From Hyphomicrobiales bacterium (GTDB taxonomy: Bacteria > Pseudomonadota > Alphaproteobacteria > Rhizobiales > Rhizobiaceae), in assembly GCA_900469445.1 (NCBI GenBank), contig UBXM01000010.1, positions 1-64,000 on the forward strand: a stretch of 64,000 nucleotides of DNA, read 5' to 3'. The notes below the pieces were generated by a model. It worked only from the letters and a program-made list of their open reading frames with translations, was not told the origin of the DNA and did no database searches. Shown here one piece after another: positions 1 to 64,000 of this stretch. Numbering within the stretch: the first letter of the stretch is position 1; every line of letters starts with the position of its first letter. The translations under genes and the position numbers were made by a program.

Positions 1-383
1 ATACTGATTCCAGTTCAGAAAAGATTTTTTGATGGCTCTTGGGAGGGCCGGGGTGGGCAGTATCGTAATTTTATGACGACGAAAACCCTGTGCCTCGCAA
101 TAAATGCAAAAAAAACAGACCAAGAATAGAATCATGAGAGGTGGTTCATGGGTGCTTCAAGTCGCGTGGCCACAAAAGCTTCCAGCATCTTAAAGTGGCG
201 CGTTAACCATTTCGATATCAAAATAATCATTTGTTTTCAGTCTATTAGTTCCTGTCGTTAAGCAAAGTAAACGATTTGTTAACCATTTTGCTGCACCAAT
301 TGGGGTCAGGTTCGGTGAGAGTCGCAGGTTGCAAGGCCGATGCGGCTGAGAGGCCGGGATTTGAAGTTTTCAAGGAGTGGCGG
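1..383. other. Intergenic region upstream of ddlB
   Basis: No credible coding frame is seen in these 383 bases; in related genomes murB often precedes ddlB, but no MurB end is recognisable here. The stretch is AT-richer than its surroundings. An 11-base element GTTAACCATTT occurs twice in direct orientation (202-212 and 278-288), and two GANTC sites (6-10, 129-133), the CcrM methylation target of alphaproteobacteria, are present. TTAACC resembles a CtrA half site, but the canonical TTAA-N7-TTAA spacing is absent (the nearest is TTAA-N9-TTAACC at 190-208). A promoter for the division cluster probably lies here, but its exact boxes cannot be assigned by eye. Confidence 0.5.
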
Positions 384-1310
384 ATGAGTGGCAAGCACGT
401 GGCTGTTTTGATGGGGGGGATTTCCTCCGAGCGGCCTGTCAGCCTGTCGTCCGGCAATGCATGCGCGGACGCGCTGGAGGGGCAGGGGTACCGTGTCACT
501 CGCGTCGATGTCGGGCGTGATGTCTCTGTCGTCCTGTCTGATCTCCGTCCCGATGTCGCTTTCAATGCTCTGCATGGTCCGTTCGGAGAAGACGGAACGA
601 TCCAGGGCGTTCTTGAGTATCTCGAAATTCCTTATACGCATTCCGGTGTTCTGGCTTCGGCCCTAGCTATGGATAAGGCACAGGCAAAGCATGTTGCCAA
701 GGCTGCCGGTATCCCGGTTGCCGATGCTCTGGTGATGAACCGCAACGATTTCACGAATGTCCATCCGATGCCGGCTCCTTATGTTGTGAAGCCGGTTCGT
801 GAGGGGTCGTCTTTCGGTGTGGTTATCGTTCGCGAAGATCAGTCCCATCCTCCGCAGATCGTGACGTCGTCCGAATGGCGTTATGGCGATGAGGTCATGG
901 TCGAGCGTTATGTCTATGGTCGTGAATTGACCTGCGGCGTGATGAATGGTCAGGCGCTCGGTGTTACCGAGGTCGTTCCGACCGGGCCGGGCTTCTACGA
1001 TTATGATGCGAAGTATGTGGCCGGCGGCTCCATGCATGTCATTCCGGCACAAATTTCACCGAATATTTACCAAAAAATACAAGAATGGTCGGTCAAGGCG
1101 CATGAGGCGATCGGTTGCCGTGGCGTGAGTCGCTCTGACTTTCGTTTCGATGATCGGATGTCCAACGAAGGTGAAGTTATCTGGCTTGAGGTCAATACTC
1201 AGCCGGGCATGACCTCCACCTCCCTCGTGCCCGAAATGGCTGCTCATGCGGGGTATTCCTTCGGTGAGCTTGTTCGCTGGATGGTGGAGGACGCTTCTTG
1301 TCTACGGTGA
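384..1310 (+). CDS. ddlB: D-alanine--D-alanine ligase
   Basis: ATP-dependent ligase that makes D-Ala-D-Ala for the peptidoglycan stem peptide in the cytoplasm. The 308-residue product has the usual Ddl length and order: an N-terminal domain opening with [15 protein letters not shown], an ATP-grasp centre ([14 protein letters not shown]), and the C-terminal metal and ATP site ending [18 protein letters not shown]. The frame is open further upstream to 276, but the ATG at 384 is preferred because AAGGAG sits eight bases before it and the family starts here. It overlaps ftsQ by 13 bases, so it is the first visible gene of a ddlB-ftsQ-ftsA transcription unit. Confidence 0.96.
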
Positions 1311-2230
1311 TCGGCAAAATGGCTGGTGGATCGCATCGTCGCGCTGCTTTCGGCGTTGCAGGCGCAGACGATCGTCGCGTCCTGCCGCGTCCGCTGCGCC
1401 GCGTCGTGCGCTTTGCAGTCAGTCTTGCTACCGGCCGGATCGATATTCCTGCGCATACCGGCACGTTCTCTACATTCGCATTCTTCGCTGCCGTAGGTCT
1501 TTACGGCATGTCTCTTGGTGGTCACGGTTACGTGGTTGCGCAGTCGACGACCGCTGCAGTCGGTTTCGCGATCGAAGACGTGCGCGTCTCCGGCAACGAC
1601 CAGACTTCGGAAATCGACATTCTCCAGCTGCTCGGCCTGGATGGCACGACCTCTCTGGTCGCGCTGGATATCGATGCCGCTCGGCGCAAGCTGTCGGAGC
1701 TGCCGTGGGTCGAATATGCCGAAGTCCGCAAGGTTTATCCGCGCACGATCGAAGTCATGCTCAAGGAGCGCAAGGCATTTGCGATCTGGCAGCATGGTTC
1801 CGAACTTTCGCTGATCGAGAAGAACGGTTTGGTGATCGCTCCGCTCAAGGACAACAAGTTTGCCTCCCTGCCGCTGTTCGTCGGTCGTGATGCGGAAGTT
1901 GCAGCTGCATCTTTCGCGCAGGAGATGGACAAGTGGCCCGAAATCGCAAGCCGCGCACGGGCCTATGTAAGGGTTTCCAGCCGTCGCTGGGATCTGCATC
2001 TCGACAACGGTATCGTCCTCAAGCTCCCGGAAGAGCGGGTTTCTTCGGCCCTCGCTCTGCTTGCCAAGCTTGAGAAGAACCAGGGTGTGCTCGAGCGCGA
2101 TATCGCCGCGGTCGACCTGCGCCTCGAGGATCGTACGACAATTCAATTGACTTCCGCCGCTGTGGAACGTCGCGAGCAGGCGCTCGAGACCCGCACCAAG
2201 GCCCTGAAAAAAGCTGGAGAGAAATCGTGA
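1298..2230 (+). CDS. ftsQ: Cell division protein FtsQ
   Basis: Bitopic inner-membrane divisome protein that links early FtsZ/FtsA assembly to septal peptidoglycan synthesis. The 310-residue product has a basic cytoplasmic N-terminus, one transmembrane segment at about residues 50-70 ([17 protein letters not shown]), then a POTRA domain beginning near [17 protein letters not shown] and the FtsQ/DivIB beta domain. The C-terminus is charged. The start at 1298 lies inside the end of ddlB, and the stop overlaps the GTG of ftsA. This tight packing suggests translational coupling along ddlB-ftsQ-ftsA. The long cytoplasmic tail is normal for rhizobial FtsQ. Confidence 0.95.
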
Positions 2231-3558
2231 GTATGTTCGGTTCCTCCCAATTCGGTATGTCGCGCATGAAGCCCCTGTCATCCAAGCGCAGCCACGTCGT
2301 GTCGGTCCTCGATATCGGATCGACCAAGGTCGTGTGCATGATTGCGCGCCTTACGCCGCGCCAGGAAAGCCAGATCCTTCCAGGCCGCACCCATCACATC
2401 GAGATCATCGGCATCGGCCATCAGCGGTCGCGCGGCGTGAAGTCGGGCGTCATCGCCGATCTCGATGCTGCAGAAAGCGTTATCCGGCTTGCCGTCGATG
2501 CTGCAGAGCGCATGGCTGGCCTTACCGTCGATAGCCTCATCGTCAACGTTTCGGCTGGCCGGCTGGCAAGCGACGTCTATACGGCGACCATCGATCTCGG
2601 TGGTCAGGAAGTTGAAAATTCCGATCTGCGCAAGGTTCTGGTCGCGGCAAGCAACCAGTCGCAGCGTCATGACCGTGCGATCCTGCATTCGCTGCCGACC
2701 GGCTTCTCGCTCGATGGCGAGCGCGGCATTCGCGATCCGCTGTCCATGTATGGTGATGAACTCGGCGTCGACATGCATTTCGTCACGGCTGAGCGCATCA
2801 CGCTGAAAAACCTGGAGCTTTGCGTCAATCGCGCACATCTTTCGGTCGAAGGCATGGTTGCCACGCCCTATGCCAGCGGTCTTGCCGCCTTGGTCGACGA
2901 CGAAGTCGAACTCGGCTGTGCCGCAATCGACATGGGTGGCGGCACGACGACGATCTCCGTTTTCTGCGAAGGCAAGCTCGTTCATACGGATGCGATCGGA
3001 CTTGGTGGACATCATGTCACAACTGATCTGGCGCGAGGCCTATCGACTCGGATAGAAGATGCCGAGCGCATGAAAGTCGTACATGGTTCGGCACTCGCCA
3101 ATGGTGGCGATGAACGTGACGTGATCTCCGTACCGCCGATCGGTGAGGATGATCGCGATCAGCCGACCCAGGTGCCGCGCTCGCTGGTTACCCGTATCGT
3201 TGGCGCCCGCATCGAAGAGACGCTGGAGCTTATTCGTGACCGCATCCAGAAGTCGGGTTTCAGCCCGATCGTCGGAAAGCGCGTCGTATTGACGGGTGGC
3301 GCCAGCCAGTTGACCGGCCTGCCTGAAACGGCACGGCGGATTCTCGCCCGCAATGTTCGCATCGGTCGTCCGATGGGTGTCTCCGGTCTGCCGGCGGCAG
3401 CCAAGGGGCCGGCGTTCTCCACCGCAGTCGGACTGATCATCTATCCGCAGGTGGCGGAAATGGAAACGCATGCTTCGCAGGGCGGCCTCATCGGTTCGTT
3501 CGGCAACGGAACCGGTCGTTTGGCCCGCATGGGACAGTGGCTGAAAGAGAGTTTTTGA
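2227..3558 (+). CDS. ftsA: Cell division protein FtsA
   Basis: Actin-like ATPase that tethers FtsZ filaments to the membrane. The 443-residue product shows the ASKHA fold signatures: phosphate-1 DIGSTKVVCMIARL near residue 28, the SHS2 (1C) domain inserted after it, and phosphate-2 AIDMGGGTTTISVF near residue 237. The extreme C-terminus RLARMGQWLKESF can form the amphipathic membrane-targeting helix. GTG at 2227 overlaps the ftsQ stop (GTGA); an ATG at 2233 is the alternative start. The following gene is ftsZ after about 90 bases, which may contain its own promoter. Confidence 0.96.
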   Translation: MSMFGSSQFGMSRMKPLSSKRSHVVSVLDIGSTKVVCMIARLTPRQESQILPGRTHHIEIIGIGHQRSRGVKSGVIADLDAAESVIRLAVDAAERMAGLTVDSLIVNVSAGRLASDVYTATIDLGGQEVENSDLRKVLVAASNQSQRHDRAILHSLPTGFSLDGERGIRDPLSMYGDELGVDMHFVTAERITLKNLELCVNRAHLSVEGMVATPYASGLAALVDDEVELGCAAIDMGGGTTTISVFCEGKLVHTDAIGLGGHHVTTDLARGLSTRIEDAERMKVVHGSALANGGDERDVISVPPIGEDDRDQPTQVPRSLVTRIVGARIEETLELIRDRIQKSGFSPIVGKRVVLTGGASQLTGLPETARRILARNVRIGRPMGVSGLPAAAKGPAFSTAVGLIIYPQVAEMETHASQGGLIGSFGNGTGRLARMGQWLKESF

Positions 3559-3647
3559 CCCGGGAGACAGCCCCTCCCTTGTCAAAGTGAATTGGAAAAG
3601 AATTGGTCAGCTCGGCGACGCGACCAAAAGCAGAAGGAAAAGGTACA

Positions 3648-5396
3648 ATGACGATCAAGCTGCAGAAGCCTGACATCACCGAGCTGAAGCCTCGGATCAC
3701 TGTTTTCGGCGTGGGTGGTGGTGGCGGTAACGCCGTCAACAACATGATCACTGCCGGGCTCGAAGGCGTCGATTTCGTCGTTGCCAATACCGATGCCCAG
3801 GCACTGACCATGACCAAGGCCGAGCGCATCATCCAGATGGGTGTGCAGGTCACCGAAGGTCTCGGCGCCGGCTCGCAGCCGGAAGTCGGTCGCGCTGCCG
3901 CCGAGGAATGCCTCGACGAGATCATCGACCATCTCAACGGTACCCACATGTGCTTCGTCACCGCCGGCATGGGCGGCGGCACCGGCACCGGTGCTGCTCC
4001 GGTTGTCGCGCAGGCTGCCCGTAACAAGGGCATCCTGACCGTTGGCGTCGTCACCAAGCCGTTCCACTTCGAAGGCGGACGCCGCATGCGTCTGGCAGAG
4101 CAGGGCATCCAGGAACTGCAGAAGTCGGTCGACACGCTGATCGTCATCCCGAACCAGAACCTGTTCCGCATCGCCAACGACAAGACAACCTTCGCCGACG
4201 CATTCGCCATGGCCGACCAGGTTCTGTATTCGGGCGTTGCCTGCATCACCGACCTGATGGTCAAGGAAGGCCTGATCAACCTCGACTTCGCCGACGTTCG
4301 CTCGGTGATGCGCGAGATGGGCCGCGCCATGATGGGTACCGGCGAAGCTTCCGGTTCGGGCCGTGCGCTGCAGGCTGCTGAAGCTGCAATCGCAAATCCG
4401 CTGCTCGACGAAACCTCGATGAAGGGTGCGCAGGGCCTGCTGATCTCCATCACCGGCGGTCGCGACCTGACGCTGTTCGAAGTCGACGAAGCGGCGACCC
4501 GCATCCGCGAAGAAGTCGATCCGGATGCCAACATCATCCTCGGCGCAACCTTCGACGAAGCACTCGAAGGCCTGATCCGCGTCTCCGTCGTTGCCACCGG
4601 CATCGATCGCGCCCATGGCGAAGTCGACCTGCGTGCGGCTGAAATGCGCGCTGCACAGAAGCCGATTATCCGTCCTTCCGCGGCCGTTGCTCCGGCTCCG
4701 GCCGCAGCTCAGCCTGTCGTGATGCAGGCCCCCCAGGCACCGAAGGCTGCCGATCCGATCGCCGACACCATCCGTCAGGCAGAAGCCGAAATGGAACAGG
4801 TCCTGGCGATCCCGACCCCGGTTGCTCCGGCTCCGCAGCCGCAGCAGGAAGAGTTCCGTCCGCAGAGCCGCATCTTCGCAGCTCCTCCGGCAGAAGCTCC
4901 TGCTCCGGTCATGACGCGCCCGGTACAGCCGGCTCCGCAGCCTGCACCGGTCTATCACCAGCCGGCCGCAGCCGCTCCGGTCATGAGCCAGCCGGCTCCG
5001 CGTATGGCCCAGCCGGTTCAGCATGAACCGATCCATCGCGATCCCGTCATGGAGCCGGTTCGCATGCCGAAGGTGGAAGACTTTCCGCCGGTCGTGAAGG
5101 CTGAAATGGAACACCGCGCCCAGCCGGTGAGCCATGTACAGGAAGAGCGCGGCCCGATGGGCCTCCTGAAGCGGATTACCAATTCGCTCGGTCGCCGCGA
5201 AGAAGACGATCACGTCCAGTCGGACATGACGTCCTCGGCTCCGGCGCCGCAGCAGCGTCGCCCGCTTTCTGCCGAAGCCAGCCTCTATGCACCGCGTCGT
5301 GGCAATCTCGATGACCGTGGACGTGTTGCTCCGCAGTCCAGCCACGAAGATGACCAGCTCGAAATTCCGGCCTTCCTGCGCCGCCAGTCGAACTGA
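3648..5396 (+). CDS. ftsZ: Cell division protein FtsZ (long-linker type)
   Basis: Tubulin-like GTPase that forms the cytokinetic ring. The 582-residue product has the N-terminal GTPase domain with the tubulin signature GGGTGTG at about residues 109-115 and the catalytic T7-loop region near [12 protein letters not shown] very long Ala/Pro/Gln-rich linker runs from about 325 to 565, and the protein ends in the conserved C-terminal peptide [15 protein letters not shown] that binds FtsA. Most bacterial FtsZ proteins are near 390 residues, but this length is typical of the main FtsZ of Rhizobiaceae. The ATG at 3648 is chosen over an in-frame codon at 3603 because AAGGAAAAGG lies just before it. 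Confidence 0.97.
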
Positions 5397-5424
5397 GTTA
5401 ACGGCAGATAATAAAAGTTAGAAG

Positions 5425-5460
5425 AGGCCCGGGTGATCAGCATCCGGGCCTTTTTCCTTT
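5425..5460 (+). terminator. Intrinsic terminator after ftsZ
   Basis: The stem AGGCCCGG (5425-5432) pairs with CCGGGCCT (5444-5451) around an 11-base loop and is followed by TTTTCCTTTT. It closes the ddl-fts unit. Confidence 0.9.
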
Positions 5461-5706
5461 TCGTATATTAAGTGTGGAAAAATAGCGTTTTCGATCAGAT
5501 GTTTACACACCGACAATCTTGAGGTGGCAGTGGATGTTGCTGTTGTTAGAAAACCGTAACAATCCGAAACGAACAGTGATTTGGAATGCGGATGGAGCAT
5601 GCGTATTTAGGACGCTGACAGAGCTGGAACACTAATATCCGTTCCAACAGAATGCGAATACGGACCCGCTGATCATGGGTGCGACGGAATAAGAAGGCTT
5701 ACGTTA

Positions 5707-6666
5707 ATGACAATTGGATTGCTCGGATTTCAGGCAACGATTGCTGCTCCGGTTACGTTGAGCGGCATCGGTGTTCATTCCGGAGCGCCGGTGATGATTA
5801 CCTTCCAGCCGGCGGAAGCCGGGACCGGCATTGTTTTTTCCCGTAATCTCGAAGATGGAACATCGGTCGAATATCGCGCCGTTTCATCGCAGGTCGGCCC
5901 GACCGATCTGTGCACGGTGCTCGGTCTGTCGCCGTCGAAATGGGTTGCGACCATCGAACATGTGATGGCGGCGCTCTATGCGATGGGCATCGATAACATC
6001 ATCGTCGAGGTCGATGGCGCCGAGATGCCGATCATGGACGGCAGTTCCTATCCCTTCATAGAAGCGATCGAGCAGGTCGGTATCGTCAATCTCGGGATCA
6101 AGCGCCGCTATATCCGCGTGGTCAAGCCGGTGCGAATCGAATCAGGTGCCTCTTGGTCGGAGTTCCGTCCCTATGACGGAACCCGATTCGAGGTCGAGAT
6201 CGACTTCCCGTCGGCCTTGATCGGCCGCCAGAGCTGGAAGGGCGACCTTTCTGCTGCAACCTTCAAATCCGAACTTTCCCGTGCTCGTACCTTCGGTTTC
6301 ATGCGTGATGTCGAGCGTCTTTGGGCGGCGGGTTATGCGCTCGGCTCGTCGCTGGAAAACTCGGTGGTTATCTCCGACGACGACACGGTCGTGAATGTCG
6401 AAGGTCTGCGTCACGACAAGGATGAGTTCGTTCGGCACAAGACGCTGGATGCCGTTGGCGATCTGGCTCTTGCAGGTGCACAGTTCATCGGCTGCTACCG
6501 TTCCTATCGCGGCGGTCACAAGATGAATGCCAATGCGCTGAAGGCCCTGTTGAGCGATCCGACGGCGTATGAAGTGGTCGAGGCTCCGTCTTCGGTTGCA
6601 ACGCGTGTTCGCGCCGGTGAGTTCGTTCCCGTCAGCATGACGGAATGCGCGCCCTGGTTTGCCTGA
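5707..6666 (+). CDS. lpxC: UDP-3-O-acyl-N-acetylglucosamine deacetylase
   Basis: Zinc hydrolase that catalyses the committed step of lipid A synthesis. The 319-residue product matches the family length. By alignment from memory with the E. coli enzyme, zinc ligands are H85 (in IEHVMAAL), H244 and D248 (in HKTLDAVGDL), and the catalytic residues E84, D252 and H271 (in YRGGHKMNANALKALLSD) are all present. It stands alone between two terminators. The 246-base gap after the ftsZ terminator should hold its promoter and 5' leader, but no box stood out. Confidence 0.97.
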   Translation: MTIGLLGFQATIAAPVTLSGIGVHSGAPVMITFQPAEAGTGIVFSRNLEDGTSVEYRAVSSQVGPTDLCTVLGLSPSKWVATIEHVMAALYAMGIDNIIVEVDGAEMPIMDGSSYPFIEAIEQVGIVNLGIKRRYIRVVKPVRIESGASWSEFRPYDGTRFEVEIDFPSALIGRQSWKGDLSAATFKSELSRARTFGFMRDVERLWAAGYALGSSLENSVVISDDDTVVNVEGLRHDKDEFVRHKTLDAVGDLALAGAQFIGCYRSYRGGHKMNANALKALLSDPTAYEVVEAPSSVATRVRAGEFVPVSMTECAPWFA

Positions 6667-6687
6667 TTTTTGTATCTCCGTCAGACT

Positions 6688-6719
6688 GGCCGTTCCGAAA
6701 GGAACGGCCTTTTTCTTTT
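6688..6719 (+). terminator. Intrinsic terminator after lpxC
   Basis: A perfect nine-base-pair stem, GGCCGTTCC (6688-6696) with GGAACGGCC (6701-6709), is closed by a GAAA tetraloop and followed by TTTTTCTTTT. Confidence 0.95.
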
Positions 6720-6881
6720 GATAAAAGGCACTTGCCGATCGGGCTCGCCACAAAAATGCATTAATGCCGACCCATTGCGTTGCCCTGCCCATGCTTTTAT
6801 GGCTAGTACGCCGCTGGGCACGAATAGTTTCACGCGGGGACGATCAGGGACTGTCGGATGGCTGATGGAAAGTCTGTAGAA

Positions 6882-7724
6882 ATGCGAAGCTTTACGAGGA
6901 TCGGCCTCCTGGCGATTGCACTTATCGGGACCAGTGTTGGTTTGGCTGCATGCCAATCCGACAAGGACATCGACATCACGAAGCTCGGCTTCGAGGCTGA
7001 GTCGCCCGAGTTGCTGTACAATCAGGGACTGGCCAACATGAAGGCCGGCAACATGGTTGAGGCCGGGCGCAAGTTCGAGGCGATCGACAAGCAGAACCCG
7101 TTCACGGAATGGGGCCGCAAGGCGCTTGTGATGAATACGTTCGTCAAGCAGCGCATGGGGCGTAACGACGAGGCGATCACGGTCGGCAACCGTTATCTCA
7201 GCCAGTATCCGAAGTCGCAGGATTCGGCCTATGTCCAGTATCTGGTCGGTTTGAGCTATTCCAAACAGATTTCCGACGTGACGCAGGACCAGAAGGCTGC
7301 GACCAACACGATCCAGGCTATGAGCAAGGTCGTCAACGACTATCCGAATTCGGAATATGTCGAGGATGCTCAGGCCAAGATTCGATTCGCACGCGACCAG
7401 CTCGCGGGCAAAGAAATGCAGGTCGGCCGTTATTATCTGGAGCGGAAGGAATATCTCGCCGCGATCCAGCGCTTCCGCAACGTCGTCGAGCAGTATTCCA
7501 ACACCAATCAGGTGGAAGAAGCCTTGGCGCGTCTGACCGAGACCTATTACGCGATGGGTATCGTACAGGAAGCGCAGACGGCTGCTGCCGTGCTCGGCCG
7601 CAATTATCCCGACAGCCAGTGGTACGATGATTCCTACAAGCTGCTGCAGAAGGGTGGCGTGGAGCCGCGCGAAAACAGGGGTTCCTGGATCTCGCGCGCC
7701 GGTGCAAAGCTTATCGGCGCCTGA
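6882..7724 (+). CDS. bamD: Outer membrane assembly lipoprotein BamD
   Basis: Periplasmic lipoprotein of the BAM complex that inserts beta-barrel proteins into the outer membrane. The 280-residue product starts with a lipoprotein signal ([18 protein letters not shown] then VGLAAC, lipidated C24) and continues with helical tetratricopeptide repeats, e.g. [21 protein letters not shown] and [20 protein letters not shown]. An in-frame ATG at 6858 would put acidic residues before the signal peptide, so 6882 is preferred. The gene is followed 27 bases later by recN, the usual alphaproteobacterial arrangement. Confidence 0.95.
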
Positions 7725-7751
7725 GGCGCTCAAGGTCATTAACGAGGCCAC

Positions 7752-9425
7752 ATGCTGATCCAGTTGTCGATCCGCGATATCGTTCTGATCGAGCGGCTCG
7801 ATCTCGGCTTCGAGGCCGGGCTTTCGGTGCTGACGGGCGAGACCGGCGCCGGCAAGTCCATTCTGCTCGACAGTCTTTCGCTTGCGCTCGGCGGACGCGG
7901 TGACGGCGGTCTTGTGCGTCACGGCGAAGATAAGGGGCAGGTGACGGCGGTCTTCGACGTGCCGGGACAGCACGCGGCGCGTAAACTCCTCAAGGAAAAC
8001 GGCATCGACGACGATGGCGACCTGATCTTCCGGCGTATCCAGTCGGCAGATGGTCGCACGCGTGCGTCGATCAACGATCAGCCGGTCAGCGTGCAGCTGA
8101 TGCGCCAGGTGGGGCAGGTGCTCGTGGAAATCCACGGCCAGCACGACGACCGGGCGCTTATCGATACCAATGCGCACCGAATGCTGCTCGATGCCTTTGC
8201 GGGCTTGTCCGACGAGGTGCAGCAGGTCAGCGGTCTTTATCGCATCTGGAGGGATGCGGAGCGTGGCTTGAAGGCCCATCGCGCCAAGGTGGAAGCTGCA
8301 GCGCGTGAAGCCGATTATATCCGCGCTTCGGTCGAGGAGCTGGAAGCGCTTTCGCCGCGGGACGGTGAAGAAGAGGAACTCGCCGAACAGCGCTCGAAGA
8401 TGCAAAAGTCCGAGCGGATAGCCGGGGATATTTCAGAGGCTTCCGAATTCCTCAACGGCAATGCGTCGCCGGTACCGCTGATTGCGTCGATGGTGCGCCG
8501 TCTGGAGCGCAAGAGCCATGAGGCGCCGGGTCTCCTGGAAGAGACCGTCGAGCTTCTGGATCAGGCGCTTAATCATCTGTCCAACGCGCAGATGGAAGTC
8601 GAGGCGGCGCTGCGGCGTACCGAGTTCGATCCGCGCGAACTGGAGCGTGTGGAAGAGCGCCTGTTTGCGCTGCGCGCTGCGGGCCGCAAATATTCGGTCG
8701 CTGTCGTCGATCTGCCGGCGCTGGCGGAAAAGATGGTTGCCGATCTGGCGGATCTCGATGCCGGTGAGGAAAAACTCGGCCAGCTGGAAAAGATCGCGGC
8801 AGCCGCCAGGCAAGAGTTCGACCTTGCAGCGGCGGCGCTTTCCGAGAAACGCAAGGCTGGAGCCGAATCGCTCGCCGCCACGGTGATGGCGGAGTTGCCG
8901 GCCTTGAAGCTGGAGCGTGCCCGTTTCATGGTCGAGGTGACGGCCGATCCGGAAGCCGCTGCTGCGGAAGGCATCGACACGGTGGAATTCCACGTGCAGA
9001 CAAATCCAGGCACGCGTCCCGGGCCGATCATGAAAGTTGCCTCGGGTGGCGAGCTTTCGCGTTTCCTGCTGGCGCTGAAAGTGGCGCTTGCCGACCGCGG
9101 TTCTGCTCCGACGCTTGTGTTCGACGAAATCGATACCGGTGTCGGTGGCGCGGTTGCGGATGCGATCGGCCAGCGCTTGAAACGCCTGTCTTCGACCGTT
9201 CAGGTTCTCTCCGTCACGCATGCGCCGCAGGTGGCAGCTCGAGCGGCCACGCATCTTCTGATCTCCAAGGGACCTGCCGCCGACGGATCCGAGAAGATCG
9301 CGACCCGCGTTGCCACAATGGCACCGGAACATCGCGCTGAAGAGATCGCCCGCATGTTGTCCGGCGCTTCGGTAACGGACGAGGCGAGGGCAGCTGCTGC
9401 GGCCCTTCTTTCCGGTAACGGCTGA
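7752..9425 (+). CDS. recN: DNA repair protein RecN
   Basis: SMC-like ATPase acting in double-strand-break repair. The 557-residue product has Walker A GETGAGKS at residues 29-36, a central coiled coil rich in Glu/Arg/Ala (about 150-370), the ABC signature VASGGELSRFLLALK, and Walker B LVFDEIDTGVGG. Length is normal for RecN. It lies 27 bases after bamD and is probably co-transcribed with it. Its 3' end faces the next gene, with only five bases between the two stops. No LexA box was recognised nearby. Confidence 0.97.
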   Translation: MLIQLSIRDIVLIERLDLGFEAGLSVLTGETGAGKSILLDSLSLALGGRGDGGLVRHGEDKGQVTAVFDVPGQHAARKLLKENGIDDDGDLIFRRIQSADGRTRASINDQPVSVQLMRQVGQVLVEIHGQHDDRALIDTNAHRMLLDAFAGLSDEVQQVSGLYRIWRDAERGLKAHRAKVEAAAREADYIRASVEELEALSPRDGEEEELAEQRSKMQKSERIAGDISEASEFLNGNASPVPLIASMVRRLERKSHEAPGLLEETVELLDQALNHLSNAQMEVEAALRRTEFDPRELERVEERLFALRAAGRKYSVAVVDLPALAEKMVADLADLDAGEEKLGQLEKIAAAARQEFDLAAAALSEKRKAGAESLAATVMAELPALKLERARFMVEVTADPEAAAAEGIDTVEFHVQTNPGTRPGPIMKVASGGELSRFLLALKVALADRGSAPTLVFDEIDTGVGGAVADAIGQRLKRLSSTVQVLSVTHAPQVAARAATHLLISKGPAADGSEKIATRVATMAPEHRAEEIARMLSGASVTDEARAAAAALLSGNG

Positions 9426-9430
9426 TCCGG

Positions 9431-10000
9431 TTACTCGGCAGCCTGAGGCGTCGGCATTTTTCCTGCCATTCGGCCAACGACCTCGTCCTTCCAGACGAAA
9501 CGGTGGATCAGTGCCATGGCGATATGTCCGGCGACCAGCGCCAGCAATGTCCAGGCGAATATCCCATGGAGAAGGTTGGCCGGGGCGACCATCCATTCCA
9601 CACGCTCATTGCCCTGTGGCACAAACTGAATGCCGAATAGCGCAAGCCCCCATTCGGAGCCGAAGGCGCGCAGGAATGCGACGGCTGGAATGAAGAGCAT
9701 CAGGACATAGAGGCCGATATGGCCAAGGCGGGCAGCCGTACCCAGGATGCCCCGTTCATGCCGGGGGCGGTTCGCGAGGTTATAAAAGCCCCAGAGGGCG
9801 CGCGATGCTGCAAGCAGCAGAATGGCCGCGCCGAGTTCTCCATGGGTGCTGTTCAGGAAATCGCTGAGCGCCGAGCGACCGAAGAGCCGATTGATGACGA
9901 TGCCGGAGAATTGCCAGAGCAGGATTGCGGCCATGCTCCAGTGGAAAACCCGGGTGACAAGGCCGTAGCGCAGTCCGTTGTCTCGCCAGCGATGCGCCAT
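9431..10000 (-). CDS. Cytochrome b561 family protein
   Basis: Predicted four-helix inner-membrane dihaem cytochrome of the bacterial b561 (CybB/YodB) type, which moves electrons from quinol or acts in oxidative-stress defence. The 189-residue product has four hydrophobic segments. Its likely haem-ligand histidines include one in RVFHWSMAAILLW, one in STHGELGAAILLL, one in NLLHGIFAW and one in VAGHIAMALIHRF. The frame is open upstream to 10132, but the start at 10000 (MAHRWRDNGLRYG) fits the family and has AGGAAA just upstream. It is monocistronic, convergent with recN and divergent from ligA. The electron donor cannot be told from sequence. Confidence 0.85.
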   Translation of the reverse strand: MAHRWRDNGLRYGLVTRVFHWSMAAILLWQFSGIVINRLFGRSALSDFLNSTHGELGAAILLLAASRALWGFYNLANRPRHERGILGTAARLGHIGLYVLMLFIPAVAFLRAFGSEWGLALFGIQFVPQGNERVEWMVAPANLLHGIFAWTLLALVAGHIAMALIHRFVWKDEVVGRMAGKMPTPQAAE

Positions 10001-10151
10001 TTTCCTGATATCCCTGCTTATTTCGTCAACTGAACTTGAATGCTTCACGCAGGTATTACGGTTGGATGTGGCACGACGTCCAGTCGTCGGAACATATATT
10101 TTCGTAGGCGCTCCATTTCCTGCTTCTTCCAATCCGCGATGATTGCACTAG

Positions 10152-12344
<2,193 letters not shown>

Positions 12345-12347
12345 TCG

Positions 12348-12887
12348 TCAGCTTCTGAGCCTTGCCATGGAATAGGCATCCACATAGTGGCCATTGCGGA
12401 AGGCGAATTGCTTTAAATGGCCTTCGGTGACGAAGCCATTGCGTTCATAGAGCCGGATGGCCGGCTCGTTATCGATATAGACCGTCAGTTCTATGCGGCG
12501 CAGATTGTACCAGTTGTCGGCAAGGGCGAGGACTTCTCCGATAAGTGCGCGACCGATCCCTCTGCCGATATAGGCGTCGTGTACGCCCATGCCGATACTG
12601 CCGACATGGACACGGCGATTGTTGAGGCGCGTCAGGCCGACATCGCCAACTATTTTTCCATCGAGAAGGGCAATCAGGCCGGTCGTGTTTGCCGGCTGGT
12701 TTTCGATGCCCTTGCGGATTTCTTCAGGTGTATGGTGCGGAGTGCGCAGAGTGCCGTTTCTGTAGCCCGGCATATTATGCAGCGTAACGATGCCCTCAGC
12801 ATCAGATGGTCGACGTGCCCGGATCACGAGGCCGCCGGGCCATGCGGCGTTGCTTGCCAATGGAGGGGAGATGTCTAATTCGCTCAT
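12348..12887 (-). CDS. GNAT family N-acetyltransferase
   Basis: Acyl-CoA-dependent acetyltransferase of unknown substrate. The 179-residue product has the GNAT acetyl-CoA loop motif (Q/R-x-x-G-x-G/A form) in MGVHDAYIGRGIGRALIGEVL, preceded by the beta4 strand region VGSIGMG, and ends RLYERNGFVTEGHLKQFAFRNG, typical of RimI/PhnO-like enzymes that use an amine substrate. The frame continues upstream to 13064, but start 12887 (MSELDISPP) gives the normal family length. It is monocistronic and convergent with ligA. Confidence 0.85.
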   Translation of the reverse strand: MSELDISPPLASNAAWPGGLVIRARRPSDAEGIVTLHNMPGYRNGTLRTPHHTPEEIRKGIENQPANTTGLIALLDGKIVGDVGLTRLNNRRVHVGSIGMGVHDAYIGRGIGRALIGEVLALADNWYNLRRIELTVYIDNEPAIRLYERNGFVTEGHLKQFAFRNGHYVDAYSMARLRS

Positions 12888-13161
12888 GTCGCTTTCTCGG
12901 TTTTCGCCGAGGCAGAGCGGAACGATGCCAACCCTGCCATCATTCGGCAGGGTGATGGACGGATGACCGGCTAACGCGCCAAACCCGCCACGCGCCCTGC
13001 AGGGCGAATGGTCACGGTCACATGAATAAGGGTGGCAAAGCTGTTCATGACTGGATTGGGCCACGAAAGGCGATGAAGGTCAAGCGGCCAGAACGCGGCA
13101 GGTTTTGCCGAATCATCCCGTCGAGCGTAAAAGCGCTGCGGATGAAAACCGGAAGCCAGCC

Positions 13162-13773
13162 TTGAAGACCATCGCCATCGATTTTGAAACCGCCAATGAG
13201 CAACGCGGTAGTGCCTGTTCGGTCGGGCTTGCCTGGATCGAGGATGGCAAGGTGGTGCGGGTGGAGGAGCGGCTGATCCGGCCGAAGGACATGCGGTTTT
13301 CCTCGTTCAATATCGCGATACACGGTATCCGCCCCGAACAGGTCGAGGATGCGGGTGAGTTTCCCGAGGTGATGGACGAGTTCGCCGACGACTTTGCTGG
13401 CGCGACGATGATCGCCCATAATGCGGCATTCGATTTCAGCGTCTGGCGGGCCTGTCTCGATCAGTACCGCCAGTCTTATCCGGAGCTTTCCTATCTGTGC
13501 AGCGTCAAGATGGCGCAAAAGGTCTGGCCGCATCTGATCTCGCACAAGCTCAATATCCTGGCGCAGCATCTGGGGCTGAATTTTCTGCATCACAATGCGG
13601 CCGAGGATGCCGCCGTTTGTGCCGAGGCTTCGATCGCAATTGCACAGACGCTGAACGTGCAGCACATCCGTGACATTCCGCTGGCGATCGGGATGAAGGC
13701 CGGGCGCCTATTTTCCGGCGGCTATGACGCATGTACCCTGCGCAAGCAGCCTGCGATCGTCATTGGCCGATAA
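13162..13773 (+). CDS. DnaQ-like 3'-5' exonuclease domain protein
   Basis: Predicted DEDD-superfamily exonuclease. The motifs are IDFETA (ExoI, D and E catalytic), IAHNAAFDFSVW (ExoII), and the ExoIII region HHNAAEDAAVCAEA (DEDDh type). This resembles the stand-alone proofreading-like nucleases of rhizobia rather than the Pol III epsilon subunit, because the C-terminal polymerase-binding tail differs. The start is uncertain: TTG at 13162 gives MKTIAIDFETA with GGAAG upstream and puts the catalytic motif at the N-terminus, while TTG at 13105 would add 19 residues. No ATG lies in a suitable position. Its role in repair or RNA processing is not known. Confidence 0.8.
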   Translation: MKTIAIDFETANEQRGSACSVGLAWIEDGKVVRVEERLIRPKDMRFSSFNIAIHGIRPEQVEDAGEFPEVMDEFADDFAGATMIAHNAAFDFSVWRACLDQYRQSYPELSYLCSVKMAQKVWPHLISHKLNILAQHLGLNFLHHNAAEDAAVCAEASIAIAQTLNVQHIRDIPLAIGMKAGRLFSGGYDACTLRKQPAIVIGR

Positions 13774-13848
13774 CCGCCACGGCACGTCTTGCAAGCCGCT
13801 TGTGTTACCTTATCTCTGGTCACGGATCGTTGACCGGAGAATTTCCCA

Positions 13849-14355
13849 ATGTACTTCAGCCGCCGCCTTGTTTCGCTTGCATCCGCTGCCGCCATTTTGA
13901 GCGGGGTTGTGGCCGCACCCGCCATTGCCGAAGTGGTCGGCAAGGTTGGCGTCGACTGGATCGGCAACGACATTATCGTCGAGGCCGTGCCTGATCCGCA
14001 GGTGAAGGGCGTCACGTGTCATGTCACCTATTTCGACCGGAGCGTGATCGACCGGCTGAGAAATGGCAACTGGTTCGAGGACCCGTCCAACAATTCCATC
14101 TCCTGCCGACAGACCGGGCCGGTCGAGATCGGCGATATCGAACTCGGCAAAGACGGCGAGGAGGTCTTTCGGCAGGGGCGGTCGCTGATCTGGAAGGATC
14201 TTCTGGTCAAGCGCATCTACGACAAGACCAATGATACGCTGATCTATCTTGCCCATTCCCGCCAGGTCGTGGAAGGCTCGGCCAAGATGGCGATTTCCAC
14301 GGTGCCGCTTTACGGGCAGCAGGTAACCTGGACGAAGGGCAAGCCCGCGCCCTGA
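13849..14355 (+). CDS. creA: CreA family periplasmic protein
   Basis: Secreted protein of the CreA family, whose molecular function is unsettled. The 168-residue product has a signal peptide (MYFSRRLVSLASAAAILSGV then APAIAEV, cleavage after AIA), then the CreA core VGKVGVDWIGNDIIVEAV, a Cys in VTCHVTYFDRS and a second Cys in NSISCRQTGP, plausibly a disulfide in the periplasm. It is followed by a terminator and is not linked to any cre two-component genes here. Confidence 0.85.
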   Translation: MYFSRRLVSLASAAAILSGVVAAPAIAEVVGKVGVDWIGNDIIVEAVPDPQVKGVTCHVTYFDRSVIDRLRNGNWFEDPSNNSISCRQTGPVEIGDIELGKDGEEVFRQGRSLIWKDLLVKRIYDKTNDTLIYLAHSRQVVEGSAKMAISTVPLYGQQVTWTKGKPAP

Positions 14356-14387
14356 AGCGCGCCGTCGCGGGGTCGCCGCATGAATAA

Positions 14388-14414
14388 GCCGGGCGGAGGC
14401 TGCGCCCGGCTTTT
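14388..14414 (+). terminator. Intrinsic terminator after creA
   Basis: GCCGGGCG (14388-14395) pairs with CGCCCGGC (14403-14410) across a seven-base loop and is followed by TTTT. It lies between two convergent genes and may serve both. Confidence 0.85.
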
Positions 14415-14431
14415 GTTCGGCATGGAAGCCG

Positions 14432-14761
14432 TTAGCGAATGTAGACGATCTTGCCGCCATTCGCGGCCGTCTCGATAGCGACAACATTCGCCAGTTCGAC
14501 ATTCTGCATCGTCAGTGCATCAACGAGGCCCGGATCGGACTGGAGTTCCGCCTGGGCATTCTGGATCACGTCCGGGCTGGGATTGCTGAGGCCTTCAGGC
14601 ACGCGGCTACCGCTGCCGCTGCTTGGATCATTGGTGACGTTCACCACAGTCACACCGGCAGTCGATGCAGCGGGCATCTGCGTGTCCATCGTCTGGGCGG
14701 ACGCGCCTGCTGCGAAGGCGGAAGCGGAAATCAATGCGGCAAGTGCAATAGCCTTTTTCAT
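14432..14761 (-). CDS. Small secreted protein of unknown function
   Basis: The 109-residue product has a clear Sec signal peptide (MKKAIALAALISASAFAAG, cleavage near ASAQ). A low-complexity Thr/Ser/Pro/Val mature part follows, then the acidic segment SPDVIQNAQAELQSDPGLVDAL and the C-terminal stretch VVAIETAANGGKIVYIR. There are no cysteines. The start has AAGGAG eight bases upstream. I do not recognise a named domain; this type of short Ala-rich periplasmic protein is common in Rhizobiales. It is monocistronic, and the long upstream gap to the cheW terminator (14762-14967) should contain its promoter. Confidence 0.75.
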   Translation of the reverse strand: MKKAIALAALISASAFAAGASAQTMDTQMPAASTAGVTVVNVTNDPSSGSGSRVPEGLSNPSPDVIQNAQAELQSDPGLVDALTMQNVELANVVAIETAANGGKIVYIR

Positions 14762-14967
14762 GGAAAGTCTCCTTGTTGTCGTTTTCTTTCACGCGACGAA
14801 AAACGTTATCGGGAGCGTTTATCCGTTGCATCGTGTCTGAGTTGATATGCACTAAACCGACGGTCTCGGCAGAAGGTTTCATAAAGAAATCGTTATTTTG
14901 CAATGGCTTGTGGTTCCATCACATATGCGTGCGACACGGATTGGTGAGGCGGTATTTGGACAAACGA

Positions 14968-15001
14968 AAACACCCGGCGTGAAGTCTCACACCGGGTGTT
15001 T
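14968..15001 (-). terminator. Intrinsic terminator after cheW
   Basis: AACACCCGG (14969-14977) pairs with CCGGGTGTT (14992-15000). Read on the minus strand, the stem is followed by the T-rich stretch TTTTCGTTTG, so it terminates the cheW transcript. Confidence 0.85.
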
Positions 15002-15027
15002 CGGAAAATTGAGTTTTCGGTCGACGC

Positions 15028-15495
15028 TTAGGCGGCTTCGCGCGAAAGTTCGTCGGCGATGACGGTGTCGAGGTTGAGGAAGCAGACCATGGTCTTTTCC
15101 AGCGCAACGATGCCACGGCAGAAGTCGCGCTGGGCTTCCGGAATGATTTCCGGTGCCGGCTGCAGGTCTTCGCTCTTGATGGTCATCATGTCGGAAACCT
15201 GTTCGACCAGAAGCCCGACCAGCTTGCCGCCGATATCGGTGACGATGATGGCGGAACGTTCGGACGGTTCCGTCATCTTCATGCCGAGACGGCAAGCCAT
15301 GTCGATGACCGGGATGACGGCGCCGCGCAGGTTGATGAGGCCGAGGACGTAAGGAGGCGTATGCGGCATCGGTGTGACCGGCGCCCAGCCGCGGATTTCA
15401 CGGATCGCCATGATGTCGATGCAGAATTCCTGATCGCCGAGATGAAACGAGACGATCTCGAGATAGGCGCCGGACTGCTTTATCGCATTGCTCAT
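15028..15495 (-). CDS. cheW: Chemotaxis coupling protein CheW
   Basis: Scaffold that couples methyl-accepting chemoreceptors to the CheA kinase. The 155-residue product is one CheW domain: YLEIVSFHLGDQEFCIDIM, the family motif PYVLGLINLRGAVIPVIDM near residue 60, and VGLLVEQVSDMMTI. The ATG at 15495 has GGAAGAG upstream; the frame is open to 15531 but with no better start. The gene is alone, with no che operon genes nearby, so it is probably a second, orphan CheW. It could serve a separate receptor set or a CheA elsewhere on the chromosome. Confidence 0.93.
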   Translation of the reverse strand: MSNAIKQSGAYLEIVSFHLGDQEFCIDIMAIREIRGWAPVTPMPHTPPYVLGLINLRGAVIPVIDMACRLGMKMTEPSERSAIIVTDIGGKLVGLLVEQVSDMMTIKSEDLQPAPEIIPEAQRDFCRGIVALEKTMVCFLNLDTVIADELSREAA

Positions 15496-15682
15496 ATCAG
15501 AACTCTTCCGTTTGGCTGAGAGGCCCGACAATGAGGGCTTCAGGAATCATGTTGCAGTGATCTTTGCCGTGCAGAAGTGAAAAACCAGTGAATCCTTTGT
15601 CTGAGCCGGATCGTTTTCGAGCTGCGACATATGGTGGCATGCGGCCCTGTTCAGCCTCTGCGAGTTCAGATAAAATGAAGAG

Positions 15683-15841
15683 ATGCATTCAAGCTCCGGT
15701 CATCAGTTTACCCTGCCTGCTGCGCTCGTTTTCGGGCTTGCTGCGCTTGCAGTGTCGGTGGCGGGCTTCTTCGGTTGGATCAAATATGGCTCTTCCATCC
15801 TGCTCGCAGCGGGTGAGACGGCTTTGTCCTGGTGCTTTTGA
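15683..15841 (+). CDS. Putative 52-residue membrane microprotein
   Basis: A short frame starts MHSSSGHQFTLPAALVFG, followed by a strongly hydrophobic stretch (LAALAVSVAGFFGW) and ending AGETALSWCF. It would form one transmembrane helix with a short aromatic/Cys tail. GAAGAG lies immediately before the ATG. It is 91 bases upstream of the SCO gene on the same strand and may share its transcript, hinting at a link to cytochrome oxidase assembly, but that is only positional. No domain is recognised. The coding case rests on the ribosome site, the clean single-helix pattern and the context; it could still be a chance frame. Confidence 0.5.
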   Translation: MHSSSGHQFTLPAALVFGLAALAVSVAGFFGWIKYGSSILLAAGETALSWCF

Positions 15842-15932
15842 TCTCGTCGTTTTGTCAGGGGATGTTGAATTGCGCCGACGGCAGGTTGTGTTTATCCCTG
15901 TGATATTGTTTTGCGAATAAAGAGACTGACCA

Positions 15933-16532
15933 ATGAAAAGCCTTCGGATCGCTCTGTGGATTGCAGTCTTTGCTCTTGCGGGCGTTCTCGTGTGGTTGAC
16001 GCTGGAAGTGACACAACAAAAGCAGGATTTGGCGGAAGGACCTTTCGGCGTGCCGTTCCGCCTCGTTGCGCAGGATGGAAGTGCGATTACCGAACAGGCA
16101 TTCCGTGAAAAACCGACAGCCTTGTTCTTCGGATTTACCCATTGCCCGGAAGTCTGCCCGACCACCCTGTTCGAGCTGAATGGCTGGATGCACAAGGTCG
16201 ATCCGGATGGAACCAAGCTGAACGGTTATTTCGTCAGCGTGGATCCGGAGCGCGATACGCCGGAGGTGCTCGGCCTTTACATTTCCAACGTTACCGACCG
16301 TATCAAGGGTATTTCGGGGCCGTCCGCCGATGTTCTGGCGATGATCAAGGGCTACAAGGTCTATGCCAAGAAGGTGCCGGTGGATGCGGCCGATCCTGAC
16401 GGTGATTACACCATGGATCACACCGCATCGGTTTTCCTGCTCGACGAGAGCGGCCGGTTTGCCGGTACGATCGCCTATGGAGAGAATCCCGAGGCTGCCG
16501 AGAAGAAGCTTGCCAATCTGATCAAGGGCTGA
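15933..16532 (+). CDS. SCO1/SenC family copper chaperone
   Basis: Membrane-anchored thioredoxin-like protein that delivers copper to, or reduces cysteines of, the CuA site of cytochrome c oxidase. The 199-residue product has an N-terminal transmembrane anchor (residues 5-25), the copper-binding CPEVC motif (C71, C75) and the third ligand H163 in YTMDHTASVF, all as expected of functional SCO proteins. It lies 16 bases before the longest prmA frame, on the same strand. Oxidase genes are not in the window. Confidence 0.93.
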   Translation: MKSLRIALWIAVFALAGVLVWLTLEVTQQKQDLAEGPFGVPFRLVAQDGSAITEQAFREKPTALFFGFTHCPEVCPTTLFELNGWMHKVDPDGTKLNGYFVSVDPERDTPEVLGLYISNVTDRIKGISGPSADVLAMIKGYKVYAKKVPVDAADPDGDYTMDHTASVFLLDESGRFAGTIAYGENPEAAEKKLANLIKG

Positions 16533-16620
16533 TTGTGGCGGTCACGGCGTGTTCCCGGTTGAATGGCGCCCGGCTTCTGTGGCAATGGTCTGCCAACAAT
16601 CAGAACCAAGAGAGAAGACC

Positions 16621-17499
16621 GTGAGCGAGATCCGCCTCTACGTGACAGTCAATGAAGTAACGGCGGGCGAAGTTCTCGACCTCCTTTCGGATGTCTTCGG
16701 CGAAGAAGACTTCGCGATCGCGACCACAGAGGTGGATGAGAAGCGCGATATCTGGGAAGCCTCGGTCTACATGATGGCCCACGAGGAGGAGATGGTTCGT
16801 GACCGGGTTGCGGACGCGCTCGCGGAACCGTTTCCCGGCCTGACGATTTCCCGCGAAATCATTCCCGATGTCGACTGGATCGCAAAATCACTGGAAGGTT
16901 TGAAGCCGGTTCGCGCCGGCCGTTTCATCGTGCATGGCTCGCATGACCGCGACAAGGTTCGCGAAAACGATGTCGCGATCGAGATCGATGCGGGGCAGGC
17001 TTTCGGCACCGGGCATCACGGCACGACTGCCGGCTGCCTGGAGGTGATCGACAAAGTCCTACGTGCCCGCCCGGTCAAGAATGCGCTCGATCTTGGAACC
17101 GGCAGCGGCGTTCTTGCGATCGCCGTGCGAAAGGTCAAAAAGATCCCGGTTCTTGCGACCGATATCGATCCTGTAGCGGTTCGTGTGGCGCGGGAAAACG
17201 TGAAGCGCAATGGTATTGCCAGCGGGATTAGGGTGGAAACGGCGCCAGGCTTTCACTCGCCGGCTTTCCGGGAGGACGGACCGTTCGACCTCATCATCGC
17301 CAATATCCTCGCCCGCCCGCTGATGAAGATGGCGCCCGAGCTCGGTCATCACCTGGCTCCCGGCGGATCGGTGATCCTGTCGGGAATTCTGGCCGCACAG
17401 CGCTGGAAGGTCATTGCCGCCTATAGCGGCGCCGGCATGCGGCATCTTTCCACGATCTGGAGAAACGGCTGGGTGACGATGCATTTCACTAATCGGTGA
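16621..17499 (+). CDS. prmA: Ribosomal protein L11 methyltransferase
   Basis: SAM-dependent enzyme that trimethylates lysines of ribosomal protein L11. The 292-residue product has the substrate-recognition N-terminal domain, then QAFGTGHHGTT, the SAM-binding glycine motif LDLGTGSGVLAIA, the acidic ATDIDP, and the catalytic loop IIANILARPL. The GTG at 16621 (VSEIRLYVTV) is chosen because AGAGAAG precedes it; the frame is open to an ATG at 16549 with no ribosome site. It is probably co-transcribed with the SCO gene and ends at a terminator. Confidence 0.95.
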   Translation: MSEIRLYVTVNEVTAGEVLDLLSDVFGEEDFAIATTEVDEKRDIWEASVYMMAHEEEMVRDRVADALAEPFPGLTISREIIPDVDWIAKSLEGLKPVRAGRFIVHGSHDRDKVRENDVAIEIDAGQAFGTGHHGTTAGCLEVIDKVLRARPVKNALDLGTGSGVLAIAVRKVKKIPVLATDIDPVAVRVARENVKRNGIASGIRVETAPGFHSPAFREDGPFDLIIANILARPLMKMAPELGHHLAPGGSVILSGILAAQRWKVIAAYSGAGMRHLSTIWRNGWVTMHFTNR

Positions 17500-17556
17500 C
17501 TTCGTCTCCCTGAGCTGCGCTTGTTGCATAACGGCGCGACGCATATCCTTGAAATC

Positions 17557-17584
17557 AAAAGGCGACGCTTTCGCGTCGCCTTTT
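17557..17584 (+). terminator. Intrinsic terminator after prmA
   Basis: GGCGACGC (17561-17568) pairs with GCGTCGCC (17573-17580) with loop TTTC. The stem is flanked by AAAA and TTTT, so it can work in either direction. Confidence 0.92.
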
Positions 17585-17681
17585 CAGGCTTTTCAGCCTG
17601 ATGTCCGCGAGCACGAGGGAGGGTCGGCTCAAGCGGGCTGTTTATTCGTATCGGAGCAAAACCGCTCTTCTCATCCCTGGA

Positions 17682-17855
17682 TCAAAAGATGCAGGGCGTT
17701 GCACCCTTGCGGCGAAGCTCTTCGCGGCTGGTGCCGAGGTTTTTCAGCGTTTCGTTGTCGAGGCTCAGGAGAGCGCCGTTGACGTAGCGAGAAACCTGCC
17801 TTTCGCGAGCCTTGACCATGCGGTTCATGGCATTACGGAAAATAGAGTTGGCCAT
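17682..17855 (-). CDS. DUF1127 small protein
   Basis: The 57-residue basic protein has the DUF1127 (YjiS-like) pattern: a helical N-terminus (MANSIFRNAMNRMVKARERQ) and the signature LLSLDNETLKNLGTSREELRR. Short DUF1127 proteins in Agrobacterium and Sinorhizobium have been tied to RNA turnover and to phosphate and central-metabolism phenotypes, but the role of this copy is unknown. The start at 17855 has AAGGA eight bases upstream, while the alternative ATG at 17864 has AAGG directly against it and is less likely. It is divergent from the aminopeptidase gene. Confidence 0.88.
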   Translation of the reverse strand: MANSIFRNAMNRMVKARERQVSRYVNGALLSLDNETLKNLGTSREELRRKGATPCIF

Positions 17856-18094
17856 CGATTTCATCCTTCGCTTTGATGTGTCACTCGGTATGACCCGAAT
17901 ATATGTTCCACAGAGTTGCACAGTGAGTAGGCTTCGATCATTGGTGACATGCATTCACTGCATGGTTGCATAGGTCGCTGATCGGAAATTCGGCATGCCT
18001 CCTGCAAAGAAACCGGAGTTGCCGGGCTGGCGGCATCTTGGTCAGATCGCCTAACATTGGTGACCAGCGGAATCACATCAGCGGAATGGCAGTC

Positions 18095-19930
18095 ATGTTT
18101 CAGTCCTTCGACAACAAATCCTCTCCTCAGTACGGCCGCGAGCGTGTCGCTTCGCTTCGTGCGCGTTTTGCCGATCTCAATATCGACGGCTTTCTCGTGC
18201 CGCGCGCTGATGAATATCAAAGTGAGTATGTTCCCGAATGCGCCGAACGATTGTCCTGGCTGACCGGATTTACGGGGTCCGCCGGCATGGCACTCGTGAC
18301 GCAGAAGGAGGCGATCGTTTTTGTCGACGGTCGTTATGTGACGCAGGTTGCCGAACAGGTGGATGGCGGTGTTTTCACCGCCGGAGACCTCGTCAACGAA
18401 CCGCCGCATCTCTGGCTGCGTTCGCATGCTCAAAAGGGCTTTCGTCTGGGCATCGATCCCTGGCTGCATGGCGGGGCAGAGGTGAGGAAGCTTGAGAAGG
18501 CTTTGGAAGAGATCGGGGGCTCACTGGTGCTTCTGTCCGAAAATCCGCTCGACACCGCCTGGGCCGACCGGCCTGCCGAACCGCTCGGTGCTGTCGCCGT
18601 TCAGCAGGAGATGCATGCGGGAAAACCCGCCGCGGAGAAAATCGCCGAAATCGCCAGCGGTCTGAAAGCCAAGAATATCGCTGCGGCTCTGATCGCCGAT
18701 CCGTCTTCCGTCGCCTGGATATTCAACATTCGCGGTGCGGACGTGGCGCATACGCCGCATCCATTGTCGCGTGCGCTCATCAGCGCAGAGGGCAAGGCGG
18801 AGCTGTTTATAGATGCGCGCAAGCTCGGCGATGAGGCCGGTGCTCACCTGCAGCCGCTCGCGGCCATCAAGGAGCCGTCGTCGCTGATCGAACGGATCGG
18901 CTCTCATGCGGCTGATGGCGGACGTATTCTCGTCGATCCTGAACCGACGGCGCTGGCGCTGATCCATGCGATCGAAAACGCGGGCGGCGTGGTGGTCGAG
19001 GGCACGGATCCGGCCCGTCTGCCGCGTGCCATCAAGAATGCAGTCGAGCTCAAGGGCTCGGCCGATGCGCATGTGCAGGATGGCGTTGCCATGGTCGAGT
19101 TCCTCTATTGGCTCGATCAGGCCAAGCCCGGTTCTCTGACCGAAATTCAGGCGGTCGAGGCGCTCGAAGCGGCGCGTTCGCGCGTGGGGCAAAATCTGCA
19201 GAACCCGTTGCGCGACGTTTCCTTCGACAGCATAGCCGGTGCCGGCGAACATGCGGCCATCATGCATTACCGGGTCAACAGACAGAGTGACCGCAAGATA
19301 GAAGCCGGCGAACTGTTTCTGATCGATTCAGGGGCGCAGTATATCAACGGCACCACCGACATCACGCGCACCGTGGCGATCGGCGAGGTGCCGGAAGACC
19401 GCAAGCGGTTCTTCACGCTTGTGCTCAAGGGCATGATCGGCATCAGCACTGCACGCTTTCCCAAAGGGACGCGCGGTTGCGATCTCGATCCGCTGGCCCG
19501 TATCGCGCTTTGGAAGGCTGGCGGTGATTTTGCTCACGGGACCGGTCACGGCGTCGGTTCCTATCTGTCGGTACACGAAGGCCCGCAGCGGATTTCCAGG
19601 CTTGCAACGCAGGAACTGCTTCCCGGCATGATCCTGTCGAACGAGCCGGGTTATTATCGCCCCGGCCATTACGGCATCCGTATCGAGAACCTAATCTTTG
19701 TGCGCGAGGCGGAAGAGATTGCCGGCGGCGACATGGCCATGCGGTCTTTCGAAACGCTGACCTTGTGCCCGATCGATCGCCGCCTCGTCGTTGCTTCGCT
19801 GCTGACCTCGGAAGAACTGGACTGGTTGAATGCCTACCACGTCACCGTGCGCGAAAAGCTGACGCCCCTGATCACGGATGCGTCGGTGCAGGCATGGCTT
19901 GAAGCCGCGACGGCGCCTATCGCTCTCTGA
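18095..19930 (+). CDS. M24 family Xaa-Pro aminopeptidase
   Basis: Cytoplasmic metallopeptidase removing N-terminal residues before proline. The 611-residue product is the long, APP1-like form, with two creatinase-type N-terminal domains (RVASLRARFADLNIDGFLVPR; then about 175-315) before the pita-bread domain. Metal ligands are visible as D in LIDSGAQY and in GTTDITRT, H in GTGHGVGSYLSVHEGPQ, E in NEPGYY and E in RIENLIFV. The frame is open to 17966. Start 18095 (MFQSFDNKSS) is favoured by homology-like content, and 18086 is three codons earlier. Its stop touches the stop of the convergent azlD. Confidence 0.93.
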   Translation: MFQSFDNKSSPQYGRERVASLRARFADLNIDGFLVPRADEYQSEYVPECAERLSWLTGFTGSAGMALVTQKEAIVFVDGRYVTQVAEQVDGGVFTAGDLVNEPPHLWLRSHAQKGFRLGIDPWLHGGAEVRKLEKALEEIGGSLVLLSENPLDTAWADRPAEPLGAVAVQQEMHAGKPAAEKIAEIASGLKAKNIAAALIADPSSVAWIFNIRGADVAHTPHPLSRALISAEGKAELFIDARKLGDEAGAHLQPLAAIKEPSSLIERIGSHAADGGRILVDPEPTALALIHAIENAGGVVVEGTDPARLPRAIKNAVELKGSADAHVQDGVAMVEFLYWLDQAKPGSLTEIQAVEALEAARSRVGQNLQNPLRDVSFDSIAGAGEHAAIMHYRVNRQSDRKIEAGELFLIDSGAQYINGTTDITRTVAIGEVPEDRKRFFTLVLKGMIGISTARFPKGTRGCDLDPLARIALWKAGGDFAHGTGHGVGSYLSVHEGPQRISRLATQELLPGMILSNEPGYYRPGHYGIRIENLIFVREAEEIAGGDMAMRSFETLTLCPIDRRLVVASLLTSEELDWLNAYHVTVREKLTPLITDASVQAWLEAATAPIAL

Positions 19931-20266
19931 TCAGGCGCCGAGACCAAACCCGTGGCGGGCGGCCATTACGGCCGCCCAGCCGATGGCAAGGATCGTCAGG
20001 CCCGGAAAGCGCAGGCCGACAACCAGTGCCACTGCCATGGCGATCTTGATATCCCATCCTCCATAAACGAAGGCCGGTGCCACCAGCGTGGTCAGCACCG
20101 CGGCCGGGACGGCGTTCAGCGCAGATTCCACCCGAGGCGGTATGCGCTTCATGCTGCTCATCAGAAGATAACCGCCGATGCGTGTGAAATAGGTGGCAAT
20201 CGCTGCAACGGCGATGAGGAGGGCGGTGTTGGGATCGATGGAAAAGGCGCTCATCTGGTTTTCCAT
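19931..20266 (-). CDS. azlD: Branched-chain amino acid exporter small subunit, AzlD family
   Basis: Small membrane partner of AzlC in export of branched-chain amino acids. The 111-residue product has three to four hydrophobic segments (ALLIAVAAIATYFTRIGGYLL, AVLTTLVAPAFVYGG, IAMAVALVVGLRF, LAIGWAAVMAAR). The start at 20266 (MENQMSAFS) is one base after the azlC stop, so the two genes form one transcript. No regulator gene adjoins them. Confidence 0.87.
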   Translation of the reverse strand: MENQMSAFSIDPNTALLIAVAAIATYFTRIGGYLLMSSMKRIPPRVESALNAVPAAVLTTLVAPAFVYGGWDIKIAMAVALVVGLRFPGLTILAIGWAAVMAARHGFGLGA

Positions 20267-20267
20267 C

Positions 20268-20996
20268 TCACATTGCCTCCTTTTCCAGTTCGGAAACGTC
20301 CGGTTCCTCATGCTGTTTCGGCGGTGGCAGGATTGCAGCGACCAGGATGCCCAGCGCTGCGCCAATGCTGATATGCCAGGGTGAACCGACGAAGTGGAAT
20401 GCGACGACCGAACCGACGGCGCCGGCCAGCATGACGGGGAAGAAGTTATGACGGCTGCGGAAGCCCATGGTCAGGCCGAGGAAGTAGATCGGCAACAGAA
20501 CATCGATGCCGAGCGCTTTCGGATCACCGATCATTCGGCCGAAGAATGCACCGATGATGGTGGTCAATATCCAGGAAACCCAGACGACGCCGCCCATGGC
20601 GATATACCACCGAAAGGTTGCCGGCTTGCCCGCCTCTTCGCGCTTCACCGTTTCGGCGAATTGCGGATCGACCAGCAGGAAAAAGGCAAGCCAGCGCTGG
20701 ATATGGGGATAGTGGCCGAGCACGGAGGCAAGGGCGGCTGAATAAAGGACATGGCGAAAGTTTACAGCCAGAATGGAGAGCACGATAATCCAGGCGGCAA
20801 CATGGTGGCCGAAGAGTTCGATGCCGACCAACTGGCTGGCGCCGCCATAAACGAGCCCGCTCATCAACGCCGCTTCCGCAATGCTGAAGCCGTTATCGAC
20901 TGCGATGGCGCCGAAAAGAATACCGAACGGGGCCGATGAAATGGCCACGACGGCGCCTTTCTTCAGGCCGTTTGTCAGCTGCTCGTGTCTATCCAT
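20268..20996 (-). CDS. azlC: Branched-chain amino acid exporter large subunit, AzlC family
   Basis: Polytopic inner-membrane protein of the LIV-E (AzlC/YgaZ) family. The 242-residue product shows the family N-terminus GAVVAISSAPFGILFGAIAV, the motif SGLVYGGASQLVGIELFG, NFRHVLYSAALA, and further helices to residue 225, with an acidic C-terminal tail. It is first gene of an azlC-azlD pair. Substrate specificity cannot be deduced beyond family expectation (Leu/Ile/Val or Met analogues). Confidence 0.9.
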   Translation of the reverse strand: MDRHEQLTNGLKKGAVVAISSAPFGILFGAIAVDNGFSIAEAALMSGLVYGGASQLVGIELFGHHVAAWIIVLSILAVNFRHVLYSAALASVLGHYPHIQRWLAFFLLVDPQFAETVKREEAGKPATFRWYIAMGGVVWVSWILTTIIGAFFGRMIGDPKALGIDVLLPIYFLGLTMGFRSRHNFFPVMLAGAVGSVVAFHFVGSPWHISIGAALGILVAAILPPPKQHEEPDVSELEKEAM

Positions 20997-21192
20997 CGTT
21001 GATCCGGCTGCATGGCGTTTCCGGCGGCCTGACTGGACGGGTCGCCGCTTTATCCGCGTGTCTCTAGATCATGTGCGTGTAGAAGCAGCCGCGACCGCTG
21101 GCAATCGAATTGCGTTTATTCAATTCATCGATTTTTCTGATCGGTGAGAGCCGGGGTGTTCGATGTCCCGCGGAAAGCCAAGGGTCTCAGCG

Positions 21193-21819
21193 TCAATCGG
21201 CAAGGATAACGTCGCTGGTGATGATATCGATGCCGCGCGCGCGCATTTCCGAAATGGCACTCTCAACACCTTGCGGGTCGATGCCGCGGCTTGCGTCGGA
21301 TACGAAACGGACGTTGACTTCCGGCAGCATTTCGCGCGCGTCGATAGCCGAGAACTTGACGCAATAATCCGTCGCAAGTCCGCATATGTCGAGTTCCGTT
21401 ATCTGCTGAGCCTTGAGGTAGCCGGCAAGGCCGGTCAACGCGGCGCGATCATTGTCACGAAACGCGGAATAGCTGTCGACCGCAGGGTTTTCGCCCTTCT
21501 GCTGGATGTAGTCGATCTCGCTCACGTCCAGGTCCGGGTGAAACTCCGCATCCGCCGTGCCCTGCACGCAATGATCCGGCCACATTACCTGGGGCTGTCC
21601 GGAGAGCTCACCCATGTCGAACGGTTTCTTGCCGGGATGCTGAGAGGCGAAGCTGCCATGATTGGCCGGGTGCCAATCCTGAGAGGCGACGACGACGTCA
21701 TATCCGCCTTCGCTGATCAGCCGGTTGGCGACGGCAATTACGGAATCGCCATCCGGTACAGGCAGATTTCCGCCCGGACAAAAACCGTTCTGCATGTCGA
21801 TCAGTAGCAGTGCTTTCAT
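21193..21819 (-). CDS. pncA: Nicotinamidase
   Basis: Hydrolyses nicotinamide to nicotinate for NAD salvage; homologues also hydrolyse pyrazinamide. The 208-residue product has the catalytic triad D8 (LLLIDMQNGF), K108 (YIQQKGENP) and C153 (GLATDYCVK), and the metal-binding DWHPANH (D48, H50, H54). Its length matches PncA. It is monocistronic; other NAD-salvage genes are not adjacent. Confidence 0.95.
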   Translation of the reverse strand: MKALLLIDMQNGFCPGGNLPVPDGDSVIAVANRLISEGGYDVVVASQDWHPANHGSFASQHPGKKPFDMGELSGQPQVMWPDHCVQGTADAEFHPDLDVSEIDYIQQKGENPAVDSYSAFRDNDRAALTGLAGYLKAQQITELDICGLATDYCVKFSAIDAREMLPEVNVRFVSDASRGIDPQGVESAISEMRARGIDIITSDVILAD

Positions 21820-21989
21820 GACGATCTTCCGTTTCGCGAAGGCCGAATGCTACGCGAGCATGCGGCGATTAAGAAAATTATTCAAGCAATTCATGGCCAT
21901 CGCAAAAGGCGACATCGACATTACTAAATTAGAAATGGCTTATTAAGTATGTTGCGAAATGATTGGTTATCCGAATTGGAGGGGTCACC

Positions 21990-23474
21990 ATGAAACGCCT
22001 TATTCTTCCCGCAATTGCCTTGCCCGTCACGCTTGTCTCCAGCTTCTACAGTACCACCGCGCATGCGCAGTCGGCCCCGCTGGTCAATGTCTGCTCGGGC
22101 TTGAGTGTCGATCTGCCCGTGCTGCAGCCAGTTGCCTCGGGTATCCTTGATCCGCTGCTCAGCCCTTTGGCATCTCTCATCAATCTCAACCTTACCGATG
22201 CCCTGAGCGGCAAGAATATCGGTCTCAATGTTCTGGATACCAATGGACAGGCGGTCAGCAGTGCGGATTGCGGGCTGGCTGCCGATTCGGTCGATATTGA
22301 CGATGCGCGGGGCATCTCGATGGGGGGCGGCAGTCTTACCGGGCTCGGCGGGGCCGGTAATGCGGCGTCTGTCGCGGGTGAGGTGAACTCGGTTGCTATC
22401 GGTAACGGCGCGACGACCAGCGCGACGGCCACGAATGCCATCGCACTCGGTCTAAGAGGTACGGTGACCGCCGCAAACGGCGTTGCACTCGGAGCTGATA
22501 CGAATGTGAGCGCCGCCGGCGGTGTTGCGCTCGGTTCCGGTTCGGTTGCGTCTCGCGCCGGTATGAACGGAGCAAGCGAACTCTTCTCCGGGACTGCGGT
22601 CTCATCGACCGCTGGCGCTGTTTCCATTGGTGCCGCGGGCAGTGAGCGGCAGATCACCAATGTTGCCGGCGGCACGGCCGACACCGATGCCGTCAACGTC
22701 CGGCAGTTGCGTGCTGTCAGCAATACCGTGACGACCGGACTTGGGGACGTCGCCATCGCGCTGGGAGGCGGAGCAAATTACAACAGCAGCACCAATGTCT
22801 TTACAGGACCGAGCTATACGTTGCGCGGCAACACCTATACCGACGTCAACTCGGCGCTTCAGGCGATCAATTCCTTCATCGGCGGTGCCGGCACAAATGG
22901 CGCTTTGGCTGCCAACAATACGAGCGGCCTGCCGAATGCCGTTGCGACCGGTGCCGATGCAACCGCTGTCGGCTACGGTTCGAGTGCAGCCCATGCCAAC
23001 AGTACCGCGATCGGACGCGGCGCCACCACGACCCGGGCCGGGCAGGTGATGATCGGAACCTCCACCAATACCTATACGATGCCGGGCGTCACTTCGGCTG
23101 CAAGCCGCGCAGCGCAGAGCGGGCCGACACAGGTCCTGACGACCGATGCGGCAGGCAATATCGCGTCTGCCAACATCGACGTTAACCGGATCAGTTCGGA
23201 TATTTCCAATCTGCGCGGTGATGTCTCCAGCCTCCGCAAGGAGACACGCCAGGGCATTGCTGCTGCGATGTCCATGACGGCTGCGCCGAAACCTTCGGCA
23301 CCGGGCAAGACGTCGTGGTCGACGAACATTGCCGGATATCACGGTGAAATGGCGACCAGTTTCGCAGTGGCGCACATGTTCGACAGCAATTATCCGGTGA
23401 TCTTCGATGCATCCGTCGGCTATTCGCCTGGCGGAACACCCGGTGTCCGCGTCGGCCTCTCCGGCGAATTCTGA
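21990..23474 (+). CDS. Trimeric autotransporter adhesin (YadA-like)
   Basis: Type Vc secreted surface protein expected to trimerise, pass its head through its own barrel and bind surfaces or host matrix. The 494-residue product has a signal peptide (MKRLILPAIALPVTLVSSF, cleavage near AHAQ), a Leu/Pro-rich segment (35-85) and YadA head repeats (NSVAIGNGA, NAIALGLRG, NGVALGADT, GGVALGSGS; 133-190). A neck motif ITNVAGGTADTDAVNVRQL (221-239), a second head-like set (320-352), a short coiled coil (RISSDISNLRGDVSSLRKE, 400-418) and a four-strand anchor ending in Phe complete it. The stalk is very short for this family. GGAGGGG precedes the ATG at 21990. Confidence 0.9.
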   Translation: MKRLILPAIALPVTLVSSFYSTTAHAQSAPLVNVCSGLSVDLPVLQPVASGILDPLLSPLASLINLNLTDALSGKNIGLNVLDTNGQAVSSADCGLAADSVDIDDARGISMGGGSLTGLGGAGNAASVAGEVNSVAIGNGATTSATATNAIALGLRGTVTAANGVALGADTNVSAAGGVALGSGSVASRAGMNGASELFSGTAVSSTAGAVSIGAAGSERQITNVAGGTADTDAVNVRQLRAVSNTVTTGLGDVAIALGGGANYNSSTNVFTGPSYTLRGNTYTDVNSALQAINSFIGGAGTNGALAANNTSGLPNAVATGADATAVGYGSSAAHANSTAIGRGATTTRAGQVMIGTSTNTYTMPGVTSAASRAAQSGPTQVLTTDAAGNIASANIDVNRISSDISNLRGDVSSLRKETRQGIAAAMSMTAAPKPSAPGKTSWSTNIAGYHGEMATSFAVAHMFDSNYPVIFDASVGYSPGGTPGVRVGLSGEF

Positions 23475-23677
23475 TCGTTTGTAGACGCTCCTGCCGAACG
23501 GTACTCCCCCGCCTTTCGGCCCGTTCCGCCCCGCGATCCCCCTTGCGGGGTGGAATGCATTGATTGGTTTGATGTCAGTGTTGGAAGCTTATTCTATTTT
23601 ACATTCACATGTTGAAAATACCTGCCTCGCGGTGCTTCGGCGATGCGCCTAACTAGAGCGCAAAACAAGGAGCTTCC

Positions 23678-24901
23678 ATGTCCATCTCGTCTCCCTTGGG
23701 ATCGCAGGCGCCGACCGTGCCGCCGCTCGGAACGCCGGGTCTCATTTCCCTTGTCGTTCTCGTCGCGGGCACGCTGGCGCTCGGTGCAACTTACGGCCCG
23801 GCTCAGGGTGCATTGTTTTTGATCGGCGGCGCGCTCGGTATCTCGCTTTACCATGCGGCTTTCGGCTTTACGTCTGCCTGGCGTGTCTTCATTGCCGAGG
23901 GCAGGGGGCGTGGCTTGCGCGTCCAGATGATCCTGCTTGCGCTTGCCGTCATCCTGTTCTTCCCGTTTCTCGCCAGCGGTACGCTGTTCGGCAATGAGGT
24001 GCGCGGCAATATTTCTCCGGCCGGTATCGGCGTCATCGCCGGCGCCTTCATGTTCGGTGTCGGCATGCAGCTCGGCGGCGGCTGTGCTTCGGGCACGCTG
24101 TTTACCGCAGGCGGCGGCAATGCGCGCATGCTGGTCACGCTGTTCTTCTTTATCGTCGGTTCGCTGATCGCCACCCTGCACACTGCGTGGTGGGCCGCAC
24201 TGCCGTCGCTGCCGCCAACCGCACTCTTCCAGACCTTCGGTGCTGCCGGGGGTATTGCGCTGTCACTGACGATTTTCGGTGCCATTGCAGCCATTACCGT
24301 ATTCGTCGAAAAGAAAAGGAACGGCGCGCTTGAGCAGGCTCCGCCGTCACCACGTCAAGGTTTAGCGCGCTATCTGCGTGGACCTTGGCCGCTGGTCTTC
24401 GGGGCGATCGCACTCGTCATCCTCAATTTTGCGACGCTTGCCATCGCTGGCCGCCCCTGGGGCGTCACCTCCGCCTTTGCACTATGGGGTGCCAAGGGCG
24501 CGCAATTGATCGGTATCGATCCTGCGTCCTGGCCCTATTGGCAGCAGCCTGGTAACGCCAAGGCGCTGGCATCGAGCGTATTTGCCGATGTTACCTCGGT
24601 CATGGATTTCGGCATCATTGCCGGCGCCATGCTGGCGGCAGCTCTTGCCGGCAAGTTTGCGCCGAACCTCGATATCCCGCTGCGATCGGTTCTCGCCGCA
24701 GTGGTTGGTGGCCTGCTTCTCGGCTACGGTGCGCGTATCGCCTATGGCTGCAATATCGGCGCCTATTTCTCGGGGATCGCCTCTGGCAGCCTTCACGGCT
24801 ATCTCTGGGCGGTGGCGGCGTTTGCCGGGAATGTCGTCGGGGTGAAATTCAGGCCTTGGTTCTTTAACGAAGGCCGGGCGATCCGTCGTATCGACGGCTA
24901 A
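23678..24901 (+). CDS. YeeE/YedE family sulfur-compound transporter
   Basis: Polytopic inner-membrane protein of the YeeE/YedE (TsuA-like) family, members of which import thiosulfate or move sulfur equivalents. The 407-residue product has about ten helices in two related halves, each with the conserved Cys motif: GVGMQLGGGCASGTLF in the first half and GARIAYGCNIGAYFSGIASGS in the second. AAGGAG precedes the ATG. In related bacteria this family often sits with BigR and a sulfur dioxygenase, but neither is next to it here. An AT-rich dyad upstream (23595-23620) could be an operator. Confidence 0.88.
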   Translation: MSISSPLGSQAPTVPPLGTPGLISLVVLVAGTLALGATYGPAQGALFLIGGALGISLYHAAFGFTSAWRVFIAEGRGRGLRVQMILLALAVILFFPFLASGTLFGNEVRGNISPAGIGVIAGAFMFGVGMQLGGGCASGTLFTAGGGNARMLVTLFFFIVGSLIATLHTAWWAALPSLPPTALFQTFGAAGGIALSLTIFGAIAAITVFVEKKRNGALEQAPPSPRQGLARYLRGPWPLVFGAIALVILNFATLAIAGRPWGVTSAFALWGAKGAQLIGIDPASWPYWQQPGNAKALASSVFADVTSVMDFGIIAGAMLAAALAGKFAPNLDIPLRSVLAAVVGGLLLGYGARIAYGCNIGAYFSGIASGSLHGYLWAVAAFAGNVVGVKFRPWFFNEGRAIRRIDG

Positions 24902-24923
24902 AAAATATCATCCAGGCAAATAC

Positions 24924-24952
24924 AAAACGGCCACGTATAGCGTGGCCGTTTT
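24924..24952. terminator. Bidirectional intrinsic terminator
   Basis: A perfect 12-base-pair stem, AAAACGGCCACG (24924-24935) with CGTGGCCGTTTT (24941-24952), has loop TATAG. It terminates the YeeE transcript and would also work on the opposite strand. Confidence 0.92.
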
Positions 24953-25325
24953 GCATCGTTGGTCAATTTGTTTTACCTGTTGCATAGTGCCGCATCGATG
25001 GCGATTTATTCCCGTTGCCTTGAATAACCGGGCTTTTGTCGCTAAACAGCAACGGTCGTCAGCTTGACCTGCCTTAATTGTCGAGGCCAGAAACACAGCC
25101 TCGCCGCATTTCGGCTAAACTTCCGGCGGCATGCGCTTTTATCAGCGCCATCGAAACTGATCGGGGCGGCGTAAAGATATTGGTTACCATAATCGTTCAT
25201 TCTCTCACCCATTCGCAGAGTGGTTTTATGCGGCATCGGTCCGCTTCTGAAAGCCATTCCAGTCTGGTAGGCGAGGCGCGTGTTGCGGCCTTCGCGGTGA
25301 TGAGTAACGGTTCGGGTAACGAGTG
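24953..25325. other. Intergenic region upstream of the DUF2778 gene
   Basis: These 373 bases hold no convincing gene. They should contain the promoter and 5' leader of the downstream gene. No repeat, RNA gene or clear promoter pair was recognised. Confidence 0.4.
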
Positions 25326-26726
25326 ATGGTGCGTAAGGTCGAAGCCTCCACGAAGCGGAATCAGGTCTCGAAGCGGCCGGCAAAGCGCAAGCGCGGCCGT
25401 TCCGTTTTTGCCAATATGGCCATAGGTATCGGCCTGACGGTGGCGGCACTGGTTGGCGCTTCGGTCGTGACCGTGGCAACGGCGGTAAAACCGGCCAAGG
25501 ACGTTCATTTCCAGACGGCTTTGTTGGCTCCGGTCGTCGCCCGTGATCATCTTGCGCGTGATCAGGATTCGAGAACTCTCGACGTTTCCAAGTTTTCCAG
25601 ATTGCCCGGCAGGGCTGCGGCAGAACCGAAGGTTTCCCGCCTGGCCGGTGCCGAAACAGCCGCTTTGGTTGCGCTTCGCCCGGAGGGTTCGACCGTTCGT
25701 CAGGCGCTTCACCACGCCATGGCGAAAGCCGCGCGCAAGGTCGAAACCGAACAGCAGTTCGCCGCATTAACGACCAGACGTCCCGGCGACGCAGCAATTC
25801 GTTCGGCGCTCGGAGAAGCGCTAGAAGGCACCGTTCTGGTTGCTCCGCGCGGTGAGAGCGCCATGCCCGATCTCATTCAGGATGCCGACAATGTCACCAA
25901 TGTCGCTCAGCTGAAGGAGATGAAGCCGGTCGAAATGGCGTCTCTCGATACGTCAAGCGATACCGCCGTCAACGAGCCGTCGGTCGACATTACCCAGGAT
26001 GTGGTGGCGCTCGCCGCTCCATCGGCGCAGGATAGCTACGCGCTGCCGACGGCCGGTCCGCTTCCGGTCATTCGACCGGCAGCCGGAACGCGCGGTGATG
26101 ACGCCAAGCCTGCAGGCCGCGGTAACGCGCTGGCCGCAATCGCATCGGTTGCGCCGCAGAAGCCGGGCAGGACGAATGACGACGACAAGCCGACCGCACT
26201 CGCGTTCGCCAAGCCGAACAATCCGATGCGCGATGAGCCCGCAAGCCCGTCCTCGCCTGCGCCCAAGTGGCCGGGTATCGGTACGAAGGTTGCGATCTAC
26301 GACATCACCAACGGTGTCGTTCACATGCCCAACGGCACCAAGCTCGAAGCGCATTCCGGCATTGGCAGCATGCGCGACAATCCGAAATTCACCCATGTGA
26401 AAATGCGCGGTCCGACGCCTCCCGGCACCTACAAGCTGTCGATGCGCGAATCGCTTTTCCATGGTGTTGCTGCAATTCGTCTGACGCCGACCGACGGCAA
26501 GCCGCCGCAGGGGCGCACCGGCCTTCTGGCGCATAGCTATCTGCTGCGCGTGCGCGGAGATTCCCACGGCTGCGTTGCCTTCGCGGAATATGACCGCTTC
26601 CTCAAGGCCTTCCAGCGCGGTGAAATTACCCACATGATCATCGTGCCGAAGTGGGACGGCAAACGTCCGGGTTCTGGCTCGGGTGGCGGCTTCCTCGCCA
26701 AACTCTTCAACAACAAAGACGCATAA
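25326..26726 (+). CDS. DUF2778 (L,D-transpeptidase-like, Tlde1-type) membrane protein
   Basis: Inner-membrane anchored protein with a catalytic domain in the periplasm, probably acting on peptidoglycan. The 466-residue product has a basic N-terminus, one transmembrane helix at about 32-52 and a long disordered Ala/Pro/Lys-rich stretch (60-315). The C-terminal DUF2778 domain starts near WPGIGTKVAIYDITNGVVHMP and carries the catalytic-type motif with H403, S413, H414 and C416 (LLAHSYLLRVRGDSHGCVAF). The domain is shared with the Tlde1 L,D-transpeptidase effectors of type VI secretion. The membrane anchor and the lack of T6SS or immunity genes point to a housekeeping envelope role. ATG at 25326 is used; GTG at 25323 is adjacent. 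Confidence 0.82.
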   Translation: MVRKVEASTKRNQVSKRPAKRKRGRSVFANMAIGIGLTVAALVGASVVTVATAVKPAKDVHFQTALLAPVVARDHLARDQDSRTLDVSKFSRLPGRAAAEPKVSRLAGAETAALVALRPEGSTVRQALHHAMAKAARKVETEQQFAALTTRRPGDAAIRSALGEALEGTVLVAPRGESAMPDLIQDADNVTNVAQLKEMKPVEMASLDTSSDTAVNEPSVDITQDVVALAAPSAQDSYALPTAGPLPVIRPAAGTRGDDAKPAGRGNALAAIASVAPQKPGRTNDDDKPTALAFAKPNNPMRDEPASPSSPAPKWPGIGTKVAIYDITNGVVHMPNGTKLEAHSGIGSMRDNPKFTHVKMRGPTPPGTYKLSMRESLFHGVAAIRLTPTDGKPPQGRTGLLAHSYLLRVRGDSHGCVAFAEYDRFLKAFQRGEITHMIIVPKWDGKRPGSGSGGGFLAKLFNNKDA

Positions 26727-26753
26727 AAAAACGGAGCCTCAGGGCTCCGTTTT
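26727..26753. terminator. Bidirectional intrinsic terminator
   Basis: ACGGAGCC (26731-26738) pairs with GGCTCCGT (26743-26750), loop TCAG, with A-rich and T-rich flanks. It lies between convergent genes and can serve both. Confidence 0.92.
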
Positions 26754-26758
26754 CGTAT

Positions 26759-27904
26759 TCAGCCTAGCGTGTTGCGGATGGCGCGAAGGAAAATCTTTGC
26801 GCCGATCGGGATCAGGTCGTCGGGAAAATCATAGTTCGGGTTATGCGGGGCAGGGTGGTTTTCGCCGGCGCCAAGAAACAGCATGGCCGACTTCGATACT
26901 GCGCCGAAACGGCCGAAATCCTCGGAGGCGCGAAAACCTTCGCCGGGTTCATGCGATACGCCTTCCGCATCCATTGCGGCACGCAGGATGTCGGCGGCTT
27001 GCGGGTCGTTGATGCAGTGGCCGAAGACTTCCTGATATTCGATATCAAGCTTCAGCCCACCCGCTTCCGAAGCCTTGCGCGCCATGGTTTCCGCTTTTTC
27101 GACAAGTGCGGCCATCTGGTCGTCCGTGGATGTGCGCAACGTCACCCAGATTTCGCCATGGCCAGGTGCCACGCCGACGGTCGGCTCGCCAATAGTGGCA
27201 TGGGTTACGGTGGCGCGCACGAGATTGCCTTCCAATACCGTGCCTTCCGACAAGGCATTCAATGCAGGCATCAGGGTTGCGACCGCGCTTACGGGGGATG
27301 TTCCCGTTTCGGGATAGGCGGCGTGGGCCGTCTTGCCGGAAAGGGTGATCTTCATGCCGCGGGAAGCGCAATTGGCCGGTCCGTCCTTCAACCAGACATG
27401 GCCGAAAGGGACGCCCGGCATGTTGTGCTGCGAGAGGCTCAAATCCGGTGTCAGGGCGGCAAACTTTTCATCAGCGATGACGGCTGCGGCGCCCGCGCCG
27501 TTTTCTTCCGCCGGTTGGAACAGCAGGATGGCGCGGCCTTCTTTCGGACGTTTCCGGCCAAGGGCACGACCGATCGCGGCGAGCGTCGCCATATGACCGT
27601 CATGGCCGCACATATGGCTCTTGCCGGGAATTTTCGACTTGTAGTCCGGATCACCCAGTTCCTCGATCGGCAGCGCGTCGAGTTCGGCACGGATCATCAC
27701 CGTTTTGCCGGGAATGCCGCTGTCATAGATCACCGCCACGCCGGTGCCCCCAAGCCCCTCCACGATCTGATCCGGCCCGGTCCCGCGCATGAAGCGCACA
27801 ACCTCCTTGGCGGTCTCGATCTCCTCACCGGATACTTCCGGCATGGTATGGAGGTGACGGCGCCAGGCGGTGGTTTCTACGATGTCGTGATTGGTGAGGG
27901 ACAT
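26759..27904 (-). CDS. M20 family amidohydrolase
   Basis: Zinc-dependent amidohydrolase of the M20D group (hippurate hydrolase / N-acyl-amino-acid amidohydrolase type). The 381-residue product has the metal site SHMCGHDGHMA (C99, H101), FQPAEENGAGA with catalytic Glu, a dimerisation domain (KITLSGKTAHAAYPETGTS) and the late His near GAGENHPAPHNPNYDF. The exact substrate cannot be read from the sequence. It is monocistronic, ending at a shared terminator. Confidence 0.9.
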   Translation of the reverse strand: MSLTNHDIVETTAWRRHLHTMPEVSGEEIETAKEVVRFMRGTGPDQIVEGLGGTGVAVIYDSGIPGKTVMIRAELDALPIEELGDPDYKSKIPGKSHMCGHDGHMATLAAIGRALGRKRPKEGRAILLFQPAEENGAGAAAVIADEKFAALTPDLSLSQHNMPGVPFGHVWLKDGPANCASRGMKITLSGKTAHAAYPETGTSPVSAVATLMPALNALSEGTVLEGNLVRATVTHATIGEPTVGVAPGHGEIWVTLRTSTDDQMAALVEKAETMARKASEAGGLKLDIEYQEVFGHCINDPQAADILRAAMDAEGVSHEPGEGFRASEDFGRFGAVSKSAMLFLGAGENHPAPHNPNYDFPDDLIPIGAKIFLRAIRNTLG

Positions 27905-28167
27905 GAGTTTTCCATTTCAACGCGGATGATCTGAAATATCTAAGCGTGGAGAGATTTCTCCAGAAAAATCGTGTCGTCTACAGGCATATAGTAATATGCG
28001 TGGATAGGTTCAGAACCTCGGCTGCGATGAAGGCCGGCTCGCTCTTTCCACCATTGGCAAAATGCCCGAGCCGTTGTCGGGTATCCACTCTTTGCGGCCA
28101 GCATTATCGCCGCATCCGCAGGCGCGCCGTTGCGACCAATACCCGAGCGTCGTGGGTTGCGTTGACC

Positions 28168-30705
28168 TCACGCCTTTTCCACGAACCCATCCAGTACGCG
28201 CTTCTGACCCGCCCGGTCGAATTCGATCGTAAGCTTGTTGCCTTCGACGGCTGAGACATTGCCGTTGCCGAACTTGATGTGGAAGACCCGGTCTCCGACG
28301 GCGAATTTCGATGGCGTATCGGCGACCGACTTGGCGACGAGTTCGCCGTCGATGGTTTTTCCGCGTGGGCCACTTTCACCGTAACCGATCCGTTCCACCG
28401 CGTGGCCGGAGCGGTTGCCCCAGTTGTCGCGGGTGGCGTCGGTCTTGTTGGCCTGAGCGCGTTTCCAGCCGGGCGTCGAATAGTTGTTGGCGAAAGGCTC
28501 GGCCTTGTCGAAACGCGACTGGCCGTAGCCGCCACGTCCGCCATAACCGCCATAGTTCGACGAGTCCGAGGCCGCAACATCGACATGGTGCTGCGGCAGT
28601 TCCTCAAGGAAACGGGAGGGCATGGTCGATTGCCAGAGGCCGTGGATGCGGCGGTTGGAGACGAACCAGATATGGCAGCGATGCTTGGCGCGGGTGATGC
28701 CGACATAGGCGAGGCGGCGCTCTTCCTCCAGCCCGGATCGGCCGCCTTCGTCGAGGGCACGCTGATGCGGGAACAGGCCTTCTTCCCAGCCGGGCAGGAA
28801 GACCGTGTCGAATTCCAGCCCCTTGGCCGAGTGGAGCGTCATGATCGAGACGGCGTCCAGGTTCTCGTTCTGCTCGGCATCCATGACAAGCGACACGTGT
28901 TCGAGGAAACCGCGCATGGATTCAAACGCTTCCATCGAGCGGATGAGTTCCTTCAGGTTGTCGAGACGACCGGGAGCTTCCGCCGACTTGTCGTTCTTCC
29001 ACATGTCGGTATAGCCCGACTCTTCAAGGATCTGCTCGGCAAGTTCGGTATGTTCCGTTCTTTCAAGCCGTTCCTGCCAGTTCCTGAAGTTCTGCACGAC
29101 ATCGAAGAGCGCCTTTCGAGCCTTCGGCTTGAGTTCGTCCGTCTCGACCATCTCGGCGGCAGCCTGCAGCATCGGGATATCGCGGGCGCGGGCGGAATCG
29201 TGGAGATAACGCACGGTCGTATCGCCAAGGCCGCGTTTCGGCGTGTTGACGATGCGCTCGAAGGCAAGATCGTCCGCCGGCTGGCAGACGAGACGGAAAT
29301 AGGCCATGGCGTCACGGATTTCGAGCCGCTCGTAGAAGCGCGGGCCGCCGATAACGCGATAATTCAGGCCGAGTGTGACGAAACGGTCTTCGAATTCGCG
29401 CATCTGGAAAGAGGCGCGAACCAGGATCGCCATGTCGTTAAGGGCATGTTTTTTGCCGTCTCCCCCCGTGGCACCATCGCCGCGTTGCAGCCGTTCGATT
29501 TCCTCGCCGACGGCGCGGGCCTCCTCTTCGGAATCCCAGGCGGCATGCACGATCACCTTTTCATCGTCCGGGTCGACGCGGTCGGTGAACAGCGTCTTGC
29601 CGAGCCTGCCTTCGTTATGGGCGATCAGGTGGCCTGCGGCACCAAGAATATGTTCCGTGGAGCGATAGTTGCGCTCCAGCTTGATGACCTTGGCGCCGGG
29701 AAAATCCTTCTCGAAGCGCAGGATGTTGTCCACTTCCGCGCCGCGCCAGCCGTAAATCGACTGGTCGTCGTCGCCGACGCAGCAGACGTTCTGCGGCACG
29801 CCTTTCGGGCGCTGCGCCAGAAGCCTGAGCCACATATATTGAGCCGTGTTGGTGTCCTGATACTCGTCGACCAGAATGTAGCGGAACCTCTGGTGATATT
29901 CCTTCAGGAGATCAGGCGTCTTGCGGAAGATCGCAATCGGATGCAGCAGAAGATCGCCGAAATCGCAGGCGTTCAAGGTGCGAAGCCGCGCCTGATAGGC
30001 GGCGTAGAGTTCACGGCCCTTGCCGTTGGCAAACGCGCGGGCATCACCCTCGGGAATGTCCTGGGGCAGGAGAGCCTTGTTTTTCCAGCCGTCGATCATG
30101 CCGGCGAACTGTTTGGCCGGCCAGCGCTTGTCGTCCAGGCCTTCCGCCTGAATCAGCTGCTTGATCAGCCGCACCACGTCGTCAGTATCGAGAATGGTGA
30201 AATCGGAGCGCAGGCCGACCAGTTCGGCATGGCGCCTGAGCAGCTTCACGCCGATCGAGTGGAACGTGCCGAGCCATGGCATGCCTTCGACGGCGCCGCC
30301 GACGAGCACGCCGATCCGCTCCTTCATCTCGCGCGCCGCCTTGTTGGTGAAGGTGACGGCCAGAATTTGGGATCGGAACGCACGGTTGGTCGCAAGGATA
30401 TGAGCGATACGGGTCGTGAGGACGCGCGTCTTGCCCGTGCCTGCACCGGCGAGCACGAGGACCGGGCCGTCTACAGTTTCCACCGCCTCGCGCTGCTCCG
30501 GATTGAGGCCGGAGAGATAGTCGGGAGCGGGGCGAGCGCCGTCACGCGCGGCCATGGCGCGGGCCGCAATGCTCAATCCGCCCTGAGACCCGCCGGCCGT
30601 CCCACTCTGAGGTGGAGGCTGACGATCGGAGGAGGCGTTCTGCTTGCGCGGCGCGGGTTCCGGCTCTTCGTCGAAGAACGGAATATCGTCGAAACTGTTA
30701 CTCAT
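28168..30705 (-). CDS. uvrD: UvrD/PcrA-type DNA helicase
   Basis: Superfamily 1A 3'-5' helicase in nucleotide excision and mismatch repair. The 845-residue product starts with a low-complexity Pro/Ser-rich segment (1-60). Q motif (LSGLNPEQREAV), Walker A AGAGTGKT (86-93), Walker B ILVDEYQDTN, motif III GDDDQSIYGWRGA, the motif V/VI region TLHSAKGLEFDTVFLPG and VGITRAKHR follow. The C-terminal Tudor-like domain (FAVGDRVFHIKFGNGNV) binds RNA polymerase in PcrA. The frame continues to 30822, but start 30705 (MSNSFDDIPFF) matches the family. It is monocistronic. Confidence 0.95.
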   Translation of the reverse strand: MSNSFDDIPFFDEEPEPAPRKQNASSDRQPPPQSGTAGGSQGGLSIAARAMAARDGARPAPDYLSGLNPEQREAVETVDGPVLVLAGAGTGKTRVLTTRIAHILATNRAFRSQILAVTFTNKAAREMKERIGVLVGGAVEGMPWLGTFHSIGVKLLRRHAELVGLRSDFTILDTDDVVRLIKQLIQAEGLDDKRWPAKQFAGMIDGWKNKALLPQDIPEGDARAFANGKGRELYAAYQARLRTLNACDFGDLLLHPIAIFRKTPDLLKEYHQRFRYILVDEYQDTNTAQYMWLRLLAQRPKGVPQNVCCVGDDDQSIYGWRGAEVDNILRFEKDFPGAKVIKLERNYRSTEHILGAAGHLIAHNEGRLGKTLFTDRVDPDDEKVIVHAAWDSEEEARAVGEEIERLQRGDGATGGDGKKHALNDMAILVRASFQMREFEDRFVTLGLNYRVIGGPRFYERLEIRDAMAYFRLVCQPADDLAFERIVNTPKRGLGDTTVRYLHDSARARDIPMLQAAAEMVETDELKPKARKALFDVVQNFRNWQERLERTEHTELAEQILEESGYTDMWKNDKSAEAPGRLDNLKELIRSMEAFESMRGFLEHVSLVMDAEQNENLDAVSIMTLHSAKGLEFDTVFLPGWEEGLFPHQRALDEGGRSGLEEERRLAYVGITRAKHRCHIWFVSNRRIHGLWQSTMPSRFLEELPQHHVDVAASDSSNYGGYGGRGGYGQSRFDKAEPFANNYSTPGWKRAQANKTDATRDNWGNRSGHAVERIGYGESGPRGKTIDGELVAKSVADTPSKFAVGDRVFHIKFGNGNVSAVEGNKLTIEFDRAGQKRVLDGFVEKA

Positions 30706-30999
30706 GCGGCCAATGTAGTGATTCGAGCCTGAAAGACCAGTCGATGTTCTCTTTTCATTCACGTCTTTGCAGGGGAAAGAGGGCCGGGTGACGAAGCGCC
30801 GGCGATAACACGCGGAATTCATTGGGGTTGATGGCGCGAACGGAAGGCTTCCACTTTTGCCGCAGACAGGACGATTTACTCTGACATAACCGTGAAATCC
30901 CGTGATGTTACAAATCGGTAAGGCGATGGTCTGACCATTGCGTGTTAAGGTGGAAACGAGGATACTCCTTGTTACCCAATCATACTCGCGAGGACTTGC

Positions 31000-32181
31000 A
31001 TGCGGATCTGGAACCAGCTTCTTTTTTCGGTGGCTGTTTTGCTCGGGGGGCTCTGTTTCTGGGTTTACCTTTCCGCGGATGCCGGGCGCTCGCTTGTATC
31101 CATGGGCGTACCGGAGGCGGTCGTTTCCGCGATCAATCCAAAGGCGAGCGAGCCGGTCTCAGCGACGGTTGCGGGTAATGGGGAGCGCTCGGCGGGGTCG
31201 GGCAATCGGCAAAATTCCGCAGGCGCGCAGGCTGTGCTGGTTGCGACCAAGCCGGTTGGAAGGGGCATCGTGAACGACAGCCTTTCGGCCATCGGCGATG
31301 GCGAGGCGATACAGTCCGTCATCGTCATGCCTCAGGCTACAGGCACGATCAACGAAATCCTGGTGAAGTCCGGCGATCGCGTGAAGAAGGGGCAGGTTCT
31401 CGCCCAGCTCGACGACGACGAGCAGCTCATCCTGCGCGACCAGGCGCAGGTGCTTTTGCGCAGCGCGCGCGAAAAATCAGAGAGCTACAAGAACCTCAGG
31501 AGTTTCTCGCGTCTTGAAGTGCTTGATGCACAGATCGCCGAGGAGACGGCTCAGCTCGCGTTGACCAATGCCGAGCTTGCCCTCAAGCGGCGTTCGGTTG
31601 TCGCGCCGATCGACGGGATCGTCGGCATCGTCGCCATCAATATCGGCGACAACGTCACAACGACGAGCAATGTCGTGACGATCGACAATCGCTCCGAGCT
31701 TCTCGTCGATTTCTGGGCGCCGGAACGGTTCGCCGTGCAGGTCAAGAACGGCATGCCGGTGGAGGCCACCTCGATTTCTCGCCCAGGCCAGACATTCAAG
31801 GGATCTGTCGATGCCATCGACAACCGCGTCGAATCCGCCAGCCGCACGATCCGCATCCGTGCGAAAATACCCAATGGTGACGATCAGCTTCGCGCAGGCA
31901 TGTCTTTCGGCGTGACCATGCGCTTCCCCGGCGAGACCTATCCGACCGTCGATCCGCTCGCCATTCAATGGGATAGCCAAGGGGCCTTCGTCTGGCGCAT
32001 CGAAGATCACAAGTCGGTAAAGGAACGGGTGAGGATCATCCAGCGCAATCCCGATGCCATTCTTGTTGCCGCCGAACTCAATGAAGGCGATGCAATAGCG
32101 ACGGAAGGCCTGCAGCGGGTTCGTGAAGGTGGAACCGTTCGCATTGCCGGCGAGAAGCCGCCGGAGGTTGCAAGCCGATGA
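31000..32181 (+). CDS. RND efflux periplasmic adaptor (HlyD/MdtA-like)
   Basis: Membrane fusion protein linking an RND pump to an outer-membrane channel. The 393-residue product has an N-terminal membrane anchor (residues 5-25), the lipoyl half-motifs QSVIVMPQATGTINEILVKSG and KRRSVVAPIDGIVGIVAINIG around a short alpha-hairpin, then beta-barrel and membrane-proximal domains (ending VREGGTVRIAGEKP). GAGGA lies just before the ATG. It overlaps the pump gene by four bases (ATGA), so the two are coupled. No outer-membrane TolC gene or TetR regulator adjoins; the pump probably uses a shared TolC. Confidence 0.92.
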   Translation: MRIWNQLLFSVAVLLGGLCFWVYLSADAGRSLVSMGVPEAVVSAINPKASEPVSATVAGNGERSAGSGNRQNSAGAQAVLVATKPVGRGIVNDSLSAIGDGEAIQSVIVMPQATGTINEILVKSGDRVKKGQVLAQLDDDEQLILRDQAQVLLRSAREKSESYKNLRSFSRLEVLDAQIAEETAQLALTNAELALKRRSVVAPIDGIVGIVAINIGDNVTTTSNVVTIDNRSELLVDFWAPERFAVQVKNGMPVEATSISRPGQTFKGSVDAIDNRVESASRTIRIRAKIPNGDDQLRAGMSFGVTMRFPGETYPTVDPLAIQWDSQGAFVWRIEDHKSVKERVRIIQRNPDAILVAAELNEGDAIATEGLQRVREGGTVRIAGEKPPEVASR

Positions 32182-35100
32182 GCACGGAGGACGGACAGTC
32201 GCAGGGCGCTGCACAGGGCACATCAAACGGTCAATCCGGCAAGCAGGGTTTCACGGCGCTGTTCGTACGGCGTCCAATCCTTGCTGCGGTTATCAATACG
32301 CTGCTTGTCGTTGCAGGTCTCGCAGCCCTGGTCGGCGTCGAAGTGCGCGAACTGCCTGATGTCGATCAGCCGGTCATCAGCGTTCGAACCACCTATGACG
32401 GCGCTTCCGCCCAGACGATGGACCAGGAAGTGACCGATGTCATCGAAGGTGCCGTTGCGCGCGTCAGCGGGCTCAAATCGATTTCGTCCATCTCCGATTT
32501 CGGCCAGAGCCGTGTGACACTCGAGTTCAACGACACAGCCGATCTGGCGGTTGCCGCAAACGACGTTCGCGATGCGCTCGGACGTGTTACCAACCAGTTG
32601 CCGGAGGATGCCGACGAGCCGCGTATCATCAAGGCGGACAGCGACAGCCAGCCGATCATGCGTCTCGCCGTGACGTCTTCCACGATGTCGATGGAAGAAC
32701 TCACGCTTCTGGTCGATAACGAGGTATCCGACCGGCTGGCCGCCGTCGACGGCGTTGCCGATGTCGAGCTTTATGGTGACCAGGAAAAGATTTTTCGCGT
32801 CGACGTCAACCAGACGGCGCTGGCAAGCCGTGGTCTGACGATTGCCGATCTTTCAAACGCCTTGTCCACGGCCGCGATGGACGTGCCCGCCGGTTCGCTC
32901 GAATCCTCGACGCAGGACATCGTCGTTCGCGCCACCGCCAATCTCACGAAGCCCGAAGATTTCGAGAATATCCTGATCGGCGACAATGTCCGGCTTCGCG
33001 ATGTCGCGACCGTCATGCTCGGGCCTGACGACGGGACCACGGCGCTTCGCTCGAATGGTGTGCAGGGCGTCGGCCTCGGCGTGCTTCGCCAGGCGCAATC
33101 CAACACGCTCAGCATTTCGGAAGGGGTGCGTGCCGCTGTTGCGGATCTATCGAAAAGCCTACCGGAAGGTACTCGGATCGCCATCACCAGCGATGACGCC
33201 GTGTTCATTCAGGGCGCATTGCATGAGGTCGAGATTGCGCTGGCGCTTTCCGGCACGATCGTCGTGCTTGTCATCTTCCTGTTCCTGCGTGACTGGAAGG
33301 CGACGCTCATTCCCGCTTTGACCATGCCGGTCGCGCTGATCGGCACGCTGGTTGCCATCTACATGGTCGGCTTCTCGATCAATATCCTGACGCTGTTGGC
33401 GATCGTTCTCGCCACGGGTCTGGTGGTCGATGACGCGATCGTCGTGCTCGAAAACATCGTGCGACGAAGGGCCGAAGGCATGGGGCCACGGGCCGCTGCC
33501 GTCATCGGTACGCAGGAAGTGTTTTTCGCCGTCCTTGCGACGACGGCGACGCTTGCGGCGGTCTTCATCCCGCTGTCTTTCCTTCCCGGCCAGATGGGCG
33601 GACTTTTCCGTGAATTCGGTTTTGTTCTTGCGTTCGCAGTGGCGCTTTCGTCGATCACCGCTCTGACGCTTTGCCCGATGCTCGCCTCACGCATGCTGAC
33701 CAAGCCGATCAAGGAAAAACATGATGGTCTGCTCGGACGGTTCGGTACGCTGTTCGCCAATGTTTACCGGACGACCCTGCACTCGTGCCTGAATGCGCCG
33801 GCGGCGGTGGTGGTTGTTGCGCTTCTGTTCGGCGGGGCCGGCTACATGGCGTTTAATACGGTCAAGAGCGAACTGACGCCGCCGGAGGACCGTGCGATGG
33901 TCTTCCTGCGCGCCACTGCGCCCGAAGGCGTGAGCCTGAAATATATGCGCGACAAGCTGCAGCAGGTCGAAGAGAAGCTGCAGCCGCTCGTCGATGCCGG
34001 TGAAATCCAGAACATCTATTCGATCTCGGGGCAGGGCGGAGCGAAGAATAACGGCTTCATGGTTCTGACGCTTGCTCCATGGTCGGAACGTAGCCGCAGC
34101 CAGGCTGATATCGTCAAGGATATCAACGCCGCGACGGCGACGGTGCCGGCATTGCGTGCCTTCGCCCAGCAACAGAACAGTCTGCGCATCCGTGGCGCCG
34201 GCAACGGCCTGCAGATGGCGTTGGTCGGTACCAGCCACGAACAGTTGACGGCGGCAGCCGCAAAGCTGGTGGATGCACTGCGCGAGACCAATCTGTTCGA
34301 TACGCCGCGTCTCAACGATGAGCCCAACCAGGCGCAGATCTTTGTGACGGTCAATCGCGAGCGTGCTTCCGACCTCGGGATCGACATTACGAGCCTTGGC
34401 ACAGCGGTGCAGTCGCTGCTTGAAGGCAGGTCCGTGGTCGATGTTTTCGTTGAAGGCGAAGCAATCCCGGTCAAGCTGAAATCGACCACGAGGCCGATCG
34501 ACGACCCCACCGATCTTGAAAGCATTTTCCTGAAGACCAAGGACGGCCGGATGGTGCCGATGTCGATTGTCGCGTCACTGGAGGAGCGGGCAGTCTCGCC
34601 GACGCTGCGTCGCGAGCAGCAATTGGCTTCCGTTTCCTTCTCTGCAGGCCTGAAGGATGGCGTATCGCTCGGCCAGGCGGTTCAGGTTGCGACCGATCTG
34701 GCTCAACCGCTGCTGCCGCAGGGTTCTCGCCTGATCCCGCTCGCGGAAGCCGCAACGCTCAAGGAAAACTCCAGCGGCATGGCGCTTACCTTCGGTTTTG
34801 CCATCGCCATAATCTTCCTGGTATTGGCCGCGCAGTTCGAAAGCGTGTTGTCGTCGATCATCATCATGTCCACCGTGCCTTTAGGGCTTGCCTGTGCTGC
34901 CTTCGCGCTGGTGCTGACCGGATCGAGCCTCAACGTCTACAGCCAGATCGGTCTGGTGCTGCTAGTCGGGGTGATGGCGAAAAACGGTATCCTGATCGTC
35001 GAGTTCGCCAATCATCTGCGCAATGAAGGCGCCGATTGCCGTGAGGCGATCGAACGGGCCTGCAGCCTGCGCCTGCGCCCGGTCATGATGACGATGATCG

Positions 35101-35363
35101 CGACGGTGATCGGTGGTCTGCCCCTGGTTCTTGCCCAAGGCGCCGGTGCCGAGGCGCGAATAGCGCTTGGCTGGGTAATCGTCGGCGGCCTCGGTTTTGC
35201 GACGCTCGTCACGCTCTACATAACGCCGGTCGCGTATCTTCTGCTTGCACGCTTCGCCAAGCCACATGCGCATGAAGAAGCCCGTCTACACGACGAGCTG
35301 GAAAACGCGAAAAAAAGCCGTGCAAACGACAGCAAGCAGCCTCCTCTGATGGCGGCTGAATAA
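32178..35363 (+). CDS. RND multidrug efflux permease (AcrB/MdtB-like)
   Basis: Proton-driven inner-membrane exporter. The 1061-residue product has the 12-helix RND plan with two large periplasmic loops. Proton-relay acids DD are in ATGLVVDDAIVVLEN (helix 4) and the Lys in VGVMAKNGILIVEFAN (helix 10); the pore-domain start ELPDVDQPVISVRTTYDGAS fits the HAE1 subfamily. The C-terminus is a charged cytoplasmic tail (HEEARLHDELENAKKSRAND). Substrates are unknown. The start ATG overlaps the adaptor stop, and the gene ends before a hairpin at 35377. Confidence 0.95.
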   Translation: MSTEDGQSQGAAQGTSNGQSGKQGFTALFVRRPILAAVINTLLVVAGLAALVGVEVRELPDVDQPVISVRTTYDGASAQTMDQEVTDVIEGAVARVSGLKSISSISDFGQSRVTLEFNDTADLAVAANDVRDALGRVTNQLPEDADEPRIIKADSDSQPIMRLAVTSSTMSMEELTLLVDNEVSDRLAAVDGVADVELYGDQEKIFRVDVNQTALASRGLTIADLSNALSTAAMDVPAGSLESSTQDIVVRATANLTKPEDFENILIGDNVRLRDVATVMLGPDDGTTALRSNGVQGVGLGVLRQAQSNTLSISEGVRAAVADLSKSLPEGTRIAITSDDAVFIQGALHEVEIALALSGTIVVLVIFLFLRDWKATLIPALTMPVALIGTLVAIYMVGFSINILTLLAIVLATGLVVDDAIVVLENIVRRRAEGMGPRAAAVIGTQEVFFAVLATTATLAAVFIPLSFLPGQMGGLFREFGFVLAFAVALSSITALTLCPMLASRMLTKPIKEKHDGLLGRFGTLFANVYRTTLHSCLNAPAAVVVVALLFGGAGYMAFNTVKSELTPPEDRAMVFLRATAPEGVSLKYMRDKLQQVEEKLQPLVDAGEIQNIYSISGQGGAKNNGFMVLTLAPWSERSRSQADIVKDINAATATVPALRAFAQQQNSLRIRGAGNGLQMALVGTSHEQLTAAAAKLVDALRETNLFDTPRLNDEPNQAQIFVTVNRERASDLGIDITSLGTAVQSLLEGRSVVDVFVEGEAIPVKLKSTTRPIDDPTDLESIFLKTKDGRMVPMSIVASLEERAVSPTLRREQQLASVSFSAGLKDGVSLGQAVQVATDLAQPLLPQGSRLIPLAEAATLKENSSGMALTFGFAIAIIFLVLAAQFESVLSSIIIMSTVPLGLACAAFALVLTGSSLNVYSQIGLVLLVGVMAKNGILIVEFANHLRNEGADCREAIERACSLRLRPVMMTMIATVIGGLPLVLAQGAGAEARIALGWVIVGGLGFATLVTLYITPVAYLLLARFAKPHAHEEARLHDELENAKKSRANDSKQPPLMAAE

Positions 35364-35376
35364 GCGGCCGGGAAGG

Positions 35377-35407
35377 GGGAGGTCACGTACCGCGTTGACC
35401 TCCTTTC
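35377..35407 (+). terminator. Probable terminator after the RND pump genes
   Basis: GGAGGTCA (35379-35386) pairs with TGACCTCC (35397-35404) with a ten-base loop, then TTT. The T tract is short, so termination may be partial. Confidence 0.6.
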
Positions 35408-35470
35408 GGCTGGACAAACAAGGCCCTGTCTCCTAACCAATCTCCTGCTCAGCATGCAGGAGAATTCGAC

Positions 35471-36889
35471 ATGGCAATTCGGGACGTTCAGTCTGGCGCG
35501 CGCAACGAGGATGGTATCGCAACAGTCCTCGGGATCTTGAAGCAGGCGTTCGGGGATCGTTTCCAGACCGGTCAGTCGTTTCGTGAGCAGCATGCGCACA
35601 CGACCACCTATCTTCCGGCGCAGCTGCCGGATGGCGTCGTTTTTGTCGAAACAAGCGAGGACGTGAAAACCGTCGTCAAGGCCTGCGCGCAACACCGTGT
35701 GCCCGTCATCCCATTCGGTGTCGGTTCATCGCTGGAAGGCCAGGTGAATGCGCCATCCGGCGGAATCTCGGTCGATTTCTCCCGCATGAACAAGGTGTTG
35801 CGGATCAGCCCTGAAGATCTGGATGTGACTGTCGAACCTGGCATCACCCGCGAGGAGCTGAACCGCGAATTGCGCGATACCGGCCTTTTCTTTCCAATCG
35901 ATCCCGGCGCGAATGCCACGATCGGCGGCATGGCCTCTACCCGCGCATCGGGCACGAACGCGGTGCGTTACGGCACGATGAAGGACAATGTGCTGGCTCT
36001 CACCGTCGTGACCGCCGATGGCGAGGAAATCCGCACGGCGCGCAGGGCAAGGAAGTCTTCAGCCGGCTATGACCTGACGCGGCTTTTCGTCGGCGCGGAA
36101 GGCACGCTCGGCGTCATCACCTCGGTGACGTTGAAGCTGCAGGGCATTCCCGAAAAGATCGGTGGAGGCGTCTGCGCATTCCCGACGATCGAGGCCGCCT
36201 GCAACGCCGTCATCATGACGATCCAGATGGGCATTCCGGTGGCTCGCATTGAGCTTCTGGATGACGTCCAGATCAAGGCCTGCAACGCCTATTCGAAACT
36301 TTCCTATCCGGAAAAGCCGACACTGTTTCTCGAATTCCACGGGACCGAAGATACGGTCCGCATCCAGTCGGAGCAGTTCGCCGAAATCGCTGCCGAGTGC
36401 GGTGGAGACGAGTTCCAGTGGACGGACAATGCCGAGGAGCGGGCCAAGCTCTGGAACGCCCGTCACAACGCCTATTGGGCAAGCCGGGCGCTCGATCCGT
36501 CACTCAACGGCTTGTCGACGGATGTCTGCGTGCCGATTTCGAGGCTTGCCGAATGTGTCGGGGAAACCCGGGCGGATATTCAGGCCTCTGGCCTGTTGGC
36601 GCCGATCGTCAGTCATGCCGGGGATGGCAACTTCCATGTCCTCGTGCTGTTTGACGACAAGGATCCGGCATCCGTCGCCAATGTCGAGGCGTTTACGGCA
36701 CGGCTCAGCCGCCGCGCGCTTGCCATGGACGGCACCTGCACGGGCGAGCACGGCGTTGGGCAGGGCAAGATGTCCTATCTCGATGAAGAACTCGGCGGCG
36801 CACTCGATGTGATGCGGTCGGTGAAGAAGGGGCTCGATCCTGAAAACATCTTCAATCCCGGCAAGATCTTCCGAATGGCGCAGGCGTGA
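35471..36889 (+). CDS. FAD-linked D-lactate dehydrogenase-like oxidoreductase
   Basis: VAO-type flavoprotein, most like cytochrome-linked D-lactate dehydrogenase (Dld/LDHD) and the GlcD subunit of glycolate oxidase. The 472-residue product has the FAD-binding domain (VPVIPFGVGSSLEGQVNAP; ATIGGMASTRASGTNAVRYG; LFVGAEGTLGVIT) and the FAD-oxidase C domain with the conserved HAGDGNFHV and GTCTGEHGVGQGK motifs. It is a single polypeptide without GlcE/GlcF partners, favouring D-lactate (or another 2-hydroxy acid). AGGAG lies upstream of the ATG. It may be followed in the same transcript by the AsmA gene, 53 bases on. Confidence 0.9.
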   Translation: MAIRDVQSGARNEDGIATVLGILKQAFGDRFQTGQSFREQHAHTTTYLPAQLPDGVVFVETSEDVKTVVKACAQHRVPVIPFGVGSSLEGQVNAPSGGISVDFSRMNKVLRISPEDLDVTVEPGITREELNRELRDTGLFFPIDPGANATIGGMASTRASGTNAVRYGTMKDNVLALTVVTADGEEIRTARRARKSSAGYDLTRLFVGAEGTLGVITSVTLKLQGIPEKIGGGVCAFPTIEAACNAVIMTIQMGIPVARIELLDDVQIKACNAYSKLSYPEKPTLFLEFHGTEDTVRIQSEQFAEIAAECGGDEFQWTDNAEERAKLWNARHNAYWASRALDPSLNGLSTDVCVPISRLAECVGETRADIQASGLLAPIVSHAGDGNFHVLVLFDDKDPASVANVEAFTARLSRRALAMDGTCTGEHGVGQGKMSYLDEELGGALDVMRSVKKGLDPENIFNPGKIFRMAQA

Positions 36890-36942
36890 CTTGAACGAGA
36901 CGGTCGATCGGCTAGTGTGAACAAAAAAGGAGAACCGGGACG

Positions 36943-39900
36943 GTGTTTGGACGCGTGATGGTGGCAATCGGCGGCTTGATCGTCGTGGTGCTTTTTGCCG
37001 CGCTGGTCGCGCCGTTTTTCCTCAACTGGTCCAGCTTCCGTGTCGAGTTCGAACAGCAGGCAAGCCGCATGCTCGGCAAGAAGGTGTCGGTGCATGGCGA
37101 TGTCGACGCCCGTATCCTGCCCTTTCCCTCGATCACGCTGCACGATGTCCGTGTCGGACAGGATCTCGATGGGCAACCCCTGGCGCAGATCGCCCGCTTC
37201 TCCATGGATATGGAACTGGCGCCGTTTCTTTCCGGTGAGGCACGGATCTTCGATATGCGGATCGAAGATCCCATCGTGCGTGCCCGGGTTCTGAAGGACG
37301 GAACGCTCGACTGGATGCGTGGAAGCCGGCCAGCTATTCCCACGCGTGTCGTGGTGATCGAGGATGTTCACGTCAGCAATGCAGCGGTCGCCGTGATCGA
37401 TGAGCAAACCGGTCGGTCGCGAAATCTGACAGGGTTGACCGCGGAGATGTCGGCAGCATCGCTTTCCGGTCCGTGGCGTGCCGATGGCAATGCCGTTCTG
37501 GATGGTGAGGAAGCCCGTTTCAGCCTTGTTACCGGCGCAGTGGATGTGGGGGCGAAGCGGCTGCCGCTCAGGCTGCGGCTGTGGCCGGAAGATGAGCCTC
37601 TCGAGGTCAATCTCGATGGTGAACTGGCTTTGGCCGACAACGTGCCGACCTATGGCGGCAGTTTCACGGCAAATGTGCTGCAGGAAGAGGATGAAAGCGA
37701 GCCGGTCACGGCACCGCCGCCTGGTCCGCGGGTGAAGGGCACATTCGAACTGACCAACGATCGGGTTCGCGTTGCCGACTATCGGCTGGAGGTCGGGGCC
37801 GTGAACGATCCTTACGTCGTTACGGGGGAGGCCACGCTCGATACGGGCAGCAAGCAGGAGTTCCTGCTGACGGCCGAAGGGCAGCAGATTGACGTCAACA
37901 AGCTTGGTCAGCAGGGAACGCGGGGCAAGACCGGCCGGGACGCCGCGGCATCCGCCCAGCGCCGGCTTCATGCCTTTGTCGAGATGGCGGCGTCGATACC
38001 GATCCCGCAGGTGCCAGGTCGAGCGAACCTGAAGCTGCCGGCCGTCATTCTCAACGATACGACGATCCGCGATATACAGCTGGACGTACGTCCGGCCGAT
38101 GGCGGATGGACGGTCGACAAGGCCATCGCGACCCTTCCGGGACGCACGCGAATGGAAGCGACCGGTGCTTTGGTTCTGGAGGGGCGCCCGTCTTTCAAGG
38201 GGGACATGCTGTTTGCTTCTACCCAGCCGTCGGGCCTTGCGGATTGGCTTTCCGGTCGTGTCGATCCGGCGATCCGGCAGCTGCGCACCGCCGGTTTCTC
38301 CGCCAAGGTCGACCTGACGACCGATGTGCAGCGTTTCGACGATCTTGAACTCGCGATCGGGCCGGCCGCGCTCAAGGGCAGTCTCGAACGTCAATCTCAG
38401 GGCACCAGTTCACCTGGGCTGTCCGTGAACCTTTCCGGCGACGAGATCGATCTGGATGCGATGAGGGCGCTCGCTTCGCTGGTGACCGGTGACGACGCCG
38501 GAAGGAGCGTGCTCGACCATCGTCTAGAAGCGCAGCTCAAGGCTCAGAAATTCACGGCATCCGGGGTCGTGGCGGAAAATGTCGATACCGCCTTCACCAT
38601 GGCGGGTGGGGTTCTGTCGCTTGGCCATCTTTCCGCCGGCGATATTGCCGGTGCACGTGTTTCGGCTCAAGGAGAGGTCGAAGGCTCGTTGCTCGACTAT
38701 CGCGGTACGGCGAAGGTTCATTTTCAGTCCTCGGATCCGGCGGCATTCGTTGCTATGCTCAAGCAGCAATTGCCTGCCCACCCGGTTCTTGATCGCCTGA
38801 GCGACAACGCGTCCTTCTATTCCGATGCCGACATTACCGCCGACGTGACCATTGGCCAGGAAACGGGCGGGGCAGCCGCGAAGATTGCAGGCTCCATCAA
38901 TGGCAGTGCGGTTACGGCCGATATAGAGTTGCCGACCCTGTTCAACCTGACCGGCGGGGATGCGATATCGATCACGGCGTTGCTCGATAACCCGAAGTCG
39001 GAAATCCTGCTCGGCCAGGCAGGATTGAATATTCTGCCCTTCGGCGGTGACGGGGCAGGCAATCTGGCGCTCGATGTCCAAAAACCGGCAAATGGGCCAT
39101 CCCGCACGAGCCTGACGTTCAAGACGGATCGGACAGAATTCACCGCCAATGGTGAGATTTCGCTGATGGCGGATAATTTTGCCGAAGGACGTGGGCATGT
39201 CGCGCTGAAGAGCCGGAACATCGAGCCCTATCTGCTTCTCACCGGTATCGGGATTCCGCAATTCGGGGGAGGCTTGCCGGTCGACCTGCGGAGCGATTTC
39301 GCTTTGTCGGACAAATCGATCGACATCACGTCGCTACGAGGGAATGCGGCTGGCAACGATATCGAGGGAAATCTTTCCATCGATCGTGCTTCCGCCAACC
39401 TGAAGGCAGACGGTGCGCTTGCCGTCGAAACGCTGGACCTTGCCTGGCTCGGGGAAGCCGTCTTCGGGCCGATGGTCAATCCGGACAATGGAGAGCCAGG
39501 GACGGAGCCATTCTCCCTGCCGATTTTCGGCGATAATGACGTTTCGCTCGACCTGACGGCGAAAGCATTTCATGCGGGAGAAATCGGAAGCATCGCGAAT
39601 TTCTCGACAAAACTTCAACATCGAGGCGGCGGCATTTCGCTCGACGGTGCCGCAGGCGACTGGCAGGGCGGAAAAATTGCCGGAAAACTGCTGATTTCCA
39701 ATGGCAATGGCACAGGTATCCTGCAGACCAAACTGCGTGTCGAGAATGCCGATCTCTCCTCGATCGTCTGGCGGAATGGCGATCGTCCGGTTGCCGGCGG
39801 CAGGGTGAGCCTCGATGCATCGGCGGAAGCAAGCGGCGGAAGCATGGGTGAACTCACCGCCGCTCTTAGCGGATCCGGCCAGATTGAGTTTGCCGATCTG

Positions 39901-40611
39901 ATGGTACACGGCATCAATCCAGATTTGCTCAAACGGGTGATGACTGCGGCCGACGCCACCAAAGGCGAGGTCAAGGAGCCCAATGTCGGAACTCAGGTGG
40001 CCGCACTTGTCTATCAGGGCGATGTGTCCCTTGGACAGGTGAATGTACCGTTCTCGATCAGCGGTGGCGAATTGCGCGTTCAGGAGATCAGGCTTCCAGC
40101 GGGAGGCCTCACTCTGACAGCGGAAGGCAATGCCGGCATTTTCGAGCGTGGCATGAATGCCTCGATCGCCATGACCTATGATGCCGGTGACGAAGCGGTT
40201 GCGGGTGGCGACCCCACCGTCCGCCTTCTCTATTCCGGTGACCGGACAGCGCCGCGCGAACGCGTGGATGTCGCGGCACTGACGAATTTCCTTTCCCTGC
40301 GCGCCTATGAGCAGGAGCGCCGGCGCGTGGAAATGCTACAGTCAAGCGTGCTGGAGAAACAGCGGTTGCGCCGTGAGGTCTCGCTTTACAATTTCACTGC
40401 GACGGAGCGGGCGGCGGAAAAGGCCCGGATCGAAGCCGAGGCGCGTCAGCGCCAGGCGATGATCGAGGCTGCCCGGGCTGCGGAAGAGGAGCGTCAGCGC
40501 AAGGCGAACGAACTTCAGCTTACGGTGCCGCCGACCGATGAAAACCTGCAGCGCGGTAATCAGGTTATCAGACCTTTTGGTGAGGGAAGCCTGCCGGAGT
40601 TCGGCCAATAG
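36943..40611 (+). CDS. AsmA family protein
   Basis: Large envelope protein of the AsmA/TamB-like repeating beta-groove group, proposed to bridge the periplasm and move or organise lipids near the outer membrane. The 1222-residue product has an N-terminal membrane anchor (residues 8-28), the AsmA N-domain (NWSSFRVEFEQQASRMLGK; SVHGDVDARILPFPSITL), long beta-rich repeats, the AsmA-2-like C-domain (GSGQIEFADLMVHGINPDL), and a C-terminal charged coiled coil (ERAAEKARIEAEARQRQAM). GTG at 36943 has AAGGAG 11 bases upstream; ATG at 36958 is the alternative. It faces the next gene with a five-base gap. Confidence 0.88.
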   Translation: MFGRVMVAIGGLIVVVLFAALVAPFFLNWSSFRVEFEQQASRMLGKKVSVHGDVDARILPFPSITLHDVRVGQDLDGQPLAQIARFSMDMELAPFLSGEARIFDMRIEDPIVRARVLKDGTLDWMRGSRPAIPTRVVVIEDVHVSNAAVAVIDEQTGRSRNLTGLTAEMSAASLSGPWRADGNAVLDGEEARFSLVTGAVDVGAKRLPLRLRLWPEDEPLEVNLDGELALADNVPTYGGSFTANVLQEEDESEPVTAPPPGPRVKGTFELTNDRVRVADYRLEVGAVNDPYVVTGEATLDTGSKQEFLLTAEGQQIDVNKLGQQGTRGKTGRDAAASAQRRLHAFVEMAASIPIPQVPGRANLKLPAVILNDTTIRDIQLDVRPADGGWTVDKAIATLPGRTRMEATGALVLEGRPSFKGDMLFASTQPSGLADWLSGRVDPAIRQLRTAGFSAKVDLTTDVQRFDDLELAIGPAALKGSLERQSQGTSSPGLSVNLSGDEIDLDAMRALASLVTGDDAGRSVLDHRLEAQLKAQKFTASGVVAENVDTAFTMAGGVLSLGHLSAGDIAGARVSAQGEVEGSLLDYRGTAKVHFQSSDPAAFVAMLKQQLPAHPVLDRLSDNASFYSDADITADVTIGQETGGAAAKIAGSINGSAVTADIELPTLFNLTGGDAISITALLDNPKSEILLGQAGLNILPFGGDGAGNLALDVQKPANGPSRTSLTFKTDRTEFTANGEISLMADNFAEGRGHVALKSRNIEPYLLLTGIGIPQFGGGLPVDLRSDFALSDKSIDITSLRGNAAGNDIEGNLSIDRASANLKADGALAVETLDLAWLGEAVFGPMVNPDNGEPGTEPFSLPIFGDNDVSLDLTAKAFHAGEIGSIANFSTKLQHRGGGISLDGAAGDWQGGKIAGKLLISNGNGTGILQTKLRVENADLSSIVWRNGDRPVAGGRVSLDASAEASGGSMGELTAALSGSGQIEFADLMVHGINPDLLKRVMTAADATKGEVKEPNVGTQVAALVYQGDVSLGQVNVPFSISGGELRVQEIRLPAGGLTLTAEGNAGIFERGMNASIAMTYDAGDEAVAGGDPTVRLLYSGDRTAPRERVDVAALTNFLSLRAYEQERRRVEMLQSSVLEKQRLRREVSLYNFTATERAAEKARIEAEARQRQAMIEAARAAEEERQRKANELQLTVPPTDENLQRGNQVIRPFGEGSLPEFGQ

Positions 40612-40616
40612 GGATT

Positions 40617-40907
40617 TTATGCGCCGCCCTTGGCGCCATGCTCTATGGTATCCGGTACGTCTCTAGCGATTGCCGGAACGGTTCCCTTCAGGTGACGCAG
40701 GACATAGAGGCGCAGTGAAGACGAAAGATTGCCGATACCACCGCGGTGGTCGTCGATTTCTGTGATGAGGCCGGCGAGGCTCATGCCCCGTTCCTTCGCA
40801 ATCGCCTTCAGTTCGGACCAGAATTCATCCTCAAGGGAAAAACTCGTTCGGTGCCCGTGAAGGGTCGCGGAATGCTTATGAATCAAGAGTGGCTCCGTGA
40901 TCGTCAT
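40617..40907 (-). CDS. Ribbon-helix-helix domain protein (RHH_4 type)
   Basis: The 96-residue protein has the RHH_4 pattern GHRTSFSLEDEFWSELKAIAKERGMSLAGLI, a beta strand plus two helices expected to dimerise and bind DNA or a protein partner. No operator can be assigned. It is the distal gene of a minus-strand run with DUF4169 and sspB, a conserved alphaproteobacterial neighbourhood. Whether it is a transcription factor is not established. Confidence 0.85.
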   Translation of the reverse strand: MTITEPLLIHKHSATLHGHRTSFSLEDEFWSELKAIAKERGMSLAGLITEIDDHRGGIGNLSSSLRLYVLRHLKGTVPAIARDVPDTIEHGAKGGA

Positions 40908-40990
40908 GACCAGAGGCCCCTATAAATTTGGCGGAACGGTGCGCGTCAAGCGACCCAAATAGGCACAGCTAACGGGCTCTTAATGTCCAC

Positions 40991-41185
40991 CTAGTCTGTT
41001 TCTTTTCGGGACTTTTCCAGCTTGCCCTGATCGAGAGCCTTCTCTGTTTTTCCGTTGATCGCAGACGTCAACGATTTCTCAGCCTTGGTCCGGCCATGGC
41101 TGAGACGGTTCTGTTCGGCACTTTTCTCTTTTTCAGAGCGAGCCTTGGCCTTCTTGAACTGCCGGAGATTGACGACGTCACCCAT
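40991..41185 (-). CDS. DUF4169 family small protein
   Basis: The 64-residue, highly charged protein opens with the family signature MGDVVNLRQFKKAKARSEKE and is mostly Lys/Glu/Arg/Ser, likely helical or disordered. Its function is unknown. It lies 26 bases after sspB and 83 bases before the RHH gene, so the three are probably one transcript. Confidence 0.85.
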   Translation of the reverse strand: MGDVVNLRQFKKAKARSEKEKSAEQNRLSHGRTKAEKSLTSAINGKTEKALDQGKLEKSRKETD

Positions 41186-41211
41186 GGAACGCTCCTCCGC
41201 CGATCTGGCGC

Positions 41212-41715
41212 CTACTGCTTCTTTCGGAAGGAATCGAGCGAAACGACCGAGCCTTCCTTCTTTTCCTCACCGGCTTCCTTGGCAGGTTCGGAAGGCTTGG
41301 CTGCAGCCTCTACCGGGATGGCGGTGATTTCTGCAGAGGCTTCCTCTTCCTCGGTCAGCGGGACTTCGAACTCCAGTTCGAAATTCACCGACGGGTCATA
41401 GAAGCCGCGAATGGCGTTGAAGGGGATGACCAGCCGTTCCGGCGTGTCGGAGAAGGAGAGGCCGATCTCGAACTGCGTGTCCGTGATCTTCAGGTCCCAG
41501 AACTGATGCTGAACGACGATCGTCATCTGTTCATTGTACTTCGCCTTCAGGTGCTGCGAGATGCGCACGCCCGGCGCGCCGGTCAGGAATGTGATGAAGA
41601 AATGGTGGTCGCCAGGCAGGCGGCCCGTCGCCGCGACTTCGGTGAGGACCTTTCGAATGACGCCTCTGAGCGCATCCTGTGCCAGAATATCGTAACGGAT
41701 ATGATCCTGAGCCAT
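41212..41715 (-). CDS. sspB: SspB-type ClpXP adaptor (alpha form)
   Basis: Adaptor expected to bind the ssrA degradation tag and hand tagged proteins to ClpXP. The 167-residue product has the SspB fold (HHFFITFLTGAPGVRISQHLK; EIGLSFSDTPERLVIPFNAI; DPSVNFELEF). An acidic, flexible linker (about 120-152) leads to the C-terminal ClpX-binding tail EGSVVSLDSFRKKQ. In alphaproteobacteria, SspB-alpha is known from Caulobacter work. It lies directly downstream of the ssrA gene on the same strand, so tag and adaptor are neighbours. Confidence 0.92.
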   Translation of the reverse strand: MAQDHIRYDILAQDALRGVIRKVLTEVAATGRLPGDHHFFITFLTGAPGVRISQHLKAKYNEQMTIVVQHQFWDLKITDTQFEIGLSFSDTPERLVIPFNAIRGFYDPSVNFELEFEVPLTEEEEASAEITAIPVEAAAKPSEPAKEAGEEKKEGSVVSLDSFRKKQ

Positions 41716-41836
41716 GCGGTCCTGTCTTTCCCTGTTTACGTCTTTTAGTAAGACGCGTTATGCCATGCCAGTTCGGCGGACGAAAGTCCCGATCCGTCGA
41801 GTCAGTTTATGATTGTATTCCAGTGGAGAGGGAAGG

Positions 41837-42161
41837 TGAAGGCTTCTGTTGCCAGGTGCCTTCGGACCCCGCCTTACGGGGCTAACCGTAAGGACTTAGT
41901 TCGGAATTCCCGCACCGCCATTAGGCAGCGAGAGCGTATTCCTTAGCGTTGTTGTCGTTTGCAACTACACTTGTGACCCGATAACGGCGGTATCATGCCG
42001 AGCAAAAGTTCGATCTTTACACCCTTGTCGATCCTATTTCGCCCCCATCATAAAATGGCCTGATCATGCCATCTTGTGGTGGAGGCGCCGGGTACCGCCC
42101 CCGGGTCCAATAGGTTTATTACACCGACCGTTTATCGCCATATCCGGACCGAAGCCCGGCA
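41837..42161 (-). ncRNA. ssrA: Two-piece (permuted) tmRNA gene, alpha type
   Basis: tmRNA rescues stalled ribosomes and tags the peptide. On the minus strand the order is permuted. First comes the acceptor piece, with the T arm GGACCCGGGGGCGGTACCC and the 3' end CGCCTCCACCA finishing at 42077. A 30-base intervening segment (42047-42076) follows, then the coding piece starting GGGGGCGAAATAGGATCGAC at 42046. GGGGGCG and CGCCTCC pair to rebuild the acceptor stem. The tag frame 41962-41924 reads ANDNNAKEYALAA then TAA. The outer ends (about 42161 and about 41837, after an AAGGC/GCCTT hairpin) are estimates. Processing by removal of the intervening segment is known for the family and inferred here. 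Confidence 0.93.
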
Positions 42162-42167
42162 AGGCTG

Positions 42168-42196
42168 ATATAGGTGTTTGCGAGCGCCTTGAAAAG
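42168..42196 (-). promoter_or_regulatory. Predicted promoter of ssrA
   Basis: Read on the minus strand, CTTTTC (42196-42191) is followed 17 bases later by CTATAT (42173-42168). CTTGAC-N17-CTATAT is the consensus for housekeeping promoters in rhizobia, so the -10 is perfect and the -35 matches four of six. Transcription would begin about 42161, just before the leader hairpin CCGGGC-TTCG-GTCCGG. Confidence 0.6.
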
Positions 42197-42326
42197 AGGT
42201 CTTGTCATATTGGTGTGACGATCGTGAAAAGCGGGGGAAACCGAGTTTGCGTCACCGGGAGGTGATTGGTGTGCGGCCGGCATGCTATTATGTAAGTCGG
42301 AAATTCAGGAATCGGCGGCAACACCC

Positions 42327-43121
42327 ATGAAACAGTATCTCGACCTTCTCCGGCATGTTATGGAAACCGGGACCGATCGCGGTGACCGTACCGGCACCGG
42401 CACGCGTTCCGTCTTCGGCTATCAGATGCGTTTCGATCTGTCGGAAGGTTTTCCGGTTCTGACGACGAAGAAGCTACACCTGAAGTCGATCATTCATGAG
42501 TTGCTGTGGTTCCTGCAGGGCGACACGAATATCGCCTATCTCAAGGAAAACGGTGTCAGGATCTGGGATGAGTGGGCCGACGAAAACGGCGATCTCGGTC
42601 CGGTCTATGGCTATCAGTGGCGTTCCTGGCCGAAGCCGGATGGCGGGCATGTGGACCAGATCGCGCAGCTGATCGAGGGACTGAAGACCAGTCCGAATTC
42701 CCGCCGCCACATCGTTTCGGCCTGGAACCCGGCGCAGGTGGACGACATGGCGCTGCCGCCGTGCCATTGCCTGTTCCAGTTCTACGTCGCCGACGGCAAG
42801 CTTTCCTGCCAGCTCTACCAGCGCTCCGCCGATATTTTCCTTGGGGTACCATTCAATATCGCATCCTATGCGCTGTTGACGATGATGGTTGCCCAGGTGG
42901 TCGGACTGAAGCCCGGTGACTTCGTCCACACGTTTGGTGACGCACATATCTATGCCAACCATATGGAACAGGCGCAGCTGCAGATGACGCGCGATCCCAA
43001 GCCGCTACCGACGATGAAGATCAATCCGGCGATCAAGGATATCTTCGGTTTCAAGTTCGAGGATTTCGAACTCGAGAACTATGTCGCCGACGCGCATATC
43101 AAGGCGGCGGTGGCCGTGTGA
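42327..43121 (+). CDS. thyA: Thymidylate synthase
   Basis: Makes dTMP from dUMP with methylene-tetrahydrofolate. The 264-residue product has exactly the E. coli ThyA length, with nucleophile C146 in [14 protein letters not shown], the phosphate-binding [10 protein letters not shown] and the NADH-free folate site [18 protein letters not shown]. The frame is open to 42282, but ATG 42327 ([11 protein letters not shown]) is the family start. The stop overlaps the folA start (TGATG), coupling thymidylate synthesis to recycling of the dihydrofolate it produces. Confidence 0.98.
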
Positions 43122-43651
43122 TGGTGCGGGTTCCGCTTGCCATAGTCGTCGCGGTTTCCCGCAATGGTGTGATCGGCCGGGATGGCGACATGCCGTGGAA
43201 GCTTTCCACCGATCTCAAGCGGTTCAAGGCGATGACGCTGGGCAAGCCGATGATTGTCGGCCGCAAGACACTTGAATCCTTTGGTGGCAGGCCTTTGCCC
43301 GGTCGCCCGCATGTTGTGGTGACGCGGGACCTGTCCCGAACCGTCGAAGGCGCACAGCTTGCCGGCTCTGTCGAGGAGGCGGTAAGCACAGCGCAGACGA
43401 TCGCTGCCGAGACGGGGGCGGAGGAGATCGGCATAATCGGGGGCGGCGAGATCTACCGGCAGGCGATCGGTATTGCCGACGTGCTTTACATAACCCATGT
43501 CGAAGCCGATATTCCGGATGGCGATACGGTCTTTCCCGATATTGATCCGCAAATCTTCGAAAAGGTATCCGAAGAGGCTGTCCCGGCCGGTGAGAAGGAC
43601 AATTATGCGACGCGTTTTGCCGTCTACCGTCGAAAAATTGCGGCAAACTGA
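43121..43651 (+). CDS. folA: Dihydrofolate reductase
   Basis: Reduces dihydrofolate, the by-product of thymidylate synthase, with NADPH. The 176-residue product has the N-terminal AIVVAVSRNGVIGRDGDMPWKLSTDLKRFK with the catalytic Asp in the D-L-K-R-F helix, the NADPH motif MIVGRKTLESFGGRPLPGR and the second Gly-rich loop IIGGGEIYRQAI. It starts at 43121, overlapping thyA by one base (A of TGATG); GTG at 43118 is a less likely start. thyA-folA is a standard pair. Confidence 0.97.
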   Translation: MVRVPLAIVVAVSRNGVIGRDGDMPWKLSTDLKRFKAMTLGKPMIVGRKTLESFGGRPLPGRPHVVVTRDLSRTVEGAQLAGSVEEAVSTAQTIAAETGAEEIGIIGGGEIYRQAIGIADVLYITHVEADIPDGDTVFPDIDPQIFEKVSEEAVPAGEKDNYATRFAVYRRKIAAN

Positions 43652-43692
43652 AACATTTCGTTACCGTTGACTTGGAAGTTATTGAAGTCGCG

Positions 43693-43721
43693 TTGAAAGC
43701 GGCGCTTCCGATACCTATAAC
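43693..43721 (+). promoter_or_regulatory. Predicted promoter of hflK-hflC
   Basis: TTGAAA (43693-43698) and TATAAC (43716-43721) are separated by exactly 17 bases, a near-consensus primary-sigma promoter. The sequence also fits a rhizobial RpoH type (GTTGAA then CCTATAA), which would suit protease-control genes. The predicted leader to the hflK ATG is about 65 bases. Confidence 0.6.
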
Positions 43722-43792
43722 GGGCGAGAACCCTTGCTGCTCTTCGTTGAGTTGCGGCGCGAGGGAAGGGAGACACTTACAAAGAGGTTTTG

Positions 43793-44908
43793 ATGCCCTG
43801 GAGCAATCAGAATGGCGGCGGCGGCCCATGGGGCGGCGGCGGCGGTGGCGGCAACAATCAAGGTCCATGGGGACAGGGACCAAACCGGCCACGCGGTAAT
43901 GGCGGTGGCAGCGGCAATGGTGGCCCGCCCGATATCGAGGACATCATCCGTCGCAGCCAGGATCGGCTGAAGGGGATCGTGCCTGGCGGCTTCAACGGCG
44001 GTGCGATGGTTATCGTGCTTCTGGTCGTTGCTGCGTTCCTGGTCTTCCAGTCCATCTACACGGTGCAGCCGGACGAACGTGGCGTCGAGCTCCGGTTCGG
44101 CAAGCCCAAGGAAGAAGTTTCCATGCCGGGCCTGCACTTCCACCTGTGGCCGCTGGAAACCGTCGAGATCGTCAAGGTTACCGAGCAGCAGCAGAATATC
44201 GGTGCGCCGAGAGGATCCAATTCCAATGTCGGCTGGATGCTGACCGGCGACCAGAACATCGTCAACGTTCAGTTCTCGGTTCTGTTCACAGTCACGGATC
44301 CGAAGTCCTATCTCTTCAATCTCGAGACGCCGGCAGCAACGCTGCAGCAGGTGGCCGAGAGCGCCATGCGTGAGGTCGTCGGACGTCGTCCGGCACAGGA
44401 CATCTTCCGCGATAACCGTGAAGGTATTTCGACGGAAGTCCGCAACATCATCCAGGGCACGATGGATACCTATGGTTCCGGTATCGCCATCAATGCCGTG
44501 CCGATCGAAGATGCTGCGCCGCCGCGTGAAGTGGCCGACGCCTTCGAAGAAGTGCAGCGCGCCGAGCAGGATGAAGACCGTTTCGTGGAAGAAGCCAACC
44601 AGTATGCCAACCAGAAGCTTGGTCAGGCCCGTGGTCAGGCTGCACAGGTTCGCGAAGAGGCTGCGGCTTACAAGGATCGTGTCGTCAACGAAGCACAGGG
44701 TGAAGCCCAGCGCTTTGTCTCCATCTACACCGAATATGCCAACGCGCCTGAAGTCACGCGCCGCCGCATCTTCATCGAGACGATGGAGGCTGTTTTGAAG
44801 GCATCCAACAAGATCATCATGGATGGTCAGCAGCAGGGCGCTGTTCCGTATCTTCCGCTCAATGAGATGATCCGTAATCCGGCCACGCAGCAGGGAGGCA
44901 GCCGATGA
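43793..44908 (+). CDS. hflK: FtsH protease modulator HflK
   Basis: Inner-membrane SPFH-domain protein that forms a cage with HflC around the FtsH protease and modulates its action. The 371-residue product has a Gly/Asn/Pro-rich cytoplasmic N-terminus (MPWSNQNGGGGPWGGGGG), one transmembrane segment (VIVLLVVAAFLVFQSIYTV) and the band-7 domain opening VQPDERGVELRFGKP. A coiled-coil segment (EEANQYANQKLGQARGQAAQ) and a Gln-rich tail follow. GAGG lies six bases before the ATG. It overlaps hflC by four bases. Confidence 0.96.
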   Translation: MPWSNQNGGGGPWGGGGGGGNNQGPWGQGPNRPRGNGGGSGNGGPPDIEDIIRRSQDRLKGIVPGGFNGGAMVIVLLVVAAFLVFQSIYTVQPDERGVELRFGKPKEEVSMPGLHFHLWPLETVEIVKVTEQQQNIGAPRGSNSNVGWMLTGDQNIVNVQFSVLFTVTDPKSYLFNLETPAATLQQVAESAMREVVGRRPAQDIFRDNREGISTEVRNIIQGTMDTYGSGIAINAVPIEDAAPPREVADAFEEVQRAEQDEDRFVEEANQYANQKLGQARGQAAQVREEAAAYKDRVVNEAQGEAQRFVSIYTEYANAPEVTRRRIFIETMEAVLKASNKIIMDGQQQGAVPYLPLNEMIRNPATQQGGSR

Positions 44909-45840
44909 ATTCCAACCGTCTGCCAGCCATTCTCGTCGGCCTCGCCGTCATCCTGTTCCTCGTCTACTCATCAGTATTCGTGGTGAACGAGCGCGAACAG
45001 GCCATCGTCGTTCGCTTCGGTGAAATTCAGGACGTGAAGCAGGAGCCCGGCATCTATTTCAAGCTGCCGTTCGCCTTCATGGACGCCGATCGCGTTCAAT
45101 ATGTCGAAGACCGCGCCTTGCGCTTCGATCTGGACAATATCCGCGTCCAGGTCCGCGGCGGTGCGTTCTATGAGGTCGATGCCTTCGTGGTCTATGCGAT
45201 CACGGATCCGCGTCGTTTCCGCGAAACCGTCTCGGGTGACCGGGAATCCGCGGAATCGCGTCTCAGCACCCGTCTCGATGCGGCACTTCGCCGGGTCTAT
45301 GGTCTGCGCAACTTCAGTGCTGCGCTCTCCGACGAACGCGTCTCCATGATGCAGGAAGTTCGGGCCGATCTGAACGGTGCTGCCGAAACGCTCGGCCTCA
45401 CCATCCGCGACGTGCGCATTCGCCGTACCGACCTCACACAGGAAGTCTCGCAGCAGACCTTCCAGCGCATGCGCGCCGAACGTCTGGCCGAAGCGGAACT
45501 GATCCGTGCACGCGGTAACGAAGAAGGCCAGCGGCGTCGGGCCATCGCCGATCGTCAGGTCGTCGAGTTCGTCTCGGAAGCGCAGAGGGATTCCGAAATC
45601 CTGCGCGGTGAAGGCGATGCCGAGCGCAACCGGATCTTTGCCGAAGCCTTCCAGCGCGACCCGAGCTTCTTCGAGTTCTATCGCTCGATGCGGGCTTATG
45701 TCTCTGCCCTTGGAGAAAGCAACACGACGATGGTGCTCTCTCCGGACTCGGATTTCTTCAAGTATTTCGAGTCGCCGATCGGGGCGCCTGCTTCAAGAGG
45801 CGGAGCAGCCGCTCCCGCTCAGCCGGCACCGGCAAACTGA
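44905..45840 (+). CDS. hflC: FtsH protease modulator HflC
   Basis: SPFH partner of HflK. The 311-residue product has an N-terminal anchor (LPAILVGLAVILFLVYSSVF), the band-7 entry VNEREQAIVVRFGEIQDV, the family motif RTDLTQEVSQQTFQRMRAER, and a coiled coil rich in Arg/Ala/Glu. It ends in an Ala/Pro tail. ATG overlaps the hflK stop, indicating coupled synthesis of the hetero-oligomer. A hairpin after the stop separates it from degP. Confidence 0.96.
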   Translation: MNSNRLPAILVGLAVILFLVYSSVFVVNEREQAIVVRFGEIQDVKQEPGIYFKLPFAFMDADRVQYVEDRALRFDLDNIRVQVRGGAFYEVDAFVVYAITDPRRFRETVSGDRESAESRLSTRLDAALRRVYGLRNFSAALSDERVSMMQEVRADLNGAAETLGLTIRDVRIRRTDLTQEVSQQTFQRMRAERLAEAELIRARGNEEGQRRRAIADRQVVEFVSEAQRDSEILRGEGDAERNRIFAEAFQRDPSFFEFYRSMRAYVSALGESNTTMVLSPDSDFFKYFESPIGAPASRGGAAAPAQPAPAN

Positions 45841-45852
45841 ACCGATAAGAAT

Positions 45853-45875
45853 AGGGCGGCTTTGGCCGCCCTTTT
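45853..45875 (+). terminator. Intrinsic terminator after hflC
   Basis: AGGGCGGC (45853-45860) pairs with GCCGCCCT (45865-45872), loop TTTG, followed by TTT. It implies that degP downstream has its own promoter. Confidence 0.85.
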
Positions 45876-46045
45876 CATGTTTTGTGTGCAGAGGTTGGAC
45901 CTCCTCACGAAAAGGTAATTTCCTGCCGACCCATTCCAACCTATTCTCTGCCGAAACTCTGCCCGATTCAGCCGTTCCTATGAGCAGCTCGACAATGCCC
46001 ACATTCTGTTGGCAATGCAGACAGTCCAATATGCGAGGAGGCCAG

Positions 46046-47713
46046 ATGGCTCAGCAGGTTCTATCGTCCTGGAAGCGCTTTGCCGCGGGAGGCATCGCTC
46101 TGGCCGTTGCCGCTGCTCCCATGTCCAGTTGGGCGCAGTCTCAGCCTCCGTCTCAGGCCCAGCCCAATGCGCAAACGCCGGCTCAGGCTCCGTCGACGCC
46201 TTCCCAGTCACGGCCGAGCGCGCCCGGCGGCATGCTGCCTGCACCTGCGCCGCCTTCGACCTCCTTCAATCCGCCGCCGTCGCCCGGAGCAGGCGTTGCG
46301 CCGGCCGGGCCTGCCTCGATCGCCGATCTCTCCGAAGGCCTGCTCGATGCGGTGGTCAATATTTCCACGTCGCAAAGCGTCAAGAACGCCGGTAATGGCC
46401 CGCAACAGCCGCAAATTCAGGAAGGCTCTCCCTTCCAGGAGTTCTTCGACGACTTTTTCGACGGCGAGGGCGGCCAGCAGGGCAATCAGAAGGTCTCGTC
46501 GCTCGGCTCCGGCTTCGTCATCGATTCGTCCGGTTATGTGGTGACCAACAACCACGTCATCGAAGGTGCAGATGACATTGAGGTGGTGTTTCCCAACGGC
46601 TCCAAGCTCAAGGCAACGCTGATCGGAACCGACACCAAGACCGACCTTTCGGTGTTGAAGGTGGAGCCGAAAGCGCCTCTGAAAGCGGTGCCCTTCGGCG
46701 ATTCGCGCCGTATGCGCATCGGCGACTGGGTGATGGCCATCGGCAATCCCTTCGGGCTTGGCGGATCGGTGACGCTCGGCATCATTTCGGCGCGGGGCCG
46801 CAACATCAATGCCGGCCCCTACGATAATTTCATCCAGACGGATGCGGCCATCAACAAGGGCAATTCCGGTGGCCCGCTGTTCAACATGCGCGGCGAAGTG
46901 ATCGGCATCAACACCGCGATCATCTCGCCCTCGGGCGGTTCGATCGGAATCGGTTTCGCGGTGCCGACGGAGATTGCCGAAAATGTCGTGCGGCAGCTTA
47001 TCGAGTTCGGTGAAACGCGGCGCGGATGGCTTGGCGTTCGCATTCAGCCGGTAACCGACGAGGTTTCCGATAGCCTCGGGCTCGACCGCGCCAGAGGTGC
47101 ACTCGTCTCGGGCATCATCAACGATGGACCGATCAAGAACGGTGAGATCAAGGCGGGTGACGTGATCGTCAGCTTTGACGGCCAGCAGATCAACGAAATG
47201 CGTGATCTGCCGCGTATCGTTGCCGAGAGCCCGGTTGGCAAGGAGGTTGACGTGGTCATTCTCCGCGACGGCAAGGAACAGACCGTAAAGGTGACGCCCG
47301 GCCGCCTGGAGGACAGTGTGCAGTCCGCGGAAAGCGATGCGGACGAGCCGGACGATAGCGACGTGCCGAACCCTGATAACGGCGGCGACCAGAGCGCGGA
47401 GCAGAGCAAGGAGCCGGTTCAGGCCTATGGCATGACGATCGCGGTGCTGGACGAGGATCGCCGCAAGAGCTTCGACATTGCCGAAAGCGTCGAGGGCGTC
47501 GTCGTGACGGAAGTGGCTGCCGGTTCGCTTGCCGCGCAGAAGGGCGTCAAGCCGGGCGAGGTCATCGTTGAAGTGGCTCAGGATTTCGTCGAACAGCCGA
47601 GCGATGTCACGAGCCGGATGGATGCGCTCAAGGCCGAGGGCCGCAGGAACGCCCATATCATGATCGCAGACAAGGCAGGAAACCTGCGATTCGTGGCCAT
47701 CCCTCTCGATTGA
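46046..47713 (+). CDS. degP: Periplasmic serine protease Do (DegP/HtrA type)
   Basis: Periplasmic chaperone-protease clearing misfolded envelope proteins. The 555-residue product has a signal peptide (about 1-32, ending SSWAQ) and a long Pro/Gln/Ala linker, then the trypsin-like domain with triad H170 (TNNHVIEGADD), D200 (TKTDLSVLK) and S274 (GNSGGPLF). Two PDZ domains follow (ARGALVSGIINDGP; VVTEVAAGSLAAQKG), with an acidic spacer between (SAESDADEPDDSDV). The frame is open far upstream, but ATG 46046 has GAGGAGG before it and a clean signal peptide. It sits after hflKC, so protein quality-control genes cluster here. Confidence 0.95.
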   Translation: MAQQVLSSWKRFAAGGIALAVAAAPMSSWAQSQPPSQAQPNAQTPAQAPSTPSQSRPSAPGGMLPAPAPPSTSFNPPPSPGAGVAPAGPASIADLSEGLLDAVVNISTSQSVKNAGNGPQQPQIQEGSPFQEFFDDFFDGEGGQQGNQKVSSLGSGFVIDSSGYVVTNNHVIEGADDIEVVFPNGSKLKATLIGTDTKTDLSVLKVEPKAPLKAVPFGDSRRMRIGDWVMAIGNPFGLGGSVTLGIISARGRNINAGPYDNFIQTDAAINKGNSGGPLFNMRGEVIGINTAIISPSGGSIGIGFAVPTEIAENVVRQLIEFGETRRGWLGVRIQPVTDEVSDSLGLDRARGALVSGIINDGPIKNGEIKAGDVIVSFDGQQINEMRDLPRIVAESPVGKEVDVVILRDGKEQTVKVTPGRLEDSVQSAESDADEPDDSDVPNPDNGGDQSAEQSKEPVQAYGMTIAVLDEDRRKSFDIAESVEGVVVTEVAAGSLAAQKGVKPGEVIVEVAQDFVEQPSDVTSRMDALKAEGRRNAHIMIADKAGNLRFVAIPLD

Positions 47714-47721
47714 GATCGAGA

Positions 47722-48300
47722 TCAGGCAGGCCTGCGGGCCTGCCACTCCTGCCGTGATATTGCGTAAACGACATGCCGCTTGAGATGAGGGTGAGTGTCG
47801 GGCACGCGGGGATGGCTGAAATCCAGTTCAGGATGTCTCTGCATGCCCAGGCGCGTCATCACATTGGTGGAGCGCGTGTTGTTTTCTACCGCGAAGGATA
47901 CGATGCTCTTGCGGTCATGATGAGTGAAGGCTTTGTCCAATAGCGCGCTGGCAGCCTCCGTCACATAACCCTTTCCCCAGAAGCGCGTCGCCAGGCGCCA
48001 GCCGATCTCGACGGCGTCATCTGCAAATATGCCGGGAAGATTGGGGTGGGACAGGCCGCAGAAGCCGGCCGGTTCCTGTGTATGCTTGAGGACCAAGGCG
48101 TAAAAGCCGAGGCCGTCGTCCGTCATCATGCCGTTGAGCTTGCCGAGAAAGGTGTCGGCTTCCTCATGGCTGCGCCGGAACGGAAAAAATTCCATCACCT
48201 TGGGATCGGCGTTGATTTGGCGAAACAGGTCACGGTCGGTCGGCAGCCATGTTCCAAGGATCAGGCGGGGCGTTTCGACGATGGTGACCCGCTGGTTCAT
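47722..48300 (-). CDS. GNAT family acetyltransferase (RimJ/RimL-like)
   Basis: The 192-residue product has the RimJ/RimL-type opening TPRLILGTWLPTDRDLF, the acetyl-CoA motif EIGWRLATRFWGKGYVTEAA and FAVENNTRSTNVMTRLGMQR. The target amine is unknown. The start overlaps the serB stop by four bases (ATGA), so it is translated with serB. A hairpin (GGCAGGCC-TGCG-GGCCTGCC, 47725-47744) covers its last codons next to the degP stop. Confidence 0.88.
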   Translation of the reverse strand: MNQRVTIVETPRLILGTWLPTDRDLFRQINADPKVMEFFPFRRSHEEADTFLGKLNGMMTDDGLGFYALVLKHTQEPAGFCGLSHPNLPGIFADDAVEIGWRLATRFWGKGYVTEAASALLDKAFTHHDRKSIVSFAVENNTRSTNVMTRLGMQRHPELDFSHPRVPDTHPHLKRHVVYAISRQEWQARRPA

Positions 48301-49187
48301 TCGGTGACGAAGTCGCTCTTGCGGTAGCCCTGAATATAAAGAAGGGCAGTCAGGTCGCCGTGATCGATGCGCATCTTGGCCTGCGCTGCGACTGTCGGCT
48401 TGGCGTGAAGGGCGACACCGGATCCGGCGATCCCCAGCATGCCGAGGTCGTTTGCACCGTCACCGACCGCGATCACGTCGTCCGGCGTGATGCCGAGCTT
48501 GGCCGAAATCTCTTCCAGCGCGTCGACCTTTGCCTGTTTGCCGAGGATCGGTTCGGCGACTTCTCCGGTCAGAATGCCGTCTTTGTCGATCAGGATGTTA
48601 GCGCGGTTCTCGTCAAAGCCGAGCATGGCTGCGATCCGGCTGGTGAATACGGTGAAACCGCCGGAGACGAGGGCGGCGTAATGTCCCTTCGCCTTCATCG
48701 TGGCGATCAGTTCGCGGCCGCCGGATGTCAGCGTGATGCGCTTGGCGATCACCTCGTCGACTACGGAGATGGGGAGGCCCTTGAGCAGGGCGACGCGTTC
48801 GCGAAGAGCGGGTTCGAAGGCGATTTCGCCATTCATTGCGCGGGCGGTGATTGCTGCTACCTTGTCCTTCAAGCCCACGACATCTGCGAGTTCATCGATG
48901 CATTCCTGGCCAATCATGGTGGAATCCATGTCGGCGATCAGAAATTGCTTTCGGCGTGTTTCCGTCTGCTGGACCACGACATCGATCGGAGCGCCTGCTA
49001 TCAGCGTGCGAAAAGCAGTTTCCGCCTTGCCGATGTCTTCGTCGTCATGCAGGGCAATATCGCAGGCGATACCGTCGGCCAGCCAATAAAGTCCGGAGGT
49101 CTTCACCGCTGCGGCTGCTTTTTCTGCAAGTGCCGGCGTGAGGATCGGATTTGACGGATGGGCAATGAGCGTGGCAACGAAAGCCAT
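48297..49187 (-). CDS. serB: Phosphoserine phosphatase
   Basis: Last step of serine synthesis. The 296-residue product has an N-terminal ACT-like region (about 1-85) and the HAD domain with DxDxT nucleophile motif LIADMDSTMIGQECIDEL, motif II SGGFTVF, and the Mg site VIAVGDGANDLGMLG. The start at 49187 (MAFVATLIAHPS) directly abuts the miaA start on the other strand. It is first gene of a serB-GNAT transcript. Confidence 0.96.
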   Translation of the reverse strand: MAFVATLIAHPSNPILTPALAEKAAAAVKTSGLYWLADGIACDIALHDDEDIGKAETAFRTLIAGAPIDVVVQQTETRRKQFLIADMDSTMIGQECIDELADVVGLKDKVAAITARAMNGEIAFEPALRERVALLKGLPISVVDEVIAKRITLTSGGRELIATMKAKGHYAALVSGGFTVFTSRIAAMLGFDENRANILIDKDGILTGEVAEPILGKQAKVDALEEISAKLGITPDDVIAVGDGANDLGMLGIAGSGVALHAKPTVAAQAKMRIDHGDLTALLYIQGYRKSDFVTE

Positions 49188-50108
49188 ATGGAAAACCTTG
49201 TGCAAGACATCGACGCGATCCTGATAACCGGGCCGACGGCCAGCGGCAAGTCGGCGCTCGCCGTGCAACTGGCTCAGACGCGAAATGGTGTCGTCATCAA
49301 TGCCGACAGCATGCAGGTCTACGATACGCTACGTGTCCTGACGGCAAGGCCTGCGGATGAGGAAATGGAAGGCATTCCCCATCATCTTTACGGGCATGTG
49401 GCGGCTGCAAAGGCCTATTCGACAGGAGAATGGTTGCGGGACGTCACCGCGCTGCTGCCGGAAATTCGCGCCCGAGGCCAGCTGCCGGTCTTCGTCGGCG
49501 GTACCGGTCTTTATTTCAAGGCACTGACCGGTGGGCTATCGGACATGCCGGAAATTCCCCAGGAGATCCGTTGCGAGGTGCGTTTGAGGCTGAAGGAGGA
49601 AGGTCCCGAAGCGCTTTATGCCGAGCTTCAACGCAAGGATGCGGCGGTGGCCGGAACATTGGAAGTGCGGGACGGGCAAAGGATCGTCCGTGCGCTCGAA
49701 GTGCTGCAGGCCACGGGCCGATCGATTACCGATTTCCAGAGCCGACAGGGGCCGATGATCGTCGATCCAGGCCGCGCTCAGAAATTTGTCGTATTGCCGG
49801 ATCGGGCAGTCCTGCACGATCGCATCAATCGCCGGTTCGAGAAAATGCTGGATCTGGGGGCGATTGAAGAGGTACAGGCGCTGCTGACGCAGGACCCTGC
49901 AGCGGACTTGCCGGTGATGAAGGCGATCGGTGTTCGCGAGATCGCCGACATGCTCGACGGTAAAATGCTGCGGGAAGATGTGATCGAACGCAGTTCCGCC
50001 CTGACCCGGCAATATGCAAAACGGCAGATGACATGGTTCCGCAACCAGATGGATGAAAGCTGGAGCCGCATCGACGGATCGCCCGCGTCGGTTCAATCCT
50101 TGTCGTAA
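49188..50108 (+). CDS. miaA: tRNA dimethylallyltransferase
   Basis: Adds a dimethylallyl group to A37 of tRNAs reading UNN codons. The 306-residue product has the P-loop AILITGPTASGKSALAVQ, the tRNA-recognition NADSMQVYDTL, PHHLYGHV, VGGTGLYFKALTGGLSD and the C-terminal RQYAKRQMTWFRNQMD. ATG 49188 matches the family start; ATG 49158 inside serB would add ten residues. It is divergent from serB with no intergenic space, and its last 16 bases overlap the convergent HerA-like gene. Confidence 0.95.
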   Translation: MENLVQDIDAILITGPTASGKSALAVQLAQTRNGVVINADSMQVYDTLRVLTARPADEEMEGIPHHLYGHVAAAKAYSTGEWLRDVTALLPEIRARGQLPVFVGGTGLYFKALTGGLSDMPEIPQEIRCEVRLRLKEEGPEALYAELQRKDAAVAGTLEVRDGQRIVRALEVLQATGRSITDFQSRQGPMIVDPGRAQKFVVLPDRAVLHDRINRRFEKMLDLGAIEEVQALLTQDPAADLPVMKAIGVREIADMLDGKMLREDVIERSSALTRQYAKRQMTWFRNQMDESWSRIDGSPASVQSLS

Positions 50109-52147
50109 AGACTGCTCAACGGCTTCTTCAAAAGACTATCCCGGAACGAGCCTTCCCGTTTCAGAAATGGATTTGGCCTTGCAGCCGGTTCGGATGCGGG
50201 AGGCGGGGCGGGACGATCCCGCCAGGCGGCGCGGCTATCCAGCGGCGGCGTGGGCTCCACTCTGGTCGGTCTCGGCAACATATCGGGGCGGTAGGGCTCG
50301 GCCGATGAATTGGCTTTCGCCTCGGTCACGCTCGCCGGGCCGATCTCCTGCTTCCAGCGATCGAGTTCAGCGTCGCTTGCCGGACCAAAGTCACCTTGTG
50401 TGCCGGGCATGAAGGACGCGGCAGGCATGTTGCCGGCAGATTCGGCGGCGAGATAACTTTGCTGGAAGGCGCCGATATCTGGTCCTCCGCCAATCGAGCG
50501 CATGCGCGACACGATGGTGCGAAGGTCGACGGTATCGGGTGTTTCCTCGTGATTCTTGTCGACGATGCCGTGGGCCTTCGGCAGATGCTGTGAATCAACG
50601 TGGCTGAATTGCATTCTCATCGGGACCGCAATCGCCTCGCCGAAAGCGATCGCTTCGCCATTGCCGATCGACGAGAGGAAGCTGGTGGTGGAGATCGATG
50701 AGTTGGGGATTGCCGACCTGATAATGTCCTGGTCGCGATCGTTCGCCAGCCGCATGGCAAACAGCGTCGAGCACTGCGAGAGAATAGTCTGATCGAGCTC
50801 TCCCGGCCGTTGGGTGATGACGCCGAGGGAAACACCGTATTTGCGACCTTCCTTGGCAATGCGGGCAATTGCCTGACGGGTGGGAAGGAAGCCAAGTGTC
50901 GGGTCGGCCGGAACATAGCGGTGCGCTTCCTCGCAGACGACCAGCATATGGATGGCGCCGTTGCTCCACAGCGCAAGCTCGAAGGCCATCCGGCACAAGA
51001 TCGACGCGACCGAGTTGACGACTTCTGAGGGGATGCCGGCAAGCTGGAAGGTGGAAATCGGACGGTCGTCTCCGGGAATGCGGAATATATGTGCGATCGT
51101 CTCCATGATCGTGTCGTGGATCGTGTTGTTGGAGAACATGAAGTGATAGCGCGGATCGTTGATGGCGGAGACGATGCGCATTTTCAGCGACCGGAGGAAT
51201 GGTTTTTCGGCGCGGCCTTCCAGTCGACCGATGCGGTCGTCGATCAGGGCGAGCAGATCGGCCATGCGATAGGGAACCGGTGTATCGGCAGTGACCGAGC
51301 TTTTTTCAGCGGTCCTTCTGGTGAGGCTGGAATCGCTGCCGCGGAAGGCGCGCTTGGCCTCCGGTATCAGGTCGCGAAGCATATCCAGCTCTTCGGCGAC
51401 TGCGGGACGTCCGCGAAAAACCACTTCGGCAAATTCATCGAGCCGCATAAGCCAGAAAGGCAGGTCCAGCGTATCCGTGTCGATCGTCACCGCGTGTTCG
51501 GGAAAGGCTGCGGCAAACTCGTTATGAGGATCGAGGATCAGCACCCTGAGTTTCGGATCCGCCTCTATCGCCTTGTGCAGCAGAAGGGAAACGGCCGTCG
51601 ATTTGCCGACACCCGTGGAGCCGACGATGGCGAAATGTTTCGACAGCATGGTCGGCACATGGATCGAGGCGTCGATGCTCTCGTCCTGCGTCAGCTTGCC
51701 GATCACACAGGTTTCACTCTTGCCGGGATCATAGATCTTTACCAGATCCGCGGAGCGGATGCGGTGTGCGATGGCGCCAAGATATGGATATCGCGAGATG
51801 CCTCGGGAAAACTGTTCGCGCCCATCCGGACCGACCCGAACCTCACCCAATAGCTCGACTTCGATCAGGAATTTGGTGTCGTCATTTTCCGACCAGTCGC
51901 GGACGCCTGTCTGCATGGAATAGGCGAGCGCCACGACACGGTTCTTGCCAACAGTGATCGAGATGAGCTTGCCGACGGACCAGAGTTCGGTGAGTTCTGT
52001 TTCCCCGCGCTCGGCGACGGCGGCGATCGTGGCATGAGCGCCGTTGCATGCAACAACCCGCCCCAGGAAACGGTTGCCCGGTTTCATAGGGTCTCGACGA
52101 TCGTGTTCTCCGCTCAAGGAAGAACGATGAGGGTCGTCATTCTGCAA
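50093..52147 (-). CDS. HerA-like ATPase (DUF87)
   Basis: Hexameric-translocase-type ATPase of the FtsK/HerA group. The 684-residue product has an N-terminal HAS-barrel-like domain (FLGRVVACNGAHATIAAV; about 20-130), Walker A GSTGVGKST (176-184), a Walker B strand MLVVCEEAHRYV, the sensor stretch LGVITQRPGELDQTIL with a possible arginine finger beyond, and a disordered Pro/Ala/Arg-rich tail (590-684). No NurA nuclease or antiphage partner is adjacent, so this is probably the conserved stand-alone rhizobial form with unknown substrate. Start 52147 is uncertain; ATG 52087 (MKPGNRFLG) is equally plausible. Confidence 0.83.
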   Translation of the reverse strand: MQNDDPHRSSLSGEHDRRDPMKPGNRFLGRVVACNGAHATIAAVAERGETELTELWSVGKLISITVGKNRVVALAYSMQTGVRDWSENDDTKFLIEVELLGEVRVGPDGREQFSRGISRYPYLGAIAHRIRSADLVKIYDPGKSETCVIGKLTQDESIDASIHVPTMLSKHFAIVGSTGVGKSTAVSLLLHKAIEADPKLRVLILDPHNEFAAAFPEHAVTIDTDTLDLPFWLMRLDEFAEVVFRGRPAVAEELDMLRDLIPEAKRAFRGSDSSLTRRTAEKSSVTADTPVPYRMADLLALIDDRIGRLEGRAEKPFLRSLKMRIVSAINDPRYHFMFSNNTIHDTIMETIAHIFRIPGDDRPISTFQLAGIPSEVVNSVASILCRMAFELALWSNGAIHMLVVCEEAHRYVPADPTLGFLPTRQAIARIAKEGRKYGVSLGVITQRPGELDQTILSQCSTLFAMRLANDRDQDIIRSAIPNSSISTTSFLSSIGNGEAIAFGEAIAVPMRMQFSHVDSQHLPKAHGIVDKNHEETPDTVDLRTIVSRMRSIGGGPDIGAFQQSYLAAESAGNMPAASFMPGTQGDFGPASDAELDRWKQEIGPASVTEAKANSSAEPYRPDMLPRPTRVEPTPPLDSRAAWRDRPAPPPASEPAARPNPFLKREGSFRDSLLKKPLSSLYDKD

Positions 52148-52348
52148 AAGGCGCCCCTGTCATTGGGGTAGGAATTAGGCCCGCGTCCGGGCTGCGTACT
52201 GAAAAAGCAAATTATGACCTGCCGCTTAACAACTGGTATAGGCCTTGGACGAAGAGCCTGCCTGCAGCCCCAAAAACAAGGTTCTTTCGAGACTTTTGCT
52301 CAAAGGCTGCGTTGACGCGTAACCATTATGCGGCTAACACTCGCACCC
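52148..52348. other. Intergenic region upstream of the ilv leader
   Basis: Between the HerA-like gene and the ilv leader. It holds the predicted ilv promoter at its right edge and presumably the promoter of the HerA-like gene on the other strand. Nothing else was recognised. Confidence 0.4.
52312..52340 (+). promoter_or_regulatory. Predicted promoter of the ilv leader
   Basis: TTGACG (52312-52317) is followed after 17 bases by TAACAC (52335-52340). The -35 is near consensus and the -10 is weak. A start seven to nine bases after the -10 falls at 52347-52349, on the first base of the leader ATG, so the leader may be leaderless. Confidence 0.5.
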
Positions 52349-52405
52349 ATGAAAATTTCGATCGCTCTTATTGTGGTGGGAACGCGCATGGGCAGGATGG
52401 TGTAA
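52349..52405 (+). CDS. Predicted ilv attenuator leader peptide
   Basis: The 18-codon frame MKISIALIVVGTRMGRMV is rich in the branched-chain residues (three Ile, one Leu, three Val). It is immediately followed by RNA hairpins and a terminator, then ilvI. This is the classic arrangement for ribosome-mediated attenuation, in which stalling at Ile/Leu/Val codons keeps transcription going. An in-frame ATG at 52328 would lengthen it to 25 residues, but it lies between the predicted promoter boxes. No ribosome site is visible, which fits a leaderless start as described for trpL of Sinorhizobium. Confidence 0.75.
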   Translation: MKISIALIVVGTRMGRMV

Positions 52406-52463
52406 CCATCCGGCGATAGCCACCCATGCGCGAAAAGACAGGCTCCTCAAGGGGCCTTTTTTT
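52383..52463 (+). promoter_or_regulatory. ilv attenuator hairpins and terminator
   Basis: A perfect ten-base-pair stem CGCGCATGGG (52383-52392) with CCCATGCGCG (52423-52432) encloses an inner hairpin GGATGG (52395-52400) with CCATCC (52406-52411), overlapping the leader stop. An intrinsic terminator follows: GGCTCC (52441-52446), loop TCAA, GGGGCC (52451-52456), then seven T. GGTGGG (52375-52380) can alternatively pair with CCACCC (52420-52425). A clear antiterminator pairing to the GGCTCC arm was not found by eye. Confidence 0.8.
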
Positions 52464-52572
52464 ATGCCTTGTTTCCGGTCGATCATCTCAACACAAAAGA
52501 CCGGAAGCAAAAAACTCCAGCAGCAATCCCGGCCATTGCAGATATAAAGGCCAGACCCCAGGAGGACAGGAC

Positions 52573-54360
52573 ATGACGGATACGGCGGATAACGGCAACC
52601 GAATGACAGGCGCCGAAATCGTGCTTCGCGCTTTGAAGGACAATGGCGTCGAGCATATTTTCGGTTATCCCGGTGGCGCCGTACTTCCGATCTATGACGA
52701 GATTTTCCAGCAGGAAGACATCCAGCACATTCTCGTCCGTCATGAACAGGGCGCCGGCCATGCGGCCGAAGGGTATGCCCGCTCCACCGGCAAGGTCGGC
52801 GTCATGCTGGTCACCTCCGGCCCCGGCGCGACCAATGCGGTGACACCGCTGCAGGACGCGCTGATGGACAGCATTCCGCTCGTCTGCCTGACCGGACAGG
52901 TTCCGACCACACTGATCGGCTCGGATGCGTTTCAAGAGGCAGATACGGTCGGCATCACGCGGCCCTGCACCAAGCACAACTGGCTGGTGAAGGACGTCAA
53001 CGACCTGGCCGGCATCATCCACGAAGCGTTCCGTATCGCCCAGAGCGGCCGTCCCGGCCCGGTTGTCGTCGATATTCCGAAGGATATCCAATTCGCGACC
53101 GGCACTTATGTGCCGCCATCCGAGGCGACCGCCAGCAAGAGCTACAAGCCGAAGGTCGAAGGTGATCTGAAGGCAATCCAGGCTGCCGTCGAGCTGATGG
53201 CGAGCGCGCGTCGCCCGATCCTCTATACCGGCGGCGGTGTCATCAATGCCGGCCCGGAAGCCTCCAAGCTGCTGCGTGAGCTGGTCGAGCTGACCGATTT
53301 CCCAATCACCTCGACGCTGATGGGTCTCGGCGCTTATCCGGCATCGGGCAAGAACTGGCTCGGCATGCTCGGCATGCACGGTTCCTACGAAGCCAATATG
53401 GCCATGCACGATTGCGACGTCATGGTCTGCATCGGCGCGCGTTTCGACGACCGCATTACCGGCCGTCTGAACGCGTTCTCGCCGAATTCGCGCAAGGTCC
53501 ATATCGATATCGATCCGTCGTCGATCAACAAAAACGTACGCGTCGATATCCCGATCATCGGCGATGTCGGTCATGTTCTGGAAGACATGGTGCGCCTGTG
53601 GCGGGCGCTGCCGAAAAAGCCGGAAAAGGCGCAGGCCGCAGAATGGCGTGCATCGATCGAAACCTGGCGTGCACGCAAGTCGTTCTCCTACAAGAACTCG
53701 AATGACGTGATCATGCCGCAATATGCGCTGGAGCGCCTTGCGGAGGCGACCAAGGGCCGCGACACCTACATCACGACCGAGGTTGGCCAGCACCAGATGT
53801 GGGCGGCGCAGTTCTTCGGTTTCGAAGAGCCGAACCATTGGATGACCTCCGGCGGTCTCGGCACGATGGGCTACGGCCTGCCGGCAGCGCTCGGCGTGCA
53901 GGTGGCGCATCCGGAGGCTCTTGTCATAGACATTGCCGGCGATGCGTCGATCCAGATGTGTATCCAGGAAATGTCCTGCGCCATCCAGCATAACCTGCCG
54001 GTCAAGATCTTCATCCTGAACAATCAATATATGGGCATGGTGCGCCAGTGGCAGCAGCTGCTGCACGGCAACCGCCTGTCCAACTCCTACACGGAAGCGA
54101 TGCCTGATTTCGTCAAGCTGGCGGAAGCTTACGGTGCTGTCGGCATGTATTGCGACGATCCGAAGGAACTGGACGGCAAGATCGCCGAGATGATCGCCGT
54201 TAAGGCGCCGGTCATCTTCGACTGCCGTGTCGCCAATCTCGCAAACTGCTTCCCGATGATTCCGTCGGGCAAGGCACATAACGAGATGCTGCTCCCGGAT
54301 GAAGCTTCCGACGAAGCTGTTGCAACCGCCATCGATGCGAAGGGCCGCCAGCTCGTTTGA
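52573..54360 (+). CDS. ilvI: Acetolactate synthase large subunit
   Basis: TPP- and FAD-dependent catalytic subunit for the first common step of valine, leucine and isoleucine synthesis. The 595-residue product has the TPP-Glu region HEQGAGHAAEGYARSTGKVG, the FAD/regulatory centre and the C-terminal TPP-Mg motif IDIAGDASIQMCIQEM ending ILNNQYMGMVRQWQQ. GGAGG lies eight bases before ATG 52573; the open frame further upstream runs through the terminator and is not used. It is followed 46 bases later by the small subunit. Regulation by the upstream attenuator is inferred. Confidence 0.97.
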   Translation: MTDTADNGNRMTGAEIVLRALKDNGVEHIFGYPGGAVLPIYDEIFQQEDIQHILVRHEQGAGHAAEGYARSTGKVGVMLVTSGPGATNAVTPLQDALMDSIPLVCLTGQVPTTLIGSDAFQEADTVGITRPCTKHNWLVKDVNDLAGIIHEAFRIAQSGRPGPVVVDIPKDIQFATGTYVPPSEATASKSYKPKVEGDLKAIQAAVELMASARRPILYTGGGVINAGPEASKLLRELVELTDFPITSTLMGLGAYPASGKNWLGMLGMHGSYEANMAMHDCDVMVCIGARFDDRITGRLNAFSPNSRKVHIDIDPSSINKNVRVDIPIIGDVGHVLEDMVRLWRALPKKPEKAQAAEWRASIETWRARKSFSYKNSNDVIMPQYALERLAEATKGRDTYITTEVGQHQMWAAQFFGFEEPNHWMTSGGLGTMGYGLPAALGVQVAHPEALVIDIAGDASIQMCIQEMSCAIQHNLPVKIFILNNQYMGMVRQWQQLLHGNRLSNSYTEAMPDFVKLAEAYGAVGMYCDDPKELDGKIAEMIAVKAPVIFDCRVANLANCFPMIPSGKAHNEMLLPDEASDEAVATAIDAKGRQLV

Positions 54361-54406
54361 TACGAGCCGGCATTCCTGACGAAACTCCAAGGAACGGACC
54401 CAGATC

Positions 54407-54979
54407 ATGAACGCACATCAGCAACCGACCGGCTCGGCCTATTTCATCAGCCCGGAGACCGCCAAGGTCGAGAGCCACACGCTATCGGTTCTCGTCACCA
54501 ACGAACCGGGCGTGCTTGCCCGCGTCATCGGCCTTTTCTCCGGTCGCGGCTACAACATCGAAAGCCTCACCGTTTCGGAAACGGAACACGAATCTCACCT
54601 GTCGCGCATCACCATCGTTACCAACGGCACGCCGACGGTGCTTGAACAGATCAAGGCACAGCTCGAGCGCATCGTGCCGGTACATCGCGTCGTCGACCTG
54701 ACGGTGCGCGCTGGTCAGCTTGGCCAGGAGCGTCCGATCGAGCGCGAGGTGGCGCTGATCAAGGTCGCCGGAACGGGCGAAAGCCGTGCCGAAGTTCTGC
54801 GCCTTGCCGACGCTTTCCAGGCGAAGGTCGTCGATGCGACGGTCGGTCATTTCATCTTCGAGATCACCGGAAAGTCCTCCAAGATCGATCAGTTCGTCGC
54901 GGTGGTCAAGCCGCTCGGGCTGATCGAAGTCTGCCGCACCGGCATCGCGGCGATGAACCGTGGCCCGCAGGGCATGTAA
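54407..54979 (+). CDS. ilvH: Acetolactate synthase small subunit
   Basis: Regulatory subunit that confers valine feedback inhibition. The 190-residue product has the N-terminal ACT domain (HTLSVLVTNEPGVLARVIGL; FSGRGYNIESLTVSETE) and the C-terminal ALS_ss domain (EREVALIKVAGTGESRAEVL; ATVGHFIFEITGKSSKID). The start has AAGGAA about ten bases before ATG 54407. It is cotranscribed with ilvI. Confidence 0.97.
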   Translation: MNAHQQPTGSAYFISPETAKVESHTLSVLVTNEPGVLARVIGLFSGRGYNIESLTVSETEHESHLSRITIVTNGTPTVLEQIKAQLERIVPVHRVVDLTVRAGQLGQERPIEREVALIKVAGTGESRAEVLRLADAFQAKVVDATVGHFIFEITGKSSKIDQFVAVVKPLGLIEVCRTGIAAMNRGPQGM

Positions 54980-55049
54980 CGGGATTGGACAAAACCGACC
55001 GTCCAGAGTAGGCGATAACAACTCGCTTCAAACGTGGACGGTCGCTGCC

Positions 55050-56069
55050 TTGAAATATGATGATCCCGGCAAGATCGGGGGAAAGCCTTGGCTTCCCCCG
55101 GTCGGAACGTCGCTCGGAGCCATGCGCTGGCTTCGCAAAGACATGCCGTGGGTGAAGGATTATCTCGGACTATCCGAGATCCGGACCTGCCTGGCGCCGG
55201 GGATTGACGGCACCATTGCCTGGGGCGGTCGCATCGTTGCGAAGATGACGCAGACGATAGCGACGGCGCGCCATCTGCCGCATTGGCGGCTTGAGGACGG
55301 ATTTCTTCGCTCGGTGGAGCTCGGGAAATCCGGTGTCCTGCCGTTCTCCATCGTGGCGGACGACCTTGCTCTTTCAACGGATGCATCGAGGGCGTCGCGA
55401 CTTGAGCGGCTCATCGCCGAAGCGTCGGAGGATGACAGGGCAGGTGATGTCCGCGAGGCAATCGTCCTGCACGGTCTGTCGAAATATAACCATCTTCCCC
55501 ATCGCGAACCGAAATTCGACCAAACCGGCAAACGGAGGATCCTGCTTGTCGACCAGGTGAAGGGCGATGTTTCCGTCCCCCTTTCGCTGGGGTCGTCGGC
55601 GTCTTTCGCAACCATGCTCAATGATGCGCTTGCAAGCGGGGCTCACTGCATCGTGCGTACCCATCCCGATGTGATTGCCGGTTATCGCAAGGGTTATCTC
55701 ACCGATATGGCGAAGGGCAGGGCGGGGGTGACGCTGTCTGCCGAGCCGGTATCGGCGGCCTCCATCCTGAAGGTCGTGGACGAGGTCTGGACGGTTGCGA
55801 GCCAGTTCGGTTTCGATGCGCTTTTGCGCGGCCTGCCGGTGCGCTGTTACGCGGCGCCATTTTATGCCGGCTGGGGGCTGACGGAGGACCATATGGGCGG
55901 GCAAGCGCGAGCCATCGTCTCGAAGCGCCGTGGCATGGAGCGTAATATCGACCAGCTCACCGCTGCGGCCTTCATCCACTATCCCATCTATCGCGATCCT
56001 CAGACCCGGCAGGCGACGGATGTGTTTCAGGCGATCGATGCGATCGTTGCCGGTCGCGCTCGTCTCTAG
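55050..56069 (+). CDS. Capsular polysaccharide biosynthesis protein (KpsC/KpsS-type domain)
   Basis: Predicted glycosyltransferase of the Capsule_synth family (beta-Kdo transferase type). About 339 residues hold one domain: HWRLEDGFLRSVELGK, LLVDQVKGDVSVPLSLGS, IVRTHPDVIAGYRKGYL, VWTVASQFGFDALLRGLPVRCY and FYAGWGLTED, all family hallmarks. KpsC normally has two such domains; this has one. The start is unclear: TTG 55050 is a compromise, ATG 55122 and GTG 54960 (inside ilvH) are alternatives. No other capsule gene is nearby, so the substrate is unknown. It is convergent with the aldo/keto reductase. Confidence 0.78.
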   Translation: MKYDDPGKIGGKPWLPPVGTSLGAMRWLRKDMPWVKDYLGLSEIRTCLAPGIDGTIAWGGRIVAKMTQTIATARHLPHWRLEDGFLRSVELGKSGVLPFSIVADDLALSTDASRASRLERLIAEASEDDRAGDVREAIVLHGLSKYNHLPHREPKFDQTGKRRILLVDQVKGDVSVPLSLGSSASFATMLNDALASGAHCIVRTHPDVIAGYRKGYLTDMAKGRAGVTLSAEPVSAASILKVVDEVWTVASQFGFDALLRGLPVRCYAAPFYAGWGLTEDHMGGQARAIVSKRRGMERNIDQLTAAAFIHYPIYRDPQTRQATDVFQAIDAIVAGRARL

Positions 56070-56070
56070 G

Positions 56071-56913
56071 TCAAAGCATCTCGAGCGACTGTTTGCGAGA
56101 TGGCGGCGGGAAGGCTGCGTCGAGTGCCGCCCAATCCTCCCGGCTTAATTCCAGCCCGATTGCTCCGGCATTTTCCTCGATACGGTGCGGATCGCTGGAT
56201 TTCGGGATGGCGATCGTGTTGCGGGATCTCAGAACGAAGGCGAGTGCGAGTTGTGCGGGTGTCGCCTGATAGGCCTTGGCGATGCGGATCAGTTCTGTAT
56301 GACGCAGGATCCGGCCCTGTTCGATCGGCGAATAGGCCATGATCGGAATGCCGCGCTCCTGGCACCAGGGCAGGAGATCGTATTCGATCCCCCGGCGCGC
56401 CAGATTGTAGAGCACCTGGTTGGCGGCGCAGTTCTGCCCATCCTGCACCTCCATCAGCTCTTCCATGTCCTCGACATCGAAATTCGATACGCCCCAATCG
56501 CGGATATTGCCCGCCTTGCGTAGTTCCTCGAACCCGGCCACGGTTTCCTCAAGGTCGTATTCGCCGCGCCAGTGAAGCAGATAGAGGTCCAGCCGGTCCG
56601 TCTTCAGTCGCTCAAGGCTACGTTCGCAGGCATCGATGACGCCCTGGTAACTGGCATTGTAGGGATAGACCTTGCTGACGAGAAACACCTCGTCGCGGCG
56701 TCCCTCTATCGCCTTTCCGGCAATGATCTCCGCGCCGCCTTCGCCATACATTTCTGCTGTGTCGATCAGCGTCATGCCGAGGTCGAGGCCACATTTCAGA
56801 CTGTCGATTTCCTGCTCGGCCATGCGGGCATTTTCGCCCATCTTCCAGGTTCCAAGTCCGAGCGTCGGTATCTGCGTTCCGGAAGGGAGGGGCGCGAAGG
56901 GAATGTCGGACAT
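56071..56913 (-). CDS. Aldo/keto reductase
   Basis: NAD(P)H-dependent TIM-barrel oxidoreductase of undetermined substrate. The 280-residue product has the catalytic Asp and Tyr in [14 protein letters not shown], Lys in [12 protein letters not shown], His in [13 protein letters not shown], and the cofactor end [20 protein letters not shown]. Length and motifs fit the YvgN/DkgA-like bacterial group. It is monocistronic and convergent with the capsule gene, with one base between the stops. Confidence 0.9.
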
Positions 56914-57189
56914 GGCTGGAGACCTCGGCTTGCTTTCGAAAGGTTAACCTAAGGCTTTCTCAATGGATGCCAAGAACCGTTCAGGAGGGAAACTGGCGAT
57001 AACGTTCCTCTGCGACCTTCTGTAACATGGCGCGAGCAATTCTCCTGTCACCGCACCAGCGAAAATAGCTTCGAATGAAGGGAGACAGTGCTCGCCACCG
57101 GGCAAGGCGCCCACCCTTATCCCTGGCTTTGATTCATCTTTCGTTCTTTTCTGTTGCGCTTTCGCCGAGAATCCTGCCATGTCGGCGAC

Positions 57190-58314
57190 ATGCAATTTGC
57201 ACCGCAACAGGACGAGGCCCTCAAGGCCGTTTCACGCTGGCTGAAGGACGGGCGAAGCCAGGTTTTTCGCCTGTTCGGTTATGCCGGTACGGGCAAGACG
57301 ACGCTTGCCAAACATTTTGCCGAGCATGTGGACGGCGAGGTTCTGTTTGCAGCCTTTACCGGCAAGGCCGCGCAGGTCTTGCGCTCCAGAGGTGCGCGCA
57401 ATGCCAAGACCATTCATTCGCTGATCTATCGTCCGCGCGGTGAAGAGGCGGTCGAGGACGAAGAGACCGGCAAGACATCGATATCGCCGATGTTCGCCAT
57501 CAACCGCCAGAGCCCGGTCGCCAAGGCGGCGCTTATCGTCATCGACGAGTGCTCGATGGTCGATGAGGCGCTCGGCAAGGACCTGATGAGTTTCGGCACG
57601 CCGATCCTGGTTCTCGGTGATCCCGGCCAGCTTCCGCCCGTTTCCGGCGGCGGTTTCTTCACCGAACAGGAACCGGACTATCTGCTGACCGAAATCCACC
57701 GCCAGGCGCAGGACAACCCGATCATCCAGCTCGCCATGAATGTGCGCGAAGGCAAGGAGATCATGTATGGCGATTACGGCAAGGCGCAGGTCATTTCGCG
57801 CGACGAGGTGACCCAGGAGCTTGTGCTGGAGGCCGATCAGGTGCTGGTCGGCACCAACAGGACCCGCAAGCGCTATAACCAGCGCCTGCGCGAATTGAAG
57901 GGTTTCTCTGCCGACTATCCGCAATCGGGCGACAAGCTTGTCTGCCTGCGCAATGATCAGGTCAAGGGACTGCTCAACGGCTCGCTTTGGCAGGTGATGA
58001 GTGCTTCGCGCGAAACCGTGAAGCCCGGCATCAACCTGATGATCCGGCCGGAAGACGACGACATGGATCGTGGTGCCGCAAAGATCAAGCTGCTCAAGGC
58101 TGCCTTCGAAAGCGAGGAAGAAATCCCGTGGTCGATGCGCAAGCGTTATGACGAATTCGATTACGGTTATGCGCTGACGGTGCACAAGGCACAGGGTTCG
58201 CAGTGGAATAACGTGGTTCTGTTCGATGAAAGCTTCGCCTTTCGCGACACGCGCGAGCGCTGGCTCTACACGGCGATCACCCGTGCGGCGGAGACGCTGA
58301 CGATCGTTCGATAG
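57190..58314 (+). CDS. RecD-like ATP-dependent helicase
   Basis: Superfamily 1B helicase resembling the core of RecD2 without the N-terminal extension. The 374-residue product has Walker A GYAGTGKTT (30-38), motif Ia AAFTGKAAQVLRSRG, Walker B LIVIDECSMVD, motif III LVLGDPGQLPPVSGGGFF, and motifs V/VI ALTVHKAQGSQWNNVVLFDE and LYTAITRA. No RecB/RecC partner is near. The frame is open to 57154, but ATG 57190 (MQFAPQQDEALKAV) is the usual family start. It is monocistronic. Confidence 0.9.
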   Translation: MQFAPQQDEALKAVSRWLKDGRSQVFRLFGYAGTGKTTLAKHFAEHVDGEVLFAAFTGKAAQVLRSRGARNAKTIHSLIYRPRGEEAVEDEETGKTSISPMFAINRQSPVAKAALIVIDECSMVDEALGKDLMSFGTPILVLGDPGQLPPVSGGGFFTEQEPDYLLTEIHRQAQDNPIIQLAMNVREGKEIMYGDYGKAQVISRDEVTQELVLEADQVLVGTNRTRKRYNQRLRELKGFSADYPQSGDKLVCLRNDQVKGLLNGSLWQVMSASRETVKPGINLMIRPEDDDMDRGAAKIKLLKAAFESEEEIPWSMRKRYDEFDYGYALTVHKAQGSQWNNVVLFDESFAFRDTRERWLYTAITRAAETLTIVR

Positions 58315-58494
58315 AGGCGGGGGCTTGGCAGGGCTTTCGATCTGTTCCGGCGGTGATGCTGATCGTTGACAATGAACCTGGGACGCGGCAAAAGCGTTCT
58401 TACCGCAAGCCGCAGATGACGTGAGTCAGCCGGCGGTTTTTCAGTCATCGAGCGATGGCTGAAATGCGAACGTATTTATGGGGTTGGTGAACTC

Positions 58495-58800
58495 ATGGCT
58501 GCTAAGATCTATCGTCCTGCGAAAACTGCGATGCAGTCCGGCAAGGCCAAGACCCGTCTGTGGGTTCTCGAATTCGATCCGGAAACGCCGCGCAGCATCG
58601 ACCCGATCCTCGGCTACACGTCTTCCGGCGACATGAAACAGCAGCTTCGCCTGACATTCGAGACGCAGGAACTGGCTGAAGCCTATGCGCAGCGCGAGGG
58701 CATCGAGTACCGGGTGATCCACCCGAAAGACGCAAACCGGCACGCCGTTTCTTATACGGACAATTTCCGTTTCAATCGCCTGCAGCCCTGGACGCATTGA
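58495..58800 (+). CDS. ETC complex I subunit, NDUFS4-like
   Basis: Homologue of the mitochondrial NDUFS4 accessory subunit (ETC complex I conserved region). The 101-residue product carries the family pattern AKIYRPAKTAMQSGKAKTR, WVLEFDPETPRSIDPILGY and FRFNRLQPWTH. In alphaproteobacteria this small protein associates with NADH:quinone oxidoreductase; the nuo operon itself is not in the window. It lies just before tRNA-Arg. Confidence 0.92.
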   Translation: MAAKIYRPAKTAMQSGKAKTRLWVLEFDPETPRSIDPILGYTSSGDMKQQLRLTFETQELAEAYAQREGIEYRVIHPKDANRHAVSYTDNFRFNRLQPWTH

Positions 58801-58828
58801 TTTTCAGCGGCAGCATATGCCGCCTAAA

Positions 58829-58905
58829 GGCCCCTTAGCTCAACTGGATAGAGCAACTGCCTTCTAAGCAGTAGGTCGCAGGTTCGAGTCCTGCAGGGGT
58901 CGCCA
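58829..58905 (+). tRNA. tRNA-Arg (anticodon TCT)
   Basis: A complete 77-base cloverleaf is present. The acceptor stem is GGCCCCT with AGGGGTC, discriminator G and encoded CCA (58903-58905). The anticodon stem is ACTGC/GCAGT with loop CTTCTAA, anticodon TCT at 58863-58865. The T loop is TTCGAGT. It decodes AGA/AGG. No integrase or repeat of its 3' end was seen, so there is no sign that an element uses it as an attachment site. Confidence 0.97.
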
Positions 58906-58962
58906 CCTTTTCAAAGCTCATGGACCGTTCCGTTTCGTCGATGAACGGGGACTTGTGTTTTT

Positions 58963-59271
58963 TCAACGGGTCCGCGTCGGGCTTCCGAAGAGCGGGACCG
59001 GGTAGACGTAGTCGCCGTTGCTGGAGAAGCCGTGGCGATAAAGGCAGGCTCTCAGAGATGCCTGGTTGTAGAAGTTATCGAGGCGGGGATTGCCGCGTGG
59101 CGGTGTGGACGCTTCCAGCATGCAGGCCTCCCTGGTGGCCATGAAGCGATGATCGACGTCGGATCCCGCGATGATACCCACGCTGCCATAGGTGATCGAC
59201 GCCGCATGGGTACCGTTCGGCAGGGCAAGCATCGGCGCAATCAGCATTACTGACATAGATGTGAATTTCAT
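58963..59271 (-). CDS. Small secreted protein of unknown function
   Basis: The 102-residue product has a signal peptide (MKFTSMSVMLIAPMLALPNG, cleavage near THAAS). A mature part of about 80 residues contains two Cys (EACMLEAS and LRACLYRHGF) that could form a disulfide, and ends VYPVPLFGSPTRTR. GGAGAGGG precedes ATG 59271. No named domain is recognised; it is convergent with tRNA-Arg and divergent from the next gene. It is probably lineage-restricted. Confidence 0.65.
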   Translation of the reverse strand: MKFTSMSVMLIAPMLALPNGTHAASITYGSVGIIAGSDVDHRFMATREACMLEASTPPRGNPRLDNFYNQASLRACLYRHGFSSNGDYVYPVPLFGSPTRTR

Positions 59272-59572
59272 CGTCCCTCTCCGTGAAACAGGCGGATTGC
59301 AACGAGTTGCAGCGGTTTTTGTTCCAGGACCGCGAAATTTTACCCGTGCTTGTTCGCATATGCGAAGGGGGCTTTTGGAATTTCGCTGCAGCGCATTCTG
59401 AGCTATCATCCCGGTCATCGGTTCCGTTGCGTCACGCAGGGGAAGGTAGATTTGGCGCCGGAAGCAGGAGCTTCGGGTTCGGCGCATTCAATACACTGAA
59501 ATGGTTTTTTACGGGCTGCGCGGGGCAGCCCCGGCCCTTGCATTGTTTTTGAGCCTTCGAGTGGGGATACAT
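59272..59572. other. Intergenic region between two divergent secreted-protein genes
   Basis: About 300 bases with presumed promoters for both genes. No RNA gene, repeat or clear promoter pair was recognised. Confidence 0.4.
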
Positions 59573-60229
59573 ATGAACAGAAATTTTCTCGCGGCCGCGA
59601 GCGGCGCTCTGCTGATTGCCTTCACTTCGGGCACGGGTCGGGCGGATGAGCGCCCGCTGATCTGGCAGCCGATCAAGAATTCAGACACAAGCTATGCCAT
59701 AAAACTGGGTCTGAGGCTGCCCGTGCGGCTTGAAACCGAAGCCGGTTTCAATGTCGGGGTGGATTCGTCGAAGACTGGCGAGGTGCTGAATACGCCTCTC
59801 AAGTTCTGGAGCCGGATCAAGACCGAAGACAGGAAACAGCCGGCCTATCGGGCGAACCGAGATATCGGGATCGTTATGGACGGCAATGCGGGCAGCGCTG
59901 CCATCAGCATGAACTATTACGAGAAACAGATTGCGACGCCGACATTCAATGTCGAACGTCAAGCCACCTATGTGGTCCGTTATGACGGCGCGCAGAAGGA
60001 TTGGACAGGGCTGGACACGAGCCAATCCCTCAAGCTGAGGCAGCGGGAGACCGGAACGGCATTCGTGGCCATTGCCAATGGTACGGCAAATTTTTCGGCA
60101 ATCGGAGCCAGTTTCGGGATCGAGCAGCCGCTCGGGGAGAACATCACACTCAGCGGCAACGTGAACCGGAATTTTACCGACGCAACGACTATTTCCAGCG
60201 TGAATGCCAGATATTCTTATCAGTGGTGA
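59573..60229 (+). CDS. Putative outer-membrane beta-barrel protein of unknown function
   Basis: The 218-residue product has a signal peptide (MNRNFLAAASGALLIAFTSG, cleavage near GRADE), then alternating beta-type strands. It ends ISSVNARYSYQW, a terminal aromatic residue typical of BAM substrates. There are no Cys. No named family is recognised. Start 59573 lies after GTGGGG; the frame is open to 59501 but the signal peptide fits here. It ends at a bidirectional terminator. Confidence 0.65.
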   Translation: MNRNFLAAASGALLIAFTSGTGRADERPLIWQPIKNSDTSYAIKLGLRLPVRLETEAGFNVGVDSSKTGEVLNTPLKFWSRIKTEDRKQPAYRANRDIGIVMDGNAGSAAISMNYYEKQIATPTFNVERQATYVVRYDGAQKDWTGLDTSQSLKLRQRETGTAFVAIANGTANFSAIGASFGIEQPLGENITLSGNVNRNFTDATTISSVNARYSYQW

Positions 60230-60235
60230 AACAAG

Positions 60236-60258
60236 AAAGGGCGCCCTAGGCGCCCTTT
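60236..60258. terminator. Bidirectional intrinsic terminator
   Basis: AAAGGGCGCC (60236-60245) pairs with GGCGCCCTTT (60249-60258) around CTA. It lies between convergent genes and serves both. Confidence 0.85.
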
Positions 60259-60281
60259 GCGTATCGCTTTGCCTGTGATCT

Positions 60282-61055
60282 CTAGTGCAGGATCTGGCTG
60301 AGGAACAGTTTTGTGCGCTCGTGCTGCGGATTGTCGAAGAACTCGGCCGGCGAGTTCTGCTCGACGATCTGGCCCTGGTCCATGAAGATCACGCGATTGG
60401 CCACCTGACGGGCAAACCCCATTTCGTGGGTGACGCAGAGCATGGTCATGCCTTCTTCGGCAAGGCTTACCATCGTGTCGAGCACTTCCTTGACCATTTC
60501 CGGATCGAGCGCCGAGGTCGGCTCGTCGAACAGCATGATCTTCGGCTTCATGCAGAGCGAACGGGCGATCGCGACACGCTGCTGCTGACCACCTGAAAGC
60601 TGGCCCGGATATTTGTTGGCCTGTTCCGGGATCTTGACGCGCTTGAGATAGTGCATCGCGATCTCTTCGGCTTCCTTCTTCGGCATCTTGCGAACCCAGA
60701 TCGGCGCCAGCGTGCAGTTCTCCAGGATCGTCAGATGCGGGAAGAGGTTGAAGTGCTGGAACACCATGCCGACTTCGCGGCGCACCTCGTCGATCTTCTT
60801 CAGATCGTTGGTGAGCTCGATATTGTCGACGATGATATTGCCGGCCTGATGCTCTTCCAGGCGGTTGATGCAGCGGATCATCGTCGACTTGCCGGAACCC
60901 GACGGTCCGGCGATGACGATGCGCTCGCCCTTCATTACCTTCAGGTTGATATCGCGCAGAACGTGGAAATCACCGTACCACTTGTTCATGCCGGTGATTT
61001 CGACAGCGACCTCGGTCGAGGAAACGGTCATTTTCTTGGTTGCGGCTTCAGCCAT
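60282..61055 (-). CDS. aapP: General amino-acid ABC transporter ATP-binding protein
   Basis: ATPase of the broad-specificity L-amino-acid permease. The 257-residue product has Walker [11 protein letters not shown] loop, signature [12 protein letters not shown], Walker [17 protein letters not shown] and the H-loop [14 protein letters not shown] lies before start 61055. It is last in the minus-strand order aapJ-aapQ-aapM-aapP. In Rhizobium leguminosarum this system supports growth on amino acids and symbiosis. Confidence 0.95.
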
Positions 61056-61083
61056 TGTTTTCCCCTTGTAACTCTTGTTGTGG

Positions 61084-62244
61084 CTAGTGCCTGTGGCCCG
61101 TGTCGAGATGTCGTTCCATGAAGGCGGAATAGCGCGACATACCGAAGCAGAAAAGCCAAAATACGAAACCGGCGAACACATAACCCGTGATCGGCGTCAC
61201 CGGCGTTGACCAGTTGGCGTCCGACTGGTTGAGCACGACAATGCCCAACAGATCGAACATGCCGATGATGGACACCAGCGACGTGTCCTTGAACAGGCCG
61301 ATGAAGGTGTTGACGATGCCGGGAATAACCAGCTTGATCGCCTGCGGGAGGATGATCAGGCGCATCTTCTGCCAGTAGCTCAGGCCGAGGGAATCTGCGC
61401 CTTCGAACTGGCCTTTCGGAATGGCCTGAAGACCGCCGCGCACGACCTCCGCCATGTAGGCCGAGGCAAAGAGCGAGACGCCGATCAGGGCGCGCAGCAG
61501 CTTGTCGAAGGTCCAGCCATCGGGCAGGAACAGCGGCAGCATGACGCTTGCCATGAACAGGACGCTGATCAGCGGGATGCCGCGGATCACTTCGATGAAC
61601 ACGACGCAGATCGTCTTGATCACCGGCATGTTCGAGCGGCGGCCGAGCGCCAGGATGATGCCCAATGGCAGCGATACCGTGATCCCGAAGAAAGAGAGGA
61701 TCAGGGTCACCATCAGGCCGCCCCAGAGCGGTGTCTCCACATGCGGCAGGCCGAAGCCGCCGCTTAGAAGGAAGAAGGAGACGAACGGCAGGATGATGAA
61801 GAGCGCGAGAGCGTTCCATCCCTTGAACGGCGCCTTCGGGATCAACATTGGCACAAGCAGGATGGCGAACAGGATCGCCACCAGGATCGGCCGCCAGCGC
61901 TCGTCGGCCGGGTAACGACCGAACATGAATTGCTGGAACTTTGCTTCGACAAAGGCCCAGCAGGCGCCGGACTGTCCGTCGGGCAGAACGCCGCCCTGGA
62001 TGACGGTGGCACAGGCGGTGCGATCGGTGCCGCTCCAGACGGCGTCGATGAACAGCCAGTTGATCATGCCCGGAACGATATAGGCGATCAAAGCCAATGC
62101 CAGGACCGTCAAGACGATATCCTTCGGGGTGGCAAAGAGCCGGGTACGGATCCAGTGCGATGCGCCAGTCTGGTTGCTCGGCGCGGGTTTGGCCTCCAGC
62201 ATGGACTGGCGCACGAAGGTAGAAGCGTTGGTTGCCATGCTCAT
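61084..62244 (-). CDS. aapM: General amino-acid ABC transporter permease AapM
   Basis: Inner-membrane permease subunit of the polar amino-acid family. The 386-residue product has an N-terminal cytoplasmic segment, several extra helices, and the conserved HisM-type core with [34 protein letters not shown] and the EAA-loop region [22 protein letters not shown]. The start overlaps the aapQ stop by four bases (ATGA at 62244-62241); ATG 62238 is two codons later. Confidence 0.92.
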
Positions 62245-63440
62245 CTCTCCACCAGCGCCATTCGGGCATTGAACCAATTCATGAAGACCGCGGTGGTCAC
62301 CGAAATCGACAGGTAGATGACGACCCAGATGGCAACGATTTCGACCGCCTGTCCCGTCTGGTTGAGCATGGTGCCGCCAACCGCCATGACGTCGGCGAAA
62401 CCGACCGCGACGGCGAGCGACGAGTTCTTGGTGAGGTTGAGATACTGGCTTGTGAGCGGCGGAATGATGATGCGCAGCGCCTGCGGCAGCACGATCAGCC
62501 GGGTGACATCGGCGCCGCGAACACCGAGCGCATTGGCGGCCTCCGTCTGGCCTTTCGGCACGGCCCTGATGCCGGCACGAACGATTTCGGCGATGAATGC
62601 CGCCGTATAGAATGACAGCGCCAGATAGAGCGACATGAATTCCGGAGCGACCACTGTGCCGCCCGTCAAGTTGAACCTGCCGGCGACCGGGTAGTCGAAG
62701 CTGAGCGGTGCGCCGATAGCCAGAAATGCCAGGATGGGTAAGCCAAGGATCAGGGCAAGGCCGACGAGTACGGTATGGAACGGCTGGCCGGTCCGCATCT
62801 GTCTCCGCTTGGCCCAGCGCGCCATGATGACCGTTGCGATGATACCAACGGCGAGAGCGAGGAGAACAAGCGAAATGCCGTCGCCGAAGACCGGCTTGGG
62901 CAGGAACAGGCCGCGATTGTTGAGATAGCTGCTGAACGGTAGTTCGAGGGATTCACGCGCCTGAGGCAGCGCCGAGATCACGCCCTTGTACCAGAAGAAG
63001 ATGACCAGCAGGGGCGGGATGTTGCGGAACACCTCGACATAGATTTCGGCAAGCTTGGCGATCAGCCAGTTTCGCGAAAGACGCGCTATGCCGATGAGAA
63101 AGCCGAGGATTGACGCCGTGATGATGCCGATCACCGCGACCTGCAGCGTGTTGAGAATGCCGACGATCAGCGCGCGGCCATAGGTCGAGTCGCTATTATA
63201 GGCGATCATCGACTGGCCGATGTCGAAACCGGCGCGGCCATTCAGGAAGCCGAAGCCGGAGGCGATATTGGCCTTTTGAAGGTTATGAATCGTGTTTTGT
63301 GTCACCGTCCACACGAAAAGGACGAGAAGCGCCAGCGTCAGTACCTGATAAAAAATCCCGCGAGCCTTCGGGTCATTGATCAGGGAGGAGGCCTTCTTGC
63401 TGGTAGTTGGCGTGTCGGAATTGAGCGCCATGCCGGCCAT
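62241..63440 (-). CDS. aapQ: General amino-acid ABC transporter permease AapQ
   Basis: Second permease subunit. The 399-residue product has a polar N-terminus, multiple helices, the core [19 protein letters not shown] and [18 protein letters not shown], and the EAA-type loop [29 protein letters not shown] lies seven bases before ATG 63440 ([10 protein letters not shown]). A non-coding interval of 121 bases with hairpins separates it from aapJ. Confidence 0.92.
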
Positions 63441-63463
63441 AAACAAATCCCCTTAGTTTATAC

Positions 63464-63538
63464 GTCTCCTTTTTGGAGACTTTTTGCCCTTGCGGGAAAC
63501 GTTGAGTGCGCGGAGGCGGATACGATCCACCTCCGCGC
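63464..63538 (-). promoter_or_regulatory. Intercistronic hairpins between aapJ and aapQ
   Basis: Two inverted repeats are present: a 14-base arm (63508-63521) pairs with 63525-63538 with one mismatch, and GTCTCC (63464-63469) pairs with GGAGAC (63475-63480). Neither has a good T tract in the minus-strand direction, so mRNA protection or partial termination is more likely than full termination. Such elements commonly keep the binding-protein message more abundant than the permease message. Confidence 0.65.
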
Positions 63539-63561
63539 GACTGTTTTGGACGTCGTTCCGA

Positions 63562-64000
63562 TTAACGGATCGGCGGGGCGTATTGCAGGCCGCCCTTGGT
63601 CCACAGAGCGTTCAGGCCGCGTTCGATCTTCAGCGGCGAGCCCGGGCCGACGGTGCGGTCAAAGACTTCGCCGTAGTTACCAACCTGCTTGATGATGTTG
63701 TATGCCCACTCGTTGCTGAGGCCGAGATCGGTGCCGATCTTGGTGCCTTCTTCAGCACCGAGCATGCGCTTGATGTCCGGGTTGGGGCTGTTCTTCATCT
63801 CGTCGACGTTCTTCGAGGTTACGCCGAGTTCTTCGGCATTGACCATCGCGTAGTGAACCCAGGTGACGATGTCGAACCACTTGTCGTCGCCCTGGCGTAC
63901 AGCCGGTCCGAGCGGCTCCTTGGAGATGACTTCCGGCAGAACGATGTTTTCGTCCGGGTTCTTCATCTTCAGGCGGATGGCGTAAAGACCGGACTGGTCG
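63562..64000 (-). CDS. aapJ: General amino-acid ABC transporter substrate-binding protein (partial)
   Basis: Periplasmic binding protein of the Aap system, truncated by the window edge. The visible 146 C-terminal residues begin in DQSGLYAIRLKMKNPDEN and continue with WFDIVTWVHYAMVNAEELGV, the extended C-terminal region of the SBP_bac_3 class. They end WTKGGLQYAPPIR. It is the first gene of aapJQMP; the start and promoter lie outside. Confidence 0.92.
   Translation of the reverse strand, partial: DQSGLYAIRLKMKNPDENIVLPEVISKEPLGPAVRQGDDKWFDIVTWVHYAMVNAEELGVTSKNVDEMKNSPNPDIKRMLGAEEGTKIGTDLGLSNEWAYNIIKQVGNYGEVFDRTVGPGSPLKIERGLNALWTKGGLQYAPPIR

Follow-up and report, generated by a model that had tools for sequence, protein, structure and literature searches.

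A putatively leaderless Ile/Leu/Val leader ahead of ilvIH in Rhizobiales, matching the RNA family RF02502

The RNA leader preceding the acetolactate synthase genes ilvIH in a Hyphomicrobiales (Rhizobiaceae) genome is a member of the known RNA family RF02502 ("Atu_C8"). It is probably a leader-peptide attenuator of ilvIH, in which a leaderless frame would be translated and a ribosome-controlled stem, P1, would alter termination in the place of a classical antiterminator. By this, a function in cis is proposed for an RNA that has been catalogued as an sRNA only. The locus lies in a window of 64,000 nucleotides, i.e., the whole stretch of DNA that was analysed (assembly GCA_900469445.1, contig UBXM01000010.1, positions 1 to 64,000 of the forward strand).

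Leader locus and RNA family

The original prediction described an Ile/Leu/Val-rich frame of 18 codons, nested hairpins and a T-tailed terminator ahead of ilvI, and all of these parts are present (Table 1). Seven of the 18 codons specify isoleucine, leucine or valine, P1 encloses P2 and P3 in the fold, and the terminator consists of a 7-bp stem and seven Ts, with 7 nt separating it from P1. The start of P1 lies 7 nt past the first base of the second Val codon in Ile-Val-Val, and the leader stop codon (52403-52405) sits at the loop of P2.

Table 1. Features of the ilv leader region, in positions of the window
Feature	Position	Strand	Basis
Promoter: TTGACG 52312-52317, 17-nt spacer, TAACAC 52335-52340	52312..52340	+	sequence; TTGAC kept in relatives
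Putatively leaderless leader ORF MKISIALIVVGTRMGRMV, including stop; transcription would start at the A of its ATG	52349..52405	+	
Leader RNA	52349..52473	+	RF02502 match covers 52351-52473
P1 stem, 10 bp: 52383-52392 with 52423-52432	52383..52432	+	fold, alignment
P2, inside P1	52395-52401 with 52405-52411	+	fold
P3, inside P1, small, 3 bp	52412-52414 with 52419-52421	+	fold
Intrinsic terminator AGGCTCC-TCAA-GGGGCCT: 52440-52446 with 52451-52457, T run 52457-52463	52440..52463	+	fold; conserved in alignment
ilvI, acetolactate synthase large subunit; SD AGGAGG just upstream	52573..54360	+	named from sequence
ilvH, small subunit	54407..54979	+	named from sequence and position

Several neighbouring features were observed besides. 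Directly after the terminator, a perfect 8-bp inverted repeat (TTCCGGTC / GACCGGAA) occupies 52473-52506, and some relatives, e.g., locus L006, feature a different inverted repeat at the same place. Divergent from the leader, a 684-aa ORF on the minus strand (50093-52147) with the P-loop GSTGVGKST resembles a HerA-type ATPase in sequence. The minus strand also carries an alphaproteobacterial tmRNA at 41835-42199 (RF01849, 296 bits), to which the permuted tmRNA family matches as well.

The covariance model of RF02502 matched the leader over model positions 1-122 with 122.7 bits, compared to a gathering score of 50 (E 1.1e-26), and no other Rfam family was found at the leader. The 5' edge of the match, 52351, is the G of the ATG and thus at most 2 bases away from the leader start. 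Rfam describes RF02502 as a Rhizobiales sRNA, nothing more; for this same element, matched at full length, the leader ORF, the putative leaderless start and the ilvI and MFS contexts are added here. At E<=0.001, the family occurs in 217 of the 397 sampled genomes of the order (72 above the cut-off), and the 14 control genomes have no match. Sampling of the window's own family gave 146 of 151 genomes with RF02502, the five genomes without it being 1.2-2.0 Mb in size, and all of the 100 sampled genomes of genus g2 contain it. The window's genome holds a single copy, at ilvI.

Two partly overlapping collections of loci were compared. The first comprises 130 fetched loci and is not random, as it was drawn from the matches listed by taking the best 30, second copies and additional rows. 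Downstream of the leader, an IlvI homolog was found in 119 of these loci, in line with the predicted ilv identity, and an MFS gene in 10 (one of them, L037, assigned via record L198 on the same contig), with one locus being too short to test. The IlvI homologs 3' of the leader show ~68-97% identity, and a single match of 36 residues, located where a contig ends, 61%. The second, named set of at least 119 loci was found by a pattern of P2 and the P1 3' arm, i.e., without using the promoter, and includes Rhizobium, Agrobacterium, Neorhizobium, Mesorhizobium, Ensifer, Shinella, Brucella and others (titles for 80). Because the Agrobacterium genomes of L135, L191 and L208 contain one RF02502 copy each, preceding ilvI, the Agrobacterium RNA called Atu_C8 is probably the ilvI leader.

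The membership in a known Rfam family had been missed by the original prediction, as had the copies before an MFS gene and an earlier listing of the element: for the closely related S. meliloti, an element at ilvIH is tabulated as cis-regulatory RNA with reference to Vitreschak 2004 (PMC2573895). RF02502 itself is named as a benchmark entry in one paper (PMC5913331). Among the open-licence papers listed, there was no report linking RF02502 to ilvI, no leaderless ilv leader in rhizobia and no ilv-type leader ahead of an MFS gene.

Start of the leader

Transcription of the leader would start at the leader ATG itself, as had been predicted from the promoter-like pair, and this putative leaderless start has strong support at the sequence level. 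Among the matches listed, TTGAC precedes the leader ATG by 35-38 nt in every one of the 119 named relatives, the distance being 37 nt in 76, 38 nt in 25, 36 nt in 16 and 35 nt in 2 of them. Elsewhere within -150 to -1, TTGAC occurs just 14 times in total over these 119 sequences. A -10-like hexamer ends 6-8 nt before the ATG in all 119 as well, with its spacing being less telling than that of TTGAC since the best of five spacings was taken; in the window, 8 nt lie between the end of TAACAC and the ATG at 52349. An SD 4-mer (GGAG, GAGG or AGGA) was found at -20 to -4 in none of these 119 relatives. In the named set, in-frame ATGs lying 12-24 codons ahead of the stop served as candidates, mostly a single one per locus, and preference was given to an ATG with TTGAC 34-40 nt upstream. 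Likewise, the start choice in the survey of the 130 loci favoured an ATG with TTGAC, and the leader start of L063 is probably misassigned.

In the 130-locus survey, TTGAC is situated 34-39 nt from the start in 52 leaders and an SD-like 4-mer is present in 51; L121 carries both signals, and 28 leaders carry none. TTGAC without SD characterizes the window's own family (f1; 20/20 ilv and 5/5 MFS loci), f23 (15/15), f28 (4/4) and the MFS copies of f6 (5/5). SD-like leaders were found in the ilvI copies of f6 (17/18, mostly with GTG starts), in f11 (13/14), f27 (4/5), f16 (5/7) and f41 (7/13), and most loci of f18, f43 and most single-member families show neither signal. Five f6 genomes even harbour a leaderless-type MFS leader alongside an SD-led-type ilvI leader. 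Related families would hence differ in whether the leader of one and the same kind of attenuator is SD-led or leaderless. The SD-led leaders of other families, e.g., f6 and f11, also give some ground to a start further upstream, with an ordinary 5' untranslated region and a ribosome site. Nevertheless, this is highly improbable for the leader studied here, considering the fixed TTGAC distance and the missing SD 4-mer in the 119 listed relatives and the same pattern in the 20 own-family ilv loci.

In line with the predicted likeness to the leaderless trpL of Sinorhizobium, the trpL of the window's own genome (MTISMNNNGNWWWAR; L264, contig C47) reads TTGCGC-N17-TAACAA-N8-ATG and shares the spacing from -10 to ATG with the ilv leader. 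In S. meliloti, the 5' end of the trp leader RNA is the ATG, and the RNA is an attenuator before a biosynthetic gene, too (trpL/rnTrpL/peTrpL; PMC7298713). Translation of this leaderless trp leader was detected by Ribo-seq (PMC10117765; 'ilv' does not appear in the text consulted), and 171 leaderless starts were mapped in this organism (PMC3616915; 'ilv' is absent from the main text consulted). Similarly, the leader mRNA of ilvBNC in Corynebacterium glutamicum has been treated as leaderless, with a start one nucleotide from the start codon (PMC11857589), and the ilvBNC/ilvB-II motif features an Ile/Leu/Val upstream frame as well. The ilv attenuator would resemble S. meliloti trpL as well as C. 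glutamicum ilvBNC in being leaderless.

RNA structure and control of termination

Evidence for translation of the leader frame and for P1 and P2 comes from 58 non-redundant sequences (window included). Between ATG and P1, Ile, Leu and Val account for 54.7% of the codons in frame, whereas the two alternative frames contain 13.1% and 2.8%. In 53 of the 57 sequences scored, ATG and P1 are 29, 32, 35 or 38 nt apart, i.e., the distance changes by multiples of three; the remaining distances are pattern artefacts, caused by a GCGCGC (or GCGT) run that misled the match. For P1, 99.8% of cells are paired; three of its nine pairs are invariant, and another three have changes on both sides, each in a single sequence. 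In P2, pairing amounts to 93.7% of cells, and four of its pairs changed on both sides (in 22, 21, 4 and 1 sequences), with the outermost pair failing in 21 of the 58 sequences. For the covariation check suggested along with the original prediction, this makes P1 conserved and P2 covarying. P3 is paired in 90.3% with no changes on both sides and does not appear in the RNAalifold consensus of the 58 sequences, and for the terminator, whose alignment is imperfect, pairing amounts to 89.4%. The covariation score of the whole structure was reached by none of 500 shuffles, a figure which is not a probability.

A ribosome might also act on the terminator directly, as in a pyrBI-like arrangement, by melting it during translation of a second frame that begins at ATG 52426. 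This frame stays open through the terminator into ilvI in the window, and from the matching ATG it passes the T run in 81 of 125 distinct loci (raw count). Still, it does not do so in the other 44, it is reduced to the two codons MR* in many Rhizobium loci and in the Agrobacterium loci L135, L176, L191 and L208, and no SD precedes ATG 52426. The candidate was rejected because the frame is not conserved, and hardly any credence is left for it.

The absence of an antiterminator, noted by eye in the original prediction, is in agreement with a computation on the nascent RNA that included positive controls. The probability of the terminator at equilibrium had been dropped as a measure: the terminator forms at equilibrium for nearly any ribosome position on the ilv leader, and the test is uninformative because five E. 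coli attenuators behave alike (0.98-1.00). Instead, the energy cost of keeping the terminator 5' arm unpaired before the 3' arm is transcribed was determined. At the control codons, this cost is 13.5 kcal/mol for E. coli thrL, 8.4 for leuL, 9.3 for trpL, 6.8 for hisL and 11.9 for ilvL; for hisL, a signal of 2.5 kcal/mol, not zero, remains at the stop. The trpL of the window's own genome reaches 10.6 kcal/mol at its Trp codons and 0.1 at its stop. All six controls were positive, each being reached by 0-2 of 40 dinucleotide shuffles. In contrast to the clear antiterminator of this trpL, the ilv leader of the window attains a maximum of 1.5 kcal/mol around V9-G11, a value reached by 36 of 40 shuffles (shuffle mean 3.7), and 2.8 kcal/mol at codon 18. 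Both leaders share the leaderless geometry, and the trpL of the same genome provides a built-in contrast: the ilv leader would sense the ribosome, yet it yielded no textbook antiterminator.

The other leaders of the order behave similarly. Only two of 130 Rhizobiales leaders (L066 and L115, hence not the window's) beat their shuffles in the nascent-RNA test, corresponding to 2/120 non-MFS and 0/10 MFS leaders, and the medians are 3.3 vs. 4.2 kcal/mol in shuffles for the former and 2.5 vs. 4.0 for the latter. This final run, in which terminators were called more strictly, covered all 130 loci and led to the same conclusion as an earlier run of 98 leaders (six of them preceding MFS genes), from which near-duplicates, single-member families, L036, L037 and wrongly called terminators had been excluded. 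The wrong calls concerned L022, L026, L083, L111 and L065, with L037 being called normally. In the 98-leader run, the family medians were at z -1.0 to +1.1 relative to shuffles, and f27 stood out with 8.2 vs. 4.9. For the named set among the matches listed, 97 distinct ilv and 9 MFS leaders were left after removal of duplicates and truncated ends, and the ilv leaders showed a median of at most 2.1 and a 90th percentile of at most 3.8 kcal/mol at every one of the final 16 codon positions. In addition, the RNAalifold consensus of the 58 sequences contains no upstream pairing of the terminator 5' arm. A classical antiterminator was thus not found in the ilv leader, as tested. Other members of the order may possess weak antiterminators, since 11 of 120 non-MFS leaders reach at least 6.8 kcal/mol (L028, L031, L055, L066, L076, L099, L106, L111, L114, L115 and L118; none of f1) and L066 and L115 beat their shuffles.

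Canonical trp-type attenuation would still apply if nearest-neighbour folding had missed a weak, pseudoknotted or protein-assisted antiterminator in an otherwise identical leaderless attenuator. Every other part of the leader is canonical, and values of at least 7 kcal/mol do occur in three of five f27 leaders (8-9, at Val/Pro codons) and, at 7-9, in f23 (3/14), f16 (1/7) and f28 (1/4), with the terminator 5' arm pairing upstream in some of these folds. Moreover, a short overlapping terminator/antiterminator pair has been proposed and mutated in C. glutamicum ilvBNC (PMC11857589), in which respect this system differs from the ilv leader, and a short, low-energy switch of that type might score low in the nascent-RNA test. 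Nevertheless, the success of the test in all six controls as opposed to two Rhizobiales leaders, the inconspicuous family medians and the consensus fold make a hidden antiterminator rather unlikely, even if it has to be taken seriously.

The preferred model, i.e., control of termination by the state of P1, starts with a sigma-70-type promoter that would initiate transcription at the first base of the leader frame, and 70S ribosomes would then start on the 5'-terminal AUG. Under a shortage of charged Val (or Ile/Leu) tRNA, the ribosome is expected to stall at the respective codons and, at the Val codons, to cover the base of P1; if charged tRNA is sufficient, it would run on to the stop codon in P2. 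The open or closed state of P1 directly before the terminator may then change the efficiency of termination, with no antiterminator replacing the terminator. We infer this effect of P1 from its position and conservation, and the model was chosen because no helix sequestering the terminator 5' arm was found. Terminated transcripts would equal the ~120-nt RNA catalogued as Atu_C8.

Alternatively, termination could be nearly constitutive and the actual product a trans-acting sRNA and/or leader peptide like rnTrpL/peTrpL, with control of ilvI in cis being minor. RF02502 is typed as an sRNA by Rfam, the ilv leader yielded no antiterminator and both rnTrpL and peTrpL act in trans in S. meliloti (PMC7298713), although within the literature covered trans action has been published for trpL only. 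However, the Ile/Leu/Val run before P1 and the ilvI gene downstream are kept together in the fetched loci of numerous families, which fits control in cis and renders a mainly trans-acting product improbable.

With regard to known classes, the leader resembles trp-type attenuators in its short frame of pathway codons and in the intrinsic terminator that separates this frame from the cognate biosynthetic gene. It is nevertheless not classed among them, because no antiterminator sequestering the terminator 5' arm upon a stall at the control codons was found. The missing ribosome-binding site before the leader (0/119 listed named relatives) corresponds to leaderless attenuators of the S. meliloti trpL kind. 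Taken together, it would work like a branched-chain leader attenuator and appears to fit the leaderless kind. The E. coli ilvL leader (ilvGMEDA) likewise combines a branched-chain leader peptide with a terminator but differs by its 32-residue peptide and its strong antiterminator. Caulobacter ilvL is an alphaproteobacterial ilv attenuator, too, with tandem Ile and Val codons (PMC4117421, in the part consulted), yet Caulobacter vibrioides is among the names of the control genomes, in all of which RF02502 was missing.

Copies ahead of an efflux gene and a second synthase

In Rhizobium, Mesorhizobium and family f6, a second copy of the leader is located ahead of an MFS gene of the Bcr/CflA-like type. 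This arrangement accounts for the ten MFS loci of the fetched set (L032, L009, L034, L036 and L037 of f1; L020-L023 and L026 of f6) and for nine of the 119 listed named loci, with overlap between both sets. In genus g2, an MFS homolog at E<=1e-80 was found in 52 of 100 genomes, and the best 30 of these loci feature a leader with the TTGAC-ATG geometry in 29 of 29 testable cases, the 30th having 2 nt of upstream sequence. Two f6 proteins score 210.8 and 211.2 with TIGR00710 (Bcr/CflA), i.e., above the cut-off of 200.9, and three f1 proteins remain below it (163-173); the proteins of both families share 47-53% identity. By sequence, the best solved structure for the MFS protein is 2gfp, multidrug resistance protein D. 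The window's own genome contains no orthologous MFS protein (best 25% identity).

A branched-chain leader before an MFS efflux gene constitutes an unexpected link between amino-acid supply and efflux. As a tentative explanation, which is possible but by no means favoured, a portable leaderless Ile/Leu/Val module with stem-controlled termination could have been recruited from ilvIH to a pump of the Bcr/CflA kind, making the pump respond to branched-chain tRNA charging or to ribosome stalling generally, e.g., by translation inhibitors.

In a third context, found in some Rhizobium genomes, the leader precedes a second acetolactate synthase with 68-73% identity to the IlvI of the window. These genomes also hold an IlvI of 86-87% identity (L033 with L007; L275 with L268), and L166 is probably another such locus. 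Besides, three pairs of f11 loci (L043/L044, L045/L046 and L047/L048) each represent two leaders ~2.7 kb apart in one genome, both before an IlvI homolog, which is apparently due to a tandem duplication of the IlvI homolog together with its leader.
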